DNA of 64,000 bases from Saliniradius amylolyticus (GTDB taxonomy: Bacteria > Pseudomonadota > Gammaproteobacteria > Enterobacterales > Alteromonadaceae), in NCBI RefSeq assembly GCF_003143555.1, contig NZ_CP029347.1:2046001-2110000 (forward strand). Reading direction: 5' to 3'. Position 1 is the stretch's first letter. Each line of letters starts with the position of its first letter. The position numbers were made by a program, and so were the translations under genes. The notes below the pieces were generated by a model that was given only the letters and a program-made list of their open reading frames with translations, had not been told where the DNA came from and made no database searches. Shown piece by piece: positions 1 to 64,000 of the stretch.

Positions 1-898
1 CCTCCACCTCAGCATTGGTCTTATCCAGGTAGTAATCCACCACCTGTCGGCGGGTTAACATGCCGGGCAGATGGGTCGGCTGACGGCGGGTGGACTGGGC
101 CAGAAAATCATCGTCAGCCTCCACCCAATAGGCCAGCGTATTACCGAGATCCATCAGGGGGTCGCCAAGGGTGGCCAACTCCCAGTCCAGGATGGCATCC
201 ACCTGAGTGGGCTCATCCGGATTTAGTACCACATTATCAAAACGAAAGTCGTTATGGGTCAGACAGATGTGTTCCTTATCCGGCACATTATCCACCAGCC
301 AGTCGCGCACATATTGGGCCCCTGAGACATTCCAGGTCTTGGCATTCATATAACGCTTGTTCCAGCCATGGATCTGACGCTGGGTATAGCCCTCGCCCTT
401 GGCGATGTGAGACAAATCGGCGGCCTGATAATCCACCTGATGCAGTTCGATCATGGCATCCAGCACATTGGTGCAGAGTGTTCGTATCTGGCGCTTATCC
501 AGATTAAGGTCTCGTGGCAGATTTCGGCGCGGAATCACCCCCACACAGCGCTGCATCACATAAAACTCGCTGCCGATGACCGACTCATCCTCGCAATGCC
601 CCAGCATCTCGGGCACATAGTCGTATACTGGCTTTAACGCCTTTTGCAGACGGTATTCGCGGCCCATATCGTGGGCGCCCTTGGCCTTAGTCCCCGCCGG
701 GGCACGGCGCAAGATCACATCTTTTTCGGGGTAGCTCAGACAATAGGTCCAGTTCGATGCCCCCCCGCTGTATTGCTTAACCTCAGGCTGGCCGCTGAGC
801 CCGTCAATATTGGCGTCTAACCAGGGCACCAGGGATTCAAGATTCAGCTCTTCACCCTGCCTGACCTTAGAGGGGGTATCGATTACTTTCTGTGTCAT
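1..898 (-). CDS. Phosphotransferase family protein (APH/ACAD10-11 kinase type), cut by window edge
   Basis: My own translation of the minus strand from the ATG at 898 gives about 299 residues, still open at base 1, so the C-terminus is missing. The aminoglycoside-phosphotransferase-like kinase fold is shown by the catalytic loop HNDFRFDN (His215, Asp217, Asn222) and the metal-binding segment DWELATLGDP (Asp238). Relatives in this branch occur beside acyl-CoA dehydrogenases or fused to them (ACAD10/ACAD11) and phosphorylate hydroxyacyl-CoA intermediates rather than antibiotics. The start overlaps the stop of the dehydrogenase gene by one base (TAATG), so the two are translationally coupled. 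The exact substrate is not visible. The family assignment is firm. Confidence 0.9.
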   Translation of the reverse strand, partial: MTQKVIDTPSKVRQGEELNLESLVPWLDANIDGLSGQPEVKQYSGGASNWTYCLSYPEKDVILRRAPAGTKAKGAHDMGREYRLQKALKPVYDYVPEMLGHCEDESVIGSEFYVMQRCVGVIPRRNLPRDLNLDKRQIRTLCTNVLDAMIELHQVDYQAADLSHIAKGEGYTQRQIHGWNKRYMNAKTWNVSGAQYVRDWLVDNVPDKEHICLTHNDFRFDNVVLNPDEPTQVDAILDWELATLGDPLMDLGNTLAYWVEADDDFLAQSTRRQPTHLPGMLTRRQVVDYYLDKTNAEVE

Positions 899-2127
899 TA
901 GCGCCGCTCCTTATATTTGCCCAGCTCCAGGCGCGCAACCATGCCCTGATGCACCTCATCGGGCCCGTCGGCCAGTCGCAAAGCCCGGGCGCCTGCCATC
1001 ATGCTGGCCAGCGGTGTATCGCTGCTCATGCCGGCGCCGCCGTGCAGCTGAATGGCAAAGTCAGTGGCCTGCTCCATGACTCTGGGGCCTATCACCTTAA
1101 TCGCGGAAATTTCGGTCATGGCGTGTTTCACACCTAAGTTATCGATCTTCCATGCCGCGTTGAAGGTCAGAAGCCGCGCCTGATCGATGGCCATACGCAC
1201 CTCGGCCACCCGCTCGCGGTTGCCACCTAACTCAATCAGGGGCTTGCCGAAGGCCACTCGGTGACTGGCGCGTTTTATGCCCAGTTCCAGGGCACGTTCG
1301 GCGGCGCCCAGCGCACGCATGCAGTGATGGATCCGCCCCGGCCCCAAGCGCCCCTGAGCGATGGCAAAGCCCTTGCCCAGCCCCATGACTAAATTCCCCT
1401 TGGGCACCCTGACGTTATTAAAATGCACCTCCCCATGGCCCAAAGGCGCGTCATACTCATGGTACGCGCTTAGCATTCGCTGTATCTCCACACCGGGCCG
1501 GTCCAGTTCCACCAACACCATTGAGTGGCGCTGATGTTTGTCCGCCTCGGGATTCGATAAGCCCATAAAGATTGCCACCCTGGCGTTGGGATGGCCTAGC
1601 CCGGTGGACCACCATTTCTTGCCGTTTAAAACCAGCTCGTTGCCTTCGTCTTCGATGGTGGCCTGCATATTGGTCGCATCAGAGGACGCCACATCCGGCT
1701 CGGTCATACAAAACACGCTGCGGATCTCACCGGCCAGCAGGGGTTTGAGCCATTTTTCCTGCTGCGTATTGCTGCCGAAGTGATACAGCACCTCCATGTT
1801 GCCGGTATCCGGCGCGTTGCAGTTAAAGATTTCACTGGCGATCAGAGAGCGGCCCATTTCTTCGGCCAAGGGAGCGTACTCCAGTGTTGTCAGTCCCTGA
1901 CCGAGTTCGGCATCCGGCAAAAACAGATTCCATAAACCCTCTGCCTGAGCCTGCTGTTTTAACTTTTCAATCGCCGGATGAGACCGCCACCGAGTCCAGT
2001 CACCGTGGTTTTGCTGATGGTTATGGGTCAGTATGTCGGCTTCCACCGGCAGTACTTTCTCAGCCATAAAGGTTTTAATGCGCTCAAGATACGCCTGGCT
2101 GCGCTCAGACAGTTGAAAGTCCATCAT
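898..2127 (-). CDS. Acyl-CoA dehydrogenase, ACAD11-like
   Basis: This 409-residue flavoprotein carries the usual acyl-CoA dehydrogenase blocks: CMTEPDVASSDATN (FAD contact) near residue 140, NGKKWWSTG, the QGRLGPGRIHHCMR segment, QLHGGAGMSSDTPLA and the C-terminal LRLADGPDEVHQ. The NGKKWW, GRIHHCMR and LADGPDEVH blocks match the ACAD10/ACAD11 subfamily as I remember it better than the short- or medium-chain beta-oxidation enzymes. It is upstream of, and overlaps, the phosphotransferase gene, recreating as two proteins the kinase-dehydrogenase architecture of ACAD11. Expected role: cytosolic oxidation or dehydration of an acyl-CoA after kinase action, for example on 4-hydroxyacyl-CoA. The substrate is inference. 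Two consecutive ATG codons (2127 and 2124) make the start ambiguous by one residue. Confidence 0.93.
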   Translation of the reverse strand: MMDFQLSERSQAYLERIKTFMAEKVLPVEADILTHNHQQNHGDWTRWRSHPAIEKLKQQAQAEGLWNLFLPDAELGQGLTTLEYAPLAEEMGRSLIASEIFNCNAPDTGNMEVLYHFGSNTQQEKWLKPLLAGEIRSVFCMTEPDVASSDATNMQATIEDEGNELVLNGKKWWSTGLGHPNARVAIFMGLSNPEADKHQRHSMVLVELDRPGVEIQRMLSAYHEYDAPLGHGEVHFNNVRVPKGNLVMGLGKGFAIAQGRLGPGRIHHCMRALGAAERALELGIKRASHRVAFGKPLIELGGNRERVAEVRMAIDQARLLTFNAAWKIDNLGVKHAMTEISAIKVIGPRVMEQATDFAIQLHGGAGMSSDTPLASMMAGARALRLADGPDEVHQGMVARLELGKYKERR

Positions 2128-2183
2128 TCGATTCCCGTATTGACCCTTTTGTTCAGCCTACGCCCCTTCAACCGATGAACAAA

Positions 2184-2199
2184 GTGAAATATATTTAAC
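2184..2199. promoter_or_regulatory. Candidate LysR-type operator between the divergent ACAD and lysR genes
   Basis: GTGAAATATATTTAAC is a near-perfect 16-base dyad (two mismatches) and contains a T-N11-A box, the general recognition pattern of LysR-type regulators. It sits in the 99-base gap between the divergent dehydrogenase and lysR starts, the usual place for such a site. Its AT-rich core could also be simple promoter sequence. Confidence 0.35.
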
Positions 2200-2226
2200 T
2201 GAAACTATGAATAACATTCAAAGTAG

Positions 2227-3138
2227 ATGAAGAAATCACTGACCGATTTTCAGCAGCTGGATCTCAATTTACTGAAGATTTTTGAAGCCCTCTATATTGA
2301 GCGCAATATGACGCGCGCCGCTCATCGGTTGCATCTGACACCCTCGGCAGTCAGCCACGCCGTCAAGCGTCTGCGCGAGCACTTAGATGACCCGTTATTT
2401 GTGCGCCAGAGCCAACGCATGCAGCCAACGATGCTTTGTGAATCGCTGGCTCCGGCACTGCTGGAGAACTTAGCCCAGCTAAAACATATCCTGCAGTTGC
2501 GGGAGGCGTTTGACCCTGACACCGCTCAGCATCAGTTTCGTATCGGTATTCATGAAGCACTGGAAAAGCAGCTGCTCCCCCCTCTTATCACGCAATTAAG
2601 CCACAGGGCACCGGGTATGGGCCTCACCAGTGTGGGATTTCGGCGTCGGCGCATGGATAAGGAGCTGTCTACCGGTACCATCGATCTGGCAATCGACGTT
2701 GCCTTGCCGGTAACCGCGCCCATTTTGCACCAGCCATTGATGAACGATAACTTCTGTGTGGCGCTGCGACGAGACCATCCACTACTGGCGGGCCAGTCTC
2801 TGACATCTGAGGCTTATCGTCAGGCGAGCCATATCAGTGTGTCTCACCGCAGTCAGGGCCCGGCGGTGGAGGACATTAGCTTTCAGCAACAGGGGCTGGA
2901 GCGGCGTATTGCCTGTCAGTGCCAAAGCTATGTCACGGCGCTGGCTATCGCCGCCAGTACCGACTTTCTGGTCACTTTGCCCCAGTCCATCGCCCGGCTT
3001 TTGGACGATGGGCGGCTCAGGCAACTGCCTTTGCCAATATCGACGCCCCCTCTGGAGATTCATCTGTACTGGCATAAAAACAGCGACAGTAATCCAGCCC
3101 TGTCCTGGCTGCGTAAGCAGATTCGAACACTGGTCTGA
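2227..3138 (+). CDS. LysR-family transcriptional regulator
   Basis: A 303-residue protein of standard LysR length. The N-terminal winged helix-turn-helix covers about residues 10-70 (LDLNLLKIFEALYIERNMTR, then LTPSAVSHAVKRLREHL and DDPLFVRQ); the rest is a periplasmic-binding-protein-like effector domain. It is transcribed away from the acyl-CoA dehydrogenase / phosphotransferase pair, so it most likely controls that pair and itself in response to an acyl or hydroxy-acid related ligand; the ligand is unknown. The ATG at 2227 lacks a strong Shine-Dalgarno sequence, but the HTH starts at the expected distance from it. Confidence 0.93.
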   Translation: MKKSLTDFQQLDLNLLKIFEALYIERNMTRAAHRLHLTPSAVSHAVKRLREHLDDPLFVRQSQRMQPTMLCESLAPALLENLAQLKHILQLREAFDPDTAQHQFRIGIHEALEKQLLPPLITQLSHRAPGMGLTSVGFRRRRMDKELSTGTIDLAIDVALPVTAPILHQPLMNDNFCVALRRDHPLLAGQSLTSEAYRQASHISVSHRSQGPAVEDISFQQQGLERRIACQCQSYVTALAIAASTDFLVTLPQSIARLLDDGRLRQLPLPISTPPLEIHLYWHKNSDSNPALSWLRKQIRTLV

Positions 3139-3228
3139 TGGCTTAACGCCAACAGCCGTTGAACCTTATCCTGATCTGCGGCTAACATTCACCAGAATAA
3201 AAAAACCTAACGACAACAGGGAACCCTA

Positions 3229-5277
3229 ATGAAAACAAAACTGATACTAAGCGCCCTTGCCGGGCTGAGCCTGTCGGCACCGGCATTAGCGGACGATCAT
3301 AAGTTCACCCTGGAGGACGTACATCGTCTGAACGTGGTGGGACAAAGTGAGATCAGCCCGTCAGGCAGCCATATTGCCTATGCCAAAGTGGTGCCGCGGG
3401 AGCTGTTTGAAGACAAAGACGGCAGCGATTATGTGCACCTGTACCTGGTGGATCGCGCTGGCAACGAGCGCCCCTACATCACCGATAATGAGGGCGTCAG
3501 CCAGTTGCAGTGGTCGGCGGACAGTCAGTTTATCTATTTTCTGAGTAAGCGTGGCGACGACGAACACAACAGCCTGTATCGCATTGCGGTGAATGGCGGT
3601 CAGGAACAAAAGGTGCTAAGCCTCAAGGATCGCGATATCAGCCGTTACGAAATAGGTCCTGACAACCAGCTGGCACTGCTGGCGGACCCAGCCAGGGATA
3701 AATCCGAAAAAGAATTGCAAGAGCTGGGCTTTAAGGCCGAGGTGTACGAAGAAGGCCTGCAAAATCGCCAGCTTATGCTGACCAACCTCAAAATCACCGA
3801 CAAGCCATTAGAGCCTGAGGCGGTTGAGATCAACGCTCATGTCACCGACATCGAGTGGTCCCACTCTGGTGAGTCGCTGTTGGTTAAAACGCAACCTACC
3901 CCACTGATCGACGATACCTACACCGAGTCCCGCTGGCACCTGTTGGATGTGGAAGATCAGGATATCGAATACACCCTGAAAACCGAGGGCAAACTGGGCG
4001 ATGCGGAGTTTTCCGCCGACGATGAGTACATTGCCATCTTAGGCGCACAGGACAAACACGACCCTGCCACCGGCCGTGTCTATCTGGCCGAAGCCGACGA
4101 CGGTGACATCACCAACTGGCTGCCTAACTTTATGGGCCATGTGAGCGATATCGAGTGGTCTGCCAAGGGCAACAACCTGAACTTTATCGCCGACGTGGAC
4201 ACCGAGTCGATGATTGGCAGCCTGAAACCAGGCAGCAGCGACATCAGCGTTCAACTCAACCAAGGTCAGGTGATTGCCAGTCACTTAAGTGTTGCTGATG
4301 ACAATACCCTGGCACTGCGTGGGCATACTCCGAAGCATCCCACCGAAGCCTTTGTTCTGGAAGGGGATGCCGCCAAGCGGTTAACCAACTCCAACCCCTG
4401 GCTGGCGGATAAAACCCTCGCCAAACAGGAAACCCTGACTGTTAAAGCCCGCGACGGTCTGGAGATCTCTGGCGTGTTGGTGTATCCCGCCGACTATGAC
4501 GAAGACGAGCGCTACCCGCTGATTATGGCCGTGCATGGTGGCCCAGAGAGCCGTGATGCTAACGGCTGGGTGACCAGCTACTCAGACCCGGGCCAGTTCG
4601 CTGCTAGCCGTGGCTATGCGGTGTTCTACCCCAACTATCGCGGCTCAACCGGCAAAGGCGTGGAGTTCTCCAAACTCGGTCAGAACGACTACGCCGGCGC
4701 CGAATTCAACGACCTGGTGGATTTCAAAAACGCTCTGGTTGAAATGGGTCTGGTGGACAATGACCGTGTGGGCATCACCGGCGGTTCCTATGGCGGCTAC
4801 GCCTCGGCCTGGGGCGCCACTAAGCTGACCGAGCATTTTGCCGCCAGTGTCATGTTTGTGGGCATCGCCAATCAGCTATCTAAGTTTGGTACCACTGATA
4901 TTTCCGATGAGATGCACTTGGTTCACGCCCGCTCCTACCCCTGGGAAAAATGGGAGTGGTATCTGAAGCGCAGCCCCATTTACTGGGCTGGCCAGTCTGA
5001 GACGCCTCTGCTTATCATGCATGGCAAGGAAGACCCTCGTGTGCATCCTGCTCAGTCCATGGAGCTGTATCGCTACATGAAGGTACAGGGCAAAGACGTG
5101 CGTTTGGTGTACTACCCGGGTGAAGGCCACGGGAACCGTAAAGTGGCGGCCCAGTACGATTACAGCAAGCGCCTGATGCGCTGGATGGACAACTACCTGA
5201 TGGAAGGCAACGACACTATGCCGGACCATGAGCTGGACCATAAAGCCAAGCTGGAAAATAAGAACGAAACTGAGTAG
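3229..5277 (+). CDS. S9-family prolyl oligopeptidase, exported
   Basis: This 682-residue protein has a signal peptide (MKTKLILSALAGLSLSAPALA), a beta-propeller region over about residues 30-400 and a C-terminal alpha/beta-hydrolase domain. The catalytic triad is readable: Ser520 in GGSYGGY, Asp602 in GKEDPRVHP and His634 in GEGHGNRK. The family cleaves oligopeptides, often dipeptidyl units or bonds after proline or Ala/Gly, so this is likely a periplasmic or secreted peptidase for peptide scavenging. A good intrinsic terminator follows directly, and the gene appears monocistronic. Whether it is a dipeptidyl or acylaminoacyl peptidase cannot be told from sequence alone. Confidence 0.93.
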   Translation: MKTKLILSALAGLSLSAPALADDHKFTLEDVHRLNVVGQSEISPSGSHIAYAKVVPRELFEDKDGSDYVHLYLVDRAGNERPYITDNEGVSQLQWSADSQFIYFLSKRGDDEHNSLYRIAVNGGQEQKVLSLKDRDISRYEIGPDNQLALLADPARDKSEKELQELGFKAEVYEEGLQNRQLMLTNLKITDKPLEPEAVEINAHVTDIEWSHSGESLLVKTQPTPLIDDTYTESRWHLLDVEDQDIEYTLKTEGKLGDAEFSADDEYIAILGAQDKHDPATGRVYLAEADDGDITNWLPNFMGHVSDIEWSAKGNNLNFIADVDTESMIGSLKPGSSDISVQLNQGQVIASHLSVADDNTLALRGHTPKHPTEAFVLEGDAAKRLTNSNPWLADKTLAKQETLTVKARDGLEISGVLVYPADYDEDERYPLIMAVHGGPESRDANGWVTSYSDPGQFAASRGYAVFYPNYRGSTGKGVEFSKLGQNDYAGAEFNDLVDFKNALVEMGLVDNDRVGITGGSYGGYASAWGATKLTEHFAASVMFVGIANQLSKFGTTDISDEMHLVHARSYPWEKWEWYLKRSPIYWAGQSETPLLIMHGKEDPRVHPAQSMELYRYMKVQGKDVRLVYYPGEGHGNRKVAAQYDYSKRLMRWMDNYLMEGNDTMPDHELDHKAKLENKNETE

Positions 5278-5293
5278 TTCGATACACAACCAT

Positions 5294-5322
5294 AAGGAGG
5301 TCTCAATGACCTCCTTTTTTTA
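5294..5322 (+). terminator. Rho-independent terminator of the S9 peptidase gene
   Basis: The inverted repeat AAGGAGGTC / GACCTCCTT with a 5-base loop is followed by a run of T. It begins 17 bases after the peptidase stop codon. Confidence 0.88.
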
Positions 5323-5559
5323 TGCCTGAATATCGGCTCAAGCGCTCTTTTTCGTCCAGCAACCGCACCGAAATTTCGCAATTTGCTCATGATACGGAAA
5401 GGTCAGAATCGTGCTTTGCGATTACCGAATACGCTTACCAATCAGACTGTAGCTCGAAGTAGCCAATTAACATCACTCACCTGTTTTCGTCATCTATACT
5501 GAACACTGTCGAAAGACGCTATATCCGCTCACACAACCGACGATCAACTGAGGTCCACG

Positions 5560-6234
5560 ATGAAACATTTTTTACTGCTATTGATTCTAACTCTCGCGCC
5601 TTATTCACTAAACGCTGAGACATGGAAAATTACGTCCTTGGAGTGGCCCCCTTACTCAGGAAAAGACTTACCCGGACAAGGCACCGCCGTTGAAGAGCTG
5701 CGCTCAGTCTTAAAACAAAAAGGCATAAACCTTGAGGTGGAGTTTTATCCGTGGAAACGAGCACAAGAGTATGCAGCCAACCCTGATTACGTTGGCTATT
5801 TCCCTGCCTGGCCGGAAGAAGTTGGCAAGGGCTTTATGGGCTCGAAAGGGGTTCAGAATTCTTCCGTTAGTGTGCTGTATCGTCAAGGAAACGATGTGTC
5901 TTCTGCCAGTATGATGGATTTATTTTCAAGCTACAAAGTCGGGCTCATTAAAACTTATGTCTATCCCGACGCCATTGAGCAGGCGGCTAAAAAGCATCCG
6001 CAGAACGTAGATTTGTCTCCCAACGAGCAGAGCCTTCTTAAAAAGTTATCCGCGGGGCGAATGGACGCGGCCATTACCGACCCGAAGGTGATGATGTATT
6101 ACGCTGACCAATCTGGGGTGGATAATATCAAAGCGGCCGAGCGAGCTATTGAAACCAAACCCTTGGTGGTTTCCTTTGCCGCCCGAGACGACAACAAAGC
6201 CCGCCTGGAACTGCTGAACAGTTTAATAAAATGA
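5560..6234 (+). CDS. Small periplasmic solute-binding protein (SBP_bac_3-like)
   Basis: A 224-residue protein with a clear signal peptide (MKHFLLLLILTLAPYSLNA). The mature N-terminus WKITSLEWPPYSG, followed by GQGTAVEELRSVLKQKGI and EFYPWKRAQEYA, is the pattern of the family-3 extracellular solute-binding fold in its short, orphan form common in Alteromonadales and Vibrionales. No ABC permease or ATPase is nearby, so it may be a sensor or accessory protein and not a transporter part. A second protein of the same type is encoded at 49911-50708. The gene is visibly richer in A/T codons than its neighbours. No ligand can be named. Confidence 0.82.
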   Translation: MKHFLLLLILTLAPYSLNAETWKITSLEWPPYSGKDLPGQGTAVEELRSVLKQKGINLEVEFYPWKRAQEYAANPDYVGYFPAWPEEVGKGFMGSKGVQNSSVSVLYRQGNDVSSASMMDLFSSYKVGLIKTYVYPDAIEQAAKKHPQNVDLSPNEQSLLKKLSAGRMDAAITDPKVMMYYADQSGVDNIKAAERAIETKPLVVSFAARDDNKARLELLNSLIK

Positions 6235-6323
6235 TATTATTAGGGCACTCTTATGGCTGGGGGGTGGCCCTGCTCACCCCGGCCTTACTGAAAGATGGAG
6301 GCAGCCGTCAGCGTAATAAATAA
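6231..6323 (+). pseudogene. 30-codon fragment resembling an alpha/beta-hydrolase nucleophile elbow
   Basis: An ATG overlapping the stop of the binding-protein gene (ATGA) opens a 30-codon frame beginning MILLGHSYGWGVALLTPALL. LLGHSYG matches the G-x-S-x-G nucleophile elbow of alpha/beta hydrolases, followed by a plausible helix, and then the frame stops. It is far too short to be an enzyme. It may be a decayed relic of a lost hydrolase or chance. An inverted repeat GGGGTG / CACCCC (6261-6280 area) lies in it and could act as a weak transcription stop. Confidence 0.2.
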
Positions 6324-6547
6324 CAGAGAGATAAACTACCATCTCCTTGCACTCCCCCCACAAACAGACAACGGCTTGCTTACTCAACCTCACAGGAATG
6401 CCTTTTGAGCTAGCGCCTCGTACAGTTTACAGTTTCGCTAATACTACTTACACAAAGTCGCTGGTTTGAGTGTAATTTGCCGTTCAACTTAGCGGAAAAA
6501 CGCTTTAGAGTGGGATCTAAATAATAATTATTATTCAGGAGACTCCT
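6324..6547. other. Intergenic region upstream of the AbgT-type gene
   Basis: This is the rest of the only gene-free interval longer than 300 bases (6235-6547). I find no coding potential after 6323. It must hold the promoter of the transporter gene. The only structured element is a perfect 16-base AT palindrome at 6520-6535, just before the ribosome-binding site. Confidence 0.5.
6520..6535. promoter_or_regulatory. Perfect 16-base palindrome before the AbgT-type gene
   Basis: AATAATAATTATTATT is fully self-complementary and lies immediately before the CAGGAGA ribosome-binding site and GTG start of the transporter gene. Its position would let a bound repressor block transcription or elongation. 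The TAAT/ATTA character is loosely Fur-like, but no consensus match can be claimed. Confidence 0.25.
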
Positions 6548-8083
6548 GTGAGCACCGATAGTCTAGCGACCCGTTTTTTGGATAAGGTGGAACGAGTGGG
6601 CAATAAACTGCCTGACCCCGCCGTTATCTTTCTTATCAGTTTGATCATCGTCTGGGTAATGTCAGCGCTGCTGTCTCATGTGAGTTTCAGCGCCATCGAC
6701 CCCAGAACCAATGCCCCGGTGGAGGTTAATAACCTGCTCACCGGCGCCAGTCTGGCCGACTTTCTGTCGCGCATGGTAACCATTTTCACCAGCTTTCCGC
6801 CTTTGGGTGTGGTGCTGGTCGCGATGCTGGGTGTCGGCGTGGCCGAACATTCTGGCTTTATCAGCGCCGGCCTCAAGCGCATGCTGGACTCCACCCCCAA
6901 GGCCTTATTAACGCCCTCCATCATTCTGGTGGCGATTGTCAGCCACACCGCCACGGATGCCGGTTATGTGCTGGTGATCCCCATCGCCGGGGTAATCTTC
7001 TATGCCATGGGCCGACACCCGCTGGCGGGTATTGCGGCGGCCTTCGCCGGGGTCAGCGGTGGCTTTGGTGCCAACTTTGTGCCCTCTGGCATCGATCCTT
7101 TGCTGCAAAGCTTTACCCAGAGCGCCGCTCAGATCGTCGACCCCAGCATTCAGATCAACCCGCTGAACAACTGGTTTTTCACCTCTGCCTCGTCGATTGT
7201 GATCATCTTGCTGGGCTGGTATCTGACCGATAAGGTGGTGGAGCCGCGATTGCAAAAAGCCGAGGTAGACGGTGACCCGGACGAGATTCCGCGCTTCGAT
7301 GAGTTAAACAACCAACAGCGCCGTGCACTGCGCTGGGCAACCCTGAGTATGGTTATCGGCATTATCGCCCTGGTGGCGATTCTACTGCCCGCCGACTCGC
7401 CCATGCGCGACGCCGACGGCTCCCTGAGTAGCTTTGGCGCACCCATTATGCAGTCCATCGTGCCGCTGATTTTCCTGCTGTTTGTGATCCCGGGCCTGGT
7501 TTACGGTTTTCTGTCCGGCACCTTTGAAAGCAGCCGCGACGCCATCGCCGCCATGAGCAAGTCCATGGAAAGCATGGCCTATTACATCGTAATGGTGTTT
7601 TTCTGCGCCCTGTTTATCGATGCCTTTGGCAAGTCTAACCTGGGTGCGCTAATGGCCATTGAAGGCGGTCAGTTCTTAAAGTCCCTCGAATTGCCCAGCA
7701 TGGTCACCATCGTCGGTATGGTGTTCCTAACTGCCTTTGTAAACCTGTTTGTGGGTTCGGCCTCGGCCAAGTGGGCCTTGCTTGGTCCCATCTTTGTGCC
7801 CATGCTGATGCAGCTCAATATCTCGCCGGACTTAACTCAGGCCGCTTATCGTCTGGGGGATTCAAGCTCCAATATCATCACGCCGCTGATGCCTTACTTC
7901 CCTCTGGTGGTGGTGTTCTGCCAGCGTTATGTGAAAAACACCGGCATCGGCACTGTGCTGTCCATGATGCTGCCCTACTCCATCGCTATCCTGACCATCT
8001 GGACCGCCTTTTTGCTGCTCTATTGGGGCCTGGATATCCCGCTAGGCTTGCAGTCCAGTTATACCTACCCGGCACAGGGTTAG
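6548..8083 (+). CDS. AbgT-family transporter
   Basis: A 511-residue polytopic inner-membrane protein. The opening (FLDKVERVGNKLPDPAVIFL), GVGVAEHSGFISAGLKRML, SHTATDAGYVLVIPIAG and the C-terminal SAKWALLGPIFVPML with DSSSNIITPLMPYFPL are signature stretches of the AbgT (p-aminobenzoyl-glutamate / antimetabolite exporter) family, and the length is typical. Start is GTG at 6548, with AGGAGA seven bases upstream. E. coli AbgT imports p-aminobenzoyl-glutamate, while other members export sulfonamides or move N-acylated amino acids. The adjacent downstream gene for an exported N-acyl amino acid deacylase suggests, as inference, an acyl-amino acid or acyl-peptide substrate. Confidence 0.92.
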   Translation: MSTDSLATRFLDKVERVGNKLPDPAVIFLISLIIVWVMSALLSHVSFSAIDPRTNAPVEVNNLLTGASLADFLSRMVTIFTSFPPLGVVLVAMLGVGVAEHSGFISAGLKRMLDSTPKALLTPSIILVAIVSHTATDAGYVLVIPIAGVIFYAMGRHPLAGIAAAFAGVSGGFGANFVPSGIDPLLQSFTQSAAQIVDPSIQINPLNNWFFTSASSIVIILLGWYLTDKVVEPRLQKAEVDGDPDEIPRFDELNNQQRRALRWATLSMVIGIIALVAILLPADSPMRDADGSLSSFGAPIMQSIVPLIFLLFVIPGLVYGFLSGTFESSRDAIAAMSKSMESMAYYIVMVFFCALFIDAFGKSNLGALMAIEGGQFLKSLELPSMVTIVGMVFLTAFVNLFVGSASAKWALLGPIFVPMLMQLNISPDLTQAAYRLGDSSSNIITPLMPYFPLVVVFCQRYVKNTGIGTVLSMMLPYSIAILTIWTAFLLLYWGLDIPLGLQSSYTYPAQG

Positions 8084-8097
8084 TCAGACTGACAATA

Positions 8098-8123
8098 AGC
8101 CGACCCCGGGGTCGGCTTTTTTT
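8098..8123 (+). terminator. Rho-independent terminator after the AbgT-type gene
   Basis: A perfect palindrome AGCCGACCCCGGGGTCGGCT is followed by seven T. It separates the transporter from the downstream deacylase gene, which therefore needs its own promoter or read-through. Confidence 0.9.
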
Positions 8124-8188
8124 GCCTCGTTTACCTTCCCTTCGCCGATTCCCTGACTCGGTGGTATGCTCTTTATTCACGCCACGTA

Positions 8189-9706
8189 ATGAACACAGAA
8201 ATAATGACTAAAGTCCTATCCTTATTCGTTTTTGCGCTGTTATTTTCCCCACTCAGTCACGCTACCACTTATGACTGGCTGATAAAGGGAGCGACAATCA
8301 TCGATGGCTCCGGCAAGCCCGCCTACACGGCAGACGTGGGCATTAAGAAAAAGCGCATTGCCTTTATTGGTTCCGCAGACGAGAAGGTGACGGCAACAAA
8401 CACCGTCAATGCCGACGGGCGGGTGTTAACGCCAGGCTTTATCGACCTGCACTCCCACGGCTCTGCTGTCAAACAGGGCGCTTTCACCAACTTCCTCGCC
8501 ATGGGCGTGACCACCATCAGCCTGGGCCAGGATGGCTATAGCCCGGTGACGGAGGGTTTCCAAGACTGGCATCAGCAGTGGCAAGCGCAAGGTTCAGCCG
8601 TCAATATCGCCCTGTTCGTTGGCCACGGCTCCTTGCGCCGAAGCGTTGGGCTTAACGACGCCACTCCGGCTAGCCAAGCGCAAATTCTAAAGATGCAACA
8701 AACCCTGGATAAGGCCCTGGCAGACACCTTTGGCCTGTCCACGGGACTGGAATATGTGCCAGGCCTTTACGCCTCCAAGAACGAGCTGCTTACCTTGGCA
8801 AGGGTGGTGAGACAGCACGACCGGCTGATCAGCAGCCATATGCGTGATGAAAACGACGGTAAACTACTGTCCTCCATCGACGAATTGGCCCACCAGGGGC
8901 AAGCTGCCAAAGTGCATATTTCTCATTTAAAGTCGGTCTACGGTAAGGGCGCCGAACGCGGTAAGGAGATACTGGCGCATATCGAAAGCTGGCGTCACAA
9001 AGGCGTTCAAATCACCGCCGATGTATACCCTTATACTGCGAGCTATACCGGCATTGCCATTGTGTTTCCGAAATGGGCCAAGACCCAGCAGCAACTTGAG
9101 GCCTTGTCCGAAACACAGAAAGAGCAACTGGCCAGCTATCTGCGCCAGCGCGTGGCTAAGCGCAATGGGCCACAGGCCACCTTATTCGGCAGCGGTCCTT
9201 ATCAGGGGATGACACTGGCAGAGGCGGCCCTGCAAGCGGGCAAACCCTTTGAACAACTGCTTATCGAGGATATTGGCCCGGAGGGCGCCAGCGCGGCCTA
9301 TTTTATTATGGACGCCGAGTTGCAGGAGACCTTAATTCAAGGGCCCCAGGTGGCGCTCAGCTCTGACGGCAGTCCCACCATGCATCACCCAAGAGGCTAT
9401 GGCAGTTTTGCCAGGCTGATACAGGATTATGTGATAAAGAAAAAACTTTTAACCCTGCCACAAGCGGTGCACAAAGCCACCGGCCTACCCGCTAAGATAT
9501 TAGGCATTACCGACAGAGGCAGAATCGCCGTAGGCCAAAACGCCGACCTGTTATTATTTGCGCCCGACAAGGTTAAAGCCACCGCCAGCTACAGTCAGCC
9601 CCATTCTCTGGCACAAGGCTTTGATTACGTCTGGATCAATGGCCAGCTCGCCTGGCAGCAACAGCGGCAGACTGATGTACGTGCAGGCCAATGGTTGAGA
9701 CCTTAG
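8189..9706 (+). CDS. N-acyl-D-amino-acid deacylase family amidohydrolase, exported
   Basis: A 505-residue amidohydrolase-superfamily enzyme with an N-terminal signal peptide (residues about 6-25, ending SPLSHA). The metal-binding HxH is in PGFIDLHSHG (His88, His90). SHMRDEND, VHISHLKSVYGKG and SSDGSPTMHHPRGYGSF are the D-aminoacylase / dihydroorotase-like signatures. The family hydrolyses N-acyl-D-amino acids to D-amino acid plus carboxylate. Export implies action in the periplasm on acylated D-amino acids, possibly peptidoglycan- or lipid-derived. Start could be ATG 8189 or ATG 8204; the second gives a more typical signal peptide (MTKVLSLFVFALLF). A terminator separates it from the transporter gene. 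Confidence 0.87.
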   Translation: MNTEIMTKVLSLFVFALLFSPLSHATTYDWLIKGATIIDGSGKPAYTADVGIKKKRIAFIGSADEKVTATNTVNADGRVLTPGFIDLHSHGSAVKQGAFTNFLAMGVTTISLGQDGYSPVTEGFQDWHQQWQAQGSAVNIALFVGHGSLRRSVGLNDATPASQAQILKMQQTLDKALADTFGLSTGLEYVPGLYASKNELLTLARVVRQHDRLISSHMRDENDGKLLSSIDELAHQGQAAKVHISHLKSVYGKGAERGKEILAHIESWRHKGVQITADVYPYTASYTGIAIVFPKWAKTQQQLEALSETQKEQLASYLRQRVAKRNGPQATLFGSGPYQGMTLAEAALQAGKPFEQLLIEDIGPEGASAAYFIMDAELQETLIQGPQVALSSDGSPTMHHPRGYGSFARLIQDYVIKKKLLTLPQAVHKATGLPAKILGITDRGRIAVGQNADLLLFAPDKVKATASYSQPHSLAQGFDYVWINGQLAWQQQRQTDVRAGQWLRP

Positions 9707-9866
9707 CATTTCGATTAGCAGCACTGAGTACCAGAAAAGTCGATATGGTCCATCATGTATTGCGTTTCAGTGGCATTGTGTACATTACGCTCAGACCAAG
9801 AAATTGATTAATAATTAAACACGTCTATAGTCAGGGGTCGACAATAGTAATCGTCAGGAAGACAGC

Positions 9867-11075
9867 ATGAAACGCATCTATGTCGTACTCACTCTATTTA
9901 GCATAATAATGGCCTTTTCAAGCCATGGAGCGCCCGCTCCGAAGCCCTACGTGGTTAATATGCAAACCTACGATTTTGGCTTCAAAATGCCCAAAAAAAT
10001 CAAGTCAGGCTGGGTCACCTTCGATCTCAAAAACATCGGCCAGAAAACCCATTACGCCCTACTACTGAAAAAGACAGATACCGTTTCACTAGAGGCGTTT
10101 AAAGAAGGTATCGAAAACCTCGACATGCCAGGTTTTGAAGATGTGATCGAACTAGGTGGACCGGGTATGCATTCCTCCGGAAAGCAAAGTCAAACCACCG
10201 TAAAACTGGATCCCGGTCATTATGCAGCGTTTTGCGCAATAAAAACCAAAGATGGGCAAATGCATATCAAGCTGGGCATGCTGGAGTACTTCGAGGTAAC
10301 GGATACGCCTTCCAATGCTCCTGAGCCGAAAGCCGATAATCGCGTCGTTCTCGATGAATACGCGATGACACCTGACAAAGCCTTTATTCAAGGCAAACAG
10401 ACCATTGCCTTTCACCACAAAGGCAGCAGCCTGATGGACGGTCATTTGGTAAAAATAACCGAACAGTCCACCCTGGAGTCAGCGATGACTTTCATGGACA
10501 CTATTGCCGATCCCACCCCTGCGATATTCCTCGGCGGTGTTGAACAATTACCCAAAGGGCAGACCAGTTACTTAACGCTGGACCTGTCCCCCGGGGATTA
10601 CGCCTGGCTCTCTCATGAGTATGGTCGTTGGGGCATGCGCCACAAATTCAGTATTCCAGTCAAAAGCTCTCAGTCCCAAAATGAGAGAGTGGAAATCTTG
10701 CATCTCCACATGGACGACGCTAATTTCGGCCTGCCCGACAAACTTGAACCAGGTCGATACAAATTTGTTCTGGACAACCAGACTAACGAGACGCACAAAC
10801 TGACTGTACGACGAATGAAGAGCGGTAAGACCAAGCAGGATTTTATTGATGACTACCGCTATTGGGCCAAAAAAGTCCAAGCAGGCGAGCCCATCGACAG
10901 AACACCGAGTTTCAAATGGTTTAAAGTTGAGACTGATGTAGTTTCCCCTTATGACAATGATTCTATCACTGTATCCTTAGAGGACGGCTTGTACACATTT
11001 ATCTGTATGTACCAAGGCGAACAAGGCTTTCACTTTATGAATCGCAATAGTTTCGCGGCTATCACCGTTCAGTAG
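9867..11075 (+). CDS. Secreted protein with three tandem cupredoxin-like repeats, function unknown
   Basis: I do not recognise this 402-residue protein as a named gene. It has a signal peptide (residues 1-22, ending SSHGAPA) and three repeats of about 120 residues, near 25-147, 157-265 and 275-402. Each reads as a beta-sandwich with 'kxGxxxFxLxNxxxxxH' then 'LxPGxYxxxC'. Repeat 1 has a full type-1 copper ligand set: His62, Cys123, His133 and Met138 (C-x9-H-x4-M, close to the nitrite-reductase loop). Repeat 3 has His310, Cys380, His389 and Met391. Repeat 2 keeps His193 and lacks the Cys, so it is probably structural. It is likely periplasmic copper-binding or electron-transfer, which is inference. 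It stands alone between a deacylase and convergent anmK, with A/T-rich codons. Confidence 0.72.
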   Translation: MKRIYVVLTLFSIIMAFSSHGAPAPKPYVVNMQTYDFGFKMPKKIKSGWVTFDLKNIGQKTHYALLLKKTDTVSLEAFKEGIENLDMPGFEDVIELGGPGMHSSGKQSQTTVKLDPGHYAAFCAIKTKDGQMHIKLGMLEYFEVTDTPSNAPEPKADNRVVLDEYAMTPDKAFIQGKQTIAFHHKGSSLMDGHLVKITEQSTLESAMTFMDTIADPTPAIFLGGVEQLPKGQTSYLTLDLSPGDYAWLSHEYGRWGMRHKFSIPVKSSQSQNERVEILHLHMDDANFGLPDKLEPGRYKFVLDNQTNETHKLTVRRMKSGKTKQDFIDDYRYWAKKVQAGEPIDRTPSFKWFKVETDVVSPYDNDSITVSLEDGLYTFICMYQGEQGFHFMNRNSFAAITVQ

Positions 11076-11090
11076 TGACAAATTAAAGGC

Positions 11091-12293
11091 TCACCTAGGA
11101 AAGCTGATTTTCCCCATACTGGTATCCGGAATGCCGCGGGCCGGATTACCAAAGCCCGATTGGCCGCCGGCGATACATTCGTTGGCCAGTACAGCAAATA
11201 GCACCGCCTCCTTGGCGTCCGGATCGACACCGACGCTGGCCGTGGAGTCCACCGCCACGTCGGGCAACTGCTCGCGGATGCTGTCCATCAGCAATGTGTT
11301 ATGCCAGCCGCCACCACTGGCGAGCAGTCGGCAGGGTCCATCCAGAGCGCCGCTGTCTTTAATCGCCGCGACGATGGTGTCGGCGGAAAAGCGGTTCAGC
11401 GTCGCCAGTACATCCTGATGACTTATGTTTTCCGTACCTGAGCGCTGCTGAGCCCGGGCCAGATAATCCAGATTAAACAGCTCGGGTCCGGTCGTCTTTG
11501 GCACTGGCTGGCTGAAAAACTCATTCTCTTTCAGTTCAGTCAGCAGCGTAGGATTCACCTTACCGGCCAGGGCCAGCTGACTGTCTTTGTCGTAGGTCAT
11601 GGGGGCAAAATGGCGCTGCACATAGGCATCCATCAGGGTATTGCCCGGACCTACATCGGTGCTGAACACCTTAGCCGGGTCACCATCGGCAGCCAGAAAC
11701 GTAAAGTTGGCGATACCGCCCATATTCAGCAGAATGCGGTTCTCCCCCGGCTGATGGAACATCAGATAATCGCCGTATACGGCCAAAGGCGCACCTTCGC
11801 CGCCAGCGGCGATATGACGCTGACGGAAATCACTGAGCGTGATGATGCCTGTAGTACAAGCGATATGATCGCCATCGCCGATCTGTAAGGTCGCGTTGGG
11901 CTGGTCGGCCAAGCCATGCAGCGAGCGCGGGCAGTGGTAGATGGTCTGGCCGTGACTGGCGATCAGATCCACCTGCTCAGGCCCATAACCCCAGCGTGCC
12001 AGGCAATCCCTGACCATTTCACCATGCAGGCGGCCGATGGCGGCATTAAGCAAAGTCACCTGTTGTAAGTCCACCTCGCGCAACGAAAACACCTCACGCA
12101 CCGCCTGTCGATAAGTTTGGTCATAATCGCAGGTGGTGAACTCCAGCACGTCGACTTCAGTTTCTGTGCCCGCACCACGAATGCGGCAGAGCGCCACATC
12201 CAGCCCATCCAGAGAGGTTCCACTCATCAGGCCAATGACCAGACGGCTTTCGGCTTGTGCCGACTGATACAGGCGTAACAGCTCGGTGTTCAT
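11091..12293 (-). CDS. anmK: Anhydro-N-acetylmuramic acid kinase
   Basis: A 400-residue cytosolic sugar kinase. The N-terminal GLMSGTSLDGLDVALCRI is the diagnostic AnmK ATP-binding segment; HGQTIYH, LNMGGIANFT, DVGPGNTLMDAY and LLASGGGWHNTLL follow in family order. AnmK opens and phosphorylates 1,6-anhydro-N-acetylmuramic acid to MurNAc-6-phosphate in peptidoglycan recycling. It is somewhat longer than the E. coli enzyme (about 370). It is convergent with the cupredoxin-like gene (15 bases between stops). An A/T-rich stretch at 12350-12415 upstream of its ATG probably holds the promoter. The neighbouring exported D-aminoacylase could feed related cell-wall salvage, but this is speculative. 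Confidence 0.95.
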   Translation of the reverse strand: MNTELLRLYQSAQAESRLVIGLMSGTSLDGLDVALCRIRGAGTETEVDVLEFTTCDYDQTYRQAVREVFSLREVDLQQVTLLNAAIGRLHGEMVRDCLARWGYGPEQVDLIASHGQTIYHCPRSLHGLADQPNATLQIGDGDHIACTTGIITLSDFRQRHIAAGGEGAPLAVYGDYLMFHQPGENRILLNMGGIANFTFLAADGDPAKVFSTDVGPGNTLMDAYVQRHFAPMTYDKDSQLALAGKVNPTLLTELKENEFFSQPVPKTTGPELFNLDYLARAQQRSGTENISHQDVLATLNRFSADTIVAAIKDSGALDGPCRLLASGGGWHNTLLMDSIREQLPDVAVDSTASVGVDPDAKEAVLFAVLANECIAGGQSGFGNPARGIPDTSMGKISFPR

Positions 12294-12417
12294 TGTGTCT
12301 CCTCATCAGGCTGGATCGCGGTGGTTACCACATCGTCAATGATGAGAACATACTACTGAAAAAACGAATAAATAAAAAATTCCAAAAAAACTAAAAATAT
12401 ATAAATTTCACAAAGAC

Positions 12418-12441
12418 CCAGAGGCGAGTCGCCGCCTCTGG
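12418..12441 (-). terminator. Stem-loop terminator of the DUF4156 lipoprotein gene
   Basis: Nine-base arms CCAGAGGCG / CGCCTCTGG with a 6-base loop lie 20 bases past the lipoprotein stop on the minus strand. They are followed, reading minus, by a T-rich but interrupted run. Confidence 0.6.
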
Positions 12442-12461
12442 CCAACATACAACGTCCGTAA

Positions 12462-12779
12462 TCAACACTTAAATACCACAAAGCTGGCGTTACCGAACTG
12501 GGGCTGGCCTTCCATCACGATGGCATTGCCGCCCATTTTCACCGCCTCATTTTTGGCCAGGGTGACCAGATCCAGCATCACGGCCTCCTGGTCACGTTCA
12601 TAAAACGCGACTTTGTCCACAGTGCTGGTGTTGGCCAGTCCCAGACGCTGGCAGCTTTTGGCTTTCTGTTTACTGATTTCCACGACCCGATCACTGCCGG
12701 GCTCGGGGTGAATGGTACTGCAGGCAGTCAGACCGCCCAAAATCAGAGCAACAAGGGCGAACGGTCGACATTGATTCAT
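12462..12779 (-). CDS. DUF4156-family small lipoprotein
   Basis: A 105-residue protein with a lipoprotein signal (MNQCRPFALVALILGGLTAC, lipobox LTAC, predicted lipidated Cys20). The mature part has KAKSCQRLGLANTSTVDKVAF and the characteristic ending KNEAVKMGGNAIVMEG, matching the DUF4156 / RcsF-like small outer-membrane lipoprotein pattern, with a final Cys that could pair with Cys43 (KSCQ). Function is unknown in general. It appears monocistronic, divergent from the MoxR operon, and lies between anmK and that operon. Confidence 0.8.
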   Translation of the reverse strand: MNQCRPFALVALILGGLTACSTIHPEPGSDRVVEISKQKAKSCQRLGLANTSTVDKVAFYERDQEAVMLDLVTLAKNEAVKMGGNAIVMEGQPQFGNASFVVFKC

Positions 12780-12912
12780 GGTGTCTCCATTAAATTGTTG
12801 AGAAATTAAGCAATTGTGCGTTTTGTAACATTGTTTTTAAAACAGGGAACCCTATATAGGATAGCCTGTCACTATAAAGCTGAAAGCATTCGCAACATAA
12901 TCAGGACTTCCC

Positions 12913-13869
12913 ATGGCAGCAGACGCATTTAAACAACTTCAGGCCTACCTTGATTCACAGGTATTGGGTCAATCCAAGCTGACCCGCAACATTCTGATCG
13001 CCCTGCTGGCCGACGGCCACCTGCTGGTGGAAGGCCCGCCTGGACTGGCTAAAACCCGCGCGGTCAACGCACTGTCACAAGGTATTGAGGGCGAGTTTCA
13101 CCGGGTTCAGTTTACCCCTGATTTGCTACCCGCCGATCTGACCGGCACCGATATTTACCGGCCCGAAGACGGCAGTTTTGTATTTCAGCCCGGTCCGTTG
13201 TTTTATAATCTGGTCCTGGCCGATGAGATCAACCGTGCCCCGGCAAAAGTTCAGTCGGCCTTGTTAGAAGCCATGGCCGAGCGCCAAATCACCGTTGGCA
13301 ACAAAACCTATCCTTTACCAGAGCTATTCCTGGTTATGGCCACCCAGAACCCTATCGAACAGGAAGGCACCTACCCTCTGCCAGAGGCCCAGTTGGATCG
13401 CTTCCTGATGCATCTGGAGCTCGATTACCCGGGGGCCGACACCGAGCTGGAGATTCTGCGCTTAACCCGCAACGAAGCCTTACACCAAAACCCGGTTGAG
13501 CCCCCTCAACTGAGCCAGCAGGACATTTTCAAGGCCCGCAATGAATTACTGAAAATCCACCTGGATGAGAGTCTGGAGCAGTATCTGGTGCAGCTGATCA
13601 TGGCCACCCGACAGCCTAAAGCCCTGGATGACAGTTTGGATGGCTGGATCGAGTTTGGCGCCAGTCCCCGAGCCACCATTGCGCTGGATCGCTGTGCTCG
13701 CGCTCATGCCTGGCTGCAAGGGCGGGATTTCGTTGGCCCAGATGATATTCAGGCCGTATTCCACAATGTGCTGCGTCACCGCATCTTATTGAGTTACGAC
13801 GCCGAGGCAGAGGGTTTGACGCCCAACCAGGTGCTGGACCGAATTTTAGAACTGGTGGCGGTACCGTAG
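12913..13869 (+). CDS. MoxR-type AAA+ ATPase
   Basis: A 318-residue AAA+ protein with Walker A GPPGLAKT (residues 41-48), Walker B VLADEIN (101-107), sensor region MATQNPIEQEGTYPLPEAQLDRF and the C-terminal lid with ASPRATIALDRCARAHA. MoxR ATPases act as chaperones that mature or regulate VWA-domain partners; the four following genes encode the usual partners. First gene of the Bat-type operon, 9 bases before the DUF58 gene. The upstream 130 bases are promoter-like, with a TATATAGGATAGC stretch near 12852. Confidence 0.95.
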   Translation: MAADAFKQLQAYLDSQVLGQSKLTRNILIALLADGHLLVEGPPGLAKTRAVNALSQGIEGEFHRVQFTPDLLPADLTGTDIYRPEDGSFVFQPGPLFYNLVLADEINRAPAKVQSALLEAMAERQITVGNKTYPLPELFLVMATQNPIEQEGTYPLPEAQLDRFLMHLELDYPGADTELEILRLTRNEALHQNPVEPPQLSQQDIFKARNELLKIHLDESLEQYLVQLIMATRQPKALDDSLDGWIEFGASPRATIALDRCARAHAWLQGRDFVGPDDIQAVFHNVLRHRILLSYDAEAEGLTPNQVLDRILELVAVP

Positions 13870-13878
13870 GAGCTGGCT

Positions 13879-14814
13879 TTGCAGCAGATTCAACACTGGC
13901 TGGAACAACACTGCACCGACGGCGTTCATCTGAACAGCCGTGAGCTGGTGGCCTATCGGAGCCAAACACCGCTTTTGGATCTAACGCCGCAAAAGGCGAT
14001 CCAGGCTAAGCTCGCTGGCGCTTATCTGGCCAAAACCAAAGGTCGGGGCATGGAGTTTGACGAGGCCCGCCATTATCAACCTGGCGACGACATTCGCGCC
14101 ATCGACTGGCGAGTCACGGCACGCACAGGCAAGACCCACACCAAGCTGTATCGGGAAGAAAAAGAGCGGCCAGTATTCGTACTCACCGACCTGTCCGCCA
14201 GCATGCACTTTGGCACCCAGTTTATGTATAAGTCGGTACAAGCCGCTCATTTGACGGCGCTTATTGCCTGGGCCGCCAAAAAACGCGGCGATCGCATCGG
14301 TGGCCTCATCGTAAACCAGGACGATTACAAAGAGCTAAAACCTAAAACCACCAAGAAAGCCGTACTAGGCCTGATCCACGGCCTGCTGGCTATGCACCGC
14401 CCTGACAGTGACGTGCCTCAGCAAACCAGCTTCGCCGAAGCCTGCGCCCGTTTGCGCCGCATCGCTCGCCCCGGTAGTTTAGTTTTTATTATCAGTGATT
14501 TCCGTGGCCTGGATGAAGTTGCCAAACAGCACCTGTCACGCATCAGCCGCCATTGTGAACTGACAGCCTATATGGTCAGTGATCCTCTGGAGCATCATTT
14601 ACCAAGAGTGATGGTGCCGCAACAGGTGGCACTTACAGACGGCCAGCGCACCCAATCCATTATGCTGGGTGAAAAACGCACCGAGCAAGAATACGCCCAC
14701 CGTTATCAGGCTCGTCAGAATGCGATCAAACAGACCCTGCGCCAGTGCCGCAGCCAGATCATGCCCATCTCCTGCGCCGAACCGCTGGCCCGTCAACTGG
14801 GAGGACGGCGCTGA
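13879..14814 (+). CDS. DUF58 domain protein of the MoxR-Bat operon
   Basis: A 311-residue cytosolic protein with the DUF58 core GRGMEFDEARHYQPGDDIR, then AIDWRVTARTGKTHTKLYRE (residues 55-93), and a VWA-like fold with DLSASM (104-109) as the metal-site motif. It starts at TTG 13879 with AGGAG at a normal distance; no ATG fits without losing conserved N-terminal sequence. DUF58 proteins are obligate neighbours of MoxR and probably bind it. The stop overlaps the next start. Confidence 0.93.
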   Translation: MQQIQHWLEQHCTDGVHLNSRELVAYRSQTPLLDLTPQKAIQAKLAGAYLAKTKGRGMEFDEARHYQPGDDIRAIDWRVTARTGKTHTKLYREEKERPVFVLTDLSASMHFGTQFMYKSVQAAHLTALIAWAAKKRGDRIGGLIVNQDDYKELKPKTTKKAVLGLIHGLLAMHRPDSDVPQQTSFAEACARLRRIARPGSLVFIISDFRGLDEVAKQHLSRISRHCELTAYMVSDPLEHHLPRVMVPQQVALTDGQRTQSIMLGEKRTEQEYAHRYQARQNAIKQTLRQCRSQIMPISCAEPLARQLGGRR

Positions 14815-15296
14815 TGCAAGCCTCCATGCCAGAGCTTAGAGACATCCATCTGCCAGAGCCGGTAAGCTTCTGGCCCCCAGCGCCCGGTTGGTGGTTATTG
14901 GCACTACTAGCGTTCGCCCTGCTGACATTCGCCGTGCTTGCTATCAGACGCTGGCGACGACGCCGTCAGGCCCAGCGCCAAGCCAAAGCCTTATTAGCCC
15001 AGATCGACTGGCAGGGAGACCAGTGGCCACGCGAGCTCAACTCACTGTTGAAACGGGCTGCCATGGCGTACTTCCCACTTAACGATGTGGCAAGCCTGCA
15101 TTCCGGGCAGTGGCGCGAATTCCTCTGCCAGGGTTTGGCTGACAAACAGCGTGAGGCTTTTTTAGAAGATTACGCCAGGCTTCAGACCCAGCTGTATCAG
15201 CCACAAACCGACCCGCTCAGCCCAGAACCTTATCGACGCTGGGCTGAGCTTTGGCTCAAACAGGCCCTGCCACCCAAAGGAGGTGACTATGTTTGA
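14814..15296 (+). CDS. DUF4381 single-pass membrane protein of the MoxR-Bat operon
   Basis: With the ATG at 14814 (TGATG overlap with the DUF58 stop) the protein is 160 residues. It begins PELRDIHLPEPVSFWPPAPG, typical of DUF4381, followed by one hydrophobic helix (WWLLALLAFALLTFAVLAI) and a basic, then helical, cytosolic tail. A longer frame from 14745 exists but would overlap the DUF58 gene heavily and lacks family support. Role in the Bat complex is unknown; position and topology suggest an anchor for MoxR or the VWA proteins. Confidence 0.9.
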   Translation: MQASMPELRDIHLPEPVSFWPPAPGWWLLALLAFALLTFAVLAIRRWRRRRQAQRQAKALLAQIDWQGDQWPRELNSLLKRAAMAYFPLNDVASLHSGQWREFLCQGLADKQREAFLEDYARLQTQLYQPQTDPLSPEPYRRWAELWLKQALPPKGGDYV

Positions 15297-16287
15297 GTTT
15301 GCCTGGTGGTGGGTTTGGCTACTGGCGCCTATGCCCATACTCGCTCGTTTATTGCCGCCGCTAAAGCAGGGTCAACAGGCGGCCCTTAGAGTCCCAGCGT
15401 TAGAAACAGGTTTACAGGCCGGCGAGCAAGCCAAAGGCCGAAACTGGCTGCGGTTGACTATCGCCCTGCTTATCTGGCTGTGTCTGCTGGCCGCCGCGGC
15501 AAGGCCACAATGGTTGGGCGAGCCGGTCAACATTCCCGCCGAGGGCCGGGATCTTATGGTGGCGGTGGATCTGTCGGGCAGTATGGAGGCGGAGGATATG
15601 CGCATCAACGGTCAGGAGGTCAACCGCCTGACCATGATCAAATACGTACTGGCTGATTTTATCGAACGCCGGGTGGGAGACCGCCTGGGACTGATTCTGT
15701 TTGCCGATACCGCTTATACACAAGCGCCTCTGACGCACGACAGGGACACGGTCCAACAGCTGCTGAAAGAGTCTGTGATTGGGCTGGTGGGTGACCGTAC
15801 CGCTATCGGTGATGCCATTGGCCTGGCGGTAAAGCGTTTTGAGCAGCGCGAAGAGTCTAACCGGGTCCTCATTCTGCTTACTGACGGCCAGAATACTGCC
15901 GGTAATATCACCCCGGCGCAGGCCAAACAACTGGCCATGGACGCCGGTGTTACCATTTACACCATCGGTGTGGGTGCCGACGAGATGTTGGTGCAAAGCT
16001 TTTTCGGCACCCGCAGGATCAATCCTTCACAAGAGTTGGATGAACGTATGCTCACCGATCTGGCCAGAAGCACCGGGGGGCAATATTTCCGTGCCCGAGA
16101 TACACAGGAGCTGGAGCAGATCTACCAGCGTCTCGATCAGTTAGAGCCGGTAGAGCGCGACAACCGCCAGATGCGCCCTCAGTCGGCGCTGTTTTACTGG
16201 CCGTTATCGGCTGCCCTATTGTTAACCCTAATGATGGTAGTCATGCCCCTGTTGCGTTGGCTGTTGGCCCGCTGGAGGTCTTCCTGA
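15289..16287 (+). CDS. BatA-like VWA membrane protein
   Basis: A 332-residue protein from ATG 15289, chosen because AAGGAGGTG ends a few bases upstream; a GTG at 15283 is also possible. The order is N-terminal membrane helix (about 4-20), second helix (about 53-71), VWA domain with complete MIDAS DLSGS (94-98) and later TDGQ, then a C-terminal helix pair near 305-330. It is the BatA-type partner of MoxR, presenting its VWA domain to the periplasm, linked to envelope stress or aerotolerance in Bacteroides and others. It overlaps the upstream gene by 8 bases. Confidence 0.93.
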   Translation: MFEFAWWWVWLLAPMPILARLLPPLKQGQQAALRVPALETGLQAGEQAKGRNWLRLTIALLIWLCLLAAAARPQWLGEPVNIPAEGRDLMVAVDLSGSMEAEDMRINGQEVNRLTMIKYVLADFIERRVGDRLGLILFADTAYTQAPLTHDRDTVQQLLKESVIGLVGDRTAIGDAIGLAVKRFEQREESNRVLILLTDGQNTAGNITPAQAKQLAMDAGVTIYTIGVGADEMLVQSFFGTRRINPSQELDERMLTDLARSTGGQYFRARDTQELEQIYQRLDQLEPVERDNRQMRPQSALFYWPLSAALLLTLMMVVMPLLRWLLARWRSS

Positions 16288-18194
16288 TGGAAGCGCTGAA
16301 CGCCTTTTTTACCGAGTTTCATTTTCTGCGGCCACTATGGTTGCTGGCGCTGATTCCCTTACTGATGCTGATTTGGGCCTTAAAACGCGTGCACCGTCAC
16401 CAATCAGGGTGGCAACAAGTGCTGGCCGGGCATCTGTATCAACACCTGATTCAGGGCAAGAGCCAGCCAGGCAGCCGACCGCCCTTTGCCTTATTAGCTC
16501 TAGGCTGGGTATTAGCCACAGTGGCGCTAGCCGGCCCGACCTGGGAGAAGCTGCCCCAGCCTGTATACCAACTGCATAGCGGCAAGGTGGTGGTGATGGA
16601 TCTGTCGATGTCCATGCGCGCCACTGACATTGCACCGGACAGACTCACTCGCGCCCGCTTTAAAGCCATGGATCTTATCGATGCCATGCCCGAGGGCGAC
16701 ATCGGCCTGGTCGCCTACGCGGGCGATGCCTTTACTATTGCACCTTTGAGTAATGACGGTCAGACCCTCACCGCCCTTATTCCGGCGCTGCAACCCGAGA
16801 TTATGCCGGTGCCGGGCAGTGAACCTATTACGGGTCTCAAACAAGCCGCCGAGCTATTGAAAAATGCTGGCTATCAGGAAGGAGAGATATTCTGGATCAC
16901 CGATGGCATCAACATGGTGCAATCGGCCCCGGTTAACGATCTGATTAGCGACCTCCCCTACCGGCTGTCCATTCTGGCAGTAGGCACCGCCGATGGGGCC
17001 CCGATCAAACTGACATCGGGAGAGCTGCTAAAAGACAACAGCGGCTCCATCGTGATTCCGAAACTCAGAGAAAGCCTGCTGAAACCATTGGCCCAACGCA
17101 GCGGCGGCAGGTATGCCCCCATCCAGGCCGACGACAGCGACATTCACTATCTGACCAGCCAGAATCTGGTGAATCGCGAAACCAAAGCAGATAACGCCAA
17201 GCAGGATCAGTTTGGTGATCAATGGCGTGAGGCTGGCCCCTGGCTGGCGTTGCTGCTGCTACCCCTGGCAGCCTATGCCTTTCGCCGTGGCTTGGTGATG
17301 GCCCTGCCTCTGGTGTTATTCAGCAGTCTATTCACCGCCCCCCAGGCTCAGGCGAACTGGTGGGACGATCTGTGGCAGCGTCCCGACCAACAAGGCCAGC
17401 AGTTGTTTAATCAGGGCGACTACGACAGCGCAGCAAAGCAGTTTAGCGACCCACTCTGGCAAGGCAGCGCCCATTATAAAAATGGTGATTATGAACAGGC
17501 ATTAGACGCCTTCTCCCAGTCCGACTCGGCACAAGGCTGGTATAACCGAGGCAATGCCCTGGCTCACATGGGCCAGTTGGATAAAGCCATTGAAGCCTAT
17601 GATAAGGCCCTGGAGAAAAAACCTGATCTGGACGACGCCGCTGCCAACAAAAAAGCTTTGGAAGAACTAAAGAAACAGCAACAGTCCCAGCAACAACAGG
17701 ATCAGAACCAACAAAATCAGCAAAATTCAAAAAGCCCGAACAATCAGGATCAAAACGGCCAACAAGATAAAGCATCAGACCAGGGCGATCCGTCACAACA
17801 ACAAGATTCTCAAAACCAGGATTCACAGTCCCAACAGAATTCGACACAGCAGCAACAAGGCGAACAAGAGAGTCAGTCTCAATCACAACCCAGTCAGAAA
17901 AAGGGGCAAAACGAGGCTGAATCTCAACAACAGGATAACGACGCCGACTCAGATCAACAGGCCCGGCAACAGCAGACTCAAGGACACGAACAGGACTCAG
18001 AGACTGATACCTCACAGTCTATGGCCGCTCAGGGTGAACTCACCGACGAGCAAAAAGAGCAACAGCAGCGCCTGCAGAAATTGATGCGCCGGGTACCCGA
18101 CGATCCGGCTTACCTGCTGAAACGCAAGATGCAGCTTGAATACCAAAAACGGCGCCGACAGCGCATTCCCACCTCGGAGCAAGAGAATTGGTGA
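16287..18194 (+). CDS. BatB/BatC fusion: VWA domain plus TPR and Gln-rich tail
   Basis: Start ATG 16287 overlaps the BatA stop (TGATG) and gives 635 residues. N-terminal helices (about 14-31 and 66-83) precede a VWA domain with MIDAS DLSMS (105-109). Further membrane helices follow near 305-345 and end in a signal-like APQAQA. TPR repeats then cover about 360-460 (WYNRGNALAHMGQLDKAIEA). A low-complexity Gln/Asn/Ser/Asp tail runs about 465-590, ending in a conserved basic block (RRVPDDPAYLLKRKMQLEYQ). This combines BatB and BatC in one chain, common in gammaproteobacteria. The TPR part should lie on the periplasmic side. Confidence 0.92.
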   Translation: MEALNAFFTEFHFLRPLWLLALIPLLMLIWALKRVHRHQSGWQQVLAGHLYQHLIQGKSQPGSRPPFALLALGWVLATVALAGPTWEKLPQPVYQLHSGKVVVMDLSMSMRATDIAPDRLTRARFKAMDLIDAMPEGDIGLVAYAGDAFTIAPLSNDGQTLTALIPALQPEIMPVPGSEPITGLKQAAELLKNAGYQEGEIFWITDGINMVQSAPVNDLISDLPYRLSILAVGTADGAPIKLTSGELLKDNSGSIVIPKLRESLLKPLAQRSGGRYAPIQADDSDIHYLTSQNLVNRETKADNAKQDQFGDQWREAGPWLALLLLPLAAYAFRRGLVMALPLVLFSSLFTAPQAQANWWDDLWQRPDQQGQQLFNQGDYDSAAKQFSDPLWQGSAHYKNGDYEQALDAFSQSDSAQGWYNRGNALAHMGQLDKAIEAYDKALEKKPDLDDAAANKKALEELKKQQQSQQQQDQNQQNQQNSKSPNNQDQNGQQDKASDQGDPSQQQDSQNQDSQSQQNSTQQQQGEQESQSQSQPSQKKGQNEAESQQQDNDADSDQQARQQQTQGHEQDSETDTSQSMAAQGELTDEQKEQQQRLQKLMRRVPDDPAYLLKRKMQLEYQKRRRQRIPTSEQENW

Positions 18195-19882
18195 TGGTAC
18201 ATAAACAACATTTCTTATCGGTCATCTTAACAGGGCTATGGCTAATGGCCTCTTCCGTGCAGGCGGATGTCACCGAAGTCGTAGCCCGGGTGGATAAAAA
18301 TCCCGCCATGCTCGATGAAGGTATTACGTTGGAAGTTATCGTGGATGACTCGGTGGACAGCGACGCTTTTGATCCATCGCCGTTGCTAAAAGACTTTGTC
18401 GTCGGCAAGGTTTCCACCAGCAAGCAAACGTCCATAGTTAACGGTAGCCTGAGCCAGACGACGCGCTGGAGTACCCGAATCATTGCCCGCGAGCCCGGTC
18501 AATACCGTATTCCGGCGTTTGACATCGAAGGCAAGCGTACCCAGCCCATTGAACTTATGGTACTGCCCCGCTCCGAAGCGCCTGCGGCTCAGGGCCGGGA
18601 TGTATTTCTGACCACCGAGGTGGATCTCAAACAGGTCTATCTCCAGCAGCAAGTCCATTATAAGGTGCGTCTGCATCTGGCCGCCGATCTGCAACGTGGC
18701 AGCCTGAGCGCGCCAGAGCTTGAAAACGCCGACATTCGCCAGATTGGTGAAGACAGCGAGACCAACGAGATCGTCAACGGACGACGTTATCGAATTATTG
18801 AGCGTAACTTTGCCATTATTCCTCAGGCCAGCGGCAGTTTTACTATAAAGGCCCCCGTATTTGAGGGCGAAGTCGTTAAAGGCAGTCACCGGTCGTTTGC
18901 CGGCTTCAACACCACCGAAGCCGTCACCCGAATCGGTGAGCCCGTCGACATTCAGGTGCTCCCGCAACCTGACGACTTTCAGGGACAATGGCTACCCAGC
19001 GACTTTGTGGAATTGCGTCAGGAGTGGCAGCCTGCTGATGGGAAATATACGGTGGGTGAACCTATCACACGGACTCTGACCCTGACCGCATTTGGCGCCG
19101 TGGAGGAGCAGCTGCCGAAAATCACCGCCGACTACCCACAGGACGTAAAAACCTACCCAGACGCCAATAGCAGCACCACTGTCGAAAAAGACGACAGATT
19201 AGTGGCTCAACGTACCGATTCGGTGGCCATTGTGCCAACCCGCGCCGGAACCATTACACTGCCTGAAGTAAGCGTTCCCTGGTTTAATGTGGTGACCGGC
19301 CAGACTGAATACGCCACCCTGCCAGAGAAAACCATTGAGGTTGCGCCAGCTAAGCAAAGCGGCAATGCGCCCCTGCCTCAACAGTCCACTGACAATCAGG
19401 CCACACAACAACCGGCAACACCCAGGCCTCCGGTCTCAAGTGTTACCAGCGACCTGTGGTTTTATACCAGTGTGGTCCTCGCGGTACTCTGGCTGCTCAC
19501 TCTGACACTGTGGTGGCGGCACGCCAGCCGTGAGCCTGCACCAAAAGGCCAGGACAGCAGCTTCGATGCCCTGGAGGCCACAACCTGGAAACGCCTGCAA
19601 AGTTCGCTAAAGCAACAAAACGCCAAAGACAGCCTGGAGACGTTGGGGCATTGGCTGAGCCACCACACCGGCCGCTCTGGCAGCTTAAACGATAAACTTG
19701 AAGCCATAAACGACCCGGCGCTTTATGCTGCGGTGAATCAACTTGTCGCGGCGGCTTATGGGCGTAATACTGAGGCTTTCGATGGTGCCGGGCTGAAAGA
19801 CCTGCTGCAAAAACATCGTCGGCAGGCCAACGGTCAGGCATCATCGACGACATCCTTACCCTCATTACAACAAATACAATAG
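18194..19882 (+). CDS. BatD-like protein
   Basis: A 562-residue protein from ATG 18194, overlapping the previous stop (TGATG). It has a signal peptide ending SSVQA, an N-terminal BatD region (VTEVVARVDKNPAMLDEGIT, LEVIVDD), several beta-sandwich repeats, one C-terminal membrane helix (FYTSVVLAVLWLLTLTLWW, about residues 420-438) and a helical cytosolic tail. Upstream codons TTG/GTG are less likely starts. BatD is the large periplasmic component of the MoxR-Bat system. The next gene starts 8 bases downstream, implying co-transcription. Confidence 0.92.
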   Translation: MVHKQHFLSVILTGLWLMASSVQADVTEVVARVDKNPAMLDEGITLEVIVDDSVDSDAFDPSPLLKDFVVGKVSTSKQTSIVNGSLSQTTRWSTRIIAREPGQYRIPAFDIEGKRTQPIELMVLPRSEAPAAQGRDVFLTTEVDLKQVYLQQQVHYKVRLHLAADLQRGSLSAPELENADIRQIGEDSETNEIVNGRRYRIIERNFAIIPQASGSFTIKAPVFEGEVVKGSHRSFAGFNTTEAVTRIGEPVDIQVLPQPDDFQGQWLPSDFVELRQEWQPADGKYTVGEPITRTLTLTAFGAVEEQLPKITADYPQDVKTYPDANSSTTVEKDDRLVAQRTDSVAIVPTRAGTITLPEVSVPWFNVVTGQTEYATLPEKTIEVAPAKQSGNAPLPQQSTDNQATQQPATPRPPVSSVTSDLWFYTSVVLAVLWLLTLTLWWRHASREPAPKGQDSSFDALEATTWKRLQSSLKQQNAKDSLETLGHWLSHHTGRSGSLNDKLEAINDPALYAAVNQLVAAAYGRNTEAFDGAGLKDLLQKHRRQANGQASSTTSLPSLQQIQ

Positions 19883-19890
19883 GAGACAAG

Positions 19891-21747
19891 ATGCACCTCA
19901 GACAGCTATTTTCCGTCAGTGCTATTGCGCTGGCTGTTACGGCCTGTAGTCCGGCCGATCAACAAGCTCAAAGCAGCAATGAAGCTCAGCAACAGGCCAC
20001 CGCTAAAGCGGGTCAGACACAAACAGAAAATGAACGCCTGCGTGCCTTCTTCGATGCCGCGTTCGAAGAAGACTTACAGCGCTCGCCCCTGTTCAGAAGT
20101 TACCTGGGCATCAAAACCGACTACGGCAAGTGGGATGACATCTCCGAACAATCATCCGACGAATACGCCGAAATCCTGCGCTCACGACTGCAGAAGCTTG
20201 AGCAGTTCGACAAGTCCAGATTGGGTGAGCAAGAGAAGCTCTCTTACGACATCTTTAAGGTGGATATCGAACGTAAACTGGCTAATGATGTTTTCCGTCA
20301 TCACCAGTACGTCATGGATCAATTCCGCGCCTGGCATACCACAGTCCCCAGCTTCCTGATTAATATTCACGGAGTCAGTGAATTGTCCGATGCTGAAGCT
20401 TATATCTCACGCTTAAATGGCGTAGAGAAACTCTTTGGCCAGGTTATCGACCAGCTTAAGATTCGCGAGGAAAAGGGGGTATTCCCACCGGACTGGTCCT
20501 ACGATCAGATGATCAAAGCGTCCGAAAATGTCATCAGTGGTCAGCCCTTTAACGATGATGAAGAAAACTCAACCATCTGGCAGGACTTCACCCGTAAAGT
20601 CGACGCCCTGGAGGTGGATGAGGCCACCAAGGAGCGTTTATTAGGCGAAGCCAGAACAGCCCTGCTTGAAAAAGTCCAGCCGGCCTACGAGAAACTCATT
20701 GAGGCATTGGCGCACCAACAAACCCTGACCCCGGAAGGCGACGGAGTCTGGCGCCACCCCCGCGGTGAGGCTTTCTACAAGAATCGTCTGGCCTGGTTCA
20801 CCACCACCGACTTAACTGCCGACGAGGTCCATCAGTTAGGTCTGGACAATGTGAAGCGCATCCACAATGCCATGAACGCCATTAAAGAAGAGGTGGGGTT
20901 TGAAGGCAGCCTGCAGGACTTCTTTAAGTTTATGCGCACCAGCGACCAGTTCTATTACGACAACACCGATGAGGGTCGTGCGGCCTACATGAAGGACGCC
21001 AAGGCACTGATCGATACTATGGAAGAAAAGATTCCCGACTACTTCGGCCTGACACCAAAGGCGGATATGATCGTTAAACGGGTGGAAAAATTCCGCGAGA
21101 AATCCGCCGGTAAAGCGTTCTATCAGAGTCCGTCAAAGGACGGCTCACGTCCCGGCACTTACTACGCCAACCTGTATGATATGCAGAATATGCCAACCTA
21201 CCAGATGGAGGCGTTGGCCTATCATGAAGGTATCCCGGGCCACCATATGCAACGAGCCATTGCACAGGAGCTTGAAGGTATTCCGGAGTTTCAGAAGTAC
21301 GTATCCTTCACCGCCTATACCGAGGGTTGGGGCTTGTACACCGAAGAGTTGGCCAAAGACATGGGCTTCTATCAGGACCCTTACTCCGATTTTGGTCGCT
21401 TAGCCATGGAGCTTTGGCGTGCCTGCCGCCTGGTGGTGGATACGGGGATTCATGACAAGAAGTGGAGCCGGGAGAAGGCCATCGATTACCTGATCGAAAA
21501 CACGCCCAACCCGAAGAACGACGCGGTCAAAGCCATTGAGCGCTATATCGCCATGCCGGGTCAGGCGACGGCCTATATGATCGGCAAGCTTAAGATTATG
21601 GAGTTACGCGCCTGGGCTAAGGAGCAATTGGGTGAGGACTTCGATATTCGTGGCTTCCACGATGAGATCCTCAAAGACGGGCCGGTCCCACTCAATATTC
21701 TGGAACGTAAGATCCAAAACTGGGTTAAATCGGTGCAAAACGCTTAA
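19891..21747 (+). CDS. DUF885-family metallopeptidase-like lipoprotein
   Basis: A 618-residue protein with a lipoprotein signal (LAVTACSP, predicted Cys19). HEGIPGHH at residues 445-452, together with YTEGWGLYTEEL, is the zinc-site hallmark of the DUF885 family, whose members are structurally like M32/M2-type carboxypeptidases. Substrates are undefined for most members. It follows batD by only 8 bases with its own ribosome-binding site (AGGAG), so it is the last gene of the Bat operon before a strong terminator. Whether it works with the Bat proteins in the envelope or is only co-transcribed cannot be seen. Confidence 0.9.
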   Translation: MHLRQLFSVSAIALAVTACSPADQQAQSSNEAQQQATAKAGQTQTENERLRAFFDAAFEEDLQRSPLFRSYLGIKTDYGKWDDISEQSSDEYAEILRSRLQKLEQFDKSRLGEQEKLSYDIFKVDIERKLANDVFRHHQYVMDQFRAWHTTVPSFLINIHGVSELSDAEAYISRLNGVEKLFGQVIDQLKIREEKGVFPPDWSYDQMIKASENVISGQPFNDDEENSTIWQDFTRKVDALEVDEATKERLLGEARTALLEKVQPAYEKLIEALAHQQTLTPEGDGVWRHPRGEAFYKNRLAWFTTTDLTADEVHQLGLDNVKRIHNAMNAIKEEVGFEGSLQDFFKFMRTSDQFYYDNTDEGRAAYMKDAKALIDTMEEKIPDYFGLTPKADMIVKRVEKFREKSAGKAFYQSPSKDGSRPGTYYANLYDMQNMPTYQMEALAYHEGIPGHHMQRAIAQELEGIPEFQKYVSFTAYTEGWGLYTEELAKDMGFYQDPYSDFGRLAMELWRACRLVVDTGIHDKKWSREKAIDYLIENTPNPKNDAVKAIERYIAMPGQATAYMIGKLKIMELRAWAKEQLGEDFDIRGFHDEILKDGPVPLNILERKIQNWVKSVQNA

Positions 21748-21757
21748 ACCCACCATT

Positions 21758-21783
21758 AAAAAGCCGGGGCGACCCGGCTTTTT
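21758..21783 (+). terminator. Rho-independent terminator of the MoxR-Bat-DUF885 operon
   Basis: Eleven-base arms AAAAAGCCGGG / CCCGGCTTTTT with a 4-base loop, right after the DUF885 stop. The symmetric A/T flanks would also work for the convergent DUF2789 gene. Confidence 0.9.
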
Positions 21784-21807
21784 AACATGACGAGCAACCT
21801 GAATATC

Positions 21808-22038
21808 CTAGTGACGCAGCCGCGCGTCCAGTTCATCAACCACCTCTGCCCAGTCAGAGTCATCATCTATGGCCTCATGTAAAAACGACTTTTGCGCTTC
21901 ATTCCAGAAGCTGGCGTCGAGAAATGAGTCTTTTTCTGCCAACCGGTGCTGTTCCAAAAACCGGTTGATGCCGGTGTCCGAATCATCCAGCCCCAGTTGA
22001 GCAAACAGAGTCTTAATATTGTGCTTTGATGTATCCAC
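21808..22038 (-). CDS. DUF2789 family protein
   Basis: A 76-residue acidic, all-helical protein: VDTSKHNIKTLFAQLGLDDS ... FLEQHRL ... DASFWNEAQKSFLHEAI ... DWAEVVDELDARLRH. The pattern and the C-terminal WAEVVDELDARLR are those of DUF2789, small cytosolic proteins of unknown function in marine gammaproteobacteria. Start chosen at GTG 22038 because the family begins with (M/V)DTS; a GTG at 22062 would add eight residues and has AGAGGA very close to it. Monocistronic and convergent with the Bat operon. Confidence 0.8.
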   Translation of the reverse strand: MDTSKHNIKTLFAQLGLDDSDTGINRFLEQHRLAEKDSFLDASFWNEAQKSFLHEAIDDDSDWAEVVDELDARLRH

Positions 22039-22179
22039 ATTGGCCTCTTCTGAGTCGCGCACTTTCCTCTAGCATAGACCACCCTCGCAGCGTCACAAAC
22101 TCGACTAATGTCAATCCGCATAACACCTTGCCTCAAATAGAGGTACACTGGGAGTAGCACGACTCAAAGTCCGCTTTTT

Positions 22180-22734
22180 ATGATTTTTAGAAAGAAATCC
22201 TCTGTTTCATCGGTCCCTAACGACATGATGAAAAAACAGCAACGCTACGAAACCCTGGTGCGCGCCATGCACAGCGATATTTTTCGCTATGCGTACTGGC
22301 TTATTGGCGATAAGACCATTGCCGAGGATGTGGTACAGGAAACCTTTTTGCGAGCCTGGAAGTCTCTGGACTCGCTGAAGGATGAAAAGGCCGCTAAGTC
22401 CTGGTTGATTACCATACTCAGGCGCGAAAACGCCCGCCGTTTCGAGCGCAAGCAGTTGGAAACTGTCGATATGGCAACCGTGCCTCTGCCCGATGACACC
22501 AGTCACGAAACGAATCTAGAGACCCAACAACTGCGATTTCACATCACTCAACTCGCCCCCGAGTATCGTGAACCCTTAATGCTACAGGTACTCATGGGGT
22601 ACAGTGGCGATGAGATTGCCCAGCAGTTGGGTTTGAATAAGAACACCGTGATGACCCGCTTATTCCGGGCCAGGAACCAGCTAAAAGAGAAACTGGATGC
22701 CGAGCAACCCAAACGAGGATTTCAAAATGGATGA
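22180..22734 (+). CDS. ECF-type RNA polymerase sigma factor
   Basis: A 184-residue sigma-70 family protein with region 2 (DIFRYAYWLIGDKTIAEDVV, then QETFLRAW) and region 4 (QLAPEYREPLMLQVLMGYSG, then DEIAQQLGLNKNTVMTRLFR). Length and the lack of region 3 make it an ECF sigma. Alternative starts at ATG 22225/22228 would trim a non-conserved 15-residue leader. The following gene overlaps by 8 bases and encodes its likely membrane-bound anti-sigma factor. The stress it answers is not visible. Confidence 0.93.
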   Translation: MIFRKKSSVSSVPNDMMKKQQRYETLVRAMHSDIFRYAYWLIGDKTIAEDVVQETFLRAWKSLDSLKDEKAAKSWLITILRRENARRFERKQLETVDMATVPLPDDTSHETNLETQQLRFHITQLAPEYREPLMLQVLMGYSGDEIAQQLGLNKNTVMTRLFRARNQLKEKLDAEQPKRGFQNG

Positions 22735-23434
22735 ACTTGAGTTTCGCCGCACCATTTATGCCGATCCTCACAGTCAGGATCCTGCACTCATAAAAGCGGC
22801 GTCAGAAGACCCCAAACGCCAGCAGTTCTGGCAAGAGGTGAAATCTCTGGATAATAAAGTTGATAGAGCTCTGGAGGTGGATGTTCCCGAAGGCTTGTCT
22901 GAACGTCTAATCTGGCGTCAGAGTATGCAGGTTGATCGTCAAAGTCAGAGGCGTCATCGCTGGCATATTGCCGTCGCCGCTTCCGTGGCATTTTTTCTGG
23001 GAGTAACAGTAACCCAGTGGCAGAACCGGGTTTCTTCCAATCTCGGTGACCATGCCTTAGCCCATGTTCGCCATGAGACTCAAGCTCTGGACATCAATGA
23101 GCGCGTATCCCCCGCACAGGTAAACGCCAAACTGGCCAGCTTTGGCGGCCAGTTCAGCGAGGCCATCGGTCAGTTGACCTTTGCCAACTTCTGTACCTTT
23201 GAAGGCCTGACCAGCCTGCATCTGATTCTGCCTGCGGCAGAGGGCGAGCGTGTCACCGTATTTATTGTGCCCCATAGCGAAGCCCATCAGGCACCGGCAC
23301 GCTTTGCAGATAACCAGTTCCAGGGACGTACCCTGGCCTTCAGTACCGCTGAAGTCTTGGTGGTCGGAGAACACCCCAAAGCAGTGGAAGAAGTGGAGCA
23401 AAAAGTTCGTCAATCGCTAAGTTTCAGAACCTGA
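22727..23434 (+). CDS. DUF3379 family protein, probable anti-sigma factor
   Basis: A 235-residue protein from ATG 22727, with GAGGA eight bases upstream, overlapping the sigma stop by 8 bases. The N-terminal cytosolic part is MDELEFRRTIYADPHSQDP; one transmembrane helix follows near residues 80-98 (WHIAVAASVAFFLGVTVTQW); the C-terminal domain should be periplasmic (FANFCTFEGLTSLHLILPAA). This DUF3379 pattern and its strict pairing with ECF sigma genes in Vibrio and Alteromonadales support an anti-sigma role; that role is inferred from context. Confidence 0.87.
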   Translation: MDELEFRRTIYADPHSQDPALIKAASEDPKRQQFWQEVKSLDNKVDRALEVDVPEGLSERLIWRQSMQVDRQSQRRHRWHIAVAASVAFFLGVTVTQWQNRVSSNLGDHALAHVRHETQALDINERVSPAQVNAKLASFGGQFSEAIGQLTFANFCTFEGLTSLHLILPAAEGERVTVFIVPHSEAHQAPARFADNQFQGRTLAFSTAEVLVVGEHPKAVEEVEQKVRQSLSFRT

Positions 23435-23461
23435 TAGAAAGCCTTCGTAGTGATAAGACTG

Positions 23462-23486
23462 ACCGCTCACTTACTCTGTGAGCGGT
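23462..23486. terminator. Stem-loop between convergent DUF3379 and GNAT genes
   Basis: Nine-base arms ACCGCTCAC / GTGAGCGGT with a 7-base loop, 28 bases after the DUF3379 stop and reaching into the 3' end of the GNAT gene. There is no clean T run, so strength is uncertain. Confidence 0.5.
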
Positions 23487-23925
23487 TAAGCACCATATCG
23501 ATATGCTCTACTCCACCGTCGTCATACGCATCGCCCACTGTTCGCCAGCCAAATCGCCCATAGAAAGACTGTAAAGGCGTCTGAGCACTGAGTTCAAAGC
23601 GCTGATAGTCGCCCAGTTGGGCCGCTTTGCTTAGCAATTCTGTGACCAGTTGCTGTCCGATTCCCTGACCACGATAATCGGGCAACAACACCAGTCGTTC
23701 AAATTTGTAGCATCGCTTTTGTTCATCGGCTCGCAGGCGGGCGTACCCTGCCAGCCTGGCGTCAGCTATGAGCAACAGGTGCCAACTGCGCTGATCCAGA
23801 CCATCGATATCTTCATACAGACTTTGCTGCTCCAACATAAAAACCTGTTGGCGCAACCGCAATAATGATTCCAGCTCCATCAGGGTTAACTCCTTGTAGG
23901 AGCGCCATTTAAATGTCAGTTTCAT
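23467..23925 (-). CDS. ElaA-like GNAT family N-acetyltransferase
   Basis: A 152-residue GNAT protein. LLRLRQQVFMLEQQSLYEDI and DGLDQRSWHLL resemble ElaA. The acetyl-CoA loop is RLVLLPDYRGQGIGQQLVTE (RGQGIG). The final strand contains FYGRFGWRTVGDAYDDGGVEHIDM. The acceptor is unknown for ElaA. ATG 23925 is preferred over the GTG at 23934. Its upstream region is shared with the divergent putP. Confidence 0.88.
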   Translation of the reverse strand: MKLTFKWRSYKELTLMELESLLRLRQQVFMLEQQSLYEDIDGLDQRSWHLLLIADARLAGYARLRADEQKRCYKFERLVLLPDYRGQGIGQQLVTELLSKAAQLGDYQRFELSAQTPLQSFYGRFGWRTVGDAYDDGGVEHIDMVLNRSQSK

Positions 23926-23951
23926 TGACGTCACAAGACTTAGGTAGAGAA

Positions 23952-23969
23952 AAGGTTAGCAAGTTGTTA
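23952..23969. promoter_or_regulatory. 18-base motif shared with the YIP1-gene upstream region (copy 1)
   Basis: AAGGTTAGCAAGTTGTTA lies 87 bases before the putP start. A copy with 16 of 18 identical bases occurs at 37848-37865 upstream of the YIP1-family gene. In both places a TA-rich stretch follows. It could be a promoter element or operator. Significance was not computed. Confidence 0.35.
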
Positions 23970-24055
23970 GCATAATAATCTAATTGGCTGAATTTTCTAA
24001 CTTTTAGGTTTTCGATTTAATTTGTCGGCCAATAAAACTAAATCAGGAGTTTTCT

Positions 24056-25573
24056 GTGGAACCGAATATTTATACGCTGATTTCAATTGCTTTGTATTTT
24101 ATTGCCATGCTGGGCATTGGCTTATACGCCTATAAAACCTCCACCGATGATGTCTCCGGCTATATGCTCGGCGGCCGTCGTTTAGGACCCGGCATCACTG
24201 CTTTATCCGCGGGTGCTTCCGACATGAGCGGCTGGATGCTCATGGGTTTGCCCGGAGCCATGTATCTGGCGGGTATGTCTCAAATGTGGATCGCCGTGGG
24301 TCTGGTCTTCGGTGCACTGGCCAATTATCTGATCGTTGCGCCGCGCCTGCGGGTTTACACCGAACTGGCTAATGACTCCATTACCATTCCCGATTATTTC
24401 GCCAACCGCTTTGACGATAAAGAACGTTATCTGCGCATCTTCTCGTCAGTGGTGATCATTATCTTCTTCACCCTGTATACCTCAGCCAGCCTGGTAGCCG
24501 GTGGTAAGCTGTTCGACAGCTCCTTCGGTATGGACTACAGCACTGGCCTGATTGTGACGGCGGCTGTAGTGTGTGCGTACACACTGTTCGGCGGCTTCCT
24601 GGCAGTGTCTATGACAGACTTTGTGCAGGGTTGCATCATGTTTGTGTCACTGATTTTAGTGCCTATCGTAGCCTTTAATGAGCTCGGTGGTGTTAACGCC
24701 GTTAGTGATCATGTGGCTCGCCTGGATCCGAACAATCTGGAGCTATTTACCAATTCAAGTACCGGAGAAACCTTAGGCACGCTGGGTGTTATCTCTCTGT
24801 TAGCCTGGGGCTTGGGTTACTTCGGCCAGCCACATATCATCGTGCGCTTTATGGCCATTCGCTCGGTGAAAGCCGTGCCCGCCGCACGTAACATCGGTAT
24901 GTCGTGGATGGTTGTATCCATCATTGGTGCCCTGGCCACTGGCTTTGTGGGCATTGCTTATGTGGATGAGACCAAGATGCAACTGGACGACGCCGAAACC
25001 ATCTTCATCGTTTTCTCTCAGTTCCTGTTCCATCCGTTGATCGGGGGCTTCCTGTTGGCGGCTATTCTGGCTGCCATCATGAGTACCATTTCTTCTCAGC
25101 TGCTGGTGACCTCAAGCTCGCTGACCGAAGATTTCTACAAGGCCTTCCTGCGTAAGGAAGCCGATCAGAAAGAGTTGGTGTTGGTCGGGCGTATTTCGGT
25201 GCTGGTGGTATCCGTTGTCGCCATCATCCTGGCCTGGGATCCACAAAACTCGATTCTTAACCTGGTAAGCAATGCCTGGGCTGGATTTGGTGCTGCCTTT
25301 GGCCCGGTCATTATCCTGAGCCTGTTCTGGAAGCGCATCAATCGCAATGGCGCCCTGGCAGGTATGCTGGTCGGCGCGGCAACTGTACTGTTCTGGATTT
25401 ACGCCCCGGTGACTATCGGCGGCGAACGTTTGAGTGCCATTGTTTATGAAATTATCCCCGGGTTTATCCTCTGCACACTGGCCTGCATTATTGTCAGCAA
25501 GCTCACTCGTGAGCCAAGCGAAGAGATGCAGCAAACCCACAAAAAAGTGGAAGACTATATGCGGAGTGCCTAG
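24056..25573 (+). CDS. putP: Sodium/proline symporter
   Basis: A 505-residue member of the solute:sodium symporter family with about 13 membrane helices. GGRRLGPGITALSAGASDMSG near residues 40-60, NSITIPDYFANRF-type segment (DSITIPDYFANRFDDKERYL), ILAAIMSTISSQLLVTSSSL and FGAAFGPVIILSLFWKRI are PutP hallmarks including the conserved SSS sodium-binding region. It imports proline with Na+, for catabolism or osmoprotection. Start is GTG 24056 with CAGGAG upstream. No putA is in the window. A strong terminator follows. Confidence 0.95.
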   Translation: MEPNIYTLISIALYFIAMLGIGLYAYKTSTDDVSGYMLGGRRLGPGITALSAGASDMSGWMLMGLPGAMYLAGMSQMWIAVGLVFGALANYLIVAPRLRVYTELANDSITIPDYFANRFDDKERYLRIFSSVVIIIFFTLYTSASLVAGGKLFDSSFGMDYSTGLIVTAAVVCAYTLFGGFLAVSMTDFVQGCIMFVSLILVPIVAFNELGGVNAVSDHVARLDPNNLELFTNSSTGETLGTLGVISLLAWGLGYFGQPHIIVRFMAIRSVKAVPAARNIGMSWMVVSIIGALATGFVGIAYVDETKMQLDDAETIFIVFSQFLFHPLIGGFLLAAILAAIMSTISSQLLVTSSSLTEDFYKAFLRKEADQKELVLVGRISVLVVSVVAIILAWDPQNSILNLVSNAWAGFGAAFGPVIILSLFWKRINRNGALAGMLVGAATVLFWIYAPVTIGGERLSAIVYEIIPGFILCTLACIIVSKLTREPSEEMQQTHKKVEDYMRSA

Positions 25574-25612
25574 AGCACGGCTCCAGCACAGTATTTCCAG
25601 TCGATAACTCAG

Positions 25613-25641
25613 AAAACCCGGAACAAAACTTCCGGGTTTTC
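25613..25641 (+). terminator. Rho-independent terminator of putP
   Basis: AAAACCCGGAA / TTCCGGGTTTT arms with a 6-base loop followed by C and more T, 40 bases after the putP stop. Confidence 0.88.
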
Positions 25642-25693
25642 TTTTGTTTGTGCAACAATACAGTAACAGGAAATCTGCCAACGTGGAGACGCT

Positions 25694-26908
25694 ATGGCAT
25701 TTTTTGCCGCCCGTCAGCCTATATTAGATAACGAACAACAACTCTATGCCTATGAGCTGTTATTTCGTGACAGTATGGATAATGTCTTCCCCGATATCAG
25801 TGAGGATGTGGCCACCTCTCAGATGTTGGCCGGCCTGCAGTTTAACCTGGGGTTCGATACCCTGGCCCAGGGCAAGCTGGCCTTTATCAACTTTCCACAG
25901 AAGTCCTTACTCGAGCGCTACCCCTTACTGATGCCGAAGGAACAGTTGGTGGTTGAAGTACTGGAAACCGTCAAGCCCAACCGGCAACTGCTTAATGCCG
26001 TAGTGGAACTCAAGGAAAAAGGTTACCGCATTGCGCTGGATGACTACGAGCACAAACCGGTCTGGAAGCATTTCTATCCCTATACGGATATTATCAAGAT
26101 CGATTACTCTCTCACCTCAGAAGATGAAATTCGGCAGATTATCCAGGCGATTCAACCCTACCCTCATATCGAGTTACTGGCGGAAAAAGTGGAAACTCAC
26201 GAGCAGTACGAATTTGCCCGCGACCTTGGCTTCAAATACTTTCAAGGTTATTTCTTCAGTAAACCGGAAGTACTGGAAAGTGCCAACCTGGATCCCGGCC
26301 AGCAGACTCTGGCGCAACTGATGGTGGAACTGGCCGACGACGATGTGGATCTGGAGCACGCCGGAAAACTGTTTGAGACGGATGTTAACCTGACCTTTAA
26401 ATTGCTGCGTTATGCCCAGTCCCCTATTTTTAAACGCCGTGCCGAAATCGACAGCATTAAACAGGCCTTGGTAATCCTGGGGCTGGACGAGGTCCGCCGT
26501 TTTGTCGGCGTACTCTTTGCCGCTCAGTTTAAGGACCATAAGCCCGCGGCCTTAACTCTGCTGGCGCTCACCCGCGCCCATTTTTGCGAATTAGTCGCCA
26601 GGCAGACCGGTCAGCCCTCTGCGTCCGCTTTCCTGGCGGGTATGTTGTCACTGATGCACGCCATGTTAGACACCCCCCTGCCTAACTTGCTTGACAGCTT
26701 GCCGCTGTCTGCGGAGCTTAAACTCGCTATTGCCGAGCAAAAGGGACCGCTCGGACTCACCCTCAACCTCTGTAAGCTGTTTGAAACCGGCCACTGGTCA
26801 GAAATCAAACAAAACTGCCAGCATCTTAACCTGCCCCACGACACTGTTGAGGAGCTTTATTTAAATGCAGTCAGCTGGGCTGGCGAACGCGAGCAGTTTT
26901 TGTCGTGA
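25694..26908 (+). CDS. EAL-HDOD signalling protein (YuxH/CdgJ-like)
   Basis: A 404-residue cytosolic protein. The N-terminal half is a degenerate EAL domain: FFAARQPILDNEQQLYAYELLFRD has ELL in place of EAL, with VVEVLETVKPN and IALDDYEHKP in the other motif positions. The C-terminal half (about 200-400) is an HDOD domain (LFETDVNLTFKLLRYAQSPI, IKQALVILGLDEVRRFVGVL). Loss of key EAL residues suggests no c-di-GMP hydrolysis; family members regulate motility in Vibrio. Monocistronic, between putP and the cys operon. Confidence 0.92.
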   Translation: MAFFAARQPILDNEQQLYAYELLFRDSMDNVFPDISEDVATSQMLAGLQFNLGFDTLAQGKLAFINFPQKSLLERYPLLMPKEQLVVEVLETVKPNRQLLNAVVELKEKGYRIALDDYEHKPVWKHFYPYTDIIKIDYSLTSEDEIRQIIQAIQPYPHIELLAEKVETHEQYEFARDLGFKYFQGYFFSKPEVLESANLDPGQQTLAQLMVELADDDVDLEHAGKLFETDVNLTFKLLRYAQSPIFKRRAEIDSIKQALVILGLDEVRRFVGVLFAAQFKDHKPAALTLLALTRAHFCELVARQTGQPSASAFLAGMLSLMHAMLDTPLPNLLDSLPLSAELKLAIAEQKGPLGLTLNLCKLFETGHWSEIKQNCQHLNLPHDTVEELYLNAVSWAGEREQFLS

Positions 26909-27062
26909 TACTCCACCTCTTCTCCACGGGCGATCATGGCAAAGTACTAAATATTGCGTCTTACATATAGCGTTAATGCATAGGCTTATAGCTAGAAAAA
27001 TGGTAGATTCAGCACCATAGCGTATCGCTGACTATTTCTTCATTTGCAACCAGAGTAAATTC

Positions 27063-27977
27063 ATGGACATCTCACAAGACCGCATTACCCATTTAAAACA
27101 ACTGGAAGCGGAAAGCATTCATATTTTCCGTGAAGTGGCCGCCGAATTCGACAATCCGGTGATGTTGTACTCCGTTGGTAAAGATTCCTCGGTGCTTCTG
27201 CACCTGGCTCGTAAGGCCTTTGCACCTGGGCGTATTCCTTTCCCTTTACTGCACGTGGATACCGACTGGAAATTCCGCGAAATGATCGAATTTCGCGATC
27301 GCATGGCCAAGCAATACCAATTCGATTTACTGGTATACAAGAACAAGGAAGGCCTGGAGAAAGGCATTGGCCCCTTTACCCACGGCAGTGCCGTACATAC
27401 TGACGTGATGAAGACCCAGGCCCTGAAAAAAGCCTTAGATAAATATCAGTTTGATGCCGCCTTCGGCGGAGCGCGTCGGGATGAAGAAAAGTCCCGTGCT
27501 AAAGAACGCGTCTACTCATTCCGTGACGCCAATCACCGCTGGGATCCAAAAAATCAACGCCCCGAGTTGTGGAATATCTATAACTCACGAGTGAATAAGG
27601 GTGAAAGCATCCGGGTATTTCCTTTATCCAACTGGACCGAGCTGGATATCTGGCAGTATATCTACCGAGAAAATATTGAGATTCCCTCACTGTACCTGGC
27701 CAAGCCTCGTCCTGTTGTTGAACGTGATGGGACACTGATCATGGTGGACGATGATCGTATGCCGCTGAAAGACGGTGAAACCCCGAAAGAAGAATGGGTA
27801 CGTTTCAGAACTCTGGGCTGTTATCCCCTGACCGGTGCGGTGCGCTCGAAAGCCGACACCCTGCCCGAAGTGATTCAGGAAATGCTACTCACTAAAACCT
27901 CTGAGCGTCAGGGCCGGGTCATCGATCATGACAGCGCCGGCTCCATGGAGAAAAAGAAAATGGAAGGGTATTTCTAA
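27063..27977 (+). CDS. cysD: Sulfate adenylyltransferase subunit 2
   Basis: A 304-residue ATP-PPi-loop enzyme with SVGKDSS at 37-43, [17 protein letters not shown] and [15 protein letters not shown], all standard for CysD. With CysN it makes adenosine 5'-phosphosulfate (APS) from sulfate and ATP. It opens the operon; its stop overlaps the cysC start (TAATG). The 154 bases upstream contain no gene and must hold the promoter; I could not identify a reliable CysB site there. Confidence 0.97.
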
Positions 27978-28573
27978 TGGCCGAGAATATCGTCTGGCAC
28001 CAACACAAAGTCGACAAAGCCGTGCGTGCTCAAGCCAAAGACCAAAAGCCTCAGGTCATCTGGCTTACCGGCCTGAGCGGCTCAGGGAAGTCCACTATCG
28101 CTAATATTCTGGAGCAGAAACTTGAGGCGATGGGCAAGCACACCTACCTGCTGGATGGCGATAATATTCGCCACGGCCTCTGTGGGGATCTGGGTTTTAG
28201 TGATAAAGACCGGGTTGAAAATATTCGCCGCATCAGCGAGGTCTGCAAGTTGATGGTGGACGCGGGGCTTATCGTGATCACCGCGTTTATTTCCCCATTC
28301 AGAGACGATCGCAACTTCTGCCGTAAGCTGGTAGACGACGGCGAATTTGCTGAAGTTTTTGTGGATACACCGTTGGAAGTCTGCGAGCAGCGCGATCCCA
28401 AAGGGCTGTATAAAAAAGCCCGCGCCGGGGACATCAAAGACTTTACCGGTATCGGCTCTGATTACGAAGCCCCCAAGGCGCCCGAGGTACACCTCAAACA
28501 TGAGCAAGAAACCGCCGAACAGGCCGCCGACCGTTTGATCGAGGCACTACAACAACAGGGGCGACTGACATGA
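27977..28573 (+). CDS. cysC: Adenylylsulfate kinase
   Basis: A 198-residue APS kinase with P-loop GLSGSGKST (32-40), [15 protein letters not shown] and the lid region ISPFRDDR. It phosphorylates APS to PAPS. It overlaps cysD by one base and cysQ by four (ATGA). Here it precedes cysN, unlike the cysD-cysN-cysC order of E. coli. Confidence 0.97.
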
Positions 28574-29355
28574 TCGATCAAGCTCTGACCGACAAAGTGG
28601 TTGCCATCGCCCAGCGAGCCGGCAATGCCATTATGGCCATTTACCAAAAAGACTTCGCCATTTATGAGAAACAGGACGAAAGTCCACTCACGGAGGCCGA
28701 TCTGGCTGCTCATAAGGTCATTGTCGAAGGACTTAACGCCCTGTCTGATATTCCTATTCTGTCCGAGGAGTCCGCCGATATCGACTGGGACGAGCGCCGT
28801 CAATGGCAGCGCTACTGGTTGGTCGACCCTTTGGATGGCACCAAGGAATTCATCAAGAAAAACGGTGAGTTTACGGTCAACATCGCTCTCATTGAGAACG
28901 GCAACCCCGAGCTTGGGGTGGTGTATGCGCCCGCGTTGAGCAGTACTTATGTGGGGATTGTCGGACAAGAAGCCTACAAGCTGGATGGCGACAATAAAAC
29001 GCCACTGCAGCCTAAGCCACACCAAAGTGGTGAGCCCTGGAAGGTGGTTGGCAGTCGCTCTCACCAAAGTCCGGAGATCCAGCGTATTTTAGAGCAGCTG
29101 GACGGTGACACTGAGTTGGTCGCCATGGGCAGCTCGCTGAAGCTGTGTCTGGTCGCAGAAGGCCAGGCTCATCTGTATCCCCGAGTCGGTCCCACCAGTG
29201 AGTGGGACACCGGTGCCGCCCACGCCGTGGTGCTGGCCGCTGGCGGCTATGTGTCTGAACTGGATATGGATAAGCCCCTGAGTGAGCAATCGACGCCGCT
29301 GCGTTATAACCAAACCGATTCCGTATTAAACCCCTATTTCCTAGTGAGCGTTTAA
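28570..29355 (+). CDS. cysQ: 3'(2'),5'-bisphosphate nucleotidase
   Basis: A 261-residue inositol-monophosphatase-family enzyme: [29 protein letters not shown] (metal-binding DPLDGT), and [15 protein letters not shown]. It removes the 3' phosphate from PAP (and PAPS), relieving PAP build-up after PAPS reduction. Placement inside the sulfate-activation operon fits this role directly. It is 3 bases upstream of cysN. Confidence 0.95.
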
Positions 29356-29358
29356 AGC

Positions 29359-30768
29359 ATGATTGAGCAAAGCGAATTACTCGAAAAAGACATCCTTGGT
29401 TATCTGGAACAACATGAGCACAAGGACCTGCTGCGTTTTCTGACGTGCGGCAGTGTGGATGACGGCAAGAGTACCCTGATTGGGCGCTTGCTGCACGACT
29501 CTCAGATGATCTATGAAGATCAGCTGGCGGCCATTACGAAAGACAGCAAGAAAGTCGGGACCACCGGCGACCAGGTAGATCTGGCTCTGCTGGTTGATGG
29601 CCTGCAATCCGAGCGTGAGCAAGGCATCACCATCGATGTGGCGTACCGCTATTTCTCCACCGATAAGCGTAAATTTATCATCGCCGACACTCCCGGGCAT
29701 GAGCAATACACCCGTAACATGGTGACCGGTGCCTCCACCTGTGAGCTGGCGATCGTTATGGTGGACGCTCGCGGTGGCGTCAAGACCCAGACTAAGCGTC
29801 ACTCCTTCCTGGCCTCCCTGCTGGGTATCAGACATGTCATTGTGGCAGTCAATAAGATGGATCTGATGGACTTTGACCAGGATGTGTTTGATAAAATTAA
29901 GGCCGACTATCTGGAGTTTGCCGAGCAGCTGAATATCCCTGACATTCAGTTTGTACCCATCTCGGCTTTAAACGGCGACAATGTGGTGAAGCCCAGCGAG
30001 CACTCGCCCTGGTATGATGGCAAACCCCTGATGGAAATCTTAGAAACCATCACGGTGGAGAAAACCGAAAACCGCGATGATTTCCGCTTCCCGGTACAGT
30101 ATGTCAATCGCCCCGATCTGAACTTCCGTGGTTTCTGCGGCACAATTGTGTCCGGCGAAATCCGTCCCGGCGACAGGGTCACCGCCCTGCCATCCGGCAA
30201 AGAATCAACCGTGGATCGCATCGTTACCTTCGACGGCGACCTCGATCATGCCTACCCGCCGCTGGCCGTAACCCTGACTCTGAAAGATGAGATCGATATT
30301 TCCCGCGGCGATATGATCGTGAAAAGCGATAACTTACCGATGCTGGGAGCGAACTATAAGGCCCACCTGGTTTGGATGGACGAGGAAGCGCTGGTGCCAC
30401 ATAGCCAGTATGAGTTTAAGTTTGCCACCAAGGCAGTGACCGGCAGCGTGCAGGAAATTGACCACCAAATTGATGTCAATAACCTAAACGCCAAGGAGGC
30501 CACTCACCTGCACCTGAATGAGATTGCCGTCGCCAATATCAAGCTGACCCAACCGGTGGCTTGTGACCCCTACCAGCGCAATCGTCAAACCGGTGCCTTC
30601 ATTGTGGTGGATCGGCTGACCAATAATACAGTCGGTGCTGGCATGGTCATCGAGCAAACGGAAGAAAAGGCGCAGCAGAGTCAGTTCTCTGAGTTCGAAC
30701 TGGAACTCAATGCCTTGATCCGTAAGCACTTCCCCCATTGGCAAGCGCAGGATATCAGCAAGCTGTAG
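29359..30768 (+). CDS. cysN: Sulfate adenylyltransferase subunit 1 (GTPase)
   Basis: A 469-residue EF-Tu-like GTPase: G1 GSVDDGKS (31-38), G3 DTPGH (110-114), G4 NKMD (165-168), then beta-barrel domains 2 and 3. GTP hydrolysis drives APS formation by CysD. It has no fused APS kinase, consistent with the separate cysC. It is separated from cysD by cysC and cysQ, an unusual order for subunits of one complex. Confidence 0.96.
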
Positions 30769-30777
30769 GGAACCTTC

Positions 30778-32505
30778 ATGGACGTCAATCAATGGCTGGT
30801 AGCAGGGATTTTTATCCTGACCATCGGGGCGCTGGTATTATCCAACCGGCGCCCCGCCTTTATCTTTGCCATGTCATCGCTGGCTCTGATCGCCAGTGGC
30901 CAGCTGTCCCTCGGACAACTCACTCATGGTCTGAGCAATAAAGGTCTGATTACACTCGTATTGTTGCTTCTTATCAGCCAGGCCATCGATAAAACGGCAC
31001 TGATCAAAAGTATTGGTCATAAGCTGATCAATAAAAGTTATGCTCAAAGCTTCTGGCGGTTATTCGCTGTAACCTTTACCTCATCAGCGCTTTTGAACAA
31101 CACAGCCATTGTTGCCAGCCTGACCGGACCGGTAAAGCAAAATCAACGTCACTTGCCGTCCCGGTTATTGATCCCGTTATCTTATGCCGCCATTTTGGGG
31201 GGCACCGTGACCTTAGTAGGCACATCCACAAACCTGATTGTGGACAGCTTCCTGATTGAAAACGGCCACCCAGGTTTTGAGTTCTGGGACTTTACTCTGT
31301 TTGGTCTCACCGCTGGGTTGCTCTGTGGCGGCCTAATGTATGTACTATCCCCAATGCTGCCCAAACTAGAGCAGCCCAAGGATGACTATAAACAGTACTT
31401 GATCGAAGCCGAGGTAGACGCGGATTCGCCTCTGGTGGGGCAGTCCATCGAAGACAATCACCTCAGAAATCTCCCGGAGCTGTTTTTGGTAGAGGTGGTT
31501 CGCGAAGGGCACCTGATTAGCCCGGTACACCCGGACCTGGTGCTGGAAGCCCACGACAAACTCATCTTTACCGGTAATGTAAAACGCATGGATACCCTGT
31601 CTCACATTCCGGGACTGAGTATTTTTGCGCAGACCAATGGACTGCTAAAAGAAAACCTCACCGAGGTGGTGATTTCAAACCGCTCCTGGTTGATCAATAA
31701 GACCTTGAAACAGGCCAACTTCCGGGCTGTATTTGACGCCGCTGTGGTGGCCATCCGCCGAGAAGGCGAGGCCGTCTCCGGTAAGCTGGGCGAAATTCCG
31801 TTACAAGCCGGTGATAACCTGCTGCTCGCCACCGGCGCAGATTTCCAGGGCCGTGACAACCTGACTCGCAACTTCTTTTTTGTCAGCGAACATCAGATCC
31901 AGCAGAAACTCAGCAAGAACAAAGACCGGCTCACGGTAGGAGGTTTCCTGGCCGCCATTGCGCTGGGAGCCATAGGCCTGATTCCGCTGACCACCGGGTT
32001 ACTGGTGTTACTGGCGTTGTTAACACTGGTTGGGGTCCTATCTGGTAATGAGATACGCCGTCAACTCCCAGTCAACCTGATCATGGTCATCGTAGGAGCT
32101 CTGGGGCTAGCCACAGCATTGGAACAATCCGGCCTGTTGAGTCAGGTTACCAGTTTGCTGATGCCGCTGGTTAACGGCGGCTCCCCGTTCCTGGCCTTAG
32201 TGATGGTGTATTTGGTGACTCTGTTATTGACCGAGATGGTCACCAATAATGCCGCTGCCGCACTGATGTTCCCTTTCGCGTGGAATCTGATTCAGACCAT
32301 GGACTACCCGGTGATGCCCTTTGCGCTGGCGATCGCTTTTGCCGCGAGTGCCAGCTTTATTTCACCCTACGGCTATCAGACCAACTTACTGGTGTTCAGC
32401 GCCGGGCGATATCGCTACCTGGATTTTGTTAAATACGGCCTGCCCATCTCGGCTTTATACTCGACCGTGTTACTAGGCTTACTGAAGTATTGGTTTGAAC
32501 TTTAG
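30778..32505 (+). CDS. SLC13-family permease with RCK-C (TrkA-C) domains, likely sulfate uptake
   Basis: A 575-residue membrane protein of the divalent-anion:Na+ symporter / ArsB-NhaD superfamily. N-terminal helices include LNNTAIVASLTGPV and GGTVTLVGTSTNLIVDSFL. Two TrkA-C-like soluble domains lie between about residues 205 and 370 (LVEVVREGHLISPVHPDLVL, LIFTGNVKRMD). The second helical half has VTNNAAAALMFPFAW and FISPYGYQTNLLVFSAG. As last gene of the cys operon, 9 bases after cysN, it most likely imports sulfate. That substrate is inferred from context. Confidence 0.88.
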   Translation: MDVNQWLVAGIFILTIGALVLSNRRPAFIFAMSSLALIASGQLSLGQLTHGLSNKGLITLVLLLLISQAIDKTALIKSIGHKLINKSYAQSFWRLFAVTFTSSALLNNTAIVASLTGPVKQNQRHLPSRLLIPLSYAAILGGTVTLVGTSTNLIVDSFLIENGHPGFEFWDFTLFGLTAGLLCGGLMYVLSPMLPKLEQPKDDYKQYLIEAEVDADSPLVGQSIEDNHLRNLPELFLVEVVREGHLISPVHPDLVLEAHDKLIFTGNVKRMDTLSHIPGLSIFAQTNGLLKENLTEVVISNRSWLINKTLKQANFRAVFDAAVVAIRREGEAVSGKLGEIPLQAGDNLLLATGADFQGRDNLTRNFFFVSEHQIQQKLSKNKDRLTVGGFLAAIALGAIGLIPLTTGLLVLLALLTLVGVLSGNEIRRQLPVNLIMVIVGALGLATALEQSGLLSQVTSLLMPLVNGGSPFLALVMVYLVTLLLTEMVTNNAAAALMFPFAWNLIQTMDYPVMPFALAIAFAASASFISPYGYQTNLLVFSAGRYRYLDFVKYGLPISALYSTVLLGLLKYWFEL

Positions 32506-32531
32506 GGACAGCCTGTTGAACAGGCCGTCCC
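32505..32531. terminator. Stem-loop between convergent SLC13 and cysS genes
   Basis: GGGAC-GCCTGTT / AACAGGC-GTCCC arms form a long GC-rich inverted repeat beginning one base after the last sense base of the permease stop. There is no T run; it may act on both strands or stabilise 3' ends. Confidence 0.5.
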
Positions 32532-32539
32532 AAGAAACC

Positions 32540-33922
32540 TTACTGGCGGCGCCAGATAGTGCCCTGCGGCCCATCTTCCAGCACAATGCCCATCTCCGTC
32601 AGCGCATCACGGGCTTCGTCTGCAGCAGCCCAGTCTTTGTCAGCTCTGGCCTGGGCACGCTTCGCGATCAGAGATTCGATCACCGCCACCTCATCATCGT
32701 CGCTATCGGTACTGCTTTGTAGATAACGACTGGGGTCTTGTTGCAATAGTCCCAGCACACCTCCGAGATGACGTAGCAAAGCCGCTAATTGTCCAGCCTT
32801 GTCGGCATCCCCTTTAGCGCGATTAATATCCCGCGCCAGCTCAAACAGCACTGAGTAGGCCTCTGGGGTATTAAAATCATCATCCATGGCTGCCATAAAG
32901 CGTTGCTGATAATCACCCACCTCAACCATTTCTTCCGTTGGCGTTACGTCCCGTAAGGCCGTATACAGCCGTTCCAGGGCGGCTCGCGACTGCTTCAGGT
33001 TCTCTTCGGTATAGTTTAGCTGGCTGCGATAGTGGGCCGATAACAGGAAGTATCTCAGTGTCTCGGCGTCATAATCATGCAGTACTTCACGCAGAGTGAA
33101 GAAATTCCCCAGCGATTTAGACATCTTCTCTTCATTGACCTGCACCATGCCACTATGTACCCAGTAGTTCACATAGGGCGTGTCGTAGGCACAGCAGGAC
33201 TGAGCCAGTTCGTTTTCGTGGTGGGGAAAAGTCAGATCCGAGCCGCCGCCGTGAATATCGAAGTGAGTGCCAAGGTGTTTACTGTTCATGGCGGAGCACT
33301 CGATATGCCAACCAGGGCGGCCTTCGCCCCAGGGTGATGACCAGCTTGGTTCGCCGGTTTTAGCGAGCTTCCAGAGTACGAAGTCCAGCGGATCAGTCTT
33401 GGTGGTATCCACATCGACCCGAGCGCCTGCCTGCAACTGTTCAAGGTCCTGTTTGCTGAGCTTACCGTAAGCATCAAAAGTGCTGACATCAAACAACACA
33501 TCGCCGGATTCGGCCTGGTAGGCGTGGCCCTTGTCCATCAAACGCTGGATCAGGTCAATGATCTCGCCCATATGCTCGGTGGCACGGGGCTCCAGATTGG
33601 CTGGTAACAGACCTAAGGCATCAAAATCCTCGTGCATCATGCCAATGGTGCGTTCAGTCAAATCAGCGCAGGACTCGTCATTCTGCTTAGCTCGCTGGAT
33701 AATCTTGTCATCCACATCGGTAATATTGCGCACATAGTTGACCTCATAGCCGCGAAAACGCAGATAACGCACCATCATATCAAAACTCAGATAGGTGCGG
33801 GCGTGCCCCATATGGCAGAGGTCGTACACCGTAATGCCACAGACATACAGACCCACCTTGCCCGGTACCAGCGGCTTAAATTCCTGTTTAGAACGGGTCA
33901 GTGTGTTGTAGATCTGCAGCAT
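32540..33922 (-). CDS. cysS: Cysteinyl-tRNA synthetase
   Basis: A 460-residue class I synthetase with HMGH (37-40, the HIGH motif) and KMSKS (266-270). The zinc site is Cys29, Cys209, His234 and Glu238. The DALR-type anticodon region is C-terminal. It charges tRNA-Cys. It is convergent with the sulfate operon, whose product feeds cysteine synthesis, and divergent from ppiB. Confidence 0.98.
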
Positions 33923-34064
33923 AAGAATTCCTGTTTAAGGCAATGGGTTACAAGAAGGACGAATTTTATAATAAGCCGCCCGACGCTGCACCCGTGATTT
34001 ACGCTTTTTCACGGAGTGAGGTTTAGGATAAAATATCCCCATCTCTATAGAACAGGAACAAAGA

Positions 34065-34562
34065 ATGCAGGTTACCTTACACACCAACTACGGCGACATC
34101 GCCCTGACTATGCTGAGCGAAGAAGCTCCAACAACCGTGGCTAATTTTATTCAATATGCCAAAGACGGTTTCTATGACGGTACGCTGTTCCATCGCGTAA
34201 TCCCTGGCTTTATGATTCAGGGCGGCGGATTTGCCAGCGGCATGGAGCAAAAAGAGGTTCGTGAGCCCATTGCAAACGAAGCCAACAATGGCGTGGCCAA
34301 CGAGCGCGGGACTGTCGCTATGGCGCGCACCAATGATCCGCACTCAGCCAGCAGCCAGTTTTTTATTAATCTGGCCGACAATGACTTTCTTAACTTCCGT
34401 AATGAGACGGAAAGCGGCTGGGGCTACTGTGTGTTTGCTAAGGTCAGCGATGGTATGGCCGTGGCCGATAAGATTAAAGACGTTGAGACCGGCAACTTCG
34501 GTTTCCATCAGAATGTGCCTAACGAAGAGGTGATCATTCGCTCGGTCACGATCGACGAGTAA
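34065..34562 (+). CDS. ppiB: Peptidyl-prolyl cis-trans isomerase B (cyclophilin)
   Basis: A 165-residue cytosolic cyclophilin without signal peptide: [14 protein letters not shown] (active-site Arg), [15 protein letters not shown] and [18 protein letters not shown]. It catalyses proline isomerisation in protein folding. It is 4 bases upstream of lpxH, and the cysS / ppiB / lpxH neighbourhood is conserved in many gammaproteobacteria. The short A/T-rich patch GGATAAAATATC at 34027-34038 is a likely promoter part. Confidence 0.97.
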
Positions 34563-34566
34563 CCCT

Positions 34567-35307
34567 TTGCATTCCTTTTTTATTGCCGATCTACACCTGA
34601 GTGCCGAGCGCCCCGATATCACAGGGGCCTTTCTACGCTTTATGAGTGAAGAAGCGCCTCTTTGCGAGGCGCTTTACGTATTAGGCGACCTGTTTGAAGC
34701 TTGGATCGGCGATGATGAGGATAGCCCCTTTAACCGCCAGATCATCCAGGCATTTACCGAGCTGACACAGGCTGGTGTGCCCTGTTACTTTATTCATGGC
34801 AACCGCGACTTTTTGATCGGCCAGCGCTTCGCCCGCCAAAGCGGCGTTCAGCTACTGCCCGAGCATCAGGTGATCGACCTGTACGGCGAACCAACCCTGA
34901 TCATGCATGGCGACAGCCTGTGTACACGGGATACCGAATACATGCGTTTTCGTCGTAAAGCTCGTGGCTGGTGGTGGCCCCGTTTGATGTTAGCCATGCC
35001 CTTGTGGTATCGCCGCCGGGTGGCGCAAAAGGCTCGACGTCAAAGTGCCGAGGGCAATGCCATCAAACCAGAAGAGATTATGGATGTGACACCTGACGAA
35101 GTGGTGAAAGTGATGGGTCAAACAGGGGTCAAACGCCTGATTCACGGCCATACCCATCGTCCCGCCGTTCACCAGTTCGAAATAGACGGCCGTCCCGCTG
35201 AACGCATTGTACTCGGCGACTGGTATGAACAAGGCAGTATCCTGGTGGCTAAACCCGACTCCCTGACGCTGACCCAAAGGCCCCTGGCCACTACTTCCGA
35301 GTGCTAA
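34567..35307 (+). CDS. lpxH: UDP-2,3-diacylglucosamine diphosphatase
   Basis: A 246-residue calcineurin-like phosphoesterase. Metal motifs are FIADLHL (Asp8, His10), [11 protein letters not shown] (40-50), GNRD (78-81) and HGHTHRP near 195. LpxH hydrolyses UDP-2,3-diacylglucosamine to lipid X in lipid A synthesis at the inner membrane. The start is TTG 34567, since Asp8 is too close to any later codon. Its 3' end overlaps the convergent chemoreceptor gene by 17 bases. Confidence 0.95.
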
Positions 35308-36811
35308 AAAAGCCCATTAACTGGTTCAGCATGGATGTCTGAACCGACATATTCTTAGAGGTATCCATCAGTTCATTGGCAGCGGTCGCACTATTCTGAG
35401 TACCTTGCGTAATCTGCTCCATCGCCTTAGCGACCTGCTCCGCGCCCTCAGCCTGTTCGGCGCAGGCTGCAGCGATTTCCTGTACCAACGATGAGGTTTC
35501 ATTGATGGTCGGCAACATATCTTTAAACAGCTCCCCCGCATCCTCGGCAAGACCGACACTGCTTTTTGCCACATCGCCAATCTCGGTGGTGGCCACCCGG
35601 CAGCGCTCGGCTAATTCACGGACTTCGTCGGCCACCACCGCGAAGCCTTTGCCCTGCTCGCCGGCACGACCCGCTTCGATGGACGCATTCAAGGCCAACA
35701 AGTTGGTCTGATAAGCAATTTCATCGATCATGGCGACCTTTTCGGCGATGGCTTTCATGGCCTCAACGGTTCGTAATACTTTTTCACCACCCGACTCGGC
35801 TTGGGCTGCCGCCTTTCGGGAGATCTCATCAGTTCGCCGCGCATTATCCGCATTTTGCTGAATGGACACGGTCATCTGCTCAATGGAGGCGCTGGTTTGT
35901 TCCACACTAGCAGCCTGAGAACTGGCGTCGTGGGACAGGTTATCCGACGTAGTCAGCACATTATCAGACGCACTGGCCAGATCCTCAGAGGCACTGCGCA
36001 CATCAGTCACTATGCTGTCCAAATTCGCCGCCATGGTGTTAATGGCATGAAATAACTTACCCACTTCATCGCGACGGTCGGTATCCAGATTACGTTCAAG
36101 GTTGCCAGACGCTATGGTTTGACAGGCTAATAAAGCCTCTTTCAATGGGGCCAGTAACTTTTGACTGACTACCCAATAGCCTACACCAATGGTCGTTACC
36201 CCCATCAAAGCTATCAATGCAGGCAGCAATACCTCACCGCTGTGCTGATAGGCAATGATCGCCAGACACAACATCAATACGATGGAAACGCCACTAGTAA
36301 TGGCAAGCCATGAACGAATCTGGCCAGGAACAAGTCGTTTCAGTTTACCCAGCAGACCCGTAGACACCACCTGGCCCTTCCATATGGTTTTGCCCTTCAC
36401 CCGGCCTTCCCTGAATGCCTTATACAGACTCTCAGCAGCTTGCTTCTGAGACTCAGAGGGCGCGGCACGCAATGACATATAGCCTACCGCCTTGCCCTGC
36501 TTCCAGATAGGATTGGCACTGGCTTCAACCCAATAATAGTCGCCGTTTTTACAACGGTTTTTCACCATGCCTTGCCAGGCCTCTCCGCCTTTCAGGGTTC
36601 GCCAAAGATCCAAAAACGCTTCTCTGGGCATGTCCGGGTGACGCACTATGTTGTGCTGCTCGCCCATCAATTCATCGTCGGAAAAGCCACTGATCTCCTT
36701 AAACGGGCGATTGATATAGGTAATACGGCCGGTTAAGTCGGTTTTGGAAACGATATATTCTCCATCCCCCAGTTGGTGTTCCACACGGGTGACGGGCAGG
36801 TTCTTGCGCAT
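35291..36811 (-). CDS. PAS-domain methyl-accepting chemotaxis protein (Aer-like)
   Basis: From ATG 36811 the protein is 506 residues and begins [20 protein letters not shown], matching the conserved start of Aer-type receptors; a TTG at 36898 would add 29 unconserved residues. A PAS domain (about 15-120; [20 protein letters not shown]) is followed by two adjacent membrane helices (about 165-215, [19 protein letters not shown] and [16 protein letters not shown]), a HAMP-like segment and the signalling hairpin [20 protein letters not shown]. Likely a redox or energy taxis receptor without periplasmic domain. PAS cofactor (FAD or heme) is not certain. Confidence 0.9.
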
Positions 36812-36911
36812 AAGTGATTGTTCCACAGTCAATATTGGGGGTACGGCAAAAGCAGAGGCCGTTTCTACAATACTAGGAGAGCCCGAATTAACTGGCAAGA
36901 AATAATGACAG

Positions 36912-37676
36912 TCATTCAGACATTGACGTCAGAGGGATACCACTGTGAAACTTAAAATCCTCGTCGGGCTGCTCGATCAGACTCGCTTCAAGTTGCCCGA
37001 AGCGTCTGACACGCTCTTCAATAGGCTCTTTGCTGGCCTGCTGGGCAAGGCTTAAATAATCTTCAAAATGGCGCGCTTCGGAGCGCAATAAAGAGATGTA
37101 AAACTGCTCAAGCTGCCTATCCACCAAGGGTGCCAGACGCGCAAAGCGCTCGCAGGAGCGAGCTTCAATATAGGCGCCACAAATGAGCCTGTCGACTAAC
37201 GCGGCGGGCTCGTGAGTACGAACTTCCTTCATCAATCCTCGTGCATAGCGGGCCGCCGGAAGATTACGATACCGAATGCCGCGCTGCTGCATGATCTCAA
37301 CCACCTGCTGGAAGTGATGTAACTCCTCCTTCACCAATAACATCATCTTATCGATAATGGCATCGGCCAGCGGACTCTCTTCTCGCTGCATGTTCTTTTT
37401 GGCCGGTGCCGGCGTATCAAACACACTGTCACTGCGAGCCTGACGGTAAACATAATCTTCATAGGGCTTCAGCCACTGCATCAGTTGCTGCCCCGCCTCA
37501 TGACCTGCAGCATAACGACGCATCAACCATACCGCCGTTTGCGCGGCCTTCAGCTCACAATTGGCATGGTCGATGAGCAACACCGGTAAGTTTTCGGGCC
37601 TGGAGGCGTGCTCAAGCCAGTTATCAGGAGTCTTGCAGTGCAAAAACGCGTTGATAGGCGCCAGTAATGCTTTCAC
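36912..37676 (-). CDS. miaE: tRNA-(ms2io6A37) hydroxylase
   Basis: A 254-residue ferritin-like diiron monooxygenase. Iron-binding segments are visible: [20 protein letters not shown] (ExxH) and [17 protein letters not shown] (ExxH), with [12 protein letters not shown] between. The N-terminus [20 protein letters not shown] is typical. MiaE hydroxylates the isoprenyl side chain of ms2i6A at position 37 of tRNAs, an oxygen-dependent step. It lies about 100 bases upstream of the chemoreceptor gene on the same strand. Confidence 0.93.
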
Positions 37677-37847
37677 CGGGTTCCTCTAGCTCAGAAAAAG
37701 GACGTATTGTAATAACATTCGGCTAGCCTAGCCAGCGCAGCTTTTAGGCTTACTGGGTTGTTGAAGGTCTCTATGGCCGGTAATCAGAACTTTTTCCACG
37801 CATAAGATTGAAACAGGTTGACCCTGTCCCCATTCTGACAGAAACTA

Positions 37848-37865
37848 AAGGTTAATAAGTTGTTA
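37848..37865. promoter_or_regulatory. 18-base motif shared with the putP upstream region (copy 2)
   Basis: AAGGTTAATAAGTTGTTA lies 35 bases before the YIP1-gene ATG and is followed by a TTAAATTTTAAC stretch. It matches the motif at 23952-23969 in 16 of 18 positions. Confidence 0.35.
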
Positions 37866-37900
37866 AATTTTAACATTCTACAACAACCGCTGAGGTAGCT

Positions 37901-38503
37901 ATGATCTTAAATCACTTATGGGGCCTTTACGCTCACCCTAAAGAAGAGTGGCACACCATCGACAAACGTCATGAGGGTATCGGTTACAGCCTGGTACATG
38001 TGTTGATCATGGCGCTAATCCCCACCCTGATGGGCTATTATTCCGCGGCCCATATTGGCTGGAGTATCGGCGTGGGCGACCCTATCCGGCTGACCACAGA
38101 CAGCGCTATGGTGATGGGCGGAGCCATGTATGTCGCTCTGGTTGCCGGAGTCTTTGCTCTTGCCTACCTCATTCAATGGATGGCTGGTACCTTTGATGCC
38201 AAACCCACTTTCACCCAATCCTTTGAACTAGCGGTATACACAGCAACGCCATTATTCATGGTCGGGTTTGCCGCCTTCTACCCTGAGCTCTGGTTTATGA
38301 TGCTTGTTGGACTGGCTGGATTAAGTTACTCGGTGTACCTGCTATATTCCGGTGTACCTATTTTAATGCACATCCCCGAGGAGAAAGGCTTCATCTACTC
38401 CAGCTCGGTTGTCACCTGCGGCCTGGTACTGTTGGTGGTACTAATGGCCGCGACGGTGATCCTCTGGAGTTACGGTCTGGGACCACAGTATGTGAGTGCT
38501 TAG
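37901..38503 (+). CDS. YIP1-family inner-membrane protein
   Basis: A 200-residue protein with five predicted membrane helices: a cytosolic opening MILNHLWGLYAHPKEEWHTI, then hydrophobic segments near 30-45, 70-90, 112-130, 133-150 and 170-190. The opening 'PKEEW' and the helix pattern are those of the bacterial YIP1 / DUF1282 family. Function is unknown. It stands alone, with a shared terminator separating it from convergent purF. Confidence 0.85.
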   Translation: MILNHLWGLYAHPKEEWHTIDKRHEGIGYSLVHVLIMALIPTLMGYYSAAHIGWSIGVGDPIRLTTDSAMVMGGAMYVALVAGVFALAYLIQWMAGTFDAKPTFTQSFELAVYTATPLFMVGFAAFYPELWFMMLVGLAGLSYSVYLLYSGVPILMHIPEEKGFIYSSSVVTCGLVLLVVLMAATVILWSYGLGPQYVSA

Positions 38504-38525
38504 ACTGGCTCCCAAAGTAGAGCTC

Positions 38526-38557
38526 AAAAAAAGCCGCTCATCGAGCGGCTTTTTTTA
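38526..38557. terminator. Bidirectional terminator between the YIP1 gene and purF
   Basis: Arms AAGCCGCTC / GAGCGGCTT with a 3-base loop are flanked by A7 and T7, so it can end transcription from both converging genes. Confidence 0.92.
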
Positions 38558-40066
38558 GTTATCCATATTGTGGATTTCCAGGTTACTGTGCTCCACTCGG
38601 CTCTGAGACTTAGCCCCGTCATTCCGCAAGCGGTCTATGTGATTCAGATACTCCTGATCCACATCACCGGTAATGTACTCACCGTCAAAGACCGACGTTT
38701 CAAAGCGTTTGATGGATGGGTTTTCCAGACGAACCGCTTCCACCAGATCGGTCAGGTCTTGGAACACCAAACCATCAGCGCCAATCAACTGGCAAATTTC
38801 ATCCAGGTCTCGGCCATGGGCAATCAGCTCATTAGCCGATGGCATATCAATACCATACACATTAGGGAAACGGATTTCCGGAGCGGCAGAAGCAAAGTAA
38901 ACCTTGTTGGCGCCTGATTCCCTGGCCATCTCAATAATCTGCTCGGACGTCGTCCCCCGCACGACAGAGTCATCCACCAGGAGTACGTTCTTGCCTTTGA
39001 ATTCGGCCGAAATAGCGTTCAACTTCCGGCGGACCGACTTTTTGCGCATGGTCTGTCCGGGCATTATAAAAGTCCGACCTATATAGCGGTTCTTCACAAA
39101 CCCCTGGCGGTAAGGCAAATCCAACTCCTGGGCAATCTGCAAAGCAATATCACAGGAGGTTTCCGGAATCGGGATCACCACGTCGATATCCAGATCGGCC
39201 CACTCGCGCGCAATCTTCTGACCCAGCTTGCGGCCCATATTTACTCGCGAGGCATACACCGACATGTCATCGATAAAAGTATCCGGGCGTGCAAAATACA
39301 CAAACTCAAAGATACAGGGGGTATGTTCAGCAGGCTGCGCGCACTGTTTGGTGTGCAACTGACCGTCTTCGGTCACATAGATGGCCTCACCGGGCGCCAC
39401 ATCGCGGATAAACTCAAAGCCCACTACATCCATAGCAACGCTCTCCGAAGCCACCATGTATTCATCCCCTTGCTCAGTCTGACGCTTGCCCAGCGCCAGA
39501 GGGCGAATACCGTGAGGGTCTCGAAACGCCACCATTCCGTGACCAATAATGGCCGATACCACCGCATAGGCACCTCGGATCTTACTGTGCACCTTCTGTA
39601 CGGCGTTAAACACATCATCCGGCGTCAGCGTCAGACCTGGGGAAGACTGCAACTCGTGGGCAAAGATATTCAACAACAGCTCAGAGTCTGAAGTCGTATT
39701 AATATGCCGGCGTGCAATGCGGAACACCTCATCGGCCAGTTCATGGGCATTTGTCAGGTTACCGTTATGGGCAAAGGCGATGCCAAACGGTGAATTGACG
39801 TAGAAGGGCTGGGCTTCCGCCGAACTTGACGAGCCCGCAGTGGGATATCGCGCATGGCCAATACCAAAGTTGCCGGTCAGACGCTGCATATGACGGCTAT
39901 GGAATACGTCCCGTACCAGACCGTTGGCTTTACGCAGGTGGAACATACTGTCTTCCACAGTCACAATACCAGCAGCGTCCTGACCACGGTGTTGTAACAC
40001 CGTCAGGCCGTCGTACAAGGCTTGATTGACCGGGCTTTTACCAACGATTCCAAGGATACCACACAT
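38555..40066 (-). CDS. purF: Amidophosphoribosyltransferase
   Basis: A 503-residue Ntn-type glutamine amidotransferase fused to a PRTase. Cys2 ([10 protein letters not shown]) is the nucleophile after Met removal; [17 protein letters not shown] is the PRPP-binding loop; [16 protein letters not shown] precedes it. It makes 5-phosphoribosylamine, the first committed step of purine synthesis. It follows cvpA by 9 bases, the conserved cvpA-purF pair. Confidence 0.98.
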
Positions 40067-40075
40067 GCAGATTAC

Positions 40076-40570
40076 CTATTTTTGAGCAGGGTTTAAAAAC
40101 GACGAATGGTTCTGTAAATATTCAAAGAACCACTCGATAACAATTCGAAACTCGGGGATCAGCACCGACTCCCGCCACCACTGAGCGTTCGGAAAGCCGG
40201 TAAAGGCGTCCATAAAGAACAACAGAGCGCTGACCACCAAAGCGCCGCGAATCAATCCAAATACCACCCCTAATGCACGATCAGTACCGGATAACCCGGT
40301 ATAGTGGACCATCTGAGCGATCAGATAGTTCAACAGGGCCCCCAGGATCAGGGTGGTAACAAATAATATGGCGATGGCCACGCCGTTGCGCAGCAACTCA
40401 TCGGAGAAATTAGTCAGAAAGCGGGCCAAGTCCTGATAAAATTGACTGGCGACAAAAAATGCGGCAAACCAGACTGCCAGCGACACTGCCTCTTTGACAA
40501 AGCCCCTTACCAGGCTAATCAGAGTAGACAGCAGGATAATTGCCAGAATTACAAAGTCGATCCAGTTCAT
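40076..40570 (-). CDS. cvpA: Colicin V production family membrane protein
   Basis: A 164-residue inner-membrane protein with about four helices, starting MNWIDFVILAIILLSTLISL and containing RGFVKEAVSLAVWFAAFFVA and VFGLIRGALVV, as in CvpA. It has links to envelope homeostasis and colicin V export in E. coli. Located between the SPOR-domain gene and purF, as in many gammaproteobacteria. Confidence 0.95.
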   Translation of the reverse strand: MNWIDFVILAIILLSTLISLVRGFVKEAVSLAVWFAAFFVASQFYQDLARFLTNFSDELLRNGVAIAILFVTTLILGALLNYLIAQMVHYTGLSGTDRALGVVFGLIRGALVVSALLFFMDAFTGFPNAQWWRESVLIPEFRIVIEWFFEYLQNHSSFLNPAQK

Positions 40571-40620
40571 GCCGCCGCAGGTAGAAAAATAGCCGCGCGA
40601 ATTTTAACAAAAGCTGGCTA

Positions 40621-41241
40621 TTAGTCCACTTTAAAAGTGGTGATCTTACCTTTGAGTGACGTTAATTGATTCAAATGAGGCAACGCTTGCTCTAATGGCT
40701 CGCGCTTGAGTTCGGGACCGACAAACACCTTGGTCAGCTCACCGGCACTGGTCGTGACCTGACGAGTAAAGACCCGATAACCGGCCTTCTTCAGGGTCGT
40801 CTTGAGCTCCTGCACATTCTTATTGTGGCGAAAGCTACCCAGTTGAACCACCCACCCTGCGCTAACCGCTTCATTTTCTGGCTCACCGGCCTCAGCCACT
40901 GGGTAGTCATTGACTGGCTGTTGGGTTTCGGAGGAGAGCGGGCTGCTTTGTGAAGCGCTTTGTGTGGTTTCAACTATTGGCTGTTCTTGCGTCTGGGGGG
41001 CGGGGTCGTCGACCGCTGTTTCATTGACGATCTCAACCTTACGGTTGGCGCGTTGTTTAACCGCTTCCACCGGGAAAGGCTGAGTTTCGGCTACCGGGCG
41101 CGACTCAGGTTGCTCCGGTACCGCAACAAAACTGTCCTTATGGGCGGCTTTTTTCCCGTCCAGAATATCCGGTAAAAAGATCACGGCCAAGGCCACGAGA
41201 ATGACCGTACCCACTAAACGATTCTGAAACGCTGAGGACAC
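40621..41241 (-). CDS. dedD: SPOR-domain protein (DedD-like)
   Basis: A 206-residue bitopic protein: short cytosolic start, one membrane helix (LVGTVILVALAVIFLPDIL, 9-27), a Pro/Glu/Gln-rich periplasmic linker (30-125) and a C-terminal SPOR domain (about 128-205; WVVQLGSFRHNKNVQELKTT, VFVGPELKREPLEQAL). SPOR domains bind denuded septal glycan. Order folC-dedD-cvpA-purF is the same as in E. coli, supporting the symbol. Confidence 0.92.
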   Translation of the reverse strand: MSSAFQNRLVGTVILVALAVIFLPDILDGKKAAHKDSFVAVPEQPESRPVAETQPFPVEAVKQRANRKVEIVNETAVDDPAPQTQEQPIVETTQSASQSSPLSSETQQPVNDYPVAEAGEPENEAVSAGWVVQLGSFRHNKNVQELKTTLKKAGYRVFTRQVTTSAGELTKVFVGPELKREPLEQALPHLNQLTSLKGKITTFKVD

Positions 41242-41251
41242 ATAACCTCCA

Positions 41252-42514
41252 TTAACCCGACATTGGTTGGTAACGATTTAAGACCGCTCCCACCGTCAGG
41301 AAAGAGCCAAATACCAGGATAAGATCCTGCTCACCGGCTTGCTGCAACGCCGCATCCAGAGCAGTCTCAACGGCGTCGAATGTTAACATAGTTTGCGTGT
41401 CTGGCAGCAGGGAATTTAAGTCCTGCGCCGTTAGCCCTCGCGGTGGTGGTAGCGAGGCCAGATACCAGTTTGCAGTCAATCCGAAAAATGGCTCCAGACT
41501 TTCGACCACGGCCTTATCCTTCAGCATCCCTACCACCAAATGCAGTCGATCATAATTCATCTGACCGATACGCTGGCACAGATACGCCACAGCCTGAGGA
41601 TTATGCGCCACGTCCACCATCACACACGGCTTGTCAGCCACAATCTGGCAGCGACCGGTAAGCTGTATCTGTTTCAGCAGCGCCGTTAACTCCAAGTTTT
41701 CCAGTAAAGCCAGTTGCTGCAAGGCCATCAACCCCGTAGCCACATTAGCGGGATGCAACTTAGGGGTGATATCAGTCGTCAGGGGCCGCTGACCCAGCCA
41801 GCCCTTAAAGCCAGACTCAACGTCTTGATAACCAAAGTCCTTTCCTAACCAGAGAACCCTGGCGCTGCGCTCAGCCATGGCGCTGACCAGAGTCACAGGA
41901 GGGTTAGGTTCCCCAATCAGCACCCGGGCTTCGGGACGCACAATGCCTGCCTTTTCAACAGCAATCTGTTCCCGGGTATCGCCCAGAAAGGCACTATGAT
42001 CCACATCGATACTGGTAATTATCGCCAGATCCGGCGTCACGACATTCACTGCATCCAGACGTCCGCCTAAGCCCACCTCCAGTATGGCCAACTCTGCATC
42101 AGACTCTGCAATCAGCTGCAAAGCGGCCAGAGTACCGAACTCGAAGTACGTCAGACTGATATCGCCTCGCGCCTGCTCAACCTTGGTGAAAGCCGCACAA
42201 TGACGAGCCTCGCTAAGCCAGGCCCCGTTGACCCGGACCCGTTCGCGATAATCCACCAAGTGGGGAGAACTGTATACAGCGCAGGTTTTACCCGCCTGCA
42301 TCGAGCCTTGTTCAATCAGGGCACAGGTACTGCCTTTGCCATTCGTGCCGGCAACCGTCACCACCTGAGTGCCGGACCAGTCTAAGGCCAGACGCTGATA
42401 AACCTGCTGCACTCGCTCCAGTCCCATGTCGATGGACTGAGGGTGAATGGATTCCAAATAACTCAGCCACCCATCAAGGGTGGCTGGTAGCGGGGGATGC
42501 TGTGAGTCAGTCAT
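41252..42514 (-). CDS. folC: Bifunctional folylpolyglutamate / dihydrofolate synthase
   Basis: A 420-residue Mur-ligase-fold enzyme with P-loop VTVAGTNGKGSTCALIE, FEFGTLAALQL, LEVGLGGRLDAVNVV and the C-terminal VVGMLKDKAVVES. It makes dihydrofolate and adds glutamates to folates. Its ATG overlaps the accD stop (TAATG), so it is coupled to accD. Confidence 0.97.
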   Translation of the reverse strand: MTDSQHPPLPATLDGWLSYLESIHPQSIDMGLERVQQVYQRLALDWSGTQVVTVAGTNGKGSTCALIEQGSMQAGKTCAVYSSPHLVDYRERVRVNGAWLSEARHCAAFTKVEQARGDISLTYFEFGTLAALQLIAESDAELAILEVGLGGRLDAVNVVTPDLAIITSIDVDHSAFLGDTREQIAVEKAGIVRPEARVLIGEPNPPVTLVSAMAERSARVLWLGKDFGYQDVESGFKGWLGQRPLTTDITPKLHPANVATGLMALQQLALLENLELTALLKQIQLTGRCQIVADKPCVMVDVAHNPQAVAYLCQRIGQMNYDRLHLVVGMLKDKAVVESLEPFFGLTANWYLASLPPPRGLTAQDLNSLLPDTQTMLTFDAVETALDAALQQAGEQDLILVFGSFLTVGAVLNRYQPMSG

Positions 42515-43359
42515 TAATGCTGATGATGTAACTTACTTAACACACTGTACAATTTATCACGCATTTCGCGACGATCCACGATCATATCAATGGCGCCCTT
42601 TTCCAGCAAAAACTCACTGCGCTGGAAACCTTCGGGCAGCTTCTCCCGCACAGTTTGTTCGATTACACGAGGGCCCGCGAAGCCGATGAGAGCCTTAGGT
42701 TCCGCCACATTAATATCGCCTAACATGGCCAGGCTGGCCGAAACCCCACCCATGGTGGGATCGGTTAGCACAGAGATATAAGGCAGGCCTTTTTCACTCA
42801 TTTTGGCAAGAGCCGCACTGGTCTTGGCCATCTGCATCAACGACAGCAGAGCTTCCTGCATGCGGGCACCACCACTGGTGGAAAAACAAACCAAAGGAGT
42901 ATTGTGCTCGATACTAGCCTCAACGGCTTTCACAAAGCGGGCACCTACTACCGAGGCCATAGAGCCGCCCATAAAAGCAAATTCAAACGACACCGCTACC
43001 ACTGGCATACCTTTGAGCTTGCCGCGCATGGCCACCAAGGCGTCTTTCTCACCGGTGGACTTTTGTGCTGCCGCAATCCGATCCTTATATTTTTTGGAAT
43101 CTTTAAACTTGAGTACATCCTGTGGCTCAAGCTCCTTACCCAGCTCTTCCCGCTCACCTTGGTCCAAAAAGCTATTCAGGCGCGCACGGGCGGTGATACG
43201 CATATGATGATCGCACTTAGGGCATACCTCTAACTGACGCTCCAGTTCCTGCCGATAAAGCACCGCCTGACAAGAGGTACATTTCGACCACACGCCCTCA
43301 GGGACATTACTTTTCGAGGAGGATTGGGTACGAGGCAATATTTTCTCTATCCAGCTCAT
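42514..43359 (-). CDS. accD: Acetyl-CoA carboxylase, carboxyltransferase beta subunit
   Basis: A 281-residue subunit with the N-terminal four-cysteine zinc ribbon (Cys27, Cys30, Cys46, Cys49) and the crotonase-like core ([56 protein letters not shown]). With AccA it transfers carboxyl from biotin to acetyl-CoA, the first fatty acid step. Followed by folC with overlap; 135 bases separate it from truA. Confidence 0.98.
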
Positions 43360-43494
43360 GGAATTCCTTTAAACTCGGTTTTTCGGGCTCGTTTACACAC
43401 ATGGGTATAACCGTGTCAGCCCAGTGAAATCACTGTCGGTAAATTGTGCGTCATTAAAGCATAAAATGCTTGTTTCGCGTAAAAAAAACTGGTC

Positions 43495-44289
43495 TTAGAA
43501 GTCATCGTCCGGCAAGAACAATGGTCCCATAGGCGGCTGGGGTAAACCATAATCGGCCGGATAACTGACCTTAACCAAATACAAACCATTAGGCTTTCCA
43601 GTGGGTCCGGCCTGAGTTCGATCCCGCGCTTCCAATACCTGCTGTAACCATTCCACAGGCCGTCGACCACTGCCAATCTCCAACAGCGAACCGGTGATAT
43701 TACGTACCATGTGATGAACAAAGGCATTGGCCTGAATATCCAGCACTACAAAATCACCAAAGCGTTTTAGCCTCAGATGAGTAACATTACGCCAGGGTGA
43801 CCTGGATTGACAGATAGCGGCCCGGAACGAGCTGAAGTCATGCTCGCCGATCAGGCACTCAGCGGCCTGCTGCATATGATCGACATTCAGTGGGCTATAA
43901 TAGTGCGTCACTCCCTGACCCAGAATGCCGCCACGCAAAGGTTTGTTATAAATAATGTAGCGGTAACGACGGGCTGTGGCTTCGAATCGGGCGTGAAACC
44001 GCTCTGGCACTTCCTGAGCCCACTTCACCGCAATGTCTTTAGGCAGGTTAGCATTCATACCCAAAGTCCAGGCTCGCATCTGGCGAGGTCGGGTAACATC
44101 GAAGTGAACCACCTGACCGGTGGCATGGACGCCGGCGTCAGTCCGACCGGCACATTGAAGTTGGATAGGTTCATCGGCAATTCTGCTGAGTGCAGCTTCC
44201 AGCTCCTGCTGGACACTGTTCACTTCCTGCTGGCGTTGCCAGCCATAATAAGCCGAACCGTCATATTCGATACCAAGGGCAATACGCAT
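43495..44289 (-). CDS. truA: tRNA pseudouridine(38-40) synthase
   Basis: A 264-residue protein from ATG 44289 ([20 protein letters not shown]), with GAGAG just upstream; a TTG at 44307 would add six residues. The catalytic aspartate is Asp51 in [23 protein letters not shown] and [14 protein letters not shown] follow. It converts U38-U40 of tRNA anticodon stems to pseudouridine. It sits between fimV and accD, all on the minus strand. Confidence 0.97.
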
Positions 44290-44361
44290 GGGGACTCTCA
44301 AATCCAAGTTTGCGCCATTATAGCGAATTTAAAAGGCGCATATGGCTCACTCTGTCGCCAA

Positions 44362-47300
44362 TCACTCACTTTGTAATTCGCTGATTAAAGCCTGCGCTTC
44401 TTGCTTTTGACCCTCGCTGCCTTTTTCAGCAACCTGCTCGAGCAGTTCAATGGCGGACTCTTTATCGTCCATTTCCAGATACGCCCTCGCCAGATCCATC
44501 TTAGCTCCCATGCCGCTGTCTTCGTCCACATCCACCAGCTCATCATTATCTTGAGCATCGGTATACGCATCCAGATCCACGTCAATATCCAGGGGCTTTT
44601 CTTCACCTTCTTCGGCTTCGGCATCGAGGCTTTCATCCATCAAGGCATCAATATCCAGAAAGTCCTCGCTCTCCTGTGCCCCATCTTCTTCTGCCACCGG
44701 CGTATCATCGGACTCACTGAGTAAGGCTTCAATATCCAGATCATCATCTTGAGAATCCGGCGTTTCCGTCACTATTTGTTCTGATTCTCCCGATTCAGAC
44801 TTGTCCTCATCATCTTCACCCAACCAATCGCCTAGATCCGGTAGCTCCTCGAGTTCCTCCCGTAACTGACGCTCCTCATCGGAATCTGTCGTCGCTTCCT
44901 CGCCCGACTCCGTCGGCTCTTCGTCCAAATCCTGCAACGCCTCATCCAGAGGGTCAGGCTCAGCCTGATCTGAGTCATCCTCATCAGAGGCTCGCTCGGC
45001 ACTGTCACCAAAGGTCAGGTCCATTTCCTCGAGCGCGGCATCCAGTTCTTCATCGCTGATGATATCTTCATCATCAGACTGTTCGGTTGAGGCTGTTTCA
45101 TTTTCTGGTTGTCCGGATGATTCTTCGGTGGCCGTACCATCCTCATCAGCCTGCTCCGATTCGTCAGTCCGGCCTGAGTCAGGCTCGGTGGCGTCCCCAT
45201 CCTCAGTCGGAGTCTCCTCAGACACCGCTTCTGAGTCGTCTTCCGTCTGCTGCTCGAGATCCTGTTCCAGCTCTTCAAGCAATTCGTCGCTCAGTTGATC
45301 CTGCTCGGCCGAGGCCTGTTCTTCTTCTTCGCTTAACTCGGCTAACAGTTCGTCACTGAGTTCATCCTGAAGGGTTTCGCTATCTTCCTGCTGAGCGACC
45401 TCTTGCTCCAAATCGGATAAAAGTTCATCGGCTAACTCATCCTGCTCCGACCTCGGCTCGGCTTCTTGCGGCGCATCTTCAGCCTCACTGGCCGTCCCTG
45501 TCTCATTAAACTCGGCATCCTCAATCGTATCGGCGTCTTGCTGGTCACTGTCCTCTGACGACATGTCCATCTCAGCAAGCAGTTCATCGGCAAGATCATC
45601 CTGTTCGGAACGTTCTGGGCTGTCTGAAGGCTGCTCATCACTCTCGTCAGACTCTTGTACTTCAGCGTCTGGCTCAGCTTTTTGTTGTTCGCTGTCTTTT
45701 TCCGGCGCGGCCTCCTCGGCCATTGACTCATCGCCCGATTCATCCGATATGTCCGATTGTCCAGCGTCAGGCTCTGATTCCTGAGCCGTATTTTCAGAGG
45801 CTCCATGTTCACTGAGGATGTCATCGATATCTTCAGTTGCCGGTTCATCTGGTGCTGTCTGTTCGTCTTCGTCCACCAGCAACTCATCACCGTCATCCTG
45901 GTCCACATCGGTCAGTAATTCATCGGCCAGTTCTTCCTGAGCGTTGTCAGCCTCTTCCAACTCGGAAGCTAATTCATCCGTCAGCTGATCGATTTCCTCA
46001 TTTTGAGAACTGATGCGATCTTCCAGCTTGTCCATCAGTTCATCGGTGAGGTTATCTTCCGGACTTAACTTAGACACATCCAGACTGCCATCATCAGGCT
46101 CAGCTTCTGGTTGCTGTGACTGGATATCGGGCTCGGCATCAGGCAGGGGTTCTTCGTTTTTCTTCTCTGGCTCCGGGGCGGCTTCCGTCTCTGGCTCTTG
46201 CTCTGGTTCAGATTCAGTTTCTACCGGCTCAGACAAATCGAAGGACTCCCCGTCTTGCTCTTCGTCGTCTTCAAACAGGTTGTCCAGCTCATCCTGATCC
46301 AGGAATCCATCATCATCACCCGGTTCTTCTTCGGGTTTATCTTCCGGCACCAGCATTTCTTCGGACAAATCGTCCAGATCGGTGTCATCATCCTGCTCGG
46401 TGAGAACATCGTCCATCAGATCGTCGCCGAATAACTCATCGTCCAAGTCGTCTCCGGACTCATCACCTAACTCTTCGCTTAAGGCATCGGACAGATTATC
46501 CATAGCCGAGTCATCGGCAGGTGCACTCTCTTTTGTGGGCTCCGGCGCTGATTTAGGAGCGGACGCTTCCGACTCAGTTTCTTCTTGAGAATGATCTTGT
46601 CGAGTACGCCGTTTTAATAAATAAAACAGCCCTCCCAGCAACAGAATAGCCGGCAAGATGCCGGCACTGATCAATACGGCAGGATGAGACAACCAGTCCG
46701 TCGAGGCCTTCTTTTCTTGTTCGGCGGCGCGAGACATAGCCAGCATCTCATTCTGCAACGCCAGTAGTTGCTGCATCTGCTGCTGGATCTCACCCTCTTC
46801 ACCCACTCGTGAGCGCAGATCTTCGATCTCGGCATTGACCTTATCCAGTCGCTGATAAATTTGTTGGTTTTCATTTAATAGGGAACTGACACTATCGATG
46901 GAGCTGCCCAGTTGCTCCCTGAGTGCCTCAAATTGCCGTCTGGATTCACGATCCAGGCGCTCCAGCCGCTCCTCCAGAGCCAGGCGGGTCGCCTTGAGTT
47001 CCTGAGTGCTGGCCGACTCCTGTGGCGGCTTTATATTCTTATCAGCGGCAGAAGATTGCCTGGGCTGCATTTGCTGCCATTGGCGTTCGTCCTGCTCGGC
47101 CCTCTGCTTGGCCCGCTCAGGATCGATACGGGCAATATACTCCTCACTGGGTAGCTTAAGCATGGAACCGTTAACCAGCAGGTTGAGATTATCGCGATCA
47201 AAGGCTTTGGGGTTAAGCTGGTATATGCCCAACATGACCTGATAGATGCTCAGCTCTTGGTTCTGACGGTAGCGCCGGGCGATTTGCCACAAGGTATCGG

Positions 47301-47451
47301 AAGAGTCTATCGGGCCATAGACCACGCCAGAAAATTGACGTGTCGTATTTTTCGGCCCCTTGATGGGCACGGACTGAAACTCAGCGGCGCTGGCAGCAAG
47401 TGGTACCCAGCACACTACTATCAACCATTGCCACCAATGTCGCTTGCTCAT
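44362..47451 (-). CDS. fimV: FimV-family polar organiser with long acidic repeat region
   Basis: A 1029-residue protein. Order: signal peptide (1-23), LysM-type region (about 42-105, GPIDSSDTLWQIARRYRQN), coiled coil (150-245), one membrane helix (258-279), a very acidic Asp/Glu/Ser/Gln cytosolic stretch (about 286-960), and the conserved C-terminal FimV TPR (KMDLARAYLEMDDKESAIEL, about 985-1029). FimV/HubP proteins bind peptidoglycan and organise the cell pole, chemotaxis arrays and type IV pili. At least five copies of D-x-L-[AS]-D-E-L-L stud the acidic part. Located upstream of truA as in many Alteromonadales, with a 255-base leader. Confidence 0.93.
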   Translation of the reverse strand: MSKRHWWQWLIVVCWVPLAASAAEFQSVPIKGPKNTTRQFSGVVYGPIDSSDTLWQIARRYRQNQELSIYQVMLGIYQLNPKAFDRDNLNLLVNGSMLKLPSEEYIARIDPERAKQRAEQDERQWQQMQPRQSSAADKNIKPPQESASTQELKATRLALEERLERLDRESRRQFEALREQLGSSIDSVSSLLNENQQIYQRLDKVNAEIEDLRSRVGEEGEIQQQMQQLLALQNEMLAMSRAAEQEKKASTDWLSHPAVLISAGILPAILLLGGLFYLLKRRTRQDHSQEETESEASAPKSAPEPTKESAPADDSAMDNLSDALSEELGDESGDDLDDELFGDDLMDDVLTEQDDDTDLDDLSEEMLVPEDKPEEEPGDDDGFLDQDELDNLFEDDEEQDGESFDLSEPVETESEPEQEPETEAAPEPEKKNEEPLPDAEPDIQSQQPEAEPDDGSLDVSKLSPEDNLTDELMDKLEDRISSQNEEIDQLTDELASELEEADNAQEELADELLTDVDQDDGDELLVDEDEQTAPDEPATEDIDDILSEHGASENTAQESEPDAGQSDISDESGDESMAEEAAPEKDSEQQKAEPDAEVQESDESDEQPSDSPERSEQDDLADELLAEMDMSSEDSDQQDADTIEDAEFNETGTASEAEDAPQEAEPRSEQDELADELLSDLEQEVAQQEDSETLQDELSDELLAELSEEEEQASAEQDQLSDELLEELEQDLEQQTEDDSEAVSEETPTEDGDATEPDSGRTDESEQADEDGTATEESSGQPENETASTEQSDDEDIISDEELDAALEEMDLTFGDSAERASDEDDSDQAEPDPLDEALQDLDEEPTESGEEATTDSDEERQLREELEELPDLGDWLGEDDEDKSESGESEQIVTETPDSQDDDLDIEALLSESDDTPVAEEDGAQESEDFLDIDALMDESLDAEAEEGEEKPLDIDVDLDAYTDAQDNDELVDVDEDSGMGAKMDLARAYLEMDDKESAIELLEQVAEKGSEGQKQEAQALISELQSE

Positions 47452-47676
47452 ACGGTTTCCTTTGCTGCCCCTGAATCGCCTTTACTCTGGCGTATTTTAT
47501 TTGACGTTAACTGAGATTTCAGCAAGTTATGTTCCATATCGGAACTATAAACCAGATAATACCAATCCGTATAGTCTTGCTGAATGATTACAAGCCCATA
47601 CGGACGGGCATAAACGCTGATTCATCTTCAACACACAGGCGACCTCTATACGAGGTAATCGAGAAAGGAACACAGA
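47452..47676 (-). other. Structured leader between asd and fimV
   Basis: No gene is seen here. It contains inverted repeats: TCCGTAT / ATACGGA (47566-47572 and 47598-47604), GCCC / GGGC (47594-47609) that would compete with it, and ACCTC / GAGGT (47642-47656). It should contain the fimV promoter and a long 5' untranslated region. Confidence 0.35.
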
Positions 47677-47698
47677 CAGGCCCGAAAACTCGGGCCTG
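47677..47698 (-). terminator. Stem-loop terminator of asd
   Basis: Nine-base arms CAGGCCCGA / TCGGGCCTG with a 4-base loop start 10 bases beyond the asd stop. Reading minus, a moderately T-rich TGTGTTCCTTTC follows. Confidence 0.65.
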
Positions 47699-47707
47699 GA
47701 GGAAAGC

Positions 47708-48724
47708 TTACAGGTAGTCGCGAATAAGGACTTCGGCAATCTGGACACTGTTAGTGGCGGCACCTTTGCGCACATTATCCGATACCACCCATAAATTGAG
47801 TCCATGAGGATGGGTATAGTCCGCACGCACCCGGCCAACAAATACCTCGTCTTTACCACTGGCATCACCGACCTGAGTCGGAAAGTCTTCCCGATTTTCC
47901 ATTAACACAACACCCGGAGCCTGGCGCAGTAGCGATTTGACCTGCTCAATATCCACCGGTTGATGGGTTTCCAGGTGCACCGCCTCGCCATGACCGTAAA
48001 ACACCGGTACCCGAACGGCCGTAGCATTTACCAAAATGGCATCATCGGCGAAGATTTTCTGGGTTTCCCAGTGCATCTTCATCTCTTCCTTGGTGTAGTC
48101 ATTATCCTGGAATACATCGATGTGAGGTATCGCGTTGAAGGCAATCTGCCGATCATAAGCTTCCACCTTGGCCTCCCGGCCACTGAGCAAGTCCGCAGTC
48201 TGCTTGGCCAGCTCTTCCATCGCCGACTTTCCTGAACCGGAAACCGACTGGTAGGTGGCCACGTTAATCCGGCTGATATGCAGCGCATCGTGAATCGGCT
48301 TCAATGCGACCAGCATCTGAATGGTAGAGCAGTTCGGGTTGGCAATAATATTACGATTGCGAAACTCCGCCAACGCCTCAGGATTCACTTCTGGAACCAC
48401 CAATGGAACATCCGGGTCGTAACGGAACTGTGAGGTATTATCGATCACCACACAGCCTGCCTCTGCCGCGATAGGCGCAAACTTTTCTGAAACACTGCCA
48501 CCCGCGGAGAAAAAGCCCAGTTGAACCTGACTCCAGTCAAATTTATCCGCGTCCTGTACGGTAATCTCTTCGCCTTTGAAGGTCACCTTACCACCCGCAG
48601 AGCGAGCGCTGGCTAGAGGATAGAGCTTGTTAATGGGAAATTGACGCTCTTCCAAAATTTCAATCATATGCTGACCTACCAGACCGGTAGCGCCCAGCAC
48701 AGCTACATCAAAGGCACGGGACAT
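47708..48724 (-). CDS. asd: Aspartate-semialdehyde dehydrogenase
   Basis: A 338-residue enzyme with NADP site GATGLVG (11-17), catalytic Cys132 in NPNCSTIQM and VSGSGKSAMEELAKQ downstream. It reduces aspartyl phosphate to aspartate semialdehyde for Lys, Thr, Met and diaminopimelate synthesis. In E. coli the same position is held by the inactive homologue usg; here the active-site Cys is kept, so it should be a true Asd. Good RBS (AAGGAG). 14 bases after pdxB. Confidence 0.95.
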   Translation of the reverse strand: MSRAFDVAVLGATGLVGQHMIEILEERQFPINKLYPLASARSAGGKVTFKGEEITVQDADKFDWSQVQLGFFSAGGSVSEKFAPIAAEAGCVVIDNTSQFRYDPDVPLVVPEVNPEALAEFRNRNIIANPNCSTIQMLVALKPIHDALHISRINVATYQSVSGSGKSAMEELAKQTADLLSGREAKVEAYDRQIAFNAIPHIDVFQDNDYTKEEMKMHWETQKIFADDAILVNATAVRVPVFYGHGEAVHLETHQPVDIEQVKSLLRQAPGVVLMENREDFPTQVGDASGKDEVFVGRVRADYTHPHGLNLWVVSDNVRKGAATNSVQIAEVLIRDYL

Positions 48725-48738
48725 GGATAACTTACTCC

Positions 48739-49863
48739 TTAGGCTTGATTAAATCCGAGTCGGTAGATTGCCTCTGAAAAGGGCGAATTTCCAGTACAAA
48801 GTTGCGCCGCGGCAAATTCTCTTCTTATAGCATAGTGCCGCCGGATATAATTAAACGCCTCAGGGCCAGTTACCCGGTCGCGAAACTGTCTATCGTCCGC
48901 GCGTGCATCGTACACCGGTAACACCGCCGCCTGAAGTGCCTGCTCCAGTGTCTTAGCCTGGCGTATGTCGAGCGTCGGCAAATCAGGTTCAGGCAGTATC
49001 CCGGACAATGTCAGCGTCTCCTCAACACCCAGATGTTGGCAAAGGGCCTGGTATAACATGGCTGTGCCCCTGACCTTACCCTCCAGAGTATGTCCGGCGA
49101 TGTGAGCAGTGGCCAGCTTCACATAAGGCAGTAAACCCAGCTCGATATCGGGCTCTTTATCCCACACATCTAAAACCACATTGCCGTCCCAGCCCTGTTT
49201 AAAGAGCTCAAGCAGAGCCTGGTTATCCACCACTTCTCCGCGACAGGCATTGATCAAAAGCTGAGAGCGGTTCAAGTTTGCCAAACGCTCAGCACCGAAC
49301 AGGTTTCGAGTGGAGTACGGCCCTTCTTCCACCAAGGGCACATGCAGACTGATAACGTCACACTCCATCAATGCATCCAGCGGATGAAACACGCGGGCGT
49401 CGCCAGCTTGCTCCAGCGGAGGGTCGCACAGCCGGTACGCTACCCCCAAAGCATCCAGCTTACGGCTGAGCGCCGTCCCCACATGGCCGGCTCCAAGAAC
49501 CCCCACCTTTTTATCTGTGAGCTGCCAGCCATTCTTCAGAGCCATTATCACCAACACACTGATGACGTACTCTGCCACCGCTTCGGCGTTACAGCCTGCT
49601 GCAGAGACAAATCGGATATCATTCTCAGCCAGATAAGTTTTATCGACATGATTCGTCCCTGCCGTCGCTGTGCCCACAAACTGAAGCTTGTCAGCCTGGG
49701 ACAATAGCTCGGGGGTAACGGCAGTAGTGGAGCGCACCAACAGAGCGTCTACGTCTTTAAGATGATGTGGTTGCAGAGTGCCAGACTTAAACGGCTGACA
49801 ATCGCCCAGTTGGGCAAAAAACGTCGGAGCTTCCAGCACCGACTGCTCATAAAGCAATTTCAT
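48739..49863 (-). CDS. pdxB: Erythronate-4-phosphate dehydrogenase
   Basis: A 374-residue D-isomer 2-hydroxyacid dehydrogenase: FVGTATAGTNHVDKTYLAEN, Rossmann GVLGAGHVGTALSRKLDALG, INACRGEVVDNQALLE, and the PdxB-specific C-terminal dimerisation domain (after AGHTLEGKVRGTAMLYQ). It oxidises 4-phosphoerythronate in pyridoxal phosphate synthesis. First gene of a likely pdxB-asd unit. Confidence 0.97.
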   Translation of the reverse strand: MKLLYEQSVLEAPTFFAQLGDCQPFKSGTLQPHHLKDVDALLVRSTTAVTPELLSQADKLQFVGTATAGTNHVDKTYLAENDIRFVSAAGCNAEAVAEYVISVLVIMALKNGWQLTDKKVGVLGAGHVGTALSRKLDALGVAYRLCDPPLEQAGDARVFHPLDALMECDVISLHVPLVEEGPYSTRNLFGAERLANLNRSQLLINACRGEVVDNQALLELFKQGWDGNVVLDVWDKEPDIELGLLPYVKLATAHIAGHTLEGKVRGTAMLYQALCQHLGVEETLTLSGILPEPDLPTLDIRQAKTLEQALQAAVLPVYDARADDRQFRDRVTGPEAFNYIRRHYAIRREFAAAQLCTGNSPFSEAIYRLGFNQA

Positions 49864-49910
49864 AAGTAAGATGGATAGTCCGTAAAGATCACTGCGGCTA
49901 TTGTGCCTGC

Positions 49911-50708
49911 CTAGGGCGAAAAAGCCGAATCTAAAATTCGCTGCTTATATTGCTGCTGCTCGCTTAAGGAAAAACCATGGCGACTGAGGATATCCGTCAG
50001 TTCATCGCTGTTGGCCAGTTTTTTCATACCGATGGCAAAGGTTTTTCGGCGCTGCTCTGACTCAGCATCCACGATCGGGAAAATCAAATAGAGACGATGG
50101 GTCGCCAATTCGGGTTTAATAAATTCCACCTTCTTCAAACCGCCAAGCTCAGTTAAACGGTCATCATGGCTGAGCCAGTATTTTGCCACCTCATGGGTCC
50201 CCGCCACTAACTCCACCCGACCGCGCAGCAGCATATACAAACTGGTGGGCAGATCCCGCGTGCGGGTAATGCTCAAAAAGGGCGCATTATCGAAGGCCTC
50301 GCTGACGGCGTAATTTTCCCCTTTGCTGATCACATAGGGCTTTAAGCTGGTCAGCTCACCGTTAAAGCTAAGCTTGCCGTTACGGCGCTGTATCAGTCCT
50401 GTGTGTGACTCTGCAACGGGTACACTGTAGAGGAATTGGCTGGCGCGGCTCTGCTTGTAATAAGCTCCCAGAACGGCGGTTCTTTGCCCGCTCTGGGCCA
50501 ACTTCATGGCCCGGCTCCACTGAACGAACTCGATCTGTGCCTCTATGCCCTGCTCTTTTAGCGCAGTCAGGGTAACCTCGGACAACCAGCCCTGATTTTT
50601 AAGGTTAGGGGCAAAGTACGGCGGAAAAGGCTCGGTGGTAATACGCCAGGGCTCAGCGTGACCAACGCTGGTCAAAATGAATAACCCTAGCAGAATAAGC
50701 CGTGTCAC
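49911..50708 (-). CDS. Periplasmic solute-binding protein (SBP_bac_3-like)
   Basis: A 265-residue protein with a signal peptide (residues 1-18, LILLGLFILTSVGHA) and mature start EPWRITTEPFPPYFAPNL, then GWLSEVTLTALKEQGIEAQI and FVQWSRAMKLA, the same scheme as the protein at 5560-6234. Start is GTG 50708. No transporter genes adjoin. It lies 47 bases before pdxB on the same strand, downstream of the fabB terminator. Ligand unknown; orphan proteins of this kind may serve sensing. Confidence 0.83.
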   Translation of the reverse strand: MTRLILLGLFILTSVGHAEPWRITTEPFPPYFAPNLKNQGWLSEVTLTALKEQGIEAQIEFVQWSRAMKLAQSGQRTAVLGAYYKQSRASQFLYSVPVAESHTGLIQRRNGKLSFNGELTSLKPYVISKGENYAVSEAFDNAPFLSITRTRDLPTSLYMLLRGRVELVAGTHEVAKYWLSHDDRLTELGGLKKVEFIKPELATHRLYLIFPIVDAESEQRRKTFAIGMKKLANSDELTDILSRHGFSLSEQQQYKQRILDSAFSP

Positions 50709-50754
50709 AACGCCTCTTGATCAAGTATGGATTCATAGGAGATTTTAACGGTAA

Positions 50755-50781
50755 AAAGCCCGTACTTAAAGCACGGGCTTT
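50755..50781 (-). terminator. Rho-independent terminator of fabB
   Basis: Arms AAAGCCCGT / ACGGGCTTT with a 9-base loop, 29 bases past the fabB stop on the minus strand. Reading minus it ends in a T run (A run at 50753-50757 on plus). Confidence 0.85.
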
Positions 50782-50809
50782 CGCTTGCTTCTACGCCTTT
50801 AGTCGGAGG

Positions 50810-52024
50810 TTAGCCTTGGTACTTCTCCATCACCAAAGTGGCATTGGTACCACCAAAGCCGAAGCTGTTGGACATAACGCGATTCACTGCCTGCTCACGC
50901 GCCTGAGTAACAATGTCCAGTCCCTCAGCCTTTTCGTCCAGATTGTCGATATTCACCGAAGGTGCGATAAAGCCTTCCTGCATCATCAGCAACGAATAAA
51001 TCGCTTCGTGCACACCGGCTGCCCCCAAGGCATGGCCGGTCATTGCCTTAGTAGCGCTGATGGCCGGAGATTTACCGCCAAATACTTCCTGGATCGCGGC
51101 CAACTCTTTAACATCCCCCACCGGCGTAGAAGTGCCGTGGGTATTCAAATAATCGATATCACCGTCGACAGTTGCCAAAGCCTGCTGCATACAGCGCACT
51201 GCGCCTTCGCCGCTTGGGGCAACCATGTCAAAACCATCTGAGGTCGAGCCATAACCGGTGACTTCAGCATAGATGGTCGCGCCACGTGCCAACGCATGTT
51301 CCAGTTCTTCAACCACGACCATGCCACCGCCACCGGAGATCACGAAACCGTCACGGTCAGCGTCATAGGTGCGCGAAGCCTTGTCCGGCGTCTCATTCCG
51401 CTTGGTGGAGAGCGCGCCCATGGCGTCAAACTCCATTGCCAGAGTCCAGTCCACTTCTTCACCGCCTCCGGCAAATACAACGTCCTGCTTATTGAGTTGG
51501 ATCTGTTCCACGGCGTGGCCGATACAGTGGGCACTGGTGGCACAGGCCGAGGCGATAGAATAGTTCATGCCACGAATTTTAAAGGGCGTAGCTAAGCAGG
51601 CCGAAACCGTGCTACTCATCGTGCGAGGCACCATATAAGGGCCGACGCGCTTCACGCCTTTGTTGCGAAGAATATCGGCTGCCTCTACCTGATTCTTGGA
51701 CGACGCTCCACCGGACCCTGCTACCAAGCCGGTACGGTCATTGGAGACTAATTCTTCCGGCAATCCGGCATCTTCGATGGCCTGCTGCATGGCGATATAG
51801 GCATAGGCGGCCGCCTCGCCCATAAAACGCAACGCCTTACGATCAATATGTTCTTTCACGTCCAGTTTGATATCGCCCCAGACCTGGCTACGCAGATTCA
51901 TATCTGCAAACTGCTGGGAGAATCGAATACCGCTGGCTCCCGATTTCAGAGACTCAAGCACTTCTTGCTTATTGTTACCAATACTGGATACCAGACCCAG
52001 CCCGGTAATCACTGCTCTTCTCAT
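50810..52024 (-). CDS. fabB: Beta-ketoacyl-ACP synthase I
   Basis: A 404-residue condensing enzyme with Cys161 ([12 protein letters not shown]) and the two catalytic histidines in [11 protein letters not shown] and [13 protein letters not shown]-terminus [20 protein letters not shown] and GGGEEVDW are FabB rather than FabF features. It elongates cis-unsaturated fatty acyl-ACP. Monocistronic, divergent from mnmC, with a strong terminator and a candidate FadR half-site upstream. Confidence 0.95.
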
Positions 52025-52088
52025 GTTGCTTACCTTAATCGCTCTTGGTTAATGTTTACGCCGTACATGGTAATGATTTTGACGCGCT

Positions 52089-52104
52089 AACTGGTCTGCT
52101 CTTT
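52089..52104. promoter_or_regulatory. Candidate FadR-like half-site upstream of fabB
   Basis: AACTGGTCTGCTCTTT matches the left half (AACTGGTC) of the FadR consensus exactly but the right half poorly. It lies about 65 bases upstream of the fabB ATG. FadR activates fabB in E. coli from an upstream site. This may be a weak site or chance. Confidence 0.25.
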
Positions 52105-52196
52105 CCTGTCCGACAACACAGGAAGCTATTGGTTTTATATCCGGCTTACGTAAAATAGCTGCCTTCTGCCCGTCACTGTCTAACAGGATCCTAACT

Positions 52197-54182
52197 ATGT
52201 CACTGGAAACCGCTCGCCTGCACTTTAATGAACAGGGTACCCCAGTGGCAGAGAGCTATGACGATGTGTACTTCTCCAATGCCAATGGCCTGGAGGAGAG
52301 CCGGTTTGTGTTCATCCATAATAATGGACTTTCTCAGCGCTGGTGTCAGTACCAACTTGATGAATTTTGCATTGCCGAAACGGGATTCGGCACGGGGCTG
52401 AACTTTCTGGCCAGTTGGCAAGCCTTCGGGCAATTCCGTCGTCAGCAGCCCGATTCACCACTAACCCGACTCAGATTTATCAGCACCGAAAAACACCCAA
52501 TAAGCGCTCAGGATCTGGCCACCGCACTTGCCCGATGGCCTGAACTGGCCGATTACAGTCGGCGCTTACAAGCCAATTATCCTTCTGCCACCTATGGCTG
52601 CCACCGCCTGCACTTCTTCTGTAACAACTATGAGGTGGTTCTGGACCTCTGGCTGGGCGATCTGCATCAACTCCTTCCCCAGATGGAATGCCCGAAGCAA
52701 GGATTAGTGGACGCCTGGTTCTTAGACGGCTTTGCCCCGAGCAAAAATCCCGATATGTGGACCGACGAGCTCTTTTCCCATATGGCACGACTGGGTAAAG
52801 ACAACAGCACCTTTGCCACCTTTACCGCCGCGGGTTTTGTGCGGCGCGGGTTGCAGGAGGCGGGCTTTGATGTAAAAAAAGTACCAGGCTTCGGCCGAAA
52901 GCGAGAGATGCTGGCCGGGACGCTCACCGTTCAAGTCACCACACCTCATCCTCAGCCCTGGTTTTGCCCACAGGCTGCAACCGGGCGTGAAGTCTGTATT
53001 ATCGGTGCAGGCTTGGCCGGCGCCAACCTGGCTTATAGTCTGGTTCAGCAAGGCTATCGGGTAAGAGTATTCACTAAGGGCATCGCCGATGGTGCGTCGG
53101 GCAATACCCAGGGCGGTTTTTACCCTCAACTCCATGCCCAGGCCAACACCGCCAGCTTGTTGATGGCACAAGGCTTTGAATTTGCACGCCGCCGCTATGC
53201 TCAATTACTTGATCACGGTCATACCTTTGAACACCAGTTTTGCGGCGTGCTTCAACTTGGCTTTAACGCGAACAGCGATGCCCGTTTGCAGAACCTGTTG
53301 TCTAAGGGGATCTGGCCGGAAACGCTGTTAAAAGGAGTCAGTGCCGAGCGAGCCGAAGAGCTGGCGGGTCTGCCTCTACCCTACTCAGGGATCTTTTTTA
53401 AATACGGCGGTTGGATTAATCCGGCTCAACTGGTCAGGGCTCTGTTTGACGCCTGCGGCGAGTACTGCCAGCTGTATTCAGAACATGAACTGGCATCACT
53501 CGAGCCACAGGACAAAGGCTGGCGTCTTGAGTTTAGTAACGGCCTTGAGTATGACACCGAGATTTTAGTGCTGGCTTCCGGTGCCGAGGGTGCGCAACTT
53601 GACGCACTGGCCGATCTGCCGCTAAGGCCCGTACGCGGTCAGGTAGAATCAGTGCCAAGCCAGGGCCAGTTAAACAACCTCAAGACGGTACTCTGCCATA
53701 AGGGCTATCTCACCCCGGCTCTGAACAATCGTCATGCCTTGGGCTCCACTTACATTAAAGGTGACGTTAATACCGAGGCGAGAATCTCTGAAACCGAGAG
53801 TAACCTATCTCAGCAAGCACAGGCGTTAAAGGACTGTGACTGGGCGCAACAGATTGGCAGCGATGGACAAGCAAGAGCCTCGGTGAGGCTGTCTACCCCG
53901 GATCACCTGCCTCTGGTGGGAAGAGTGCCCGATTATCAGGCTCAGCGTGAACAGTATCAGACACTACACCGTTTTCCAAAAGCGCAGCGGTACACAGAGC
54001 CAGAACAACACGCGGGGCTCTATGTGCTGACCGGTTTTGGATCGCGCGCCTTATGCACGGCACCGCTGGCCGCTGAGGCACTGGCTTGCCAGATCGGCGG
54101 CAAGGCCTTGCCACTGACGCGAGATCAGTTGGCCGCGTTAAGTCCCAACCGCTTTTTAATTCGCGAGCTTATACGGGGTTAA
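52197..54182 (+). CDS. mnmC: Bifunctional tRNA 5-methylaminomethyl-2-thiouridine biosynthesis protein
   Basis: A 661-residue two-domain enzyme. The N-terminal DUF752 methyltransferase (1-250) has ETGFGTGLNFL as SAM site and DAWFLDGFAPSKNPDMW; the C-terminal FAD oxidoreductase (260-661) has GAGLAG at 270-275 and YVLTGFGSRALCTAPLAAE. It converts cmnm5(s2)U34 to nm5 and then mnm5(s2)U34 in tRNA. Its stop overlaps that of the convergent FlgO-like gene by 3-4 bases. Confidence 0.96.
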   Translation: MSLETARLHFNEQGTPVAESYDDVYFSNANGLEESRFVFIHNNGLSQRWCQYQLDEFCIAETGFGTGLNFLASWQAFGQFRRQQPDSPLTRLRFISTEKHPISAQDLATALARWPELADYSRRLQANYPSATYGCHRLHFFCNNYEVVLDLWLGDLHQLLPQMECPKQGLVDAWFLDGFAPSKNPDMWTDELFSHMARLGKDNSTFATFTAAGFVRRGLQEAGFDVKKVPGFGRKREMLAGTLTVQVTTPHPQPWFCPQAATGREVCIIGAGLAGANLAYSLVQQGYRVRVFTKGIADGASGNTQGGFYPQLHAQANTASLLMAQGFEFARRRYAQLLDHGHTFEHQFCGVLQLGFNANSDARLQNLLSKGIWPETLLKGVSAERAEELAGLPLPYSGIFFKYGGWINPAQLVRALFDACGEYCQLYSEHELASLEPQDKGWRLEFSNGLEYDTEILVLASGAEGAQLDALADLPLRPVRGQVESVPSQGQLNNLKTVLCHKGYLTPALNNRHALGSTYIKGDVNTEARISETESNLSQQAQALKDCDWAQQIGSDGQARASVRLSTPDHLPLVGRVPDYQAQREQYQTLHRFPKAQRYTEPEQHAGLYVLTGFGSRALCTAPLAAEALACQIGGKALPLTRDQLAALSPNRFLIRELIRG

Positions 54183-54778
54183 TGCGCTAACTTCGGCCGG
54201 AGGCTGGCCACTACAAAACCGGGAATAAAATTACTGGCGCTTGACACCACAGAACGATCCTGCATTGAGATAATCCGTGAGCTTACGTCGACCCCGCGGT
54301 GGTGCCGGCTCAGGGTTCCAGCCAAAACATAGTCGATATGCTGCTTAGACGCGAGATCTTCTAACTGACGGGAAAATACCAGGTCCCCCTGAGCGGTCAC
54401 CGTGATATCCCCGGTGGCCTTATAATCCACCAGTGTAATGCCATAGCTTTGCATCTGAGCGATCAGCTTTTCGGCCACCTGATTGCCCAGAACACTTGTA
54501 GTATTAAGGCTGTTGTCCAGTTCCACAAAAGACGCCACGGCCAATGTCTCCCCCTTGGATAAGGAGCCAAGGTTTCTCATCAACTCCATGGCAATCTGGT
54601 TGGCGTAATCGTCCAACGCTTTGTGAGTGTAATGAGCCCGATAACTATTGCTGGGGGCCCGGTACTCGGGCTGTGGTGCGGCCACCGGTTCTGGCTCCAC
54701 AACAGCATAGAAGAAGGGCCTGGTCGTGTTACACGCCATCAAGCTCAATAGCAGCGGCATTAGTAACATGGCTCGCAT
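54179..54778 (-). CDS. FlgO-like lipoprotein, copy 3 of 3
   Basis: A 199-residue lipoprotein (lipobox LMAC, predicted Cys16). The core ETLAVASFVELDNSLNTTSV, then LGNQVAEKLIAQMQSYGITL, VDYKATGDITVT, GDLVFSR and IDYVLAGTLSRHHRGVDVSS is the FlgO domain. In Vibrio, FlgO is an outer-membrane protein needed for normal motility. Here no flagellar genes are near. It follows the middle copy by a base or two, so the three form an operon. It is the shortest copy, with no long linker. Confidence 0.82.
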   Translation of the reverse strand: MRAMLLMPLLLSLMACNTTRPFFYAVVEPEPVAAPQPEYRAPSNSYRAHYTHKALDDYANQIAMELMRNLGSLSKGETLAVASFVELDNSLNTTSVLGNQVAEKLIAQMQSYGITLVDYKATGDITVTAQGDLVFSRQLEDLASKQHIDYVLAGTLSRHHRGVDVSSRIISMQDRSVVSSASNFIPGFVVASLRPKLAH

Positions 54779-54779
54779 A

Positions 54780-55571
54780 CTAGTCTCCTTCCACCAGTTT
54801 CACTCCATCCACTGTTTCTTCATTACTGGGCAGGATGGCTTCCACCACATAGTAAGGGATCAGCTTCTGAGCACTGGCCACCACGGCCTTAGATTCCAAG
54901 CCTAGGATACGGGCATTCACCAGATAGCCCCCCTGATGGCGGGTCAGGGTGCCGGTAAGGATATACTCCAGCGGGGCGCTCTCTTCCAGCTCCAGAAAGT
55001 CACGGCTGAGAATAAAGTCGCCTTGCTCCGTTACCCGGATGTAGTCGGTGGACTTATAATCCAGTACAGGAATGCGGAACTTGTGCAGCTCGTGCATAAA
55101 GGATTCGGCCAGCTGGAAGCCTAACAGATTGGTCTTCTGCAGGTCGCTGTCTAATAAGGCAAAGTGAGTCACGCCCACCGGCGTCTTGTCAGACACATAC
55201 TCCATATTGCCGATCAGATCCTGGGTCAGGTTGCGCACATAGTCGCCCACATGTTTAGTTAATTCTTTGCCATAGTAGGCGCGGTCGCTGTCGGCATACA
55301 CCGCCCCCTGTCCGAAAGCCTGTACGGCACCGAAGGCATCCACCTGCGGCTGATTTTGACGATAATAATGGTTAAGAGGTTGAGACTTGCTTTTCGGCGA
55401 AGCACCATAGTAGCCACCCACATTGGTTATAGGGGGCTTACTCTCGACCTTAGGTGCCTGAGAGCGGATATCTACCGTCGTTTTATGAGACTGATCGTCT
55501 GGGTGAACGACGCAGCCTGTGACTACCGGCGTCACCAATACAGCAACCATAAAAGCGCGCAAATTCATCAT
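54780..55571 (-). CDS. FlgO-like lipoprotein, copy 2 of 3
   Basis: A 263-residue lipoprotein (lipobox VTGC, predicted Cys20) with a 70-residue low-complexity linker before the FlgO domain (about 110-245: VGVTHFALLDSDLQKTNLLG, LDYKSTDYIRVTEQGDFILS, YILTGTLTRHQGGYLVNARI). It differs from the other copies in its linker, rich in Ser, Gln and Tyr (GGYYGASPKSKSQPLNHYYR). Probably outer-membrane anchored, facing the periplasm. Three bases separate it from the upstream copy. Confidence 0.82.
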   Translation of the reverse strand: MMNLRAFMVAVLVTPVVTGCVVHPDDQSHKTTVDIRSQAPKVESKPPITNVGGYYGASPKSKSQPLNHYYRQNQPQVDAFGAVQAFGQGAVYADSDRAYYGKELTKHVGDYVRNLTQDLIGNMEYVSDKTPVGVTHFALLDSDLQKTNLLGFQLAESFMHELHKFRIPVLDYKSTDYIRVTEQGDFILSRDFLELEESAPLEYILTGTLTRHQGGYLVNARILGLESKAVVASAQKLIPYYVVEAILPSNEETVDGVKLVEGD

Positions 55572-55574
55572 GAC

Positions 55575-56201
55575 TTACTCCGATGCAGGTTTGATATAGA
55601 GCATTCCGTTTCGGGTGGTCACCCTTTCCTGTTGCCAGAACAACTCTGCGGGGAAAAACTTAGTGGCGGCAGCCACCACCGACTTATCTTTAACCGAGAT
55701 CACCCGGGCGTTAACCATGGCGCCGTTTTCCTGCTCGGTCAGGGTGCCAGAGATATAAAAATCGATGGCATGGCCCTGAGCAAGCTCACTCACTTTCCGG
55801 GACATCACTCGATCCGCTCTGGGCTCAATAATAATATCGTCCATCACTTTAAAATCATGAGTAATGTAGCCCCGACGGCTCGCTTCGGTCATCAGGCCTT
55901 GTTCCAGCTGATGGCCTAAGAGGTTCAAAGGATGTTGTTCGTTTTGCTGGTACTGCATGGGAGCCACTGGCACGAAGGTGGCAACGGCGAAACGGCCATT
56001 GCCGAGATTATCGAAGCGCTGTTCCATCAGGCCAAAGAGCTCATCGGCCAGATAAAAGGTGTGTAGTTCGATCTCACCCAGTTCCCGGGCGACGGGAATG
56101 GGCCGTTGATAGTCCGGCGTACCACCAGACTGTGGGGGTGCCTGCAAGGCACACCCTGCTAGGGAGGTGAGCACCACACCAAGCAGAACAAGAATACGCA
56201 T
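55575..56201 (-). CDS. FlgO-like lipoprotein, copy 1 of 3
   Basis: A 208-residue lipoprotein (lipobox LAGC, predicted Cys17). FlgO core: GRFAVATFVPVAPMQYQQNE, LNLLGHQLEQGLMTEASRRG, DFKVMDDIIIEPRADRVMSR and FYISGTLTEQENGAMVNARV. First gene of the three-copy run and the most divergent in its N-terminal half. About 75 bases separate it from yfcL upstream. Function unknown beyond the FlgO family link. Confidence 0.82.
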   Translation of the reverse strand: MRILVLLGVVLTSLAGCALQAPPQSGGTPDYQRPIPVARELGEIELHTFYLADELFGLMEQRFDNLGNGRFAVATFVPVAPMQYQQNEQHPLNLLGHQLEQGLMTEASRRGYITHDFKVMDDIIIEPRADRVMSRKVSELAQGHAIDFYISGTLTEQENGAMVNARVISVKDKSVVAAATKFFPAELFWQQERVTTRNGMLYIKPASE

Positions 56202-56276
56202 AAAACCCCTTTATCACGGTGTCAAAACACCGACATTGCCATTACTGGCCTAATCTAAAGCAGGTTTTATGCCAGG

Positions 56277-56561
56277 TTAATTATCGAATTGAGTCAGTCG
56301 TTGCCAGCGCTCGGCCACCTGCTGAGCATCTCTGTCTTCCAACTCCTTTTCGGCAAAAGCCGCATCCAGCGACGACTGCATGGCCTGATTGAGATTATCC
56401 AGGCTGTAATCCTGGGCGTTCAGGGCTTCGGCCACCTTAAGATCGAAATGGCCATTGAGGTAACTGGCCACAAACAGTTCCTGTTCGCTGCCCTGCTCCA
56501 GCGTATGCTCGTACTCGGCTTCCACATGCTCGATAAAGCGTTCAAACCGCTGCTGCGACAT
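56277..56561 (-). CDS. yfcL: YfcL-family protein
   Basis: A 94-residue acidic helical protein: SQQRFERFIEHVEAEYEHTL, EQELFVASYLNGHFDLKVAE and the C-terminal AERWQRLTQF. This resembles E. coli YfcL (function unknown), whose gene is also near epmC (yfcM), aroC and prmB. ATG 56561 chosen because AGGAG is seven bases upstream; ATG 56567 is too close to it. Confidence 0.85.
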   Translation of the reverse strand: MSQQRFERFIEHVEAEYEHTLEQGSEQELFVASYLNGHFDLKVAEALNAQDYSLDNLNQAMQSSLDAAFAEKELEDRDAQQVAERWQRLTQFDN

Positions 56562-56575
56562 TGGCATACTCCTGT

Positions 56576-57697
56576 TTACTCACTGCCCGGTGAGGCCACC
56601 GGATAAATGACTTGATCGTGAAAGCCGGTGATCACCGTGATGGGGCCGGATAGCGCCTTATCCAACTCGGCGTCGCCGGTATCGGCAATCAGAGGCCGCC
56701 CATCCAATGCCTGAAGCTTGGTCTTAGTCGCAACCACCAAGATATGATCCCGCCCCACAGCACGGATGACCTCGGGACTGAGCTGCTGATTACCGCGACC
56801 AAACAGATGGCCCTGACCGCCAATCAGGGTAATCACTAGCTTGGCGGCTTTCCCTTTAACGGCGCTTAACAATGCTTCGGCCGTCATATCCTGGCCGATA
56901 AGCTCTTCATTGTGTACCAGATCTACACCCAGCAGGGTGTTATCCAGCCCAAGTTCTTCCATGATGGAAGCCACCGTCGAGCCCGAACCCATAATATAAA
57001 GCTCATCGTTCATTGACTCGATTACATGGGCGGCAATATCGGCTAACACCAGCTCATCGGACTCACGACCGCCCATTTTCACCGCTTGCACATATTGAAG
57101 CTCGGCCGGAACGCGCATCTCACCAAAACGCCGGGCCCGGACCTGCCCTTGGCGGAATTGCTCTTCGTCGATGTCCATCACATCTGCTTCACGAAGGCTG
57201 AGCAGTTCGCCTTTGACCAGCTTTTCCACCACCTTACCGGCCGCCTTGGGCGTTACCGTGTAAACGCCGGAGTGGATCTTACAGCCCGCCGGAATGCCTA
57301 ATACCGGCAGCGTCTCGCCCACCACATCACAGATATTGCGTGCGGTGCCATCGCCACCGGCAAAGAGAATCAAATCCACGTGCTGCTCCATCAAAAGCTC
57401 GGCCAGCTTTTGGCTGTCCTTTGCTTCGGTCTGCTCGGGCGGCTGGTAGATCACCTCAGTCTCAAAGCCAAGTTGCTCGGCAATACGCTGGCCCATATCG
57501 CCAGCGGCGGTCACAATGCCGATGCGATCTTTAAGCGGGGCTAACAATTCCAGTGCTTCGGCCGCCCGTTTCGGGGCTTTCTGCTCGGCGCCCATGGCCA
57601 GTGCCTTTTGCCGAACTGCTGCCCCATCGCTGCCTTTTAGCGCCAGGGCACCGCCGATACCGGCATAGGGGTTAATAATCAGGCCCAGCTTAAACAC
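56576..57697 (-). CDS. ATP-NAD kinase family protein
   Basis: A 373-residue protein of the NAD-kinase / diacylglycerol-kinase-like fold. LGLIINPYAGIGGALALKGS opens it and ILFAGGDGTARNICDVVG holds the GGDGT nucleotide motif; VLGIPAGCKIHSGVYTVTP follows. This is the COG3199 branch found next to yfcL and epmC in Alteromonadales and Shewanella; it is distinct from the housekeeping NadK, and its substrate is not established. Start GTG 57697, overlapping the epmC 3' end by 8 bases. Confidence 0.88.
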   Translation of the reverse strand: MFKLGLIINPYAGIGGALALKGSDGAAVRQKALAMGAEQKAPKRAAEALELLAPLKDRIGIVTAAGDMGQRIAEQLGFETEVIYQPPEQTEAKDSQKLAELLMEQHVDLILFAGGDGTARNICDVVGETLPVLGIPAGCKIHSGVYTVTPKAAGKVVEKLVKGELLSLREADVMDIDEEQFRQGQVRARRFGEMRVPAELQYVQAVKMGGRESDELVLADIAAHVIESMNDELYIMGSGSTVASIMEELGLDNTLLGVDLVHNEELIGQDMTAEALLSAVKGKAAKLVITLIGGQGHLFGRGNQQLSPEVIRAVGRDHILVVATKTKLQALDGRPLIADTGDAELDKALSGPITVITGFHDQVIYPVASPGSE

Positions 57698-58298
57698 AGG
57701 CAGGCTCCTTTTCCGAAAACGTCGCCGAGGTCAGCGGCGGTGTTTGGTAAAACTCTCTTAGCGCCTGAATAAATTGCGCCACACGGTTTGGAAACCCTTT
57801 CTCCAGATACGTGAGTGCCTGCTTACGCACTGCTTCAGTAAAAGCTTCTCTATCGGGCTCCGCACCATTGAGATTATCGGTGCTCACCCGAAACGGCTTT
57901 TGCGCTGCCGCGCTAAAGGCCCATTCGATGGCCTGGGGCTTCACTTCCACCTTCTCAAACTCGGCTTGCTGCTCGGCGTTACGGCCATCGGGACAATACC
58001 AATAGCCATAGTCCTCGAGCTTTCGGCGCTCGGCACCCGCCACACACCAGTGCGCAATCTCATGTAAGGCACTAGCATAGTAGCCATGGGCAAAAATAAT
58101 GCGATGATAAGGGATGTGCTTATCCGCCGGCAGATAGACAGGCTCATCGTCACCTTTTACCAGACGAGTCTGATACTCGGCGAAAAAGGTCTGTTCAAAA
58201 ATACGGATTAAATCCTGATAACGATGCTGAATTGCCAAAGCGCTGATGACACCCTCTAAGCGAAAGAGCGCGCATTGTAACCAGCGCGCCGGAGCCAC
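57690..58298 (-). CDS. epmC: Elongation factor P hydroxylase
   Basis: The recognisable protein begins near HRYQDLIRIFEQTFFAEYQT and carries RLVKGDDEPVYLPA, FAHGYYASALHEIAHWCVAG (HEIAHW metal site) and GYWYCPDGRNAEQQAEFEKV, a close match to E. coli YfcM/EpmC (about 182 residues). EpmC hydroxylates the beta-lysylated lysine of EF-P. The listed GTG 58298 directly abuts the MFS stop and gives 202 residues; the family alignment favours a shorter start, perhaps TTG 58238. epmA and epmB are not in the window. Confidence 0.92.
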   Translation of the reverse strand: MAPARWLQCALFRLEGVISALAIQHRYQDLIRIFEQTFFAEYQTRLVKGDDEPVYLPADKHIPYHRIIFAHGYYASALHEIAHWCVAGAERRKLEDYGYWYCPDGRNAEQQAEFEKVEVKPQAIEWAFSAAAQKPFRVSTDNLNGAEPDREAFTEAVRKQALTYLEKGFPNRVAQFIQALREFYQTPPLTSATFSEKEPACV

Positions 58299-59459
58299 TC
58301 AAGCATCCAGACGCCGACGGGGCAGCAGACTCATGATCACAAACGCCAGCAACACCACCGCCATAGCCACCTCGAAGGTCAAACTGGCCCCGGTGCCCTG
58401 CTGCCATAGGCTGCCCGCGCCATAGTTGCCCAGCGCCGCCCCCAGGCCTGTGGCCAGGCTCACGTAAAGGGCCTGACCACGACTTTGAAACTGACGACCA
58501 AAGTACTGGTGAATAAAACGAATGGCGCAGGCATGAGTCAGGCCGAAGCTGGCCGCATGAATCAGCTGACTGGGGATCAACAACTCGGGCACGCTGGCAT
58601 GATAGGCCAGCACATACCAACGCAGCACGGTTAGGGCCAGGCTCAGTTGCATGACCCGTTTAATGCCCAAACGGCCGATAACCCGCCCGGCGATAATGAA
58701 GATGCCGATCTCGGCTAGCACACCTACCGAAAGTAACAGCCCGGTTTGGGTGCCGTTATAGCCGATGTCTTTCATATACAGGGTAAAAAAAGCGTTGTAG
58801 GGCGCAAGGCCAATTTGCTGCAAACAGGCCACGGCGATAAAACCGATAAACAGCGGCTGTTTTAGCTTTTGCCACAAACTGCCTTTGACCTCATGGTGCT
58901 CGGGTGCCGACGGCTCGGTGAGCTTCAAACTGCTGGCAAACAGCGCCGCCATAATTAGCACACAACTGACCATAATGGCCTCGGTGCCAAACAGGTCCAC
59001 CAACAGACCCGATAATATGGTCAACAAGATGAAACCGATACTGCCCCACAACCGGATACGGGTATAGCCACCGGAGTCGCCGTCCACCGCGTTCAGAGTG
59101 ATCACTTCCAGCTGCGGCATAATGGCGCTCCAAAACAACAGTGCCGCCGAAAAGCCCAGCGCCAGCGGCCAGAAGCCGTAGAGAAACAGGATCACAATAA
59201 AACTCAGGCAAGCCACCAGCGAGCCCAACTGCAGAATCGTTAATACCTTACCGCTGCGATCGGCCAGATTGGCCCACAAATAGGGTCCCGCAATACGGGC
59301 TAGGGTGATGATGGCTAAAAGCGAGCCGATGGTTTCCGAGCTCATGCCCCGGCCATCTAAAAACAGCGACAGATAGGGCACCAAAACGCCAAGGGTGCCA
59401 AAATACAAAAAATAAGAAACCGCCAGCCACGGTTGGCCAGCGGTAAAGGAAAATCGCAT
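58299..59459 (-). CDS. MFS transporter, HcaT/MFS_1-like
   Basis: A 386-residue protein with twelve predicted helices and the MFS_1-like start SYFLYFGTLGVLVPYLSLFL (phenylpropionate-permease type). Other features are MSSETIGSLLAIITLARIAG, ARIAGPYLWANLADRSGK (loop 2-3 motif) and SQLIHAASFGLTHACAIRFI. No catabolic genes adjoin; this orphan is conserved near aroC in related genera. Substrate unknown. Confidence 0.87.
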   Translation of the reverse strand: MRFSFTAGQPWLAVSYFLYFGTLGVLVPYLSLFLDGRGMSSETIGSLLAIITLARIAGPYLWANLADRSGKVLTILQLGSLVACLSFIVILFLYGFWPLALGFSAALLFWSAIMPQLEVITLNAVDGDSGGYTRIRLWGSIGFILLTILSGLLVDLFGTEAIMVSCVLIMAALFASSLKLTEPSAPEHHEVKGSLWQKLKQPLFIGFIAVACLQQIGLAPYNAFFTLYMKDIGYNGTQTGLLLSVGVLAEIGIFIIAGRVIGRLGIKRVMQLSLALTVLRWYVLAYHASVPELLIPSQLIHAASFGLTHACAIRFIHQYFGRQFQSRGQALYVSLATGLGAALGNYGAGSLWQQGTGASLTFEVAMAVVLLAFVIMSLLPRRRLDA

Positions 59460-59468
59460 CAGAGTGGA

Positions 59469-60569
59469 TTAATTTTTCTGAGCAGGGATAACCGGCGTAG
59501 TCGACGCCACATCCGCATTCTGCCCGCGATGGCGCAGGAAGTGGTCCATCAGCACCAGAGCGAGCATGGCCTCGGCAATGGGCACGGCGCGAATGCCGAC
59601 ACAGGGATCGTGACGGCCCTTGGTGACGATCTCGGCGCTATTGCCGTCAATATCCACCGTCTCACCGGGCACACTGATACTGGAGGTGGGCTTTAACGCC
59701 AAGCTCACCTTAATATCCTGCCCTGAGGAGATCCCCCCTAACACTCCGCCGCTGCGATTGGAGCTAAAACCCTCGGGCGTCAGGCTATCTCTGTGCTCGG
59801 AGCCTTTTTGGGTCACTACATCGAAGCCATCACCCACTTCCACGCCCTTAACGGCATTAATGCCCATCATGGCATGGGCGATATCGGCATCCAGGCGGTC
59901 GAATACCGGCTCGCCCAGGCCGACCGGGATGCCCGTCGCCACTACAGACACCTTGGCACCGACAGAATCCCCCTCTTTTTTAAGGTCGCGCATATAGGCG
60001 TCTAATTCATCGAGCTTATCCGGGTCCGGGCAGAAGAATGGGTTGTCGTTGACGATGCTCAGGTCCTTGGGCTCGGCTTTTACCGGTCCCAACTGCGACA
60101 GAAAACCTCTAATCTCAACGCCCAGGTGATCCTTTAAATATTTCTTGGCAATGGCCCCGGCCGCCACCCGAATGGCGGTTTCCCGCGCGCTGGAGCGTCC
60201 ACCACCACGATAATCGCGCAAGCCATATTTTTGCTGATAGGTGTAATCGGCATGGCCGGGACGGAAGATGTCTTTGATCTTGGAGTAATCCTTGGAGCGC
60301 TGATCGGTGTTTTCGATCAGGAGCCCAATGGAGGTGCCAGTGGTTTTACCCTCAAACACACCGGAGAGGATTTTCACCTCGTCGGCCTCACGACGGGCGG
60401 TGGTGTAACGACTGGTGCCCGGCTTGCGCCGGTCCAGATCCACCTGTAAGTCCTCGACGCTGATTTCCAGCCCCGGCGGGCACCCATCTACCACCCCGCC
60501 TATAGCAATACCGTGGCTTTCACCAAAGGTGGTCAGAGTAAATAATTTTCCAAAGCTATTTCCGGCCAT
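59469..60569 (-). CDS. aroC: Chorismate synthase
   Basis: A 366-residue FMN-dependent enzyme: [58 protein letters not shown] and [20 protein letters not shown]. It converts EPSP to chorismate. Located 9 bases after prmB, the conserved prmB-aroC pair; the MFS gene follows 10 bases further. Confidence 0.98.
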
Positions 60570-60577
60570 AATTGCAA

Positions 60578-61501
60578 TTAATCCTGTTGTTCCTGATAAG
60601 CCACCAGCGCCTGACGCGAGATGGCAAAAATACCGTGACCACCGTGCTCCAGTTCTACCCAGATCACTTCCAGGCCTGGATAGCGCTGCTCAAAGTGCAC
60701 CATGGAATTGCCGATTTCCACCAGCAGCCAGCCCTCATCGGTCAGATGCTCGGGCGCCCTGGCGAGCAATTCATCGGTAAGCTCCAACCCATCCTCGCCG
60801 GAGGCCAGTCCCAGCTCCGGCTCATGGCGAAATTCATCGGGCAGGTCGGCCATATCCTCGGCATCCACATAAGGGGGGTTGGCGACAATCAGATCGTACT
60901 TTTGCCCACCCACACCGCTGAAACCGTCGGAGTAGATGGGGAATACCCGATCGTTCAGACCATGCTGCTCGATGTTGATCTCCGCCACCGCCAGCGCGTC
61001 CGGGCTGATATCCACCGCATCCACCTGAGCCTCAGGGTACTCATACGCCAGGGCAATGGCGATACAGCCGCTGCCGGTACACATATCCAGAATGTGCTCG
61101 GGCTCACTGTTTACAAAGGGCGCGAAGCGGTTTTGAATCAGTTCGGCAAAAGGCGAACGGGGCACCAGTACCCGCTCGTCCACATAAAACGGCAGGCCAC
61201 AGAACCAGGCCTGATTGGTCAAATACGCCAGCGGCACTCGCTGTTCGATACGGGCCTGCACCAACTCGGCGATGGTCTGGCGCTCAGCAGCAGTCAGGCG
61301 CGCATCCAGCAGGCGATCATCAATATCAAAGGGTAAATGCACCGCCTGAGTGACCAGCGAGCGTGCCTCATCCCAAGCATTATCGGTACCATGTCCGAAG
61401 TATACCTCTTCGCTGTTAAAACGACTGACCGTCCAGCGCAGCATATCCAGCAGGGTGGAAAGTTCGTTAACGGCGGGCTCAATAATTGGGGATGTCGTCA
61501 T
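60578..61501 (-). CDS. prmB: Ribosomal protein uL3 N5-glutamine methyltransferase
   Basis: A 307-residue SAM-dependent methyltransferase with motif [17 protein letters not shown] (139-150), the NPPY glutamine-binding motif at 208-211 and [12 protein letters not shown] before it, which identify the PrmB rather than PrmC branch. It methylates Gln150 of ribosomal protein L3. Divergent from smrB, first gene of prmB-aroC-MFS-epmC. Confidence 0.96.
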
Positions 61502-61510
61502 GGCGCTGAT

Positions 61511-61540
61511 TTACCTGCACAGAAAGAAATTTGTTATGAT
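61511..61540 (+). promoter_or_regulatory. Candidate sigma-70 promoter of smrB
   Basis: TATGAT at 61535-61540 is preceded by TGT, giving an extended -10, with TTACCT (61511-61516) 18 bases upstream as a weak -35. It lies 30 bases before the smrB ATG. Confidence 0.45.
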
Positions 61541-61569
61541 AGCGGCCTTTTCACCACCGCCGCCTTGTT

Positions 61570-62127
61570 ATGTCGAAAAAACACAAATTGAATGACGACG
61601 AAATTGCGCTATTTCGCAGCGCCATTGGCGGAACCCGGCCGTTAGAGCAAGACAAAATACCGCCTCAACGCCCGTCAGGCAAGCACCAAACTGGAATAAA
61701 ACATACCGAACGGCGCGCCAATGCCGAGCGCAAACAGGTGGCGGCCAGCTTTGAGTTTTCCGACGGTTTCCAGGCCTGGTTTGACCCTAACCAGCCGGTG
61801 AAATACAGCCGCGATAAAGACCAGAGCTACCAGTTAAAATGCCTACGCCGTGGTGACTATGCCCCCGAGTTGATTCTGGATCTTCATGGCATGAAGCGTG
61901 ACACCGCCAAGGAAGAGATCGCCGCGCTGATCCACAGCGCCGAAAAACAACATGTGCACTGTGTCTGCATCGTCCACGGCATCGGCGGCAATATCTTAAA
62001 AAGTGCCGTACCCAACTGGCTGGTGCAACACCCTAAAGTCCAGGCCTTTCACGAAGCCCCACTGGAATGGGGCGGTAAGGGCGCGTTGTTAGTGTTGATT
62101 GAGGTACCGGAGGGAATGAGAAAGTAA
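61570..62127 (+). CDS. smrB: Smr-domain endonuclease
   Basis: A 185-residue protein with a basic N-terminal extension and a C-terminal Smr domain: LDLHG at 103-107 and HGIGGN at 136-141, with PLEWGGKGALLVLIE at the end, as in E. coli SmrB (YfcN), the nuclease that cleaves mRNA at collided ribosomes. Divergent from prmB, the same arrangement as in E. coli. Confidence 0.93.
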   Translation: MSKKHKLNDDEIALFRSAIGGTRPLEQDKIPPQRPSGKHQTGIKHTERRANAERKQVAASFEFSDGFQAWFDPNQPVKYSRDKDQSYQLKCLRRGDYAPELILDLHGMKRDTAKEEIAALIHSAEKQHVHCVCIVHGIGGNILKSAVPNWLVQHPKVQAFHEAPLEWGGKGALLVLIEVPEGMRK

Positions 62128-62145
62128 CGGATTTTTCTGGAATAT

Positions 62146-62169
62146 TGGCCTTCCAAAATAGGAAGGCCA
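62146..62169. terminator. Stem-loop between smrB and the serine hydrolase gene
   Basis: Nine-base arms TGGCCTTCC / GGAAGGCCA with a 6-base loop, 18 bases after the smrB stop. There is no clean T run, so it is a probable bidirectional stop for these convergent genes. Confidence 0.55.
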
Positions 62170-62227
62170 CAGTTTCACGCTTCAGGCATTAGCGCCAATT
62201 TTCAGGCCTAACACTAAAGGCTCAACA

Positions 62228-63751
62228 CTACAAGCAGTCTTTAAAGCGCACTCTGATGGCATCGGCAAGAACTTCTCCCGAGGTATTCGTGTTACTCAGA
62301 GTCACATCTAATTGTCCCGCACTGTCCACGGTATACTCGCCCAGTGAATTCCACTGACTGCCGTTGCCAGCATGATTGATGCTGGCCGCATAGGATGCAC
62401 CGCTGGTATTAATCATTACCGGGCTACTGGTACTGCCATGTTTCGCTTCCGGGTGGTACTCCAGCACTTCCCAGACACCTTCAGCCAGGCCAGTAAATGC
62501 ATAAGCCACATCAAGACTGCCCTTTTGACTGTCGTTATCTGACAGGTAGCTATTGCCGTAATGTTTTGAGCCTTTGGTGTTGGTTACCCAACTGCCGTTA
62601 ACCATAGCCCCATCATTATCAATGGTCACTTCGTCGACCGCAGGCGCCGGGCAAGTGGGTGCCGTATTGTTCGCATACCAGTCGCCAACGTAGTAAAGCA
62701 CATCATTGACCAATGAGTACCAATTGGAACTTTTCTTGGCGTAGCCATTCGCCGACACCATGATGCTAACATCAAACTCCGGAATGTATTTCACTACGGC
62801 GTTATAACCCGACAGACTGCCAGTATGTCCCACGTGCTGATACCGATGGGTAGAAGCAGGCCATAAGCGTGTAGACAGTCCATAACTGCTGTTATTGGCG
62901 GAGGGGGTGGTCATTTCAGTGACCGATGCCGCACTGATATAACGGGCACCGTATACCTCTCGGGCAAGAACGGCAGCATCAGAGGGTGTTGCTACCACCG
63001 CTCCAGCAGCGCCAATTCCTGTTTTATGAAACTCATAAGCCCGACTGTTAGCGGCTAAGTCAGTGATCGTGTTGGAAGGAGTACTCCAGTCGTCCAGGAA
63101 GGTATCGGTCAAAGACAAGGGCTGAATTAACCACTGATCAAATGCATCCGCAAGGGTAAGGCCCGTCACCGTCTCAATGACCATTCCCAGAATATACGTA
63201 CCGGTATTGGAATAGCTATAAGCGGTACCCGGTTGATGCGTGGAGCCATAATCGATCGGATACTGAACGATCTCCGACGACGTCCAAACTTTATAGGGGT
63301 CAAGCGCGATACTCCAGAAGTCATTACTACCATTGATATGGTCGTAAACCCCAGCGGAATGATCCAACAATTGCCTTAGCGTGATGGTATCGGCATTGGG
63401 CAATCCCGAAATGTAAAGATGATCGCTCAACTTGTCATCGACGTTGAGATAGCCGGCTTCCTGCAACTTCATGATCAACGCCCCGGTGTAAGCCTTACTG
63501 ACACTGGCTAAACGAAAACGCTGGTTAATATTAACGACCTCTCCGGTCTCGGTATTTCCAATACCAACGCCAGTAAAAACAACACCCTGATCAGGAGTCG
63601 CAACCGCCACAGCAACGCCGGGAATGTCACTGGTGTTATTGAAAGCCGTGGTCAGGGTATCTTGCAATCCCTGCTGGAAGTCGGCCAATGCTGCCTGGTG
63701 GAAAAAGCCCGAAGCAAGGATGCCACAGGCCAGTAAGTATTTATTCTTCAT
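62228..63751 (-). CDS. Secreted serine hydrolase (class C beta-lactamase/DD-peptidase fold) with golvesin-like domain
   Basis: From ATG 63751 (AGAGGG six bases upstream) the protein has 507 residues; an earlier frame start at 63808 has no support. Signal peptide 1-23 (FFHQAALA). The serine hydrolase domain (about 25-362) shows SVSK at 83-86, YSN at 180-182 and HTG at 309-311, the three active-site motifs of the family. A Cys/Pro linker (Cys367) leads to a golvesin C-terminal-like beta domain (376-503; VWEVLEYHP, WNSLGEYTV, VLADAIRVRF). Likely an esterase or D-amino-acid peptidase outside the cell, not a resistance enzyme. Substrate unknown. Confidence 0.88.
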   Translation of the reverse strand: MKNKYLLACGILASGFFHQAALADFQQGLQDTLTTAFNNTSDIPGVAVAVATPDQGVVFTGVGIGNTETGEVVNINQRFRLASVSKAYTGALIMKLQEAGYLNVDDKLSDHLYISGLPNADTITLRQLLDHSAGVYDHINGSNDFWSIALDPYKVWTSSEIVQYPIDYGSTHQPGTAYSYSNTGTYILGMVIETVTGLTLADAFDQWLIQPLSLTDTFLDDWSTPSNTITDLAANSRAYEFHKTGIGAAGAVVATPSDAAVLAREVYGARYISAASVTEMTTPSANNSSYGLSTRLWPASTHRYQHVGHTGSLSGYNAVVKYIPEFDVSIMVSANGYAKKSSNWYSLVNDVLYYVGDWYANNTAPTCPAPAVDEVTIDNDGAMVNGSWVTNTKGSKHYGNSYLSDNDSQKGSLDVAYAFTGLAEGVWEVLEYHPEAKHGSTSSPVMINTSGASYAASINHAGNGSQWNSLGEYTVDSAGQLDVTLSNTNTSGEVLADAIRVRFKDCL

Positions 63752-64000
63752 AGGAATGCCCTCTCTTTGGTTATTGTTATAGGCGGCGTCCTTAAAGCTA
63801 CAATGCATTCCTATGAAACCGTCTGGTTTTTGCCACCCGCAAAGACCATAGCAATAAAATATTCCCTTGTTAACATTTTTGTAAATATTTTATTACATAA
63901 AAAATAAACTGTGAGAATATATACTTGACTCTCAGGAAGCAGGAATAGAGGGTTACTTACTTTTGTCTATGCGGATCTGTCCGGAGCAAATGTTGGTCAA
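63752..64000. other. A/T-rich region upstream of the serine hydrolase gene
   Basis: No gene is recognised to the window end. An A/T-rich stretch around 63850-63930, containing TAAATATTTTATT-type runs, is the likely promoter zone of the hydrolase. Confidence 0.4.

Follow-up and report, generated by a model that had tools for sequence, protein, structure and literature searches.

A three-domain cupredoxin protein of Saliniradius amylolyticus with two predicted copper sites

The gene and its surroundings

The window analysed here is a 64,000-nucleotide stretch of the Saliniradius amylolyticus genome (contig NZ_CP029347.1, positions 2,046,001 to 2,110,000). At 9867..11075 on its + strand lies an open frame (P0001) of 402 amino acids plus stop that encodes a three-domain cupredoxin protein. 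An ORF check found no internal stops, and inspection of the frame and its translation showed that a first-pass annotation, made from the letters alone, had the reading frame, its coordinates and its residue numbers right. Residues 1 to about 22 (9867..9932, +) were judged by eye to be a probable Sec signal peptide; residues 1-20 were modelled by AlphaFold2 at a pLDDT of 53-57, and many relatives begin, again by eye, with a signal or lipoprotein peptide. The protein is likely to be exported and periplasmic, as judged from its sequence. It contains exactly two Cys residues, 123 and 380, both at predicted copper positions.

In a Pfam scan, an AbgT-type transporter and an amidohydrolase were identified to the left of the gene. 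To its right is an opposite-strand gene (11091-12293), which we take to be anmK. No redox gene adjoined the cupredoxin gene among the listed frames and the neighbours scanned against Pfam, and iron-transport families were absent from the four neighbours scanned. A weak promoter-like site was present at 9804-9831, although two such sites were found in all, as against 3.9 expected in shuffled DNA. The gene is present in a single copy in its own genome, where the only other match to a single-sequence search was at chance level (E 0.37).

Apparently exported amidohydrolases were seen beside a three-domain cupredoxin in two distant genomes (window 8189-9706; locus L081, 242-4748). The window amidohydrolase was 29-35% identical to those beside locus L055 in BLASTP alignments that spanned 62-91 residues and were confined to the N-terminus. 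Because such alignments are short and remote, and fall within a large superfamily, the amidohydrolase was rejected as a shared partner; judging from the sequences, its adjacency in two genomes is probably due to chance.

Three cupredoxin domains and their copper sites

The cupredoxin fold is a Greek-key beta sandwich of 7-8 strands. The first-pass annotation had proposed three tandem cupredoxin-like repeats and had suggested structure prediction and a fold search as a check. Both bear the proposal out. A full-length AlphaFold2 model, computed with 25 aligned sequences as input, had a pLDDT of 88.8 and a pTM of 0.81, and each repeat matched solved cupredoxins. The best matches among solved structures were auracyanin 6kol for residues 27-146 (Z 11.2, 3.2 A over 106 residues), azurin for residues 154-264 (Z 10.1, 3.0 A over 105 residues) and the cupredoxin domain of EfeO 7wgu for residues 274-402 (Z 11.5, 2.1 A over 88). 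When domain 2 was modelled by itself (pLDDT 94.3), its best match was again auracyanin 6kol (Z 11.9, 2.7 A over 105), and azurins matched as well. In the predicted structure, each of the three domains is thus modelled with a cupredoxin fold.

The domains also resemble one another. Profile-profile comparisons, run with no unrelated control profile as a yardstick, gave probabilities of 98.9 for domains 1 and 3 (E 1.9e-17), 98.8 for domains 1 and 2 (E 4.3e-17) and 97.7 for domains 2 and 3 (E 1.9e-12). A family profile of 307 positions, built from repeats 1-2 with the domain-3 columns absent because they were too gapped, gave a second match to the gene, in domain 3 (45.1 bits, E 1.3e-11), through an alignment that extends beyond the end of the gene across two stops. 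At the DNA level, no repeats were found within the gene beyond one pair of 13 bases, likely a chance occurrence, which suggests that the duplication of the domains is old. A single-sequence search of solved structures returned no match at E<=10, and a domain-3 profile found nothing credible among them (its best hits were racemases, with E 0.19, and 4hcf scored E 0.54).

Domain 1 (residues 27-148; 9945..10310, +) carries a predicted type-1 copper site composed of His62 (10050..10052, +) and the loop Cys123-X9-His133-X4-Met138 (10233..10280, +). In an alignment of 25 proteins, His62, Cys123 and His133 were each identical in 25/25 and Met138 was present in 23/25, being replaced otherwise by Val or Glu, a degree of conservation far above chance expectation; the Cys-His spacing was X9 in 15 and X8 in 10. 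The alignment comprises the window protein, four proteins from L011 (an Aliifodinibius metagenome genome) and one from each of 20 other loci. Outside it are four loci with partial genes (L031, L032, L034 and L035), additional paralogues (one cut gene of L011, two of L019), two Kangiella loci (L004, L006) and locus L010. The loop was modelled at a pLDDT of 96. A domain-1 profile aligned in register with the Cys, His and Met of the type-1 loop of AniA, with weak E values of 0.0046-0.0048, and its first His aligned with that of the copper-bound Bacillus Cupredoxin_1 protein 4hcf, also weakly (E 0.012). The conserved ligands and the AniA alignment agree with the earlier reading of this loop as close to that of nitrite reductase. 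On the evidence of its sequence, domain 1 very probably holds an electron-carrying type-1 copper.

Cys-His spacings are reported as 7-8 in green nitrite reductases and 2-4 in blue and red cupredoxins, and AcoP combines a green centre with an unusual six-residue spacing (PMC4059628). Set against these published values, the Cys-X9-His spacing of domain 1 leads us to expect a green or perturbed spectrum, and its centre is probably green or perturbed-blue.

Domain 2 (residues 154-264; 10326..10658, +) lacks a copper site. The absence of its Cys had been noticed before, and Ser249 occupies that position; in addition, the first His is replaced by Met190, as assigned by the profile alignment of domains 1 and 2. 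Judging from these substitutions, the site of domain 2 is lost in the window protein. The domain-2 Cys was present in 4/25 aligned proteins. Among the 20 two-domain rows outside L011, two had Cys in both domains (L030 4986-5885 and L033 4773-5732) and may have two copper sites; in L030 the axial residue of domain 1 is Glu.

Domain 3 (residues 270-402; 10674..11072, +), assigned by the EfeO fold match and the profile link, has a putative site formed by His310 (10794..10796, +), Cys380 and His389. The first His is present in six of the seven three-domain proteins found, and the same six retain the Cys and the second His, at an overall identity of about 30%. Among these six domains the spacing is Cys-X8-His in the window protein and Cys-X9-His in its relatives. 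Less certain is the axial ligand. The copper loop Cys380-X8-His389 (11004..11048, +) offers Met391 at His+2 and Asn394 at His+5. Met391, which the first-pass annotation had counted as the fourth ligand, is not conserved across the six three-domain relatives, and the usual His+5 position is Asn394 in the window protein and Glu (3) or Gly (2) in the five relatives with Cys. Since domain 1 of the two-domain relative L022 shows the same spacing as around Met391 (Cys-X8-His-X-Met), this residue is still a candidate, although its role as axial ligand is doubtful on sequence grounds. Of the earlier assignment, the His310-Cys380-His389 set is upheld by the sequences and Met391 is uncertain. Domain 3 possibly holds an electron-carrying copper.

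In domain arrangement the whole chain was unlike the oxidases and nitrite reductases. Multicopper-oxidase-type proteins and nitrite reductases made up the Foldseek matches listed (50 of 866), but with query TM-scores of 0.16-0.19 and rmsd values of 19-24 A among those listed, which indicates that agreement is confined to the folds of individual domains. For the three-domain nitrite reductase 6tfo, one alignment row covered all three domains, with Z 9.5 and an rmsd of 18.3 A. The whole-chain comparison of the model says little about domain packing, save that it appears unlike that of the oxidases. The trinuclear cluster of multicopper oxidases needs four His-X-His motifs; the window protein has one (279-281), which none of its six three-domain relatives shares. 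Likewise, AniA has a His before the Cys, whereas the window protein has Phe122 before Cys123 and Ile379 before Cys380. In TsNirK this His (His114, before Cys115) binds type-2 copper (PMC6400189). With ligands missing and the domains arranged differently, identity as a multicopper oxidase or a nitrite reductase was rejected. Single domains do match such enzymes: domain 1 with Hyphomicrobium NirK 2dv6 (Z 9.7 over 95 residues) and domain 3 with NirK 8ru9 (Z 9.9 over 98 residues).

Family, distribution and gene neighbourhoods

The first-pass annotation had recognised no named family, and profile searches gave the same picture. Cupredoxin_1 (PF13473) scored 27.2 bits against a cut-off of 27, a borderline match with its best stretch within domain 3, and no NCBIfam model matched the window protein at E<=1. 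The protein shares its fold and first-His motif with Cupredoxin_1 (domain 1 against 4hcf: Z 11.0); the Bacillus anthracis protein 4hcf, which contains copper, is single-domain, and the copper loop of the window protein is longer. At the same threshold the window protein was unmatched by the nitrite reductase model TIGR02376, by the Pfam Cu-oxidase families and by the EfeO model NF041757. Among the 25 aligned proteins, weak matches were given by two to TIGR02376 (best E 2.4e-4), by one to Cu-oxidase_2 (E 0.0022) and by seven to NF041757 (best E 5.7e-6).

An unnamed two-domain family, homologous to the window protein over domains 1-2 and possessing the same domain-1 ligands without domain 3, occurs in Gemmatimonadota, Balneolota, Bacteroidota, Kangiella, Alteromonas and others. 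Members with three domains number seven among the genomes searched: the window protein, three in L011 and one each in genomes G731 (locus L055), G1198 and G1155, the last two from the window organism's own family. In a tree of 26 proteins, computed on columns with residues in no fewer than 30% of rows, a filter that removed most of domain 3, the five three-domain members included cluster together (support 96/91), two found later having been left out; L055 is the weakly supported sister of the window protein (92/66).

Each search of a taxonomic set was run at its own threshold. Matches were found in 1/40 relatives, namely the organism's own genome; in 9/395 genomes of its family, 5/295 of its order and 2/369 of its class, its own genome being counted in each; and in 16/247 genomes of the phylum of L011, including that of L011. 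When named genomes were scanned, 25 loci were identified, belonging to Gemmatimonadota, Balneolota, Rhodothermota, Bacteroidota, Acidobacteriota and Pseudomonadota. Three Deinococcus and two Gemmatirosa plasmid records also contain partial matches, annotated as 'hypothetical protein' in three cases and not at all in two. The GC content of 9867-11075 is 47.1%, compared with a mean of 54.2 (sd 2.4, minimum 47.9) for 26 window genes, and this low value is a hint, along with the sporadic occurrence of the family, that the gene was gained horizontally. In our literature searches we recognised no paper on such a family of tandem cupredoxins. The family appears to be scattered and mostly two-domain, with no name or studied function found for it; its modules are standard cupredoxins, and their arrangement is undescribed in the literature searched.

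Gene neighbourhoods were surveyed by a Pfam scan of 30 proteins around the loci, picked from roughly 185 neighbouring frames, and of nine further proteins; one of the 30, L019 3677-4774, belongs to the cupredoxin family under study. Three clusters contain a multicopper oxidase together with several paralogous cupredoxins: L011 1-7446 with five (one cut by the end of the locus), L083 3034-11187, from the same phylum as L011, with five, and L019 3677-8365, like L011 from Balneolota, with three. Taken together, the arrays comprise two- and three-domain proteins. The BLAST cluster of the L011 and L019 oxidases included no other locus among the 25, and L081, also from the phylum of L011, lacks a multicopper oxidase. 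Elsewhere, a PQQ dehydrogenase ends about 40 bases upstream at L026, L012 adjoins a BBE-type FAD oxidase and L014 adjoins a DUF411 protein. Neighbours at other loci include fatty-acid genes, rph/pyrE, a Vgb-like lyase and a sulfatase, and no redox or copper theme was seen among the remaining scanned neighbours.

In Kangiella (L004-L006 and L027, all of this genus), a two-domain cupredoxin adjoins a gene for a propeller protein resembling virginiamycin B lyase. L027 is the same place as L005, so that three genomes are represented, and Pfam confirms the propeller gene for L027 only.

A conserved operon was rejected: in a BLASTP comparison of the 25 loci and the window (E 1e-6), the only families present in at least three loci were the cupredoxin and one thiolase-like gene, named by eye and found in three. 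No Cu-oxidase_3 gene was found in the window organism's own genome, and a multicopper oxidase partner in this organism was rejected on that account. Its single PQQ-propeller frame (415 aa) may be unrelated. The only other Cupredoxin_1 protein in the genome (L054 1492-1836; genome positions 3082239-3082541) lacks Cys and adjoins a sensor kinase and a membrane protein, both identified by eye; the latter appears FTR1-like, an assignment by eye that was unconfirmed by any Pfam family, and the neighbourhood is perhaps a ferrous-iron uptake system.

A proposed electron-transfer role and its alternatives

We favour, with moderate confidence, the reading that the window protein is a periplasmic electron-transfer protein in which two copper centres flank a copper-less domain within one chain. 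What the analysis shows is the frame, three homologous domains with a predicted cupredoxin fold, the conservation of the ligands and the lack of other recognised copper sites; we infer export, copper binding, redox function, relay and partners. Domain 1 would provide a His2-Cys-Met type-1 copper on a long, nitrite-reductase-like ligand loop. Domain 2, its fold kept and its copper lost, could serve as a spacer or docking module, and domain 3 would provide another copper, bound by His2-Cys, with an axial position that has diverged: Asn394 or Met391 in the window protein and Glu or Gly in its relatives. This divergence would give it a redox potential different from that of domain 1. Electrons might be taken up at one centre and passed on from the other, with transfer either straight between the two or through separate partners docking at each domain; such partners would be an oxidoreductase at one end and a cytochrome or a terminal oxidase at the other. 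A direct relay between the centres of domains 1 and 3 is a guess.

The presence of a multicopper oxidase, PQQ dehydrogenase, FAD oxidase or DUF411 protein beside some relatives supports a carrier; counting against it, neighbours are not conserved and the window gene has no adjacent redox gene. As the protein lacks the trinuclear His residues, has no His beside either Cys and is arranged unlike the enzymes, a carrier fits better than an enzyme. Of the two roles first offered for it, electron transfer is better than copper storage, which no result favours.

The alternative that survives best, though we think it unlikely, is that only domain 1 works as a type-1 centre and that the other two domains have decayed or play a structural part, domain 3 binding another metal or none and the extra domains docking a single-copper carrier. 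Domain 3 is 18-21% identical to the corresponding domain of the three L011 proteins, compared with 38-41% for domain 1. Besides having no conserved axial residue, it has lost its site in one three-domain paralogue (L011 3700-4944), its loop (residues 381-390) was modelled at a mean pLDDT of 68 against 96 in domain 1, and its best structural match, the EfeO cupredoxin domain, belongs to a protein of an iron-uptake system. Against such decay stand the first His and Cys kept in 6/7 proteins at the low overall identity noted above, and the restriction of the protein's only two Cys residues to the predicted ligand positions.

Distinctly less probable is a role in delivery or storage of copper (or iron), in which the sites would pass their metal to either a multicopper oxidase or a system for uptake, with no redox turnover. 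The three clusters in which tandem paralogues accompany a multicopper oxidase, the DUF411 neighbour at L014 and the EfeO and FtrB cupredoxin domains among the structural matches would accord with this role. However, the protein has only two Cys residues and, by eye, no Met- or Cys-rich stretch, buried His2-Cys-Met cupredoxin sites bind copper tightly, and its own genome lacks an oxidase of the Cu-oxidase_3 family. That it is a catalytically active relative of the multicopper oxidases or nitrite reductases is barely credible, as these make up the Foldseek matches listed (50 of 866) but agree with it only in the folds of single domains, and both the full set of His-X-His motifs and the His preceding Cys in AniA and TsNirK are missing.

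A broader and rather doubtful reading extends the electron-transfer role to the family as a whole. It would comprise an undescribed, cross-phylum class of exported multi-cupredoxin relays, in which a Met-type centre and an axially divergent one (Asn, Glu or Gly) enclose a copper-less cupredoxin. In Balneolota and kin the class would have been amplified into the arrays that surround a multicopper oxidase, and the paralogues there would make up a chain of copper proteins carrying electrons in the periplasm. To our knowledge, most multi-domain cupredoxins whose function is known are enzymes that carry additional copper sites. If the electron-transfer reading is true, a chain that joins three cupredoxin domains, has two type-1-like sites and lacks a catalytic one would constitute a natural two-centre electron relay, useful for studying how axial ligands tune potential inside one protein and bearing on fold duplication en route to the oxidases. 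The unnamed family spans several phyla, and a function for one member would cover many genes.

Among the systems compared, TsNirK offers an instructive parallel. It is a three-domain nitrite reductase with two type-1 coppers in one chain, 14.1 A apart, for which the authors proposed a relay to the type-2 copper; in HdNir, by comparison, the separation is about 24 A and the distal copper is unable to shuttle electrons (PMC6400189). TsNirK resembles the window protein in having three cupredoxin domains, type-1 centres in I and III (in our case predicted in I and putative in III), one centre whose axial ligand is other than Met (putatively so in our case) and a proposed relay between the centres (a guess in our case), and differs in being a trimeric enzyme with a catalytic type-2 copper. 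Its structure (6hbe) also shows another domain arrangement (whole-chain TM 0.19). The auracyanins, which rank high among the structural matches to domains 1 and 2, are themselves one-domain proteins with one copper, and AcoP likewise has a single cupredoxin domain and one copper, compared with three domains in the window protein.
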